NCBI GenBank assembly: GCA_943354165.1 | Contig: CALRBH010000009.1 | Coordinates: forward strand, 1-35,180 | Direction of reading: 5' to 3' | DNA length: 35,180 bases | DNA from: Candidatus Uhrbacteria bacterium RIFOXYB12_FULL_58_10 | Lineage (GTDB): Bacteria; Patescibacteriota; Patescibacteriia; UBA9934; GWF2-40-263 | In this document: piece by piece, positions 1-35,180 of the stretch | How positions within the stretch are numbered: position 1 is the first letter of the stretch | Layout of the letters: each line of letters starts with the position of its first letter | Notes under the pieces: model-generated | What the model saw: the letters and a program-made list of their open reading frames with translations, nothing else | Database searches by the model: none | Told to the model about the DNA's origin: nothing | Position numbers and translations under genes: made by a program

Positions 1-2
1 GG

Positions 3-344
3 CTCGTGCTGTCGCTCGGGATCGCCGTGGATGCGAACGTGCTCATCTTTGAACGCATGAAGGACGAGTACCGCTCCGGCCGCGACTTCTCGCTCGCGAT
101 TGAGGAAGGGTTCCGCCGCGCCTGGGCGCCGATTCGGGACGGGCACATGACCACGTTCATCTCCGCCGCAGTACTGTACGCGTTCTCCTCGAGCTTCGTG
201 CGCGGGTTTGCGCTTACACTCGGCGTAGGTGTGGTGCTCTCGCTTTTCACGGCGATTACCGTGACGCGCACGTACGTCCGCGTCGCTGCCTCGTTTGAAA
301 CGCTCCGCAAGCCGGGTCTGTTCGCATTTAAGCGTAAGGTCTAG
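3..344 (+). CDS. secD: Protein translocase subunit SecD, C-terminal part (5' end outside window)
   Basis: Translation [24 protein letters not shown]... matches the SecD family; directly followed by secF; open at the left edge. Confidence 0.93.
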
Positions 345-350
345 TCCTAT

Positions 351-1268
351 ATGACACTCAACTTTGTCGCCAATCGCAAGATCTGGTTTGCCATTTCCGC
401 CGTCATGATCGCCGGCTCCATCGCCTCCTTGGCGATTTGGGGACTGCGGTTCGGCGTGGACTTTACGGGCGGATCGCTCATGGAACTCTCTTTTGGGGAG
501 GCACACTCCACTGCGGAAGTTTCTTCGGCGCTTACGGAAATCGGCTTCGGTTCTGCAACGGTGCAGTCAGCCGGAGAGCAGGGAGTTCTGATCCGCTTGC
601 CACCGCTCACGGAAGATGAACATCAGAAGATCCTCGCGTCCCTCAAGACGACGTTCTCGACGGATACTGCGCTTACGGAACAACGCTTCAATTCCGTCGG
701 TCCGGTCGTCGGAGCGGAATTGCGCAAGACGGCCATGACGGGCGTGTTGGTAACCTTGCTTCTCATCGGTCTTTACATCGCCTGGGCGTTTCGCAAGGTG
801 AATGATCCGGTGCCGGGGTGGAAGTACGCCGTGCTCGTGGTCGCCTGCGCCGCGCACGACGTGATCGTGCCGCTCGGCGCCTTCGCTGTCTTTGGGCATT
901 TCTACGGATGGGAAGTCGGTGCTGCGTTCGTGGCCGCCGCGCTCACCATTCTCGGGTATTCCATCAGCGATACCGTGGTGGTATTTGACCGTACGCGTGA
1001 AAATCTCCTGAAGGACCCTGGCGTTCCGTTTGCAGAGACGGTGGAAAGGAGTATCCGCGAGACGTTTATTCGTTCCGTAAATACGTCCGTCACCGTGCTG
1101 CTCGCGCTTTTCGCTATTTTCTTCTTCGGCGGGGAAACCACCAAGCCGTTCGCCCTCGCGCTCATCATCGGGATCGCGGTCGGAACGTATTCGTCCATCT
1201 TCTTCGCAAGCCCGGCGCTTGTGGCGTGGGACGATTGGGGGAAACGGAAGGGGAATGGAGGGCGGTAA
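351..1268 (+). CDS. secF: Protein translocase subunit SecF
   Basis: 305 aa; GVDFTGGSLMELSF, VGAELRKTA and SISDTVVVFDRTREN motifs; adjacent to secD. Confidence 0.95.
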   Translation: MTLNFVANRKIWFAISAVMIAGSIASLAIWGLRFGVDFTGGSLMELSFGEAHSTAEVSSALTEIGFGSATVQSAGEQGVLIRLPPLTEDEHQKILASLKTTFSTDTALTEQRFNSVGPVVGAELRKTAMTGVLVTLLLIGLYIAWAFRKVNDPVPGWKYAVLVVACAAHDVIVPLGAFAVFGHFYGWEVGAAFVAAALTILGYSISDTVVVFDRTRENLLKDPGVPFAETVERSIRETFIRSVNTSVTVLLALFAIFFFGGETTKPFALALIIGIAVGTYSSIFFASPALVAWDDWGKRKGNGGR

Positions 1269-1289
1269 GGGTGGTGAGGGTTGTAAGGG

Positions 1290-1320
1290 AAAAGATCGGG
1301 TCGACCGATCTTTTTCGTTT
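1290..1320 (+). terminator. Rho-independent terminator after secF
   Basis: aaagatcgg-gtcga-ccgatcttt followed by ttcgtttt; nested between complementary G-rich/C-rich arms. Confidence 0.7.
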
Positions 1321-1391
1321 TCCCCTTACCGCCCTTACAACCCTTATAGACCTAACCGCCCTAACCGCCATATGATATACTCGAGCGAGCT

Positions 1392-3026
1392 ATGTCTTGG
1401 ATAAATGAACTGTTGCAGCGGCCCATCGAAGAGACGTTATATACGCTCACGGTGATCTTTGGCTGGGTCTCCACCACGGCGGTGCTGGTGTCGGGATTTT
1501 TGAAGGTGTGGCAGAACCACCGGCAAGGACAGTTCGTCCAGACCATCAATAACGTCCTGCTTTCCATTTCCGTTCCGGGGAACACGGAGCAGACGCCTAA
1601 GGCCATCGAATCGCTGTTCGCGAACCTTTCGGGCTGCTATTCGAATTTCAACTGGAAGGAACGATGGGTCGTCGGCAAGGTGCAGCCCACATTTTCCTTC
1701 GAAATCGTTTCCATCGAGGGGTATACCCAGTTTCTCGTCCACACGCAGACTAAATTCCGCGACCTCATCGAGGCCGCCATTTACGCCCACTATCCTGAAG
1801 CGGAAATTTCCGAAGTGGAGGATTACGCCCATATTGCCCCGCACCATTTCCCGGACGACCAGTACGATGCCTGGGGCATGGAGATCACCCTCAAGAACGA
1901 CGAGTATCTTCCGATCCGCACGTACGTGGATTTCGAGGACAAGATCGCCGGCGAGTATAAGGATCCGCTCGGCCAGATCCTTGAAATGCTTGCCAAGATG
2001 CGTCCGGGCGAACACTTCTGGTTCCAGATTCTTGTTCAGGCTCGGGACAACGATTGGAAGAAGGCCGGCCTGAAGTACATCGACAAGTCGTACGGCGTTC
2101 CGGAGAAGCATTCCAAGAGTGCCGTCTCCACGGCCATCGAAGCCGCGTTGTGGCTTCCTAACGAAGTGGCGAAGCAGGCGTTTGACCTCGGTGTCCTCCC
2201 AGATGAACACGCGCAGGAACAGGATCCGTGGAAGGCGTTTAAGCTTACGCCGGTTCAGAAGGAACAGGCAGAAGGCGTTCTCGACAAGATGGGGAAGACG
2301 GGGCATGCCACAAAGCTGCGCATCGTCTATTTGGCGCGCAAGGAGGCGTATAATAAAGGCGGTCGTGCGGCGATGATCAAGGGTCTGTTGAGTCTGTATG
2401 CGCATCAGAACCTGAACGCGTTCGGTCCGCATTCGGCCTCGATTCCGAAGGATGATTATTTCTGGCAGAAATGGTCTTACACGGCAAAACAGTCCAGACT
2501 GGTGAATGCGTATGCCAAACGCTCATGGGGAACGGGAGCTACGCCTAAGGTTCTCAATACGGAAGAGCTTGCTACGCTTTGGCATTTTCCGGCTATCGGA
2601 GTGAAGGCGCCGCTCGTGCAGAAGGCCGAGGCCCGCCGCGGGGAACCGCCAACTGGCTTGCCGCTTGGGCTTGATAGTACGGATGATCTGGTGCCACCAC
2701 CGCCGCTTGCAATGGCTTCCATGAAGAGTCATCCGCCATCTGGTGGACATGGCGACCATGGGAGTAGAAAGGTGCTGATTCCATCACATCATCTCAGTGT
2801 GGAATCTATGTCAGAAGGTCCAGATGTTTCTTTGCCACCAATGGATCATAAGGTTCATGTCTACGAAGAAGAAGAAACAGAGGCTGGGCTTGATGCGGAT
2901 GATATTCCAGGACCACCGGCGGACATAGAACTCCCTGGCCCGCCATCCATGCGGATGCCTAAGTCTGCGCCTGTCATGGTTTCAGATGAGGCTGACGACG
3001 AGACGCCTCCGAACCTGCCCGTCTAG
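1392..3026 (+). CDS. Membrane-anchored protein upstream of a VirD4/TraG-like ATPase; N-terminal TM segment and disordered Pro/acidic tail
   Basis: 544-aa ORF; hydrophobic N-terminus; abuts the following ATPase gene. Confidence 0.8.
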   Translation: MSWINELLQRPIEETLYTLTVIFGWVSTTAVLVSGFLKVWQNHRQGQFVQTINNVLLSISVPGNTEQTPKAIESLFANLSGCYSNFNWKERWVVGKVQPTFSFEIVSIEGYTQFLVHTQTKFRDLIEAAIYAHYPEAEISEVEDYAHIAPHHFPDDQYDAWGMEITLKNDEYLPIRTYVDFEDKIAGEYKDPLGQILEMLAKMRPGEHFWFQILVQARDNDWKKAGLKYIDKSYGVPEKHSKSAVSTAIEAALWLPNEVAKQAFDLGVLPDEHAQEQDPWKAFKLTPVQKEQAEGVLDKMGKTGHATKLRIVYLARKEAYNKGGRAAMIKGLLSLYAHQNLNAFGPHSASIPKDDYFWQKWSYTAKQSRLVNAYAKRSWGTGATPKVLNTEELATLWHFPAIGVKAPLVQKAEARRGEPPTGLPLGLDSTDDLVPPPPLAMASMKSHPPSGGHGDHGSRKVLIPSHHLSVESMSEGPDVSLPPMDHKVHVYEEEETEAGLDADDIPGPPADIELPGPPSMRMPKSAPVMVSDEADDETPPNLPV

Positions 3027-3027
3027 T

Positions 3028-4827
3028 ATGTCCGCTTACGACCACGAACACGAACAAGAGATTACGTACTTCGGTCGTACCAACTTCCGCAATCAACTGC
3101 GGAAATTTGGTATTAAACAGGATGACCGTCGTCGGCATACGTACGTGATCGGAAAAACCGGCATGGGAAAGACCGTGCTTCTGGAAAACATGATGCTGTC
3201 CGACATCTATGCGGGGCACGGCGCGTGTTATGTGGATCCGCACGGGGACACCGCCGAGCGCCTCATCGACTTCATTCCAAGTTGGAGAATAAATGACGTC
3301 GTATATTTCAACCCGGCTGATCTTGAATTTCCGATGGGGTTCAATATTCTTGAAGCCGTGGACGAACGTCACAAGCACCTGGTTGCGTCTGGGATGATGG
3401 GTGTCTTCAAGAAGATTTGGGTGGACCTGTGGAGTGCGCGCATGGAGTACATTTTGAACAACACTATTTTGGCGCTGCTCGACAATCCAGGATCCACGCT
3501 GCTCGGGATCAACCGCATGTTGTCGGATGCGGACTTCCGGAAAAACATCATTAGCAACGTGAAGGATCCGATCGTCAAGCAGTTTTGGCTGGTTGAGTTC
3601 GCGAGCTATAACGAAAAGTACGCGCAGGAGGCCGTGGCGCCGATCCAAAACAAGATCGGTCAGTTCTTGTCGGCGAGCATCATCCGCAACATCGTGGCGC
3701 AGGTGAACTCCACCTTCGATATCCGCAAGCTCATGGATGAAGGAAAGATTTTCATCGTGAACCTCTCCAAGGGCCGCATCGGGGAAGACAGCTCGCGTCT
3801 ACTTGGAGGGATGCTCATTACGAAAATTCAGCTTGCCGCCATGGAACGCGTGGATATGGCGGAAGCGGATCGCAAGGACTTTTACCTGTACGTGGACGAG
3901 TTCCAGAACTTCGCCGTCGATTCCTTTGCGGGCATTTTGTCCGAGGCACGCAAGTATCGACTTTGTCTGACGATCGCCCACCAGTACGTCGCACAGCTTT
4001 CCGACGAGGTGCGCGAGGCCGTGTTCGGAAACGTCGGGACGATCATTTCGTTCCGTGTGGGCGCACCGGACGGGGAATTCATGGAAAAGGAATTCACGCC
4101 ACGATTTCTCGTCGAAGACATCATTAACCTGCCGAAGTACAACGTGTACTTGAAATTACTCATCGATGGCGTTACGAGCCAGCCGTTCTCCGCGTTGACG
4201 CTGCCACCAATCGCCAAACGCACGCACAGCACGGATAAAGTAATCCGCGTCTGCCATGAGCGTTACAGCGTACCGCGCGCAAACATCGAAGATAAAGTGA
4301 TGAAGTGGAGCGGCATGGAGGGTGTGTCCGATGAACAGCTTTACGAAAAGGCGGCGGAACGGAAGTCGGCGGCCAAGGGATCCAAGAAGCCGCAACACAA
4401 GTACAACTGTACGCGCTGTACTAATGAAATCATTTTACCAGTTGAACTCGATAGGAGTCGTCCGATCTATTGCGAATCCTGCATTGAAATTGTTCGCGCG
4501 GAACGGAAGTCAGGGAAGGTGACGCCTGTTGTGCCACCGGTTGTTTCGTTGGTGCCAGCCGTATCGACTCCACCGATAAAACCGATGGTCGCAGCAATGC
4601 CCGCACTTAAACCAGCGATGCCAAAGCCGGCCATGAAGCCGACACCAAAACCGATGTCTCCAGCTAAACCCGTTCCTCCATCAGCACCTGCCGGCGAAGC
4701 GTTTGGCGGCCGGCCACGGATCGTGAAGGAAGAGACACCCAAGCACGTCGAGCATCTTGCCCCTGAATCCATCGCGCCGTCCGGTCCCATCGTTCTAAAG
4801 CCAAACGAGGAGATTCGATTCGATTAA
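3028..4827 (+). CDS. Type IV secretion coupling-protein-like (VirD4/TraG/TrwB) ATPase with C-terminal zinc ribbon and Pro-rich tail
   Basis: Walker A VIGKTGMGKT; YVDPHGDTAERLI; FYLYVDEFQNFA; CTRC...CESC; start chosen at 3028 after the upstream stop. Confidence 0.85.
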   Translation: MSAYDHEHEQEITYFGRTNFRNQLRKFGIKQDDRRRHTYVIGKTGMGKTVLLENMMLSDIYAGHGACYVDPHGDTAERLIDFIPSWRINDVVYFNPADLEFPMGFNILEAVDERHKHLVASGMMGVFKKIWVDLWSARMEYILNNTILALLDNPGSTLLGINRMLSDADFRKNIISNVKDPIVKQFWLVEFASYNEKYAQEAVAPIQNKIGQFLSASIIRNIVAQVNSTFDIRKLMDEGKIFIVNLSKGRIGEDSSRLLGGMLITKIQLAAMERVDMAEADRKDFYLYVDEFQNFAVDSFAGILSEARKYRLCLTIAHQYVAQLSDEVREAVFGNVGTIISFRVGAPDGEFMEKEFTPRFLVEDIINLPKYNVYLKLLIDGVTSQPFSALTLPPIAKRTHSTDKVIRVCHERYSVPRANIEDKVMKWSGMEGVSDEQLYEKAAERKSAAKGSKKPQHKYNCTRCTNEIILPVELDRSRPIYCESCIEIVRAERKSGKVTPVVPPVVSLVPAVSTPPIKPMVAAMPALKPAMPKPAMKPTPKPMSPAKPVPPSAPAGEAFGGRPRIVKEETPKHVEHLAPESIAPSGPIVLKPNEEIRFD

Positions 4828-4832
4828 GACGT

Positions 4833-5615
4833 ATGACCATCCTTCAAGCCGCTGTTCTCGGGATCGTACAGGGAATGACGGAGTTTCTTCCGGTTTCAAG
4901 CTCCGGTCACCTTATCCTCGTCCCTGCCTTGTTTGGATGGTCGGAGCATCCCGTGGCGTTTAACGCGGCGATTCATCTTGGGACGCTACTCGCCGTGTTC
5001 ATCGCCTTGCGCGAGGACATTGTGCGGATCCTGCGAGGACTTTTTAAAAATGACGAGTGGGGGAAGCTGGGTTGGATGATCGCGATTGCCACGATCCCCA
5101 CGCTGTTCGTTGGTTTTCTGATTAGTGAAGTGCTGACCATTGATTTCAACACTCCAGAAATCATTGCAGGCACGCTCGCATTCTGGGGCGTTGCTCTCTA
5201 TCTTGTCGATCGATATTCCGCCACGACCGTGCAAGACATGCGTGCGACCGGTTGGCGGCGCGTGATCATCATCGGATGTGCGCAGGTTCTCTCGCTCATT
5301 CCCGGAACGTCAAGAAGCGGTGTGACAATTACGGCCGGACGCGCGCTTGGGCTTTCCCGCGAAACCGCGGCGCGATTCTCCTTCCTCCTTGGCATCCCAG
5401 CGATCACGGCTGCGGGATTCCTTTCGATGGCGCAGATTTACAAAGGCTCGGCGCCGGTTGAGACGCTTCCGCTCATGGTCGGCATCGCCGCATCATTCGC
5501 TTCCGGACTTTTTGCGATCTGCATGCTTCTGAAGCTGATGAAATCGACTTCGTACGCCCCGTTTGCGGTCTATCGCATCCTTCTTGCCATGGTGGTCGTA
5601 ACTGTGCTTCTCTAG
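4833..5615 (+). CDS. uppP: Undecaprenyl-diphosphatase (BacA/UppP family)
   Basis: GIVQGMTEFLPVSSSGHLILV and SLIPGTSRSGVTITAGRALGLSRETAARFSFLLGIPAI motifs. Confidence 0.95.
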   Translation: MTILQAAVLGIVQGMTEFLPVSSSGHLILVPALFGWSEHPVAFNAAIHLGTLLAVFIALREDIVRILRGLFKNDEWGKLGWMIAIATIPTLFVGFLISEVLTIDFNTPEIIAGTLAFWGVALYLVDRYSATTVQDMRATGWRRVIIIGCAQVLSLIPGTSRSGVTITAGRALGLSRETAARFSFLLGIPAITAAGFLSMAQIYKGSAPVETLPLMVGIAASFASGLFAICMLLKLMKSTSYAPFAVYRILLAMVVVTVLL

Positions 5616-5634
5616 AAGTAATCAACGTCTACAC

Positions 5635-6454
5635 ATGAAATATTTACTCTCTTTGCGGCGTTCGCAGCCGCGGGAAGGATCACCCAAGCTCCACTTACGG
5701 TTTCAGATATATTTAATGCAGATAATACTCTTACGGTAGAATAGGGCAGCGTGGCAGTTTCGCGGGCAGAAGGGACGAAAGAAACCGTCACGACCGCTAC
5801 GACCGTCGCTCCTGGAGACAATCTTACGGTTTCCAATGACGGATTCGCATCGATTCAGTGGTTCGATGATTCCGTGAGTCGGTTGAAAGCCGGAACCATC
5901 ATTCGCATAACGGCGACCGATTACAATCCGGACGACATCAGCCAGACCAAGGTAAACTTTGAAGTTGTGACCGGAACCGTGTGGTCTAAAGTGATGGATC
6001 TCGTGAATGGAGAGTCCTCGTTCTCTGCACAAGGTGGAGGCGTGGTCTCTGTCGTTCGCGGAACGGTTTTTAACATGACTATTACGACCGATGCGGTGCT
6101 TGTTGATGCCATTGAACACGCAACGTTTGTAAAGATGGAAGGCGAGGAAACCCGTGATATCGCCCAGGGGGAAAGCGCCTAGCTTCCTCCAAAAAACCAT
6201 CCAGAACGGAAACTCGGCATGAAGGCGATGCGTTTGTCTTCGACCTTAAAAGCGAAGGTAGATTCTGCCTGGTTCAAGAGTAATGGCGCGGAAGATACGC
6301 GTGATGCCGGAAGGATTCGTGAAAAGTTCCTTCCGCGCATGGAAGCGTTAGAGAAGAGTGCAAATCCGGATGTTCGTTTGAAATTATTGCTTCTGAAACG
6401 GATCGGCGAAGAATTTATCATGGAGGCGCCTAAAGATTTCTCCTGCTCCCCTTG
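5635..6454 (+). pseudogene. FecR-domain protein, disrupted (frameshift in signal peptide and two in-frame TAG codons)
   Basis: MKYLLS shifts to LFAAFAAAGRITQAPLTVSDIFNADNTLTVE*GSVAVSRAEGTKETVTTATTVAPGDNLTVSNDGFASIQWFDDSVSRL...QGESA*LPPKNHPERKLGMKAM...; coding character continues in the same frame across both TAGs. Confidence 0.7.
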
Positions 6455-6485
6455 AAATCAAGACGATTTCACCTACGCGTTAATT

Positions 6486-7390
6486 ATGGCAACTCTTGGC
6501 CTGTTTCGCCGCCTGAACCGCCGTGCACGACGTGTCGCGGCGTTTTGGCTGCTTGCGAGCCTTATATTCGGCAGCCTTCTTGCGGGTGCGGCTTACACCG
6601 GACGGCTTGCTTCGCTCAACCAGACGCTTTCGAATTATCTTTACGTTCGCCCAGGAGCCGTTCCTCCGGGGAACGTGGTGATCGTCGCGATGGATGACAA
6701 AACGCTTGATGCGCGTCCGACGTCCGAGCTTGGGACGCTCCGTTTGCCCAAGGCTGATTATGCCCGCGTGATTTCGGCGGTTCGATCAGCCGGTGCGGCG
6801 GCTATTGGTGTAGACATCATCCTCTCCGAATCTTCCGATCCGGCGGACGTCGCTGCCTTGCAGGACGTGCTTGCGGCGGTGGACGATACGGTGCTTGCCG
6901 CACGTCCGGGGGATTCGGCAATCGCAGCTCTTTTGCCACTGAAGGCGCTAGGGGCTTCGCGGATCGGAAGCGTACTGTTTGCTCCGAACATTGATGGTGT
7001 CGTGCGCCGGGAGCGTCTCATGTTTTCTGACGAAAATGTGCGCCTTGCGTTTCCTCTCGCCGTACTCGACGCGTATTTCGCCCAACCATCAAATCCGGAC
7101 CGTCGTGAAGGGGAAGAATAAGCATGTGCGGATTTTTGAGCTGCTTGGCGAACGCGGAACGCTGAGCAAATCGTCACGCAAGACGGTCGTATCCTTATAA
7201 GGAAGGGCTCGAGGCGTACCGGGCGGCCCGGTTCGAGGACGCGGAGCGATTCTTCCTGGAAGCGCTGCGGATTACGCCAGATGACGGGTCGTCAACGGTG
7301 TTTTTGGATCGATGCGCCTCGCTGCGCGCGCAGGGGATTGTTACGGGTTGGGACGAGGTGTATCGTGCCAAGGAGAATAGGATAGATTGA
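6486..7390 (+). pseudogene. CHASE2-class III adenylate/guanylate cyclase remnant with the catalytic domain deleted
   Basis: CHASE2-like N-terminus (6486-7121) joins out of frame to cyclase C-terminal tail-like VKGKNKHVRIFELLGERGTL, then in another frame the TPR-like tail YKEGLEAYRAARFEDAERFFLEALRITPDDGSSTVFLDRCASLRAQ. Confidence 0.7.
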
Positions 7391-7465
7391 CATTCTCCCC
7401 GGATTTCGTTACCTTCCAATGGTTCCATTTCGGAACTATTGCGCTACCTGCGCATTGAGGTTCGT

Positions 7466-7984
7466 ATGACCCAGCCAGATGTTCCTTCCTCGCCCGCTCA
7501 AGTACCTGGCACAGACGTCCCATCTCCTCCGTCGCAGTCGACTGTGAAGATGAGCGTCGCTGTGAACCAGCCGCCAGTGATCCAGTTCACGCGTGGCCAA
7601 CTCAGCTTCGGCCTCTTCATATTCGTGGGGACGATTGCGCTCCTGGCGTTGGGGTTCTGGAACAAGGTCGAAGCGTTTCGGCCCGCGCCTGAGGTGCGCA
7701 TCGAGCGCGTCCTCATGATCTCGGATGACGAGTGTTCCATCATTATGGGCGACTTCGACTCGCTCTGCGCCGCGTACACGGAGCTCAGGGCTGATCTTAA
7801 GAAAGAGCAGGCCGAAGTTCTATACCTGCGTATGGAGAACATAATGGCGCTGGCCGAATTGCGCCGGCATAAGATCGCGTTCCCTTCGTTCTATCAGGAG
7901 CCGATGCAGTTCCGCGTGCTCCACGAGCCGATGGATATGGACACGGCCGAGACGATCTTTGACCTGAAGGGAGGTACGCAGTAA
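7466..7984 (+). CDS. Hypothetical single-TM protein
   Basis: ORF with one TM segment (LSFGLFIFVGTIALLALGFW) and coiled-coil-like C-terminus. Confidence 0.6.
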   Translation: MTQPDVPSSPAQVPGTDVPSPPSQSTVKMSVAVNQPPVIQFTRGQLSFGLFIFVGTIALLALGFWNKVEAFRPAPEVRIERVLMISDDECSIIMGDFDSLCAAYTELRADLKKEQAEVLYLRMENIMALAELRRHKIAFPSFYQEPMQFRVLHEPMDMDTAETIFDLKGGTQ

Positions 7985-8018
7985 AATATCGGCACTCAAC
8001 CCGCATCTGGAGTGCCTC

Positions 8019-8267
8019 ATGATCGTGACTTCGTTCCTTTCTCCACCCAACACCATCACCATTTCACCCGGCCCAACGAACGCCGTGCCCATGCCTCGTG
8101 TGCCGCCGCGTTCCATCTGCGAGGGAAGCTGGCGTCCTCCGCAGGAAGCCGAATGCGACCGACTCGCGCGGATCACCGGAGAGCCCTGGTGGAAGTTCCG
8201 CCAGCCTGGCACCGGCAAGGGTGTCAGCAAGGTCGTTCGCGTCATGCGAGCCAACGCCCGGCGATAG
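8019..8267 (+). CDS. Small hypothetical protein (82 aa)
   Basis: ORF followed about 20 nt later by an intrinsic terminator; no recognisable family. Confidence 0.4.
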   Translation: MIVTSFLSPPNTITISPGPTNAVPMPRVPPRSICEGSWRPPQEAECDRLARITGEPWWKFRQPGTGKGVSKVVRVMRANARR

Positions 8268-8289
8268 CCCAGCTGCTGCAGCGTTCAAT

Positions 8290-8320
8290 AGCCCTCGGTT
8301 CTACGAGGGCTCTTCTTTTT
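8290..8320 (+). terminator. Rho-independent terminator
   Basis: agccctcg-gttcta-cgagggct followed by cttcttttt. Confidence 0.8.
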
Positions 8321-8410
8321 CTGTGAGCCCGCACCCATTGACATTTTGGCTGAACTCACCAGACTCCGGCCACCCATGGGTTCAGGAACCCATCATAACA
8401 AGGAGAAAAC

Positions 8411-8770
8411 ATGGGTCGTTTGAGTGTGTTCATTCCCATTGTCGCGCTGGCAAGCCTCACGGCTGCCTGTCCGACACCAACCGTCAACAACATCACCAAC
8501 GTCGCCGCGCCGGAGGATCCTCCTCCGGACGACGACACGCCGCCACCCGCCGAGGTGGTCTGTGAGCCACGCCTGCAACCGGGCACGGCCGACCTCACCG
8601 GGTCGACCGCCTGGTCCATGGACGAGCTCAAGACCACGTCCACCCTGGGCGCCCCTGCGCTTCTGCGCACGGTCGCGAACAGCCCTAGCCGGCTCACAAG
8701 AGCCACCTCGACGATAGCGGTCTCCCTCGAGACCGCTTTTTCTATTGAAAAAATGGCTGGATATTGCTAG
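8411..8770 (+). CDS. Small putative lipoprotein; 3' end uncertain
   Basis: Signal peptide with lipobox-like LTAAC; an intrinsic terminator lies inside the 3' end of the ORF, so the true stop may differ. Confidence 0.45.
   Translation: MGRLSVFIPIVALASLTAACPTPTVNNITNVAAPEDPPPDDDTPPPAEVVCEPRLQPGTADLTGSTAWSMDELKTTSTLGAPALLRTVANSPSRLTRATSTIAVSLETAFSIEKMAGYC
8714..8740 (+). terminator. Rho-independent terminator
   Basis: tagcggtctc-cctc-gagaccgct followed by ttttct. Confidence 0.75.
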
Positions 8771-8781
8771 GATCTTTCGTT

Positions 8782-9885
8782 ATGTCAGAACGCAAGCCAA
8801 AAGTCCTTGTGGGCATGAGCGGCGGGGTGGATTCGTCCGTCACCGCGGCGTTGCTATTGGAACAAGGGTACGAAGTGATTGGTGCCTTCATGAAGAACTG
8901 GTCGGGGACGGTGGAGGGACCTCGATGTGTGGACGAAGACAAGGTCGGTGAGGAGTTTGCCGAGTGCGGATGGAAGGAAGAGCGGCGTGACGCGATGCGT
9001 GTGGCGGCTAAGCTCGGGATTCCGTTTCTCACCTTCGACTTTGAAAAGGAATATCGCGCGCTTGTGGTGGAAGAGATGTTCCAGGAGTTCGAAGCAGGCC
9101 GCACGCCGAATCCGGATATTTTGTGCAATCGGTACATCAAGTTCGACTTGTTCATGCGCGAAGCAGACAAGCTCGGTTGCGATTTCGTCGCAACAGGTCA
9201 TTACGCTCGGACGTCCCAACTACCAAATGCCAACTACCAAATACTCCGCTCTGTCGACGAACTCAAGGATCAAACCTACTTCCTCTGGGCCATCGATCCA
9301 AAGGTTCTCCCACGAGTTCTGTTTCCGGTCGGCAGCATGACAAAGCCTGAAGTGCGCGAGAAGGCGCGTGAGCTTGGACTCAGCACGGCGGACAAGAAGG
9401 ATTCGGTCGGGATCTGTTTCGTCGGGGAAGTGAACATGAAAGAGTTCCTGCAGGCGCGCATTCCGAAGAGTCCTGGGAAGATTGTCACCACGGAAGGGAA
9501 GGAAGTTGGTGAGCACGAGGGACTTTCATTCTATACGATTGGCCAGCGCGATGGAGTTGTCACGGCTGGTGGAGGGATTCCGTATTACGTCGTCGAAAAA
9601 CGCCGGTCGACGAACGAGCTCATCGTCTCAAGCAATTTCCACCCGTTGTTGTTTCGATCGACATTGAGCGCAGCTCGCCCTAATTGGTTCCATCGTCCTG
9701 ATGAGGGCGCGAAGGTTCGTGCTCGCATTCGCCATCGCGGCGACCTGATGCCTGCGACGATTCAGCACACCGCGAACGGATTTACCCTTGCATTTGACGG
9801 TCAGGCTCGTGCGGTGACCCCTGGACAATCGGTTGTGATTTATGATGGGGAAGCGGTGCTGGGCGGAGGAATCATTCAGGAATAA
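8782..9885 (+). CDS. mnmA: tRNA-specific 2-thiouridylase MnmA
   Basis: VGMSGGVDSSV PP-loop; TPNPDILCNRYIKF; DSVGICFVGE; YTIGQRDG. Confidence 0.95.
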   Translation: MSERKPKVLVGMSGGVDSSVTAALLLEQGYEVIGAFMKNWSGTVEGPRCVDEDKVGEEFAECGWKEERRDAMRVAAKLGIPFLTFDFEKEYRALVVEEMFQEFEAGRTPNPDILCNRYIKFDLFMREADKLGCDFVATGHYARTSQLPNANYQILRSVDELKDQTYFLWAIDPKVLPRVLFPVGSMTKPEVREKARELGLSTADKKDSVGICFVGEVNMKEFLQARIPKSPGKIVTTEGKEVGEHEGLSFYTIGQRDGVVTAGGGIPYYVVEKRRSTNELIVSSNFHPLLFRSTLSAARPNWFHRPDEGAKVRARIRHRGDLMPATIQHTANGFTLAFDGQARAVTPGQSVVIYDGEAVLGGGIIQE

Positions 9886-10346
9886 AAAAAGTGAGCGACA
9901 CATCGTGTGCCGCTCCATCTAGCTGGACCGTAGAGTGAGAATGCTTGAAAGGGCAGAGAGGGAAAGCACATGCCGGTTTGTCTCCACCCGTCGCTGAGCG
10001 GGTTCTTTGCGGCGGAACCGTTGCGGATCCGACTGACGTCATCAGGAAGCAGGACAACGATGTTGAGCATCTCCCTTGGACCGAATGGATCCTCTGGAAT
10101 GCAAGGTACCGGGCCGATCATCTCCTGCTGAGCGAGAAAGAGTCTTTCCAACTTCACCTTGTTTTCGCGCAGCAATGTGTAGGCATCGCACATGGCATAT
10201 CGTACTTCTGCAAATGGAGCATCGATCTGTTTTTTCGATTGTTTGCGGTAAATGTGGTGTGGGATAAAAACAACGCAATCTCCAATCGCGGCGGCAAGTT
10301 TTCCGACCGCCTCCATTCCGGAGCGGCATTGGAACATTTTGTTCAT
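9876..10346 (-). CDS. Hypothetical protein
   Basis: ORF from ATG at 10346 preceded by a GGAGG Shine-Dalgarno on the minus strand; the 3' end overlaps the terminator, so the stop is uncertain. Confidence 0.5.
   Translation of the reverse strand: MNKMFQCRSGMEAVGKLAAAIGDCVVFIPHHIYRKQSKKQIDAPFAEVRYAMCDAYTLLRENKVKLERLFLAQQEMIGPVPCIPEDPFGPREMLNIVVLLPDDVSRIRNGSAAKNPLSDGWRQTGMCFPSLPFQAFSLYGPARWSGTRCVAHFFYS
9888..9922 (-). terminator. Intrinsic terminator on the minus strand
   Basis: Minus strand gagcggcacacgatgtgtcgctcactttttttattcc. Confidence 0.6.
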
Positions 10347-10408
10347 GGCTATCCTCCAGGTAAAATTATTTCGTGCACGAACAGCCAAGTATGGCCGAAA
10401 ATCTCGGT

Positions 10409-11065
10409 TTAATCAAGACCGGCGGCCTCAAGGAAACGCCTATAGAACGGCGCGGTCGCGCCTGTGGCTGGGTTGAAGGAAATGTCCTCGGTCCCTGGCG
10501 GAGTCCACCAGTAGACGTAGTTAAATGGGGAGGTGGCTACGAACGAATCCGTCCCTTCGAGTAATGCGGTAACGGACGTTCCAATCGGCGCCACAGAGAC
10601 CGTGCCCTTGGTGAGGTCGTGGAAGACGGAAAGCCAGCCCGTGCCGAAGACCGTAAATTCTGCTGGCCCGGCGTGCACGGTGAATTTTTTCATGTCGGGG
10701 TGGGGGGCCACAGCCATCCGTCCGCGCAGGAGGCGTACCTCGATGCGTTCTCGTTTCAGAGAGACAATTTCCAGGTCCGTATTCGCATCGAGGCTCACTA
10801 TCGTTCCTGTTCCCCCGAAGTCGAGATCAACGTACCCATCGCCAATATGAATAATTTCTCCACGTTTGGGGTGGTCAGGGGTTCCGAGGAAGCGCATGGA
10901 TCCAGCATGCTCCACACGGACATCAGTATCATTCGCGGCCACAACCGTCACCTGCACTGGCGGCACATATCCATCGCCACCCGCCCAGGTAAACCCAAAC
11001 TGCGCTCCGATGAGCATCGTGGCCAGGATGAGGGCTAGGACAATTGGGACGATACGGTTCGGCAT
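10409..11065 (-). CDS. FecR-like secreted protein
   Basis: N-terminal TM/signal; VEVRLLRGRMAV-like and VHAGPAEFTVFGTGWLSV resemble FecR-domain repeats. Confidence 0.6.
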   Translation of the reverse strand: MPNRIVPIVLALILATMLIGAQFGFTWAGGDGYVPPVQVTVVAANDTDVRVEHAGSMRFLGTPDHPKRGEIIHIGDGYVDLDFGGTGTIVSLDANTDLEIVSLKRERIEVRLLRGRMAVAPHPDMKKFTVHAGPAEFTVFGTGWLSVFHDLTKGTVSVAPIGTSVTALLEGTDSFVATSPFNYVYWWTPPGTEDISFNPATGATAPFYRRFLEAAGLD

Positions 11066-11084
11066 GGGGAATATGGTAGCATGG

Positions 11085-11360
11085 ATGGCATATATGTCTC
11101 ATCTCCTCGAATTCTACGGCACCGAATGCCCGCATTGCGTGAACCTCATGCCGATCGTTGATAAGCTCATTGGCGAGGGAATTGCCATTAAGAAGATGGA
11201 AGTCTGGCACGATGAGAAGAACGCTGAGGTGATGGCCAAGCATGATAAAGGGCTCTGCGGCGGCGTGCCGTTTTTCATGAATACGGAATCCAAGCAGTTC
11301 ATTTGCGGGGAGACGGACGAGGAGACGCTTAGGAAGTGGGCGGCTGGCGACAAAGTTTAG
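11085..11360 (+). CDS. Thioredoxin/glutaredoxin-fold protein
   Basis: LLEFYGTECPHCVNLMPIVDKL...GGVPFFMN; CPHC redox motif and cis-Pro. Confidence 0.75.
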   Translation: MAYMSHLLEFYGTECPHCVNLMPIVDKLIGEGIAIKKMEVWHDEKNAEVMAKHDKGLCGGVPFFMNTESKQFICGETDEETLRKWAAGDKV

Positions 11361-11397
11361 TACGTAGAACGTAGTGCGTAGTACGTAGGAAAAGTAT

Positions 11398-12114
11398 ATG
11401 AATTTTACGAATGTCAAACCCTACGCACTACGCACTACGAACTACGCATTCGCGCTAGCAGCTTTGCTGCTCCTGGGCGTCGGCTGCGTGCCGCTTGATT
11501 TGGGCGGCAAGCCGGAGGAAGCTGCGCTTGATCTGGATGCAGAGGTCGGTATGGAACTGACGCTTCGTCATTCGGCGTTCGGCGTTGTTGGAACGATCGT
11601 TGAGGCTGTGGGGAAGGGCGCGGGCAGACGGACGGTTACGATCAATGCGGAAGATGAATCGCATACGTCCCTTTCCGATCTTATCGTCTTATCGCCCGCC
11701 CAGTTTGCCGAGCTGAAGGAAAACAAAACAACCCATATTTCTTTAGGGTTGTTTGATGACTCTATTGCGAAGGGCGTTGCCACCATTGCGTCGCTCAATG
11801 CGTTGCTCGCCAAGATTCCTGGAACGACTCCCGTGCAAAGCACGAATTTTGACGCGACGCTCATGACAGTCACGCTTCTGCCTGGGACGTTCAATCTTGT
11901 GATCGACGGGAAGGTCGCGACCGTGCAGACCATCGAAGCGGGGAACTGGTTTGGTCGCGTGAGCGTGCTCGACAATCCGGACTTTCCGCTCGTGCTGTCG
12001 GTTCGGCTCACTCCGGCCGCTTATGGCCCGGATGGAATCCTCTCTCCTACAAAAACTCTTTCTGAAGGATCATCGTACGAAGTTGTATCGCTTGACACCA
12101 CCCCCAACCCATGA
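11398..12114 (+). CDS. Putative lipoprotein
   Basis: 238 aa; signal peptide with LLLLGVGC lipobox-like site; no family recognised. Confidence 0.65.
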   Translation: MNFTNVKPYALRTTNYAFALAALLLLGVGCVPLDLGGKPEEAALDLDAEVGMELTLRHSAFGVVGTIVEAVGKGAGRRTVTINAEDESHTSLSDLIVLSPAQFAELKENKTTHISLGLFDDSIAKGVATIASLNALLAKIPGTTPVQSTNFDATLMTVTLLPGTFNLVIDGKVATVQTIEAGNWFGRVSVLDNPDFPLVLSVRLTPAAYGPDGILSPTKTLSEGSSYEVVSLDTTPNP

Positions 12115-12120
12115 TAGCTT
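12092..12120 (+). promoter_or_regulatory. Candidate promoter for the tracrRNA-like region
   Basis: TTGACA-N17-TAGCTT; good -35, weak -10; overlaps the 3' end of the preceding ORF. Confidence 0.35.
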
Positions 12121-12126
12121 CTTTTG

Positions 12127-12375
12127 TCACCCAATCCGCAAGGAGGTCGGTGATCAAGGCTCCAGAGGTCGACTCTGGGATTCGTGACAGTCTTGCCTTC
12201 GAGGAGGTGCCAGCGGATTCGTCCGATGGCTGACCTCATCTCCGGAGGAAAACTCAACTGCAAAGCAGTCGCCCTGAGCTAGTCGAAGGGCGTCTATGAG
12301 CAGGTAAAGAGCTGCGCTCTTTCACTAGTCTGGTCTTTTCATGGATGACACGTTTGGCATTACCGTGACCAAGGA
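12127..12375 (+). ncRNA. Putative tracrRNA: several hairpins followed by an anti-repeat
   Basis: Hairpins ccagag/ctctgg (12162-12178), actgc/gcagt (12257-12269), cgccct/agggcg (12270-12292), aaagagc/gctcttt (12306-12322); anti-repeat CTAGTCTGGTCTTTTCATGGATGAC (12325-12349) complementary to the 5' part of the CRISPR repeat. Confidence 0.55.
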
Positions 12376-12420
12376 GGCCTGGTAGCCAAGAGCAGGGATG
12401 CATCGGCACCCCCTAAACTC

Positions 12421-12449
12421 TTGACTACTTTTTGACGGATGAGTATCGG
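12421..12449 (+). promoter_or_regulatory. Candidate array promoter
   Basis: TTGACT-N17-TATCGG about 30 nt upstream of the first repeat. Confidence 0.3.
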
Positions 12450-12480
12450 AAACGTTCCTCAACCGAGCCAAAAAGTCTCT

Positions 12481-12698
12481 AGTCATCCAAAAAGGCCAGA
12501 ATAGGATGAGTGGTCACTCCGATATCCCCGACGCTTCCGTGCGGGAGTCATCCAAAAAGGCCAGAATAGGATGAGTGGTCACTCCGGACAGTATACACTC
12601 CTCGCGCATCGGCAAGTCATCCAAAAAGGCCAGAATAGGATGAGTGGTCACAAAAGCCAAGCTCCCGTGCAGAGGGCAGCAGTCATCCAAAAAGGCCA
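12481..12698 (+). CRISPR. Short CRISPR array: 3 full 37-bp repeats, a terminal 18-bp half repeat, 3 spacers
   Basis: AGTCATCCAAAAAGGCCAGAATAGGATGAGTGGTCAC at 12481-12517, 12546-12582, 12615-12651; truncated copy at 12681-12698; spacers 28, 32 and 29 nt. Confidence 0.93.
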
Positions 12699-12718
12699 AT
12701 TCCTTTTCCCTCTTCTTG

Positions 12719-12750
12719 AAACCCTGATTCGTCAGGGTTTTTTGCTTTTT
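12719..12750. terminator. Terminator between the array and convergent cas1
   Basis: aaaccctga-ttcg-tcagggttt followed by tttgcttttt; UUCG tetraloop. Confidence 0.85.
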
Positions 12751-13493
12751 GTATGTGTACCGAAATGTACGGTAGTCCTCCATGCAACATTGTTTATCAC
12801 TGCCTTTTTGTATTCGCGTATTTCAAAGATGCAAATATCTTTTAATGGTATTCGAGTTCCGTGATAGGAATATTCTTTCTCCCAACGTCTCAATAGAGCA
12901 TGAATGATGTTCTTGGTCGTAATAGAGTCAACCCGTTTCCTTCGAGAAAATAAAGGGATTATCGCCGCATCGACCATGGGTTGCCGGAACAGCTCCATCA
13001 AGTCGTAAACAAGCGCTTCTTTCTGGACGCGTGGAGTATGGAGGCACCCGATGCCAGGGTCTAGACCTGCATTCACAATAGATGTTCGAATGAGGTTCGT
13101 GAGCATAGTGTAGCCCACATTTAATGCTGCGTTCCATGGATCGGTTGCGTGGGGATATATTCGAGACCAACCCCGCAGTGCTTTTACAAGTATTGCAAAT
13201 GCTTTCCAGTAGCTTTTTGTCGCTTGAGCTTCAATCAGCATGAGTTCCTGGCGGGTAGAAACAGCCTGTATTCGACGGCTCGCTGAGAAGATGTCGTGTG
13301 TAGACCTTGAAAGAGTATGAGATATTTTAGGTGCAGACTGGAGTCGGTAAGGGAGGTAGAGCCGAATAAGCGCCGCCATGTTTTTGCATTTGGAACGGAT
13401 TACAGCCCTGGCTGTTGAGAGGGAGACGTCAGATTCCCAATACCGTGTCTGGGCAAAAGAAACCGGGACATTTTGGCTTGACATATTGCCCAT
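12732..13493 (-). CDS. cas1: Cas1 integrase, apparently lacking the N-terminal beta domain
   Basis: IEAQATKSYWKAF; DPWNAALNVGYTMLTNLIRTSIVNAGLDPGIGCLHTPRVQKEALVYDLMELFRQPMVD; in-frame TAG immediately upstream of the ORF. Confidence 0.85.
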   Translation of the reverse strand: MGNMSSQNVPVSFAQTRYWESDVSLSTARAVIRSKCKNMAALIRLYLPYRLQSAPKISHTLSRSTHDIFSASRRIQAVSTRQELMLIEAQATKSYWKAFAILVKALRGWSRIYPHATDPWNAALNVGYTMLTNLIRTSIVNAGLDPGIGCLHTPRVQKEALVYDLMELFRQPMVDAAIIPLFSRRKRVDSITTKNIIHALLRRWEKEYSYHGTRIPLKDICIFEIREYKKAVINNVAWRTTVHFGTHTKSKKP

Positions 13494-13506
13494 TTTACGC
13501 TATCTT
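13478..13506 (+). promoter_or_regulatory. Sigma70-type promoter of the effector operon
   Basis: TTGACA-N17-TATCTT, about 60 nt upstream of the ATG at 13565. Confidence 0.7.
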
Positions 13507-13564
13507 GTGCGGTCTGTCTGCCATGGTGGTTCACAGACAATGTCCTCTCACAATCGAGGTTAAA

Positions 13565-13843
13565 ATGGGTGAAAAGAAACTCAAGCGGCCGCGGCCGGCC
13601 AAGTGCCGGATACTGCCGCCAGATGCGCCGTCGCTTGTCCAAATGGTGACCGGGCTCACGAGGAAGATCTGCCGCAAGGCCGATCATATGAAGCAGGAGC
13701 CGCATGACGGACGGGCAAGGCGTGCCTATCAGATGCTGTTCGATCAGCGAGCAGCGGCCTTTGCCCGGTTGGGCGAAATGAAAGGCGAATGCGCGCAAAC
13801 CTTGGCCGATGAACTCGGCCTCAACACGGAGGTGTCACAATGA
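13565..13843 (+). CDS. Small (about 92 aa) basic helical protein, first gene of the effector operon
   Basis: GAGG SD upstream; ATGA overlap with the effector start codon; start at 13565 because the longer ORF overlaps the promoter. Confidence 0.65.
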   Translation: MGEKKLKRPRPAKCRILPPDAPSLVQMVTGLTRKICRKADHMKQEPHDGRARRAYQMLFDQRAAAFARLGEMKGECAQTLADELGLNTEVSQ

Positions 13844-15828
13844 GCTGGTACCAACAGCCCGCCTCCGGTGAGGAGCGGGGGTTCGTCGTTGTGGAAGCAA
13901 AGATCGGCGCCTCTCGCGCAGAAAAAGCTCTACCTGCGTGGAAGCAAAAGGTGTTTTCGCGGGTGAGTGTGCTTGTGAGCGTCGCGCTCGCGGCCACGAT
14001 GGAGGCACTCAAACGTGCCCTCACAGTGACCATGATCCGCGCAGACGAGTTGGAAACGGCTGTGCTCGCGGATCCTTGGGAGCCTAAAGGGCAATGGTTC
14101 GTGGATGCGGTCCGACTGCAATTCATGGTTGATGCGGAAGGTGCAGAGCGCATCCGTGTCTTACTCGCCCAGCCTGAGAAACCGTATGGGTACACGAATG
14201 CTTATCGCTTTGTGCGTATCTCAGATACGCCCACTTCGCATGGCAGATTCGTCGTCCAGGCGGAAATCGCCCGTGGTGAATGGAAGGATAGGAAGGGAAA
14301 GGACGGCGTCGTACGCGTTCACGGACTCTCTGTGATTGAGTCGACGACCGGCCTTCAGCGTATGTTGACCTCCTACCTGAAACCGATTGAACTTGAAGCT
14401 GTCCCACGCGCCCTGCGTGATGGGGTGGCTCAAGAGGCAGCCCAACAGATGACCAGTTATATCGGCCAGCTCGAGAGTGCTAAGGTGAAGGGCGACACGG
14501 CATATCCCACTGTCGAGGACCGCGAACCTGTGCGGCGCCGTACGGCATTTGAGACCGCCGTCGATCATCTACGGTGCGACGTGCGACCACTACAGTATGC
14601 GAAAGCTCGGGATCTCGATCCTGGCGCGTATGCTGAAGACGACAAGCGCGGCAACCGGCTCGTGGCAAACGATGAACGATGGCTTGCTGTCGTCCGTTCG
14701 CCGGACCCGCGTCCCATCCCCCTGTTCTTTGTGGACGGAGGACAGGTACGGCTCGACCGGCTGGAAACTGTGTTCGATGCAGGTGTCTCAAAAGTGAACC
14801 GGCACCGTGGCAGGCTCGAACCGTCTGAGCAGGTTCGCTCAAGTCGTCCACAGGCCGTTCAGAAGAAAGGGTTCACCTGTCTTCGATCCATATACGCACT
14901 TCTCCCCCTTCTCGATTCCGACGATGCAGACCTACGGGCGATTCTTACGGATCGCGATGCAGGTTTGAACGAAACGAGCGCAGGGAGATTAGCGAAACAT
15001 GAGCGTATGTCCGTTCCGCTGCAGGACGGTCCTGCAAAGGTCCGAAAACACGACGTCCGCGTGCCGCTCTCGTTTGATGCCGCACGATTCGGGAAGATCC
15101 TCAACCGGGGCGATCTTGAAATCGCCTGGGCGAAGGTCGTCTGCTCACAAGGTGAATGGTATTTGCAGCTGACCGTGCGTGTGCCGTTTGCGAAACCAGT
15201 CGGCGTGCGCAAGGTGCTCGGTGTAACCTTTGGCCTCGATGCGATCGCAAGTTGGTGCCTCACAGGCGAGGATGGGAAGGTCATCGAGACCGGCTCCATC
15301 GCGCCAAACCCCCAGATCGTGAGGTACCTCAATGACAAGCTGACGGTGGAGTGGGATCAGGCGAAGGAGCGATGGGTCGGTGGCACGCGGTTTGCGCCGG
15401 CACTCGAGCATATCACCCACCAGGTGAGCAACAAACTCGTAGAGCTTGCGAACTCATTTGGCGCGGTCCTTGCGGTCCATGATGTGCAGTGGGTTAAGAA
15501 GTCCGGGAAGGATGGAACACTCAACCGACTCTTCACAGCATGGAACTACGGCCAGCTGCGTCGGTACCTCGAGTACAAGTCGCCGCTCGCCGGACTCGGT
15601 GTCCCAGCCTGGTGCGGGGACTACTTGGTCAATATGACCTGCCCTGTGTGTGGAGCGATTCGTGGTAAGAACGAGACCCCAGAGAAAGCGAAGACCTGGC
15701 GGACAAACGGGACTCTCCATTGCCGCGCCTGCGGATACGAGGGGACCGTGACGGGAGCAGAAAACGCTCATCGCGTGGCTTCACATGGTCTCTCCGTGTG
15801 GAAGAAAGCGTGGGCAAAGGAAGCTTGA
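13840..15828 (+). CDS. Compact Cas12/TnpB-like type V effector with degenerate RuvC catalytic residues
   Basis: 662 aa; strong SD ggaggtg; RuvC-I-like VLGVTFGLDAIASWCLTGEDG; HQVSNKLVELANSFGAVLAVHDVQW; NYGQLRRYLEYKSPLAGLGV; zinc ribbon CPVCG...CRACG; TVTGAENAHRVASHGL; adjacent CRISPR array and cas1. Confidence 0.85.
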   Translation: MSWYQQPASGEERGFVVVEAKIGASRAEKALPAWKQKVFSRVSVLVSVALAATMEALKRALTVTMIRADELETAVLADPWEPKGQWFVDAVRLQFMVDAEGAERIRVLLAQPEKPYGYTNAYRFVRISDTPTSHGRFVVQAEIARGEWKDRKGKDGVVRVHGLSVIESTTGLQRMLTSYLKPIELEAVPRALRDGVAQEAAQQMTSYIGQLESAKVKGDTAYPTVEDREPVRRRTAFETAVDHLRCDVRPLQYAKARDLDPGAYAEDDKRGNRLVANDERWLAVVRSPDPRPIPLFFVDGGQVRLDRLETVFDAGVSKVNRHRGRLEPSEQVRSSRPQAVQKKGFTCLRSIYALLPLLDSDDADLRAILTDRDAGLNETSAGRLAKHERMSVPLQDGPAKVRKHDVRVPLSFDAARFGKILNRGDLEIAWAKVVCSQGEWYLQLTVRVPFAKPVGVRKVLGVTFGLDAIASWCLTGEDGKVIETGSIAPNPQIVRYLNDKLTVEWDQAKERWVGGTRFAPALEHITHQVSNKLVELANSFGAVLAVHDVQWVKKSGKDGTLNRLFTAWNYGQLRRYLEYKSPLAGLGVPAWCGDYLVNMTCPVCGAIRGKNETPEKAKTWRTNGTLHCRACGYEGTVTGAENAHRVASHGLSVWKKAWAKEA

Positions 15829-15834
15829 AGCAGA

Positions 15835-15870
15835 AGGAGCCGGACAAACTTGTCCGGCTCCTCTTTAATT
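15835..15870 (+). terminator. Intrinsic terminator after the effector gene
   Basis: aggagccggacaa-act-tgtccggctcct followed by ctttaattt. Confidence 0.85.
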
Positions 15871-15879
15871 TCTCAGACG

Positions 15880-16785
15880 CTACTCCATCCGATCCGGCCA
15901 GTGCGAATCCACTTCAACCGTGAGGTCGATATATACCTTGCTTTGCATCACCATCTCAAGTTCATGGCGTGAGGAAAGGCCGATTTCTTTGATACCCTGG
16001 CCACCCTTGCCGATGATCATGCGTTTGTAGCGTTCATCCGTGGTGATAACGTACGCCTTGATGTAGATGAGATTGTCTGTGCGACGTTCAATCGATTCAA
16101 CTTTTACCGTGACAGAATACGGAACTTCCTCGCGCAGGCGAAGGAAAAGTTTTTCACGGATCAGCTCAGCCACCCAGATCTCACTAGGCATGTTGGTGAG
16201 CTGGCCTTCTGGATAGTATGCGGGGCCTACGGGGAGCTCTTGGAAGATGCGTTCCTTGAGTGCCTCAAGATTGTGCCCCTTGAGCGCAGATACCTCGAAT
16301 GTTTCCCGATAGTCGGGAGAAAGGTCGCGATAGTAGCCGATAAACGGAATCTCGTTCTCTGGGAGGTCGGCCTTGTTGATGATGAGGAACTTTGGCTTCT
16401 TGATAGGAGCGATGAGTTGCATCACTGCTTTTTCTTCCTCGGCAATGGAACGGGTAGGGTCCACCACATACAGAACCACATCGATGTCCTGAAGGGACTG
16501 CATGATGGATTCCGTAAGCTTCTTGGTGAGCCGATCGCCGCCTTTCTGCATGAGCCCAGGGGTGTCGACAAACACAGCCTGGCCTTCTTTAGTGGTCAAA
16601 ATCCCCGTAACCGGAAGACGGGTAGTCTGCGGTTTAGGGGTTGTAATCGCAACCTTTGACCCTACGAGGGCATTAATCAGGGTGGACTTGCCCACGTTGG
16701 AGCGTCCAACCATCACAACAAAGCCGGATTTCTTTGTTGGGGCTGCGTCTTCTGCGGATTCTTCTGAGGTAATCGAGGTAGTCAT
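15880..16785 (-). CDS. era: GTPase Era
   Basis: GRSNVGKST, DTPGL, NKAD and KH-domain IIGKGGQGIKEIG; start MTTSIT at 16785. Confidence 0.95.
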   Translation of the reverse strand: MTTSITSEESAEDAAPTKKSGFVVMVGRSNVGKSTLINALVGSKVAITTPKPQTTRLPVTGILTTKEGQAVFVDTPGLMQKGGDRLTKKLTESIMQSLQDIDVVLYVVDPTRSIAEEEKAVMQLIAPIKKPKFLIINKADLPENEIPFIGYYRDLSPDYRETFEVSALKGHNLEALKERIFQELPVGPAYYPEGQLTNMPSEIWVAELIREKLFLRLREEVPYSVTVKVESIERRTDNLIYIKAYVITTDERYKRMIIGKGGQGIKEIGLSSRHELEMVMQSKVYIDLTVEVDSHWPDRME

Positions 16786-16829
16786 ATGTGCGCAGAGGTT
16801 AGCAGGATTTCCAGATATTGTCACGCCAT

Positions 16830-18167
16830 TTAGGCTTTCCTCACCAACTTGAACACACACTCCACATGTGGCGTATGCGGAAATAGGTCGAGTGCGACGG
16901 CGGATTCGAGCGAATACTTCTCGCCGAGCTTTGCGAACTCTTGGATGAATCGTGTGTAGCTGCATGACACGTAAACGAGTACTGGGGGAGCTACGTTGAG
17001 AATGGTTTCGATAACTTTAGGATGCATCCCGCCGCGCGGTGGGTCGAGGATGACGACGTCTGGGTTGTAGCCCTTCCAGTTGAATGATTCGGCGGTTGAG
17101 GCGAAGTATTCTGCGGTTACGCTGTTTGTCGTGGCGTTCTCTTTCGCACACTCGATGGCTTCGGCGGAAAGTTCAATTCCCATCGTTCGCTTTGCTCCTT
17201 TTGCGAGGGCGAGGGAAAAGAATCCGCTGCCGCAGTAGAGGTCGAGAAGTGTCTTGTTCGAAAGATCGCCGCAGTAATCGCGAACGGCGTCCTGAAGTTT
17301 GGCGGCCATGATTGAGTTCGTCTGGAAGAATGCGTTCGGTGTGATCTTGTAGGAAACGCCGTTCACGGTTTCATGAATCCAAGCATCGCCCTTGAGCGGG
17401 ATGATTTCTTGGGCGATCGACAGGTCTGTTACTGATGCATTGATTCCCCAGACGACGCTCGTTGCGAGATCACCAAGTATATTCGAGAGCTCGTCAAAAG
17501 CCCCGACTACCGACTCCCGACCCCCGACTACCGGCCCCGTGACGATCATTACCATTCGTTCGCCCGTGTTCTTGCCTTCGCGAATCACGCAGTAGCGAAA
17601 GAATCCTTCTTGCGTTTTTGCGTTCCAGAAGGGGAGACCAGTCTTCCTGGTCCACTCGCGAACACGTTTAAGAACTTCGACGGATTGTTCGGATAAAAGA
17701 AAACATGTCTCGAGGTCGAGTGTCGCCCACCACTTGTTTGGCATCTTGAGGCCGAGCTCGCCGTCCTTGCCGAAGACGTAGTCCATTCGGTTGCGGTAGT
17801 AGAACGGTTCCGGGCATGGCATTACCGCGTCGATCGGACACAGGAGGTTTGCTTCTGTGAATGCATTATTGATGCCATGGAGTTTCTCGGTGCGCTGGCG
17901 GGTGTAATCGACGTGCTGCCATTTGCAACCCCCACATGTTCCGGCGTATGGGCAGCGAGGGACGACGCGGTCGGGTGATGGCGTGGTAATCGATTCTAAT
18001 TCCGCGCGCATGCCATCCTTGGTGCGCTTGAACGGCTTCACTTGCACCTCTTCGCCAGGGATGGTTCCGTAGGCGAGAATCGGCTTGCCCTCTGGACGCT
18101 GAATCACACCTGCGCCATCATGCGCAAAGCGTTGGATGATTCCGGTGAGGGATTGGAGGAGTTTCAT
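16830..18167 (-). CDS. rlmD: 23S rRNA (uracil-C5)-methyltransferase, RumA/RlmD/TrmA family
   Basis: TRAM-like N-terminus; CPYAGTCGGCKWQH Fe-S cluster motif; LLDLYCGSGFFSL; DPPRGGMHPKVI; VYVSCSY. Confidence 0.88.
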   Translation of the reverse strand: MKLLQSLTGIIQRFAHDGAGVIQRPEGKPILAYGTIPGEEVQVKPFKRTKDGMRAELESITTPSPDRVVPRCPYAGTCGGCKWQHVDYTRQRTEKLHGINNAFTEANLLCPIDAVMPCPEPFYYRNRMDYVFGKDGELGLKMPNKWWATLDLETCFLLSEQSVEVLKRVREWTRKTGLPFWNAKTQEGFFRYCVIREGKNTGERMVMIVTGPVVGGRESVVGAFDELSNILGDLATSVVWGINASVTDLSIAQEIIPLKGDAWIHETVNGVSYKITPNAFFQTNSIMAAKLQDAVRDYCGDLSNKTLLDLYCGSGFFSLALAKGAKRTMGIELSAEAIECAKENATTNSVTAEYFASTAESFNWKGYNPDVVILDPPRGGMHPKVIETILNVAPPVLVYVSCSYTRFIQEFAKLGEKYSLESAVALDLFPHTPHVECVFKLVRKA

Positions 18168-18278
18168 AAGTGTGCGGTTTGGGTTGTAAGGGTTGTAAGG
18201 GCGGTAAGGTAAGTAAGGGGAACAAAGTTCCCCGACAGCCCATTACAACCCTTACTCCCCTTATCACCCCACGTTTTT

Positions 18279-18728
18279 ATGCAAATCATTGCGCACAACA
18301 TTCGTTCGCTCCACAACGTCGGTTCCGTCTTTCGGAGCGCGGATGCGTTTGGCGTTTTGAAAATCTACCTTACTGGATACACGGGAACTCCGCCACGGAA
18401 GGAGATCGCGAAGACGGCGCTTGGGAGTGAGGACCGGGTGGCCTGGGAACATCGAGAAGATGTGTCCGCTTTGATTACCGAACTTAAGGCGGCTGGTCAA
18501 ACGGTGTATGCGCTCGATAATCGGAAGGGGGCCATCGATATTCAAAACATTCCATCGAACGACAAGATCGCGTTGGTGCTAGGAAGCGAAGTCGAAGGGG
18601 TACCGGAAGACGTTCTCGCGGCCTGCGATGGGACCATCGAAATCTTGCTGCCTGGAGCGAAACGGTCGCTGAACGTGTCTGTCGCAACGGGCATTGCCCT
18701 CTTTGCCCTCACCAGCAAAAAAGAGTAG
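18279..18728 (+). CDS. TrmH/SpoU-family RNA 2'-O-methyltransferase
   Basis: HNIRSLHNVGSVFRSADAFG; ALVLGSEVEGV; LPGAKRSLNVSVATGIALF. Confidence 0.93.
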   Translation: MQIIAHNIRSLHNVGSVFRSADAFGVLKIYLTGYTGTPPRKEIAKTALGSEDRVAWEHREDVSALITELKAAGQTVYALDNRKGAIDIQNIPSNDKIALVLGSEVEGVPEDVLAACDGTIEILLPGAKRSLNVSVATGIALFALTSKKE

Positions 18729-18741
18729 GATAGAGGGAATT

Positions 18742-19446
18742 ATGCTGAGCATCGTTATCCCCACAAAAGATGAGGAAGCCTGTTTGCCACGGCTTCTTTC
18801 TTCTATTCGTGCGCAATCTGTCCCGCCACATGAGATCATTGTGGCAGATGCGGGCTCAACGGATAAGACGCGCGAGATCGCTATGAAGTTTGGGGCGCAA
18901 ATCGTTGAAGGGGGAATGCCAGGCCCAGGACGGAATACCGGAGCACGAGAAGCGACAAGTGATTTCGTTTTGTTTCTCGATGCCGATGTCGTTCTTGATG
19001 ATCCAAAGTTTCTTGAACAGGCCATGGAGGAGATGGTGCGCCGTGAACTCGATCTTGCAACGTGTGACGTGTTTCCCATTTCGGACTCCATGCAGGATAA
19101 GCTCATGCATTCGGCCTATAACAAGTATGTTCGCGCCGTACGGCCATTGATCCCGCATGCGCCCGGTTTTTGCATGCTCGTTCGTCGATCGACCCATGAA
19201 GCGATTCACGGATTCGACGAAACCGTCACGTTCTGTGAGGACCATGATTATGCGCGACGTGCCGCAAAAGTTGGCCGGTTTGGATTTCTCGATGTGAAGA
19301 TCCCTGTGTCAGTTCGTCGATTGAATCGCGATGGACGCGCATCTATCGCCATGAAGTTCATGCTGGCAGAACTACACCTCGCAACGCTCGGCCCGATTCG
19401 GCATGATGCGTTTAAGTATTCGTTCGGGCATAAGCAGAAGGGGTAA
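18742..19446 (+). CDS. Glycosyltransferase family 2
   Basis: MLSIVIPTKDEEACLPRLLSSI; DADVVL; start at 18742. Confidence 0.9.
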   Translation: MLSIVIPTKDEEACLPRLLSSIRAQSVPPHEIIVADAGSTDKTREIAMKFGAQIVEGGMPGPGRNTGAREATSDFVLFLDADVVLDDPKFLEQAMEEMVRRELDLATCDVFPISDSMQDKLMHSAYNKYVRAVRPLIPHAPGFCMLVRRSTHEAIHGFDETVTFCEDHDYARRAAKVGRFGFLDVKIPVSVRRLNRDGRASIAMKFMLAELHLATLGPIRHDAFKYSFGHKQKG

Positions 19447-19493
19447 GCCCTCCTACGCTAAGGCTTCGGAGGGTAGACTGTTGTCTAGGGGAT

Positions 19494-20063
19494 ATGCAAG
19501 AAATCATTGCACGAATTCAATATCGTCACATCCATCTTTCCGCAGCGGACGTTGCTACGCTGTTCGGGCACGGTCATAAGTTTTCTGCACCGGTTCCGCT
19601 CTCGCACAAGGGACAATCCATCTATGCCGAGTCCGTGACGATTGTGGGAGAAAACGGTATGCTGGATGGGGTAAGGGTGCTTGGCCCTTCACGTGATGTC
19701 ACGCAACTTGAACTCTCCTCGTCCGATGCCTTCGCGATCGGGATCGATGCTCCGGTACGCATCTCTGGAGACCTGGGGAGAGCCGCCGCAACCGTCGAAA
19801 TACGGGGTCCACACGGAAAAGTTCGGCGCAAATGTGCCATCGTCCCAGCCCGGCACCTCCACGTGTCGGATGCGACCGCAAAAAAACTGAAGTTGGCCCA
19901 CCACGATGTCGTAACCTTGCAAACTCACTCAGGCACGCCGATCCTGCATGTTCTGGTACGAGTCCATTCTACATTTGCCAACGAGTTCCATCTTTCTACA
20001 GACGAAGCCGCAATTTTCTGGCTAGAAACCGGTGACGTTATCCATATCGCTCCCGAATTATGA
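19494..20063 (+). CDS. pduL: PduL-like phosphate acyltransferase
   Basis: RHIHLSAADVATLFG; GPSRDVTQLELS; ARHLHVS histidine motifs. Confidence 0.85.
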   Translation: MQEIIARIQYRHIHLSAADVATLFGHGHKFSAPVPLSHKGQSIYAESVTIVGENGMLDGVRVLGPSRDVTQLELSSSDAFAIGIDAPVRISGDLGRAAATVEIRGPHGKVRRKCAIVPARHLHVSDATAKKLKLAHHDVVTLQTHSGTPILHVLVRVHSTFANEFHLSTDEAAIFWLETGDVIHIAPEL

Positions 20064-21319
20064 AACATGTCCTTCCGTACTTAGGCGCCCTCGCATTTCT
20101 CCTCATGGCCGCACCGGCCCAGGCGGCAACCATCGATCTTGGGATTACGGGATCTGACATTTCTTTCTCTACAAAGAAGCTGGTCACGGGTGATCATGTT
20201 CGGTTATACGCTGCGGTTCGCAATCATGGTAGCTCGGACGTTTCCGGTTCCGTTGCGTTTTTCCAAGGAACCATCCCTATTGGAGAGTCTCAGGTAATTT
20301 CGGTTCGTGCCGATGGGGTCGCGGAAGAAGTGTACGTGGATTTCGTCGTTCCGAAAGGATCGTTCAACATCCGCGCCGACATAAAAGGAACGGATCCGCA
20401 GGATGAAAATCCAACGAACGATTCAGCCATGACCGGACTTTTCACCCCCATTCTAGATGCAGATCACGATGGAGTTGAAGACGGAGCCGATAATTGTCCA
20501 AACGCGAAAAATTCAGATCAATTAGACGCCGATAAGGATGGGAAAGGAGATGTTTGCGATGAAGATGATGACAATGACGGGCTTTCGGATGATGTGGAGA
20601 AGGAACTTGGGACCAAACCTAATGTCGCTGACACGGACGGTGATGCCGTTTCTGACAAGCAGGATGCATTTCCTACTGATCCGTTGAAAACAAAGGAACC
20701 ACCACCTCCTCCTGCACCGGTCGTAAAGATTGAACCTAAACCGGCCTCTGGCCCATTAGTCGCGAGTGCTGCGACGATCACGGATGAGTCAACTCCAGCA
20801 GTGGTTTCCGTCCCGTCAGAGAAGCTGGAACCGAGTGCCATTAGCTTTTCGCCGTCAGCGGTATTTTCCTGGAAGCGACTCGCTTGGAACAAGTTTGAAC
20901 TGAAGGCGCTTACTCCGTTTGCTCCCGGCTATCGTTTTGAATGGTCGCTTGGAGATGGGGTCGTAAGCAACCGCCACACGCTTGAACACAAATATACGAC
21001 CTCCGGAGATTATGCCATTTCTCTTACCGTGACGGATCCAGACGGGAAGGTCACAAAAGATGAAGCCGTGATTAGTGTCCCATTCTTTATTCTTGAAAAC
21101 CGTGCCGTTCAAGCTATCGTCGGCGTTCTTGGACTGCTTCTGCTTATTGGGCTGTTGGTCGTCGCCCGTTTGGCCATGATGAGTCGGAGGGCACGTAAGG
21201 AAATGAGCGAGGATGCGGGAGATGAAGATGATGTCCAAGTCATTGAAGCATCTGAAATGACTGAGGACGAGGAACTTGAACCTAGCGTGCGCAAACTTCG
21301 CGTACGAGACGAGGGATAG
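20060..21319 (+). CDS. Surface protein with thrombospondin type 3 repeats, PKD domain and C-terminal TM
   Basis: DADHDGVEDGADNCPNAKNSDQLDADKDGKGDVCDEDDDNDGLSDD; PKD-like FEWSLGDGVVSNRHTLEHKYTTSGDYAISLTVTD. Confidence 0.88.
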   Translation: MKHVLPYLGALAFLLMAAPAQAATIDLGITGSDISFSTKKLVTGDHVRLYAAVRNHGSSDVSGSVAFFQGTIPIGESQVISVRADGVAEEVYVDFVVPKGSFNIRADIKGTDPQDENPTNDSAMTGLFTPILDADHDGVEDGADNCPNAKNSDQLDADKDGKGDVCDEDDDNDGLSDDVEKELGTKPNVADTDGDAVSDKQDAFPTDPLKTKEPPPPPAPVVKIEPKPASGPLVASAATITDESTPAVVSVPSEKLEPSAISFSPSAVFSWKRLAWNKFELKALTPFAPGYRFEWSLGDGVVSNRHTLEHKYTTSGDYAISLTVTDPDGKVTKDEAVISVPFFILENRAVQAIVGVLGLLLLIGLLVVARLAMMSRRARKEMSEDAGDEDDVQVIEASEMTEDEELEPSVRKLRVRDEG

Positions 21320-21320
21320 C

Positions 21321-22943
21321 ATGGTGCTCAGGTTTCTCAATAATGAGTCTAAGACGATTGTGGGCGCCGCGAGCATCGTCGGCGTCCTTTCGCTTGTCAG
21401 CCGTGTATTCGGGTTCATCCGCGACCGCGTGCTGTCAGGGACGTTTGGGGCGGGGGATACGCTTGATGCGTATTATGCCGCTTTTAAAGTGCCGGATCTG
21501 TTGTTCGGACTCATTGTTGTTGGATCGCTCTCAGCTGGGTTCATTCCTGTTTTTACCCGCTCCTGGGGAAATTCGGCGACCCGCGCCCGCGCCTGGAGCC
21601 TCACGAATAATATTTTCACGCTCGTCATGAGTGCAATGGCAATTTTGTGTCTCGCTTTGGCCGTCTTTACGCCTGCGCTCGTGCCACTTATTGCTCCTGG
21701 ATTCGCGCCTTGGAAACAAGAATTGGTGGCACAGTTCATGCGCATCATGTTGCTTGCACAGTTCCTCCTCGGCGGTTCCCTTGTCTTTGGGAGTGCGCTG
21801 CAAGGAATGCGACGGTTCGCGCTTTATTCCCTGGCTCCCATCCTCTACAACATTGGTATTATTATCGGAGCCGTTTTTCTTGTCCCGCTGGTTGGAGCTA
21901 TGGGTTTGGCTTGGGGCGTAGTCATCGGAGCCCTCTTCCATATCGCGCTGCAAGCGTACGGGTTATTCGATGCTGGTTTCACGTTTCAACCGAAATTCGC
22001 TCTTCGTGACCGAGAACTTCGTGAAGTGATAGCGCTCACAGGCCCGCGAATGGTGGGGATCGCCGTTTCGCAATTTACTGCTTTTATTCTCATGGTGTTA
22101 GCCACCATGTTGCCTGGGGGGAGTGTGACCATGTTCCAGTTTGCCTACAACATTCAGTTTTTCCCTGTTGGACTGATCGGGGTTTCGTTCGCTATTGCTG
22201 CGTTCCCATCGTTTTCAGAACATCTTGAGAAGCGCGATCACGAAGGGTTCCTGCGCGTGTTCGGCAGCTCGGTTCGCCAGGTTCTCTTTTTCATCTTGCC
22301 GCTCACGGTGCTGTTCCTCGCCGTGCGCGCGCAGATCGTCCGTGTGGTCGTCGGAACGGGCGCATTCGATTGGGCCGCAACGATCGCCACAGCCGATGCG
22401 CTCGCGTTCTTCGCCCTCTCATTTGTCTCCCAGTGTCTGGTGTATCTCCTCGCCCGCGTGTTTTTCGCCCTGCACGATACTGTGACACCGCTTGTCGCCG
22501 GACTCGTGGCCGGGCTCGTCGGGATCCTCGCGGCCTTCACGCTGCGTGACACGCTTGGGATCGGAGGGCTCGCCGCGGCCTTTACGCTCGCGTCCTACGT
22601 GAACTTGCTCCTCTTATGGATTCCGCTGCGCCAACGGTTCGGTTCGCTCGGAGAAGCGTCGTGGCTGCCATCGGTTTACAAATCACTCGCCTCCGCCATC
22701 TTCGCGTTTATCCTCATGTATGGAACGAAGAACTTTCTTTCGTCTTTCGTGAACCTGGATACGTTCTGGAGCGTGTTCTTACATGGGTTCATTTCCGGCA
22801 TGGTCGGGCTCGCGGGCTACGTCCTCTCCGCACATCTCATGCGCAGCAGCGAACTTAAAGACGTCATCGCCGGCTTAAGACTCCGCATCCGCCGCAATGC
22901 CTCGCCGATCGAAGCCGTTGCCCCTGATACGACGGTGGTGTAG
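21321..22943 (+). CDS. murJ: Lipid II flippase MurJ
   Basis: MVN/MurJ-type multi-TM; SLVSRVFGFIRDRVLSGTFGAGDTLDAYYAAFKVPDLLF. Confidence 0.93.
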   Translation: MVLRFLNNESKTIVGAASIVGVLSLVSRVFGFIRDRVLSGTFGAGDTLDAYYAAFKVPDLLFGLIVVGSLSAGFIPVFTRSWGNSATRARAWSLTNNIFTLVMSAMAILCLALAVFTPALVPLIAPGFAPWKQELVAQFMRIMLLAQFLLGGSLVFGSALQGMRRFALYSLAPILYNIGIIIGAVFLVPLVGAMGLAWGVVIGALFHIALQAYGLFDAGFTFQPKFALRDRELREVIALTGPRMVGIAVSQFTAFILMVLATMLPGGSVTMFQFAYNIQFFPVGLIGVSFAIAAFPSFSEHLEKRDHEGFLRVFGSSVRQVLFFILPLTVLFLAVRAQIVRVVVGTGAFDWAATIATADALAFFALSFVSQCLVYLLARVFFALHDTVTPLVAGLVAGLVGILAAFTLRDTLGIGGLAAAFTLASYVNLLLLWIPLRQRFGSLGEASWLPSVYKSLASAIFAFILMYGTKNFLSSFVNLDTFWSVFLHGFISGMVGLAGYVLSAHLMRSSELKDVIAGLRLRIRRNASPIEAVAPDTTVV

Positions 22944-22956
22944 GTTGTGCATTGAT

Positions 22957-24861
22957 ATGAACTCTACCGCCCAAGTCCGCGCCAAATTCCTCAACTACTT
23001 CAAGTCCAAAGGTCATGCGATTATCGCGTCGGCACCTTTGGTTCCGGAGAATGATCCATCGACGCTCTTTACCGGTTCCGGCATGCAGCCGATGGTTCCG
23101 TTTCTGCTTGGTGAGAAGCATCCGCTTGGAACTCGTATCGCCGATTCTCAGAAGTGTTTCCGATCGCAGGATATCGAAGAAGTGGGCGACAATCGTCACA
23201 CGACGTTTTTCGAAATGCTTGGGAACTGGTCGCTTGGTGATTATTTCAAGAAGGAACAGATTCCATGGATGTTTGAGTTCCTCACGGGCGAACTTGGGCT
23301 CGATGCCAGCAAGTTGTTCGTAACCGTGTTCCGCGGATCGCCTGATCTTGGGATTTCACGCGACGATGAGGCCGTCATGCTTTGGCAGGCCGCGTTTTCG
23401 TCGAAGGGAGTTGATGCGAAGGATATCGATCACTCGGAACGTGATGGCATGCAGGGTGGGCGCATCTTCTATTATCCAGAGAAGAAAAACTGGTGGAGTC
23501 GCGCTGGCGTTCCAGAAAAGATGCCGGTTGGCGAACTTGGTGGTCCTGACACGGAAATGTTTTGGGATTTCGGCGCCGATCGCGGGTTGCACGAATCTTC
23601 GGCTTGGAAGAGCGAGCCATGCCATGTGAACTGCGATTGCGGGCGTTTTGTCGAAATCGGCAATAACGTGTTCATGCAGTACATAAAGAAGGAGAGCGGC
23701 TTCGAGCTTCTTCCGAAGGCGAATGTCGACTTCGGAGGCGGGCTTGAGCGCATGGCGGCTGCGGTGAACAACGATCCGGATGTGTTCCGCATCGACCTTT
23801 TCGACGGGGCTCGCACGGTTCTCGAAGCGGCTTCGAGTAAGAAATACGGGGCCAATGAAGCGGATACGTTTGCGTTCCGCGTGGTGCTCGACCATGTCCG
23901 TGCTGCGACATTTTTGATTTGCGATGGCGTGTTGCCGTCGAATAAAGATCAGGGTTACTTCGTCCGCCGCTTGATTCGTCGCGCCGTGCGTTTCGCTCGC
24001 CGACTTGGCGTGTCTGGAAGCGTCGTGCGCGACGTCTCAGCTTCGTTTATCGATGTTTACGCCGATGCGTACCCTGACCTGTCGTCGAAGCGGGATGCGA
24101 TTCTCTCGGCTCTCGAAATGGAAGAGGGGAAGTTTGCGAAGACGGTCGAGCAGGGACTGAAGGAATTGAAGCGTGTTTTCGAAAAGACAGGCGGCTTTAC
24201 CGCTGTCGACGCATTCAACCTGTATCAGTCTTACGGATTTCCATTGGAACTCACGGTCGAGGAATTGCAACGCTCGCACAACCTCACGGTAGACGCCGAT
24301 GTGTTCCGTGCCGAATTTAAAAAGCACCAAGACCTCTCACGCGCTGGCTCCGAACAGAAATTCGCCGGCGGGCTCGCGGATCATTCTGCGGAGACGACGC
24401 GTTTGCATACAGCAACTCATCTTCTTCATCAGGCGCTTCGCATGGTGCTCGGCGATCATGTGCAGCAGAAGGGAAGTAACATCACTGCGGAACGGTTGCG
24501 CTTCGACTTTTCGCATCCGGAAAAAATGACGCCTGAGCAAATCGTGAAGGTGCAAGAGTTGGTGAATGGAGCTATCGCGAAAGATTTCCCGGTGAACTTC
24601 GAACTAATGGACACGGAGGCGGCAAAAACCGCTGGGGCCATCGGACTATTTGAAGATAAGTACGCGTCGATTGGTGGGAAGATCAAGGTGTATACCGTCG
24701 GTCACATGAATGGCGGAGAATGGTTTAGCCGGGAGGTTTGCGGGGGACCCCATGTATCCAGTACTGGAGAGCTCGGAACATTGACCATCCAGAAGGAAGA
24801 GGCTGTCGCTGCGGGGGTTCGACGCATCAAGGCAATCGTTTCCGGGACAATTACCGCTTAA
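22957..24861 (+). CDS. alaS: Alanine--tRNA ligase, short form
   Basis: MNSTAQVRAKFLNYFKSKGH; FTGSGMQPMVPFLLG; TATHLLHQALR; CGGPHVSSTGELG; ends shortly after the SAD editing domain. Confidence 0.95.
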   Translation: MNSTAQVRAKFLNYFKSKGHAIIASAPLVPENDPSTLFTGSGMQPMVPFLLGEKHPLGTRIADSQKCFRSQDIEEVGDNRHTTFFEMLGNWSLGDYFKKEQIPWMFEFLTGELGLDASKLFVTVFRGSPDLGISRDDEAVMLWQAAFSSKGVDAKDIDHSERDGMQGGRIFYYPEKKNWWSRAGVPEKMPVGELGGPDTEMFWDFGADRGLHESSAWKSEPCHVNCDCGRFVEIGNNVFMQYIKKESGFELLPKANVDFGGGLERMAAAVNNDPDVFRIDLFDGARTVLEAASSKKYGANEADTFAFRVVLDHVRAATFLICDGVLPSNKDQGYFVRRLIRRAVRFARRLGVSGSVVRDVSASFIDVYADAYPDLSSKRDAILSALEMEEGKFAKTVEQGLKELKRVFEKTGGFTAVDAFNLYQSYGFPLELTVEELQRSHNLTVDADVFRAEFKKHQDLSRAGSEQKFAGGLADHSAETTRLHTATHLLHQALRMVLGDHVQQKGSNITAERLRFDFSHPEKMTPEQIVKVQELVNGAIAKDFPVNFELMDTEAAKTAGAIGLFEDKYASIGGKIKVYTVGHMNGGEWFSREVCGGPHVSSTGELGTLTIQKEEAVAAGVRRIKAIVSGTITA

Positions 24862-24904
24862 TCTAGCCGAATAATTCATCCACAGCTCAGCCTGATGCAA
24901 TCCA

Positions 24905-24933
24905 TTGACACTCGGAAAGGCCGCGTATATAAT
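24905..24933 (+). promoter_or_regulatory. Consensus sigma70 promoter of the infA/ribosomal protein operon
   Basis: TTGACA-N17-TATAAT. Confidence 0.85.
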
Positions 24934-25001
24934 GCGCGCACCTCACATAGCCCAGGTCAGCTTGCAACTTTTAGGCTCAGATGATAGGATTTCGCCGATC
25001 T

Positions 25002-25232
25002 ATGAGTCAATCAGAGCAGGCGACAAAACAGTTTATCGAAATGCGCGGAACGGTGGAGGAGCTCCTTCCGTCCGCAAGCTTCAAAATTCGGATTGAGAAC
25101 GGCCAGACTATTCTCGGCCATCTCTCCGGAAAGATGAGAATGAACCGCATTCGCATCCTTCCTGGCGACGACGTGAAAGTGGAACTCAGCCCGTACGACC
25201 TTACAAAGGGTCGCATCGTGTATCGGTTCTAA
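25002..25232 (+). CDS. infA: Translation initiation factor IF-1
   Basis: [62 protein letters not shown]. Confidence 0.96.
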
Positions 25233-25293
25233 CCTTGCGTCTCGACCTGGATGTCTTCTACATAATCGGTATTGGTGAACCACACTTCTTGTT

Positions 25294-25407
25294 ATGAAAG
25301 TGCGCGCGTCCGTAAAAAGTGTTTGCCGTGACTGTAAGGTCCTTCGTCGTAAGGGCCGCGTTGTCGTTTCCTGCAAAAACCCGCGCCATAAGCAGCGTCA
25401 GGGGTAA
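25294..25407 (+). CDS. rpmJ: 50S ribosomal protein L36
   Basis: [37 protein letters not shown]; below the ORF-track length cut-off. Confidence 0.96.
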
Positions 25408-25419
25408 TCATCCTATATT

Positions 25420-25806
25420 ATGGCTCGTATCGCTGGTGTTACAATCCCTGCAAACAAGCGCGTAGTTATTGCGCTGACTTACATTTACGGTGTCGGTCTT
25501 ACCACGGCTAAGAAGGTACTTAAGGAAACCGGCGTGGATGAAAACATCCGCGTGAAGGACCTTAAGGAAGAGCAGGTGAACGCGCTCCGCACGCTTCTTG
25601 AAAAAGGACACAAGCTTGAAGGTGACTTGCGCCGTGAGGTGCTCGGAAACATCAAGCGCTTGCGCGACATCGTCTGCTACCGTGGAACACGCCACATGAA
25701 GAAGCTCCCAGTCCACGGCCAGCGCACACGTACGAACTCTCGTACGATTCGCGGAAACGTTCGCCGCACTACTGGATCCGGAAAGCGTATTCTGACCAAG
25801 ACCTAA
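25420..25806 (+). CDS. rpsM: 30S ribosomal protein S13
   Basis: [26 protein letters not shown]...[22 protein letters not shown]. Confidence 0.97.
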
Positions 25807-25812
25807 GCCCCT

Positions 25813-26244
25813 ATGGCATCTGAAAAAAAGGAACAAGTTGAAGCCGTCGCTGTCGCGCCTAAGCCGCGCGCCAACAAGAAGGCCAAGGTCGTCCGATCTG
25901 TGCCCGTTGGCTGCTGCTACGTGCAGGCGACGTTCAATAACACGATCGTCACGCTTACGGATCTCAACGGCAACGTGCTCGCGGCTTCGTCCGCTGGTGC
26001 CTGCGGATTCCGCGGTCCTAAGAAGGCTACGCCTTACGCCGCTTCTGTCATCGTGAAAACGGTCACAGAGAAGGTGAAGGAGTCCGGCCTCAAGGACGTG
26101 AATGTGTTCGTGAAAGGTGTAGGAGGCGGCCGCGACAGTGCGGTGCGTGCGCTCAACGCCAACGGACTGAACGTCCTCAACCTGCGCGATGTGACTCCAC
26201 TTCCGCATAACGGCTGCCGCGCCTCTCGTGCGCGTCGCGTCTAA
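25813..26244 (+). CDS. rpsK: 30S ribosomal protein S11
   Basis: YVQATFNNTIVTLTDLNGNVL...GPKKATPYAA...PHNGCRASRARRV. Confidence 0.97.
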   Translation: MASEKKEQVEAVAVAPKPRANKKAKVVRSVPVGCCYVQATFNNTIVTLTDLNGNVLAASSAGACGFRGPKKATPYAASVIVKTVTEKVKESGLKDVNVFVKGVGGGRDSAVRALNANGLNVLNLRDVTPLPHNGCRASRARRV

Positions 26245-26252
26245 CCCCAGAT

Positions 26253-26870
26253 ATGTCTTCAAGGATTCGAAAACCTATCGCGAAGCTCTCCCGCCGCCTG
26301 GGCATCGTGCTCGGCAAGGAGAAGTACGTCCTTCGCCGCCCGTTCCCGCCTGGGGTACACGGTCCGGCCCAGGCCGCTCGCAAGCCAAAGCAGTCCTCGT
26401 ACGCGCTTCAGCTTCAGGAGAAGCAGCGCGCCAAGGCGCTCTACGGCATGCGCGATCGCCAGTTCCGCCGCACGTTCGAGGAATCGTCCAAGTTCAAGGG
26501 GAACACGGCCGAGACCCTCGTTCGCTTGCTGGAACAGCGCCTCGACAACGTCGTCTTCCGCCTCGGCTTCGCCACCACGCGTCGTCAGGCACGTCAGATG
26601 GTGACGCACGGCTTCTTCCTCGTTGATGGCGTGATGACGGACATCCCGTCCTTCCGCGTCGGCATCGGCACGGTCATCACTCTCAAGGAGAACAAGAAGG
26701 GCAAGGGGCTCATCACTGGTCTCTCTGAGCGGATGGCTAAAACCACTCCTCCAAAATGGCTCACCATTACGGCAGCCAGTATGGAAGGGAAGGTCACGGC
26801 CCTGCCAGAAGGTGAAGACCTGCGCACCGTGTTTGACCCGACACTGATCGTCGAATTCTACTCTCGCTAA
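26253..26870 (+). CDS. rpsD: 30S ribosomal protein S4
   Basis: RPFPPGVHG; QLQEKQRAKALYGMRDRQFRR; LEQRLDNVVFRLGFATTRRQARQMVTHG. Confidence 0.97.
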   Translation: MSSRIRKPIAKLSRRLGIVLGKEKYVLRRPFPPGVHGPAQAARKPKQSSYALQLQEKQRAKALYGMRDRQFRRTFEESSKFKGNTAETLVRLLEQRLDNVVFRLGFATTRRQARQMVTHGFFLVDGVMTDIPSFRVGIGTVITLKENKKGKGLITGLSERMAKTTPPKWLTITAASMEGKVTALPEGEDLRTVFDPTLIVEFYSR

Positions 26871-26895
26871 ACCCCGTTGACCCCACCAAGCGTCT

Positions 26896-27606
26896 ATGGA
26901 GAACATTCTTCTCCCATCTACGATCCGTTTCGAAGAGGGATCGAAACACAACGAAGGCGTCCTCGTCGTTGAGCCATGTTTTCACGGCTACGGCAATACG
27001 CTTGGCAACGCGCTTCGTCGCGTTCTCCTGTCCTCATTGCCTGGTGCAGCGGTCACCGCGGTGAAGATCAAGGGCGTCACGCATGAGTTCCAGGGAATGG
27101 ACGGCGTCAAGGAAGATGTCCTTGAAATCATCCTCAACCTTAAGACTCTGCGCCTTAAGCTCCACACGGACCAGCCGGTGAAGCTTACGCTCAAGGCCAA
27201 GGGGGCCACAGTGGTCACCGCTGGGGACTTCGAAAAGAACGCCGACGTCGAGATTGTGAACCAGGATTTGAAGATCGCCACACTGACCGATCCCAAGTCC
27301 ACCATGGAAATGGAAATCACGGTCGCCCGCGGCCGCGGTTGGATGCCAACCGAGGAACGCTTGAAGGAGCCAAAGGATCTCGGAACCATCAATATTGATG
27401 CACTCTTCTCCCCCGTTCGTAACGTAGGTTACAAAGTGGAGAACACCCGTGTGGGTGAGATCACCAACTTCGACAAGCTCACCATGACCATCGAAACCGA
27501 TGGCACGGTAACTCCAGAAGACGCCGTCAAGCAGTCCGCCAAGATCCTCATTGACTATTTCTCAATTCTGCTTCAGAATCCCAACGCTTCAGAAGGGACT
27601 GAATAA
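26896..27606 (+). CDS. rpoA: RNA polymerase subunit alpha, N-terminal domain only
   Basis: YGNTLGNALRRVLLSSLPGAAVTAVKIKGVTHEF; 236 aa ending before any alpha-CTD. Confidence 0.96.
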   Translation: MENILLPSTIRFEEGSKHNEGVLVVEPCFHGYGNTLGNALRRVLLSSLPGAAVTAVKIKGVTHEFQGMDGVKEDVLEIILNLKTLRLKLHTDQPVKLTLKAKGATVVTAGDFEKNADVEIVNQDLKIATLTDPKSTMEMEITVARGRGWMPTEERLKEPKDLGTINIDALFSPVRNVGYKVENTRVGEITNFDKLTMTIETDGTVTPEDAVKQSAKILIDYFSILLQNPNASEGTE

Positions 27607-27615
27607 TATCAGGGT

Positions 27616-27966
27616 ATGCGCCACCGGAAGAAAGGAAAATTGCTTGGACGTGAAAAGGCTCCGCGCGAAGCCCTGATTCGGAATCTGGTGGCGAGTGTTA
27701 TCCTGCACGAAAAGGTGAAGACCACCGAGGCTAAGGCCAAGGCGATCCGCCCATTCGTGGAGAAGATGATCACGGTCGGCAAGAAGAATACCCTTGCCAG
27801 CCGCCGCCAGCTCCTCTCGTTTTTCTACACTGACCACGCGGTCCGTAAGCTTCTTGAGGTCGTTGGTCCGCGCTATGCGACCCGCCCAGGCGGTTACACC
27901 CGCATCATTAAGCTCGGCCACCGCATGAGCGATGCCGCCGATGTGGTTCAGATCGAGCTTGTCTAA
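27616..27966 (+). CDS. rplQ: 50S ribosomal protein L17
   Basis: MRHRKKGKLLGREKAPREALIRNLVASVILHEKVKTTEAKAKAIRPFVEKMIT. Confidence 0.96.
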   Translation: MRHRKKGKLLGREKAPREALIRNLVASVILHEKVKTTEAKAKAIRPFVEKMITVGKKNTLASRRQLLSFFYTDHAVRKLLEVVGPRYATRPGGYTRIIKLGHRMSDAADVVQIELV

Positions 27967-27970
27967 TCCT

Positions 27971-28330
27971 ATGGCTACCATTGTTCGCGCCACTCATATC
28001 ATCGATGCTGCAGGGAAGGCTCCTGGTCGTATTGCGACTCAGGCCGCTCACCTGCTCATCGGTAAGCACAAGACCACGTTTTTCCCTAACGTTGACGCTG
28101 GGGATTTCGTGGAGGTGATTAACGCTTCAAAGATCGCTCCTACCGGCACCAAGGGTGAGACCAAGGTGTACAGCCACCACACCGGTTGGCCAGGTGGTTT
28201 GCGTCAGAAAAAGATGCAGGTCGTTATGGATGCAAATCCTGGCGAGGTGATTGAGCGTGCGGTCAGCCGCATGCTGCCTAAGAACACCACGCGCGAGCAG
28301 CGCATGCTGCGTCTCACCATCAAGCCATAA
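27971..28330 (+). CDS. rplM: 50S ribosomal protein L13
   Basis: HIIDAAGKAPGRIATQAAHLLIGKHK...YSHHTGWPGGLR; start at 27971. Confidence 0.95.
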   Translation: MATIVRATHIIDAAGKAPGRIATQAAHLLIGKHKTTFFPNVDAGDFVEVINASKIAPTGTKGETKVYSHHTGWPGGLRQKKMQVVMDANPGEVIERAVSRMLPKNTTREQRMLRLTIKP

Positions 28331-28332
28331 GT

Positions 28333-28734
28333 ATGTCTGAACCTACTCACTACTACTACGGCCTTGGACGCCGCAAGGAAGCCTCCGCCAAGGTTCGCAT
28401 CATCCCCCAGGGATCTGGGAAGATGACCGTGAACGGCAAGGAGATGAAGGTCTACTTTCCGACCTTCCACCTTCAGCAGTCCGTAAACGCGCCTTTCATG
28501 GCAACGGGAACAAACGAAAAGTTTGACCTCGTCGCAGACGTTGAAGGCGGCGGCCAGCGCGGTCAGGCAGAGAGCGTGCGCCTCGGAGTTTCCCGCGCCC
28601 TCCTCGAGTTCAACCCTGAATACCGCGCGTCCCTGAAGAAGCTCGGCTTCCTCACCCGCGATCCACGCGTCCGCGAACGCAAAAAGTACGGACACAAGTC
28701 CGCACGTCGCTCCCCACAGTGGGCAAAGCGTTAA
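28333..28734 (+). CDS. rpsI: 30S ribosomal protein S9
   Basis: YYYGLGRRKEASAKVRI...DPRVRERKKYGHKSARRSPQWAKR. Confidence 0.97.
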   Translation: MSEPTHYYYGLGRRKEASAKVRIIPQGSGKMTVNGKEMKVYFPTFHLQQSVNAPFMATGTNEKFDLVADVEGGGQRGQAESVRLGVSRALLEFNPEYRASLKKLGFLTRDPRVRERKKYGHKSARRSPQWAKR

Positions 28735-28744
28735 ACAGAATCCA

Positions 28745-28775
28745 AAAACACCCCGTCGACAGATGGGGTGTTTTG
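28745..28775 (+). terminator. Terminator of the ribosomal protein operon
   Basis: aaacacccc-gtcgacagat-ggggtgttttg. Confidence 0.8.
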
Positions 28776-28800
28776 ATGTAAAAATAGGGGACAAATTGCT

Positions 28801-30282
28801 ATGTCTCTTGGACGAAATACCGCGTACTTAACACTTGCATCGGTGGCCCAGAAGGTCCTTTCGTTTTTCTATTTCCTCGTCGTTGCGCGGGTGATGGGGT
28901 CGGAGGATACGGGTGGGTACTTCCTCGCGCTTTCGCTGATTACGCTTTCGCAGGTTGTTGCTGACGCGGGGCTTTCGAGCGTTGTTACGCGTTCGGTCGC
29001 CTCGGAGAAGGAACATGCGATCGACACGGTTCGGCGGGCGATTGGGGTGAAGGTGCCGGCGTTGTTCCTTGCTTGCGTGGCGGCGATCGTTGCGTCTCAT
29101 GTGCTTGGATATGACGCTCAGACGCGCCTGTTGGTGCTTCTTGCTCTGCCGATCCTTCTGGCGGATTCCATTTCGATCCTGTGTTACGCCACGTTGCGTG
29201 GGCTTCATACGCTTGCCTACGAATCGATCGGACTTTTTCTTGGGCAGTTCACGACGCTCGTTGTCGGTGGGATTGCGCTTGCGATGTTTCCAGATACGCG
29301 CGTGCTTATCTTGGCGCTCCTGTGTGGAAGCGTCACGAATTTTCTTCTTTCGATTCATCAGATTAGCAAACGGCTCGGGTGGGGCGCCTTCAAGCCGGAT
29401 TTTCGCGCCGCATCTTTCAAGACAACGCTTCGAGAATCCGCCCCATTCCTTCTTGCAGCGGTGTTTGTGAAGCTCTACAGCTCCCTCGATGTTCAATTCC
29501 TCTATCACTACCTCGGACAGGCAGCGGTGGGGGTGTATGGAGTAGCCTATAAATTCACGTACGCGTTCCAATTCATTCCGCTCGCGTTTTCCGCGGCGCT
29601 ATTCCCGCAGCTTTCAAAACTGATTGGCGAGGACAAGCGTGGGGAAGCGGCGCTCATCTTGGAACGCGCGTTCCGGTACATGCTTATCATTGGGACACCG
29701 CTCGCGTTTGGGCTTGCAGCGGTAGCTGGGCCTGCCATCCTGCTTGCTGGGGAAGAGTATGCGGCCGGTGCCGCGGTGCTTGCAATCTTGCCGCTCGCGC
29801 TCATTCCATCGTTCTTGGATATCCCGGTCGGTAGCGTGCTGAACGCTGGGCATCGACAGGGAGTAAAGACGGCCCTCTTCGGTCTGACTCTTGTCGTGAA
29901 CCTGATTCTGAACGCTGTGCTCGTCCCGCGATTTGGCATGATGGGCGCCGCGTATGCGTCGATCGTGAGCCTTTACGTCCTATTCCTCTCCGGATTTTCC
30001 TTCGTTCCAAAGATTCTTCCGACGTTCCGACCTTCGCGCCTATGGCACATCGCCCTTCCAGCCCTCGTGTCTGGCGGAGTGATGTATGTCACCGTGCGAG
30101 CCTTGATTGCGGCCGTAGATTTTTCACCGTCACAGGAACTTTTGCTTGCGGTGCCGGTCGGTGGCATCGTCTTTGCCGTATCGATCTTCCTGACACGTGG
30201 CGTGCGCGCGCATGAGATCCGAAATCTCATGTCGACGCTCCGTCGCAAACCTTCCTATGCGCCTCCTGCTCCTGACGCTTGA
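28801..30282 (+). CDS. Oligosaccharide flippase (Wzx/MATE-like)
   Basis: Multi-TM; MSLGRNTAYLTLASVAQKVLSFFYFLVVARVMGSEDTGGYFLALS. Confidence 0.9.
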   Translation: MSLGRNTAYLTLASVAQKVLSFFYFLVVARVMGSEDTGGYFLALSLITLSQVVADAGLSSVVTRSVASEKEHAIDTVRRAIGVKVPALFLACVAAIVASHVLGYDAQTRLLVLLALPILLADSISILCYATLRGLHTLAYESIGLFLGQFTTLVVGGIALAMFPDTRVLILALLCGSVTNFLLSIHQISKRLGWGAFKPDFRAASFKTTLRESAPFLLAAVFVKLYSSLDVQFLYHYLGQAAVGVYGVAYKFTYAFQFIPLAFSAALFPQLSKLIGEDKRGEAALILERAFRYMLIIGTPLAFGLAAVAGPAILLAGEEYAAGAAVLAILPLALIPSFLDIPVGSVLNAGHRQGVKTALFGLTLVVNLILNAVLVPRFGMMGAAYASIVSLYVLFLSGFSFVPKILPTFRPSRLWHIALPALVSGGVMYVTVRALIAAVDFSPSQELLLAVPVGGIVFAVSIFLTRGVRAHEIRNLMSTLRRKPSYAPPAPDA

Positions 30283-31450
30283 TTTTCCGCCCATGCGCGG
30301 AGGTGTTGCGAGCTACTTGGATGGGCTCGCGCGGTTTTTTCGCGATCAGATTACGGTCGTCGCACCACCGCAAAAAGGTTGGGAAGGTTTGGGAGGTTTG
30401 GGAGGTTCGGGAGGTTTAGAAGGAATGAAGGAGTTCGATTTGACGTGTGGGTATTCGGTGAAGCGGATTTCGCTTTTGAATAAGTGGGTGAACCCGCATT
30501 GGTTTCCCACGATCTGGTATCTGGTTTCGAATCGATCGTCGTACGATACAGTGATAGTGAGCCATGTGCTTCCGATGGGGACGGCGGCTTGGTTTGCAAA
30601 AATGGTCACACGAAAGCCGTTCGTCATTATCGTTCACGGAATGGACGTTGCCCTCGCTCGACGAAATCCTTGGAAGCGCAGGCTTGCAGGAATGGTTTTG
30701 CGTGGAGCAAAGGCAGTGGTATGCAATACGAAGGCGCTTGAGAAGGAAGTGAAGGATGCGTTTGGTGTGAAGCAGACGATCGTCTGCTACCCGAGCGTTG
30801 CGGGGCTGATGCCAGAGTCGGCAACCTCCCCTAACCCCTCCCCTTCGACTCCGCTCAGGACAGGCTTGGCGAAGGAGGGGAATCAAGGATTACGGCTTTT
30901 AACGGTTTCGCGGCTTGTCGAGCGTAAGGGGCAAATGCGCGTGCTTGAAGCGTTGTCGAAACTGCGAACGGCCGGAAAGGGAGCGCTTTTCGCTTCGTAC
31001 ACGATTATCGGATCTGGTCCGATGGAAACAGAATTGCGTGAGGCGACAGATCGGTTAGGGTTGAACGATGTCGTCGCGTTCGCTGGGGACGTTGATGACG
31101 CTACGCTTCATACTGCGTATAATACTTGTGACGCATTCATTATGCCTACGATCGGTGGAGCGGCTGATCGTGAAGGGTTTGGGATGGTGTATGTCGAAGC
31201 GGCTCTGTGTGGGATCCCTTCGATCGCTTCGCATCTTCCAGGCGTTGATGAAGCGGTGTTGGACGGGAAGACCGGCATTCTGGTTCCCGATGGGGACGTC
31301 GACGCACTAGCTTCCGCGATAGAACGCCTTGCGAACAATCCCGTTGAACGTCGACAGCTGGGCGAAGCTGCGAAGATTCGTGCGACGTATGAATTCACGG
31401 CTGACAAGCAGTTTGGGAAATTAAGAGAGGCGTTAGGTGTTAGGCGTTAG
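30257..31450 (+). CDS. Glycosyltransferase family 4
   Basis: FPPMRGGVASYLDGLARF; VHGMDVAL; LLTVSRLVERKGQ; ADREGFGMVYVEAALCGIPSIAS. Confidence 0.92.
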   Translation: MRLLLLTLDFPPMRGGVASYLDGLARFFRDQITVVAPPQKGWEGLGGLGGSGGLEGMKEFDLTCGYSVKRISLLNKWVNPHWFPTIWYLVSNRSSYDTVIVSHVLPMGTAAWFAKMVTRKPFVIIVHGMDVALARRNPWKRRLAGMVLRGAKAVVCNTKALEKEVKDAFGVKQTIVCYPSVAGLMPESATSPNPSPSTPLRTGLAKEGNQGLRLLTVSRLVERKGQMRVLEALSKLRTAGKGALFASYTIIGSGPMETELREATDRLGLNDVVAFAGDVDDATLHTAYNTCDAFIMPTIGGAADREGFGMVYVEAALCGIPSIASHLPGVDEAVLDGKTGILVPDGDVDALASAIERLANNPVERRQLGEAAKIRATYEFTADKQFGKLREALGVRR

Positions 31451-31461
31451 GCCACAGGGAT

Positions 31462-32169
31462 ATGCCAAGAATTTCTGTCATCATTCCGACGTACCAGCAT
31501 GCCTCCACCATCGGGCCGTGTTTGGATTCCGTTCTCGCGCAGACGTTGAAGCCTTTCGAAATCATTGTAGTGAACGATGGATCGACTGACGGAACGGAAA
31601 AGGTGCTCGAAACCTATCGCGATCACGTGACCGTCATTTCGCAGGTGAACTGCGGATCGAACCCGTCGCGCAATACGGGCTGGAAAGCCTCTACGGGCGA
31701 CTTCCTGATCTTTTGCGATGCTGACGTCATCATGCAACCAAACATGCTGGAGAGGCTCGCAGGGGTGCTTGAGGAGCATCCGGAGGCTAGTTATGCATAT
31801 GGCGGATTCCGGTTTGGTTGGAAGGCGATGCCGGCCGCCTATTTCGATTCGGAACGATTGCGCAAGACGAATTACATTCACACCACAGCTCTGATTCGCC
31901 GCGAACATTTCCCGGGATTCGACGAGGCTATCAAGCGGTTCCAGGATTGGGACGTTTGGCTTACCATGTTGGAAGCGGGTCATGTGGGCGTGCAGCTCCC
32001 CGGCGAACTGTTTCAGATTATCGACGTGGCCGGGCGCGCGGGGATCAGCCAGTGGGTTCCGTCCATCGTGCTGAAATTCCCTTGGAAGTATGTGGGATGG
32101 ATGCCCGCCTCGGTGAAGAAATATCAGCAGGCAAGGGAAGTGATCGCGAAGAAGCACCATCTCGCATGA
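31462..32169 (+). CDS. Glycosyltransferase family 2
   Basis: MPRISVIIPTYQHASTIGPCLDSVLAQTLKPFEIIVVNDGSTDGT. Confidence 0.93.
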   Translation: MPRISVIIPTYQHASTIGPCLDSVLAQTLKPFEIIVVNDGSTDGTEKVLETYRDHVTVISQVNCGSNPSRNTGWKASTGDFLIFCDADVIMQPNMLERLAGVLEEHPEASYAYGGFRFGWKAMPAAYFDSERLRKTNYIHTTALIRREHFPGFDEAIKRFQDWDVWLTMLEAGHVGVQLPGELFQIIDVAGRAGISQWVPSIVLKFPWKYVGWMPASVKKYQQAREVIAKKHHLA

Positions 32170-33008
32170 TCTCAATCCTCACGGTCAACTATCGGACGAA
32201 GGCGTATCTCGAGCGCATGCTTGCGACGCTGTTTGCGCATCTTAAATGCGAGGCGGAAGTCATTGTGGTCGAGAACAAGTCCGGCGACGACCTTGTGGAC
32301 CTGGCGCACGACTATCCGATGGTTCGTATTCTCAAGAGCAAAATAAACTTGGGCTTTGCCGGAGGATGTCACCTCGCGGCGCAGCATGCCAAGGGCGACT
32401 ATTTCATTCTCGTAAATCCGGACATCGAGTTTACGGAGGACGCGGTTTGCACTCTCTCTAAACGGATGCGGAATGAACCCACTGTTGCGGTCGGCGGCAT
32501 TTCTCTCAAGAACACCGATGGCAGCCAGCAGTCTTGCGTCTGGGGATTCCCACGGCCAATGGATCAGCTCATGCTGCTTCTCAAGCTTCCGCATCTTTTC
32601 CCGAATCTCAAGCCAATTGAGCGGTGGCTTGCGAAGGATTTCGATTATTCTAAGACACAGGATTGCGATCAGGTGATGGGCGCGTTCTTTTGCGTCCGGC
32701 GCGACGTCTGGGAAAAGCTCAGCGGGCTCGATCGCGGATATTTCATGTGGTACGAGGAAGTGGATTTCTGCAAACGCGCGCGCAACGCCGGGTTCCGTAT
32801 TCGCTATTACGCCGACATCAAAGCGACTCATGCAGGTGGCAGTAGTTTTACGTCGCTTGGCACCTGGAGGAAGCAGGCGATGGTTCGCAGGAGTATCCGC
32901 CGGTACGCCCGTAAGCATTTTGGGATGGTTTGGTGGGCGATATTCCTTGTCCTCGAACCCGTGTTTCTCCTGATCGCCGCCGTCGCTTCAATCGTCAAAC
33001 CCTCGTAA
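32166..33008 (+). CDS. Glycosyltransferase family 2 (rhamnosyltransferase-like)
   Basis: MISILTVNYRTKAYLERMLATL...NLGFAGGCHLAA...DYFILVNPDIEF; ATGA overlap with the upstream gene. Confidence 0.92.
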   Translation: MISILTVNYRTKAYLERMLATLFAHLKCEAEVIVVENKSGDDLVDLAHDYPMVRILKSKINLGFAGGCHLAAQHAKGDYFILVNPDIEFTEDAVCTLSKRMRNEPTVAVGGISLKNTDGSQQSCVWGFPRPMDQLMLLLKLPHLFPNLKPIERWLAKDFDYSKTQDCDQVMGAFFCVRRDVWEKLSGLDRGYFMWYEEVDFCKRARNAGFRIRYYADIKATHAGGSSFTSLGTWRKQAMVRRSIRRYARKHFGMVWWAIFLVLEPVFLLIAAVASIVKPS

Positions 33009-33012
33009 CCCT

Positions 33013-34569
33013 ATGTTCCGCGAACAATTTTTCGGGAAACCATTTTTGATAACCTTTGCGGGACTCGCCGCCTACTTCGGCCTCGCGATTCTGGTTTACA
33101 AAACACCATTCACGTTGATCCTCCTGGGCATCACAGCTCTCGTTGTTTTCTCTGTGTCGATGAAGCGCATGGAGTGGGGAATCTTCATTGCGATGGCCGA
33201 GCTGTTTGGAAACTCGCACGGACACCTCGTCGACGCTTCCGTCGGCGGGATCGTCGTTTCGCTGCGTATGGCGGTGTTCGCTGCGGTGATGGCGGCCTGG
33301 GCCGTGCATGCGATACGCGGTCGGCATCTTCCGTTTAAGAACGATCAACGCCTGTTTCCGTTCTTGTTGTTGGCTGCAGCCGTACTTATGGGCTTCGTCC
33401 GTGGATTTGGGGCGCATACGCCGATGGACGCGTTTCAGGATGGGAATGCGTACATGTATCTCGCTTACGCGCTTCCAATCGCGGGGATCGTTTGGAATCC
33501 TTCGATGAAACGGGAGTTGCTTCAGATTTTCATGGCCGCAGCGGCGTGGATGGCGGCCGTTACGCTCGGGCTTCTCTACGTGTTCACGCATCTTTCCGGA
33601 GAGACACTCGTGCCGATCTATAAGTTTATTCGGGATACGCGTACAGGTGAACTGACCCAGATGGATGGGGGATTGTTCCGCGTGTTCCTTCAGGGGCAGT
33701 TTTCTGTAGCGGTTGCGGCACTCGTGGCGTTCGCTCTTATGCTTTGGCAAAAGGGCGTTTCGCATGTGCGGAGTGATCGCCGCATTGTTTTTGCTGCGTT
33801 TGTCACCATCGTCGCCGCGCTTCTCATCAGTCAGTCGCGGAGCTTCTGGACGGGACTGGTTCCGGCTATTGCCTGTGTTCTTGGCCTGTACCTCTACATC
33901 GTTCGTCCGAAGATGAAGCTCTTCGTCCGTCAGATGGGGTTTGTCGCCCTTGCGGACATTTGTGGGCTCGTGGTGATGGTGGCGATTCTCCTATTCCCGA
34001 TTCCTTATCGCGCCGGATCATTCGAGGCCTTCCGATTATCATTTTCCGACCGAACGACGAATCTTGGCGATGTGGCCATTTCCAGCCGCTGGAATCTACT
34101 TCCTGAGCTGATGGAGGAAATCAAAGAGCAACCGATTCTCGGGAAGGGATTCGGGGAAGAAGTCGCTTTTGTGAGCGATGATCCTCGTGTGCGGGCCATC
34201 TATCCGGATGGAAAGTGGCGAACGTATTCACTTGAATGGGGCTGGCTCGATCTTTGGTTGAAGATGGGACTCCTCGGCCCCGTCTGTTTTGCCGTCGCGC
34301 ATTTTCTCCTTGGAAAGATGCTTTACGCCCGCGTGCGTGAGCCGGAAGGATGGCTTCATGCGGGGTTGATCGCCAGCCTCGTCTTTTTGGCCGCTACACA
34401 TGTATTTTCCCCATATCTCAACCACCCGCTCGGTCTCGGACTCCTTCTGCTCATCATCCCGTTCATCAACCGAAACGCGCCCCGGGTGGGAGCGCGTGCG
34501 GAGGAGGTTGAAGTATTAAAGGTTCCTGCGATCGGGTATATCGCGCCGATTCCGACCATGGAAGGGTAG
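33013..34569 (+). CDS. O-antigen ligase/polymerase-like membrane protein
   Basis: 518-aa multi-TM protein with Wzy/WaaL-like loop, in a polysaccharide cluster. Confidence 0.8.
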   Translation: MFREQFFGKPFLITFAGLAAYFGLAILVYKTPFTLILLGITALVVFSVSMKRMEWGIFIAMAELFGNSHGHLVDASVGGIVVSLRMAVFAAVMAAWAVHAIRGRHLPFKNDQRLFPFLLLAAAVLMGFVRGFGAHTPMDAFQDGNAYMYLAYALPIAGIVWNPSMKRELLQIFMAAAAWMAAVTLGLLYVFTHLSGETLVPIYKFIRDTRTGELTQMDGGLFRVFLQGQFSVAVAALVAFALMLWQKGVSHVRSDRRIVFAAFVTIVAALLISQSRSFWTGLVPAIACVLGLYLYIVRPKMKLFVRQMGFVALADICGLVVMVAILLFPIPYRAGSFEAFRLSFSDRTTNLGDVAISSRWNLLPELMEEIKEQPILGKGFGEEVAFVSDDPRVRAIYPDGKWRTYSLEWGWLDLWLKMGLLGPVCFAVAHFLLGKMLYARVREPEGWLHAGLIASLVFLAATHVFSPYLNHPLGLGLLLLIIPFINRNAPRVGARAEEVEVLKVPAIGYIAPIPTMEG

Positions 34570-34570
34570 G

Positions 34571-35180
34571 CTACGACAGAATTGTCCTATCGACATCCCC
34601 GAATCCGTTCAAGAAAGCTCCCGTATCCATGGGAGTTTTTCCTTCTGGCTGTATGCGGTTGATTTTGAGAAGGCCATGTCCGGTGTGCACGTGCAGGGTC
34701 GACCCGTGGATTTGCACCGTCCCAGGAGAAAGTGTTGCCGCTTCCCCGAGAACTTCGCATACATGGATCTTCAAACGCAGGGGGAGGTCGTGACGCTGCC
34801 AGACGGTCCAGGCGGATGGCCAGCCGGCGTAGGCTCGGACGATTCGGTCGATCTCGATGGCAGGTTTCGTCCAATCGATGCGTCCGTCGTCCTTTTCGAT
34901 CAACTTTGTGATGGTCGCCCTTGAATCGTCCTGGGGAACAGGGACAAGATTACCACTCAAGTAACGTTCCAGAGTGTCGACAAGCAGAGCGGGGCCTTGA
35001 AAACTAATTTTATTAGCGAGCGTTATAGAGGTCTCGCGTGCATCGAGCTCGATGTGGTCTTGGGCGAGGATCGAACCTGTGTCCATTCCGGCGTCCATTT
35101 TTATGATGGTGATTCCTGTCTGCGCGTCGCCGTTCAAAATTGGTGCTTGAATTGGAGAGGGACCACGGTACTTTGGCAGG
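34571..35180 (-). CDS. fmt: Methionyl-tRNA formyltransferase, C-terminal part (5' end outside window)
   Basis: LPKYRGPSPIQAPILNGDAQTGITIIKMDAGMDTGSIL...IDWTKPAIEIDRIVRAYAGWPSAWT. Confidence 0.95.
   Translation of the reverse strand, partial: LPKYRGPSPIQAPILNGDAQTGITIIKMDAGMDTGSILAQDHIELDARETSITLANKISFQGPALLVDTLERYLSGNLVPVPQDDSRATITKLIEKDDGRIDWTKPAIEIDRIVRAYAGWPSAWTVWQRHDLPLRLKIHVCEVLGEAATLSPGTVQIHGSTLHVHTGHGLLKINRIQPEGKTPMDTGAFLNGFGDVDRTILS

Follow-up and report, generated by a model that had tools for sequence, protein, structure and literature searches.

Bacteria of the group to which the present host belongs rarely carry CRISPR. Type V-C loci encode a short Cas1 without Cas2, and their effector, Cas12c, is a protein of about 1,200 aa that keeps the RuvC triad and has short tracr docks; we know of no S15 protein reported for them. 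Several inactivated type V subtypes are already known, namely V-C, V-M, V-K, V-O and V-P, the last two from the 2025 classification, in which they are predicted to act by silencing (PMC12669027). Cas12c binds DNA without cutting it, and its tracrRNA makes several contacts with the repeat, pseudoknots among them (PMC9522604). Cas12m of type V-M is compact (~600 aa), has an altered RuvC domain and silences by DNA binding (PMC10442227). The type V-K CAST complex contains uS15, which contacts the tracrRNA (PMC10761935). In a CPR CasY locus, self-matching spacers occur together with a fragmented effector (PMC6509639). The locus described here combines a candidate tracrRNA and a short CRISPR array with genes for a short Cas1, a paralogue of ribosomal protein S15 and a type V effector that is not expected to cut DNA through RuvC.

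The locus and its relatives

The window, by which we mean the whole stretch of 35,180 nt that was analysed, is part of contig C9 of an 852-kb Patescibacteria genome (G000) that is 98% complete. Its plus strand encodes a type V effector of 662 aa (13840..15828) related to Cas12f and TnpB, as recognized by PADLOC, alignments, a structural model and a fold search. The protein matched the PADLOC Cas12f model with an E-value of 1e-39, and AsCas12f provided the top Foldseek hits. The best member of the effector family reached E=2e-213 against the same PADLOC model, which seems to have been built around one relative, with at least one member already inside it. A promoter-like site (13478..13506, plus strand; 10 of 12 positions matched) precedes the operon of the S15-like and effector genes. 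Among the window's open reading frames, part of which were screened, the neighbouring proteins were Cas1, the S15-like protein and housekeeping proteins. We also noted an inverted repeat of CTACGCACTACG-type units at 11340-11462, just upstream of and overlapping the open reading frame at 11398.

Five relatives of the effector were found. With the window they make six members from six genera and several Patescibacteria classes, with open reading frames throughout and 27-58% identity to the window effector. The closest, G408 (58% identity), belongs to the same family as the window host, and G479 and G724 belong to the same class; G355 is a Candidatus Doudnabacteria and G082 a Candidatus Andersenbacteria genome. 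The effector is rare: a single-sequence search across the phylum matched 3 of the 380 genomes sampled, the window's own included, and 5 of 381 genomes gave a match class-wide, one of them (G646) being a TnpB-like outgroup. We rejected the G646 protein as a member, as it is TnpB-like with an intact RuvC motif and shows no sign of the system. A search of viral contigs returned no effector relative, and phage records gave distant TnpB-like matches only.

Alignment with active Cas12f placed T463, H547 and A640 of the window effector at the D/E/D positions of RuvC-I, RuvC-II and RuvC-III. The RuvC-I Asp was absent from all six members (T, S, S, T, A and H), as was the RuvC-III Asp, while the RuvC-II Glu was kept in three. 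Because every member lacks both Asp residues, DNA cleavage through RuvC is not expected anywhere in the clade, as judged from the aligned sequences. The G082 effector (L007:8675-10480) was also seen to be without the TNB zinc-finger region entirely.

The CRISPR array and the candidate tracrRNA

Read from its repeats, the CRISPR array (12482..12698, plus strand) holds three spacers between full repeats at 12482-12517, 12547-12582 and 12616-12651 and a truncated terminal repeat at 12682-12698. The repeat sequence is GTCATCCAAAAAGGCCAGAATAGGATGAGTGGTCAC. A terminator-like hairpin (12718..12741, plus strand) lies past the truncated repeat. Arrays of this family are short, with 2-4 spacers. The last repeat of each array retains just the 5' 13-19 nt, the part that pairs with the anti-repeat (window 12682-12698; L007:7731-7749; L014 at about 396 and 4079), with a terminator-like hairpin or a T-rich stretch behind it. 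In G355 a generic repeat search found no array, and only inspection by eye showed the diverged end of an array where the contig starts.

Upstream of the array, the plus strand carries the elements of a candidate tracrRNA. A candidate promoter, TTGACA-17 nt-TAGCTT, was read directly at 12092..12120; it was absent from the list of a generic promoter scan because its -10 element is weak. CTTGACA occurs at the equivalent spot before the leader RNA in four leaders (window, G408, G479 and G724). A structured 5' body is predicted by folding from about 12122 to 12324 and contains the block TTCGAGGAGGT...CCTCATCTCCGG.GGAAAACTC, common to the window and G408; the longer body is shared with G408 alone. 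The body ends in a hairpin of 7 bp with a 3-nt loop (12306..12322), which directly precedes the anti-repeat (12325..12349) and has counterparts at this position in G408, G479 and G082.

The anti-repeat, CTAGTCTGGTCTTTTCATGGATGAC, pairs with nucleotides 1-23 of the repeat through 8 bp, a 2-nt bulge, 11 bp including one G-U, one mismatch and 3 bp. Its pairing score was 22 of 22 counted positions, and the runner-up site on either strand of the 35-kb window scored 17. The predicted duplex with the repeat had an energy of -31.2 kcal/mol; shuffled anti-repeats averaged -13.2 (sd 3.2), and none of 5000 was as strong. The anti-repeat claimed by the initial annotation was thus exact letter for letter, and the helix it described gives the 22 pairs. 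The three hairpins that it placed before the anti-repeat were also located: actgc-aaa-gcagt at 12257-12269, cgccct...agggcg at 12270-12292 and aaagagc-tgc-gctcttt at 12306-12322. Its entry covered 12257-12375; one correction concerns the start, as the RNA probably begins well upstream of 12257, near 12122-12127.

A further hairpin is predicted 3' of the anti-repeat (12354..12389), with GTGACCA (12365-12371) in its loop. The proposed complementarity of this 7-mer to the 3' end of the repeat is exact, but it is weak as evidence, since this 7-mer recurs twice more on the plus strand of the window. The homologous loop of G408, TTGACCCTCC, is able to pair with the 3' end of the G408 repeat. A second contact between this loop and the repeat, in the manner of a pseudoknot, is therefore offered as a tentative suggestion, not as an established feature. 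A search of Rfam gave no family matching the leader in the window or its relatives.

Covariation of the leader element with the repeats

We compared the leaders of the window, G408, G479 and G082, the full set of distinct leaders whose arrays could be read. Each contained a perfect hairpin of 7 bp with a 3-nt loop, followed immediately by an anti-repeat of 22-27 nt. The hairpins are AAAGAGC-TGC-GCTCTTT in the window, GAAGAGC-CGC-GCTCTTC in G408, CCACGAC-CGA-GTCGTGG in G479 and CAGATAC-TCA-GTATCTG in G082. All 28 cells of this comparison were paired (100%), with two-sided, compensatory changes in six of the seven pairs, and pairing was far worse in slid or shuffled controls. The letters of both hairpin and anti-repeat thus vary from locus to locus with the pairing preserved.

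The anti-repeats follow their own repeats. Duplex energies of own pairs were -31.2 kcal/mol in the window, -19.5 in G408 (-22.0 with its other array), -32.2 in G479 and -26.5 in G082, and in the matrix of own and cross energies the best-pairing repeat for every anti-repeat was one from its own locus. Energies computed on whole leaders parted poorly from shuffles in the GC-rich G479 and in G082, and the comparison was therefore repeated with the part of the leader that follows the hairpin and with strict prefixes. Strict complements of the repeat 5' end ran to 8, 8, 5 and 9 nt in the own leaders of the window, G408, G479 and G082, respectively. The G408 duplex was modest (152 of 5000 shuffles were as strong), and pairing was looser in G479, with its 5-nt prefix and a whole-leader duplex no better than shuffles. 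The initial annotation had named a lack of covariation in related loci among the results that would refute its tracrRNA; G408, G479 and G082 have the hairpin and the anti-repeat in the equivalent position, and their anti-repeats, though different in sequence, match their own repeats. This supports its candidate tracrRNA, with an anti-repeat that pairs beyond chance and covaries with the repeat. Both an anti-repeat encoded in the locus and a structured element with compensatory changes were found, and on these grounds of sequence the leader element is best described as a predicted tracrRNA.

In G408 two near-identical copies of the leader with its tracr (L014:1-131 and 3697-3827) each precede a different array and flank the cas1-effector genes. 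The effector contig of G479 opens with another tracr copy, in reverse complement. G479, too, holds its tracr and array twice, and its contigs break within the duplicated RNA (L018:1-130 and L026:1-63).

The S15 paralogue and Cas1

A paralogue of ribosomal protein S15 (92 aa; 13565..13843, plus strand) was recognized by profile, Pfam and structural model, and its stop codon overlaps the effector start (ATGA), which couples the two genes in translation. Genes of this kind, of about 92-102 codons, lie upstream of the effector in all six members, five of which matched Pfam Ribosomal_S15 (best E 4.9e-7). A joint profile of the six searched against the PDB had a best E-value of 3.3e-11, and all listed hits were S15. 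The AlphaFold model (pLDDT 80) resembled S15 structures with a TM score of about 0.7, including the S15 chains 8rdu_B and 8bd5_X from type V-K complexes; Foldseek E-values were weak for this small, helical protein. Sequence and fold thus place the protein in the S15 family. The canonical rpsO was located elsewhere in both genomes checked (G000 and G082); in G000 its product and the paralogue are 23% identical. By analogy with V-K, a dedicated S15-like subunit holding the tracrRNA is a natural inference.

Cas1 is encoded on the minus strand (12732..13493; Pfam Cas_Cas1, E=6.5e-40). At 253 aa it is short, beginning near position 77 of the Cas_Cas1 profile, and it is short wherever found (242-255 aa). 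E88, H152 and E167 were invariant in the three sequences aligned. No cas2 was seen nearby in the locus, and no cas1 was detected in G724; the S15-like and Cas1 genes are kept in nearly all members.

Spacer matches on the host chromosome

Self-matches were sought in two genomes, over 821 kb of G000 and 867 kb of G082. All seven testable spacers, from these two genomes of two classes, matched their own chromosome with 0-6 mismatches. In the control, 120 random 31-mers from one genome matched the other with 8-11 mismatches, never below 8. Spacer 1 (12518..12546) matched at 29 of 29 positions in a DUF2207 membrane-protein gene (G000:C14:8707; L052:8707). Spacer 2 (12583..12615) matched at 27 of 33 positions at about G000:C7:22186 (L071:2186), where the target spans the promoter region of a tRNA-Ser gene together with its 5' end. 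Spacer 3 (12652..12681) matched at 29 of 29 positions at about G000:C4:43821 (L065:3821), inside a gene that was read as mreD from its neighbours alone and had no Pfam hit. All three are read on the plus strand. Spacers 1 and 3 are thus each matched perfectly over 29 nt at a site outside the array, and being exact they are taken to be recent.

The four G082 spacers matched their genome with 1-4 mismatches, at targets in L108, L135, L132 and L085. The genes hit are those of an epimerase and a glycosyltransferase besides dnaK and enolase. Four of the seven targets are housekeeping in nature (dnaK, enolase, mreD and the tRNA promoter), and most matches lie within genes, on either strand. The internal mismatches at dnaK and enolase (L135:19024 and L085:3597) are synonymous in five of five cases. 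The spacers therefore derive from DNA of the host or its close kin, the sequences having drifted since. A T stands directly ahead of the match for all four G082 spacers, which is compatible with a PAM; no common base precedes the matches of the window's three spacers. In the literature open to search we found no description of an S15 gene in a CRISPR operon or of arrays whose spacers are all self-matching.

Proposed mechanism and alternative explanations

The inactive effector, the S15 paralogue and the self-matching spacers, none of which the initial annotation had noticed, change the likely purpose of the tracrRNA. We think it quite likely that a tracrRNA is encoded on the plus strand between about 12122 and 12390, and that a RuvC-dead type V ribonucleoprotein (RNP) uses it to bind spacer-matching DNA without cutting, mainly that of the host. 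The promoter at 12092 would drive the tracrRNA, whose 3' anti-repeat would pair with two thirds of each repeat, counted from the repeat's 5' end. The host RNase III, for which a gene is present in the genome, would probably trim the long duplex so formed. The S15-like protein would keep the tracrRNA folded, the part that ribosomal S15 plays with Cas12k, and the RNP would then bind DNA matching the spacer and block it without cleavage, chiefly on the host's own chromosome.

What such binding would serve can be read in two ways. It might be defence by DNA-binding silencing, like that of V-C and V-M, with the self spacers as harmless by-products of an indiscriminate Cas1, tolerated because the effector does not cut; we find this plausible, at somewhat less than an even chance. 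The targets are scattered in core genes on both strands, and the five synonymous mismatches look as if old copies from host or kin had been taken up and the match not maintained. CPR bacteria are moreover thought to be without RecBCD, and a fragmented CasY has been reported alongside self spacers (PMC6509639). However, an array of self spacers alone would protect against nothing. None of the seven looks foreign, and a search of viral contigs with two spacer cores gave no match. The RNP might equally be an endogenous gene regulator, its array a small guide set that lowers host gene expression, and we give this the same tentative weight. The seven self-matches in two classes speak for it, as do the uniform inactivity of the effector family, the retention of a dedicated S15 cofactor and the target that spans the tRNA-Ser promoter. 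On the other hand, the two genomes differ in the genes hit, and mismatches pile up, so that the match does not appear strictly maintained. Targets that are mostly mid-gene, in housekeeping genes on either strand, are also unlike designed promoter regulation. The CasY precedent favours tolerance, whereas an effector inactive in every member and a cofactor of its own point to a positive role, and we regard purposeful host regulation and a silencing defence filled with self spacers as about equally likely. A bolder proposal, in which the system has given up defence and is programmed against its own chromosome, Cas1 capturing host DNA and the dead Cas12 with tracrRNA and a purpose-made S15 paralogue binding and tuning those genes as an acquired, heritable RNA-guided regulator, seems to us rather doubtful.

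Two further explanations were weighed. The locus might be decaying, its effector, short Cas1 and short arrays being functionless remnants. The lost catalytic residues, the short Cas1, the arrays of 2-4 spacers and the G082 effector without its zinc-finger part could all be read in this way. Yet the reading frames remain open across six genera at 27-58% identity to the window, the S15-like and Cas1 genes are nearly always kept, the Cas1 active-site residues are invariant and two spacers are exact and recent, which makes decay very improbable. The anti-repeat could instead be an inverted degenerate repeat, either an element of the array or leader or a premature hairpin, rather than a trans-acting RNA, and it does sit in the leader. 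But several loci have it in this position after a covarying hairpin and preserve the promoter element and the shared body, and the whole unit is duplicated along with an array in G479 and G408; we consider this explanation very improbable.

Comparison with known type V systems

A tracrRNA-guided, RuvC-dead complex directed mainly at host DNA, as preferred here, shares features with several subtypes. By sequence and fold the closest is V-F (Cas12f/Cas14), with which the effector shares RuvC-TNB homology and which also uses a tracrRNA. Unlike V-F, the present system lacks the active RuvC D/E/D residues, encodes an S15 paralogue and has a short Cas1, with no cas2 seen. It resembles V-C in its short Cas1 with no cas2 seen, in pairing a Cas12 with a tracrRNA and in binding without cutting, the latter two being predictions here; we rejected V-C membership, as the effector profile had no Cas12c match in the PDB even at E 10. 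With V-M it shares a compact effector and an altered RuvC. In contrast, a predicted tracrRNA is present here, while in the structure paper on V-M the guide is a crRNA, the triad is HDD and tracrRNA goes unmentioned (PMC10442227). Together with the lack of a Cas12m sequence match in the PDB, this led us to reject V-M membership. V-O and V-P are alike in their inactivation; compared by description only, one of them may be the same as the present system, and the PDB chains named Cas12o1 (8xca) and Cas12p (9jfs) had no sequence match to the effector profile.

Arrays in which seven of seven spacers match the host, in two distant lineages, are far from the expected look of a defence system, and they make the question of CRISPR as regulation directly testable. 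If the self-programmed reading is true, no earlier CRISPR operon would be known to carry a gene for an S15 subunit of its own. Like V-K, the system has a RuvC-inactive Cas12 and a predicted tracrRNA, and the V-K complex holds a ribosomal S15 that contacts the tracrRNA (PMC10761935, PMC11127173). V-K membership was rejected, the effector profile having no Cas12k sequence match in the PDB. Unlike V-K, the locus has a Cas1 and no Tns/TniQ protein (tnsB, tnsC or tniQ) among the screened neighbours, and its S15 is a dedicated gene of the operon, whereas that of V-K is a housekeeping protein. The occurrence of an operon-encoded S15 here and a housekeeping S15 with Cas12k suggests that S15 may be a more general tracrRNA chaperone of inactive Cas12 proteins.
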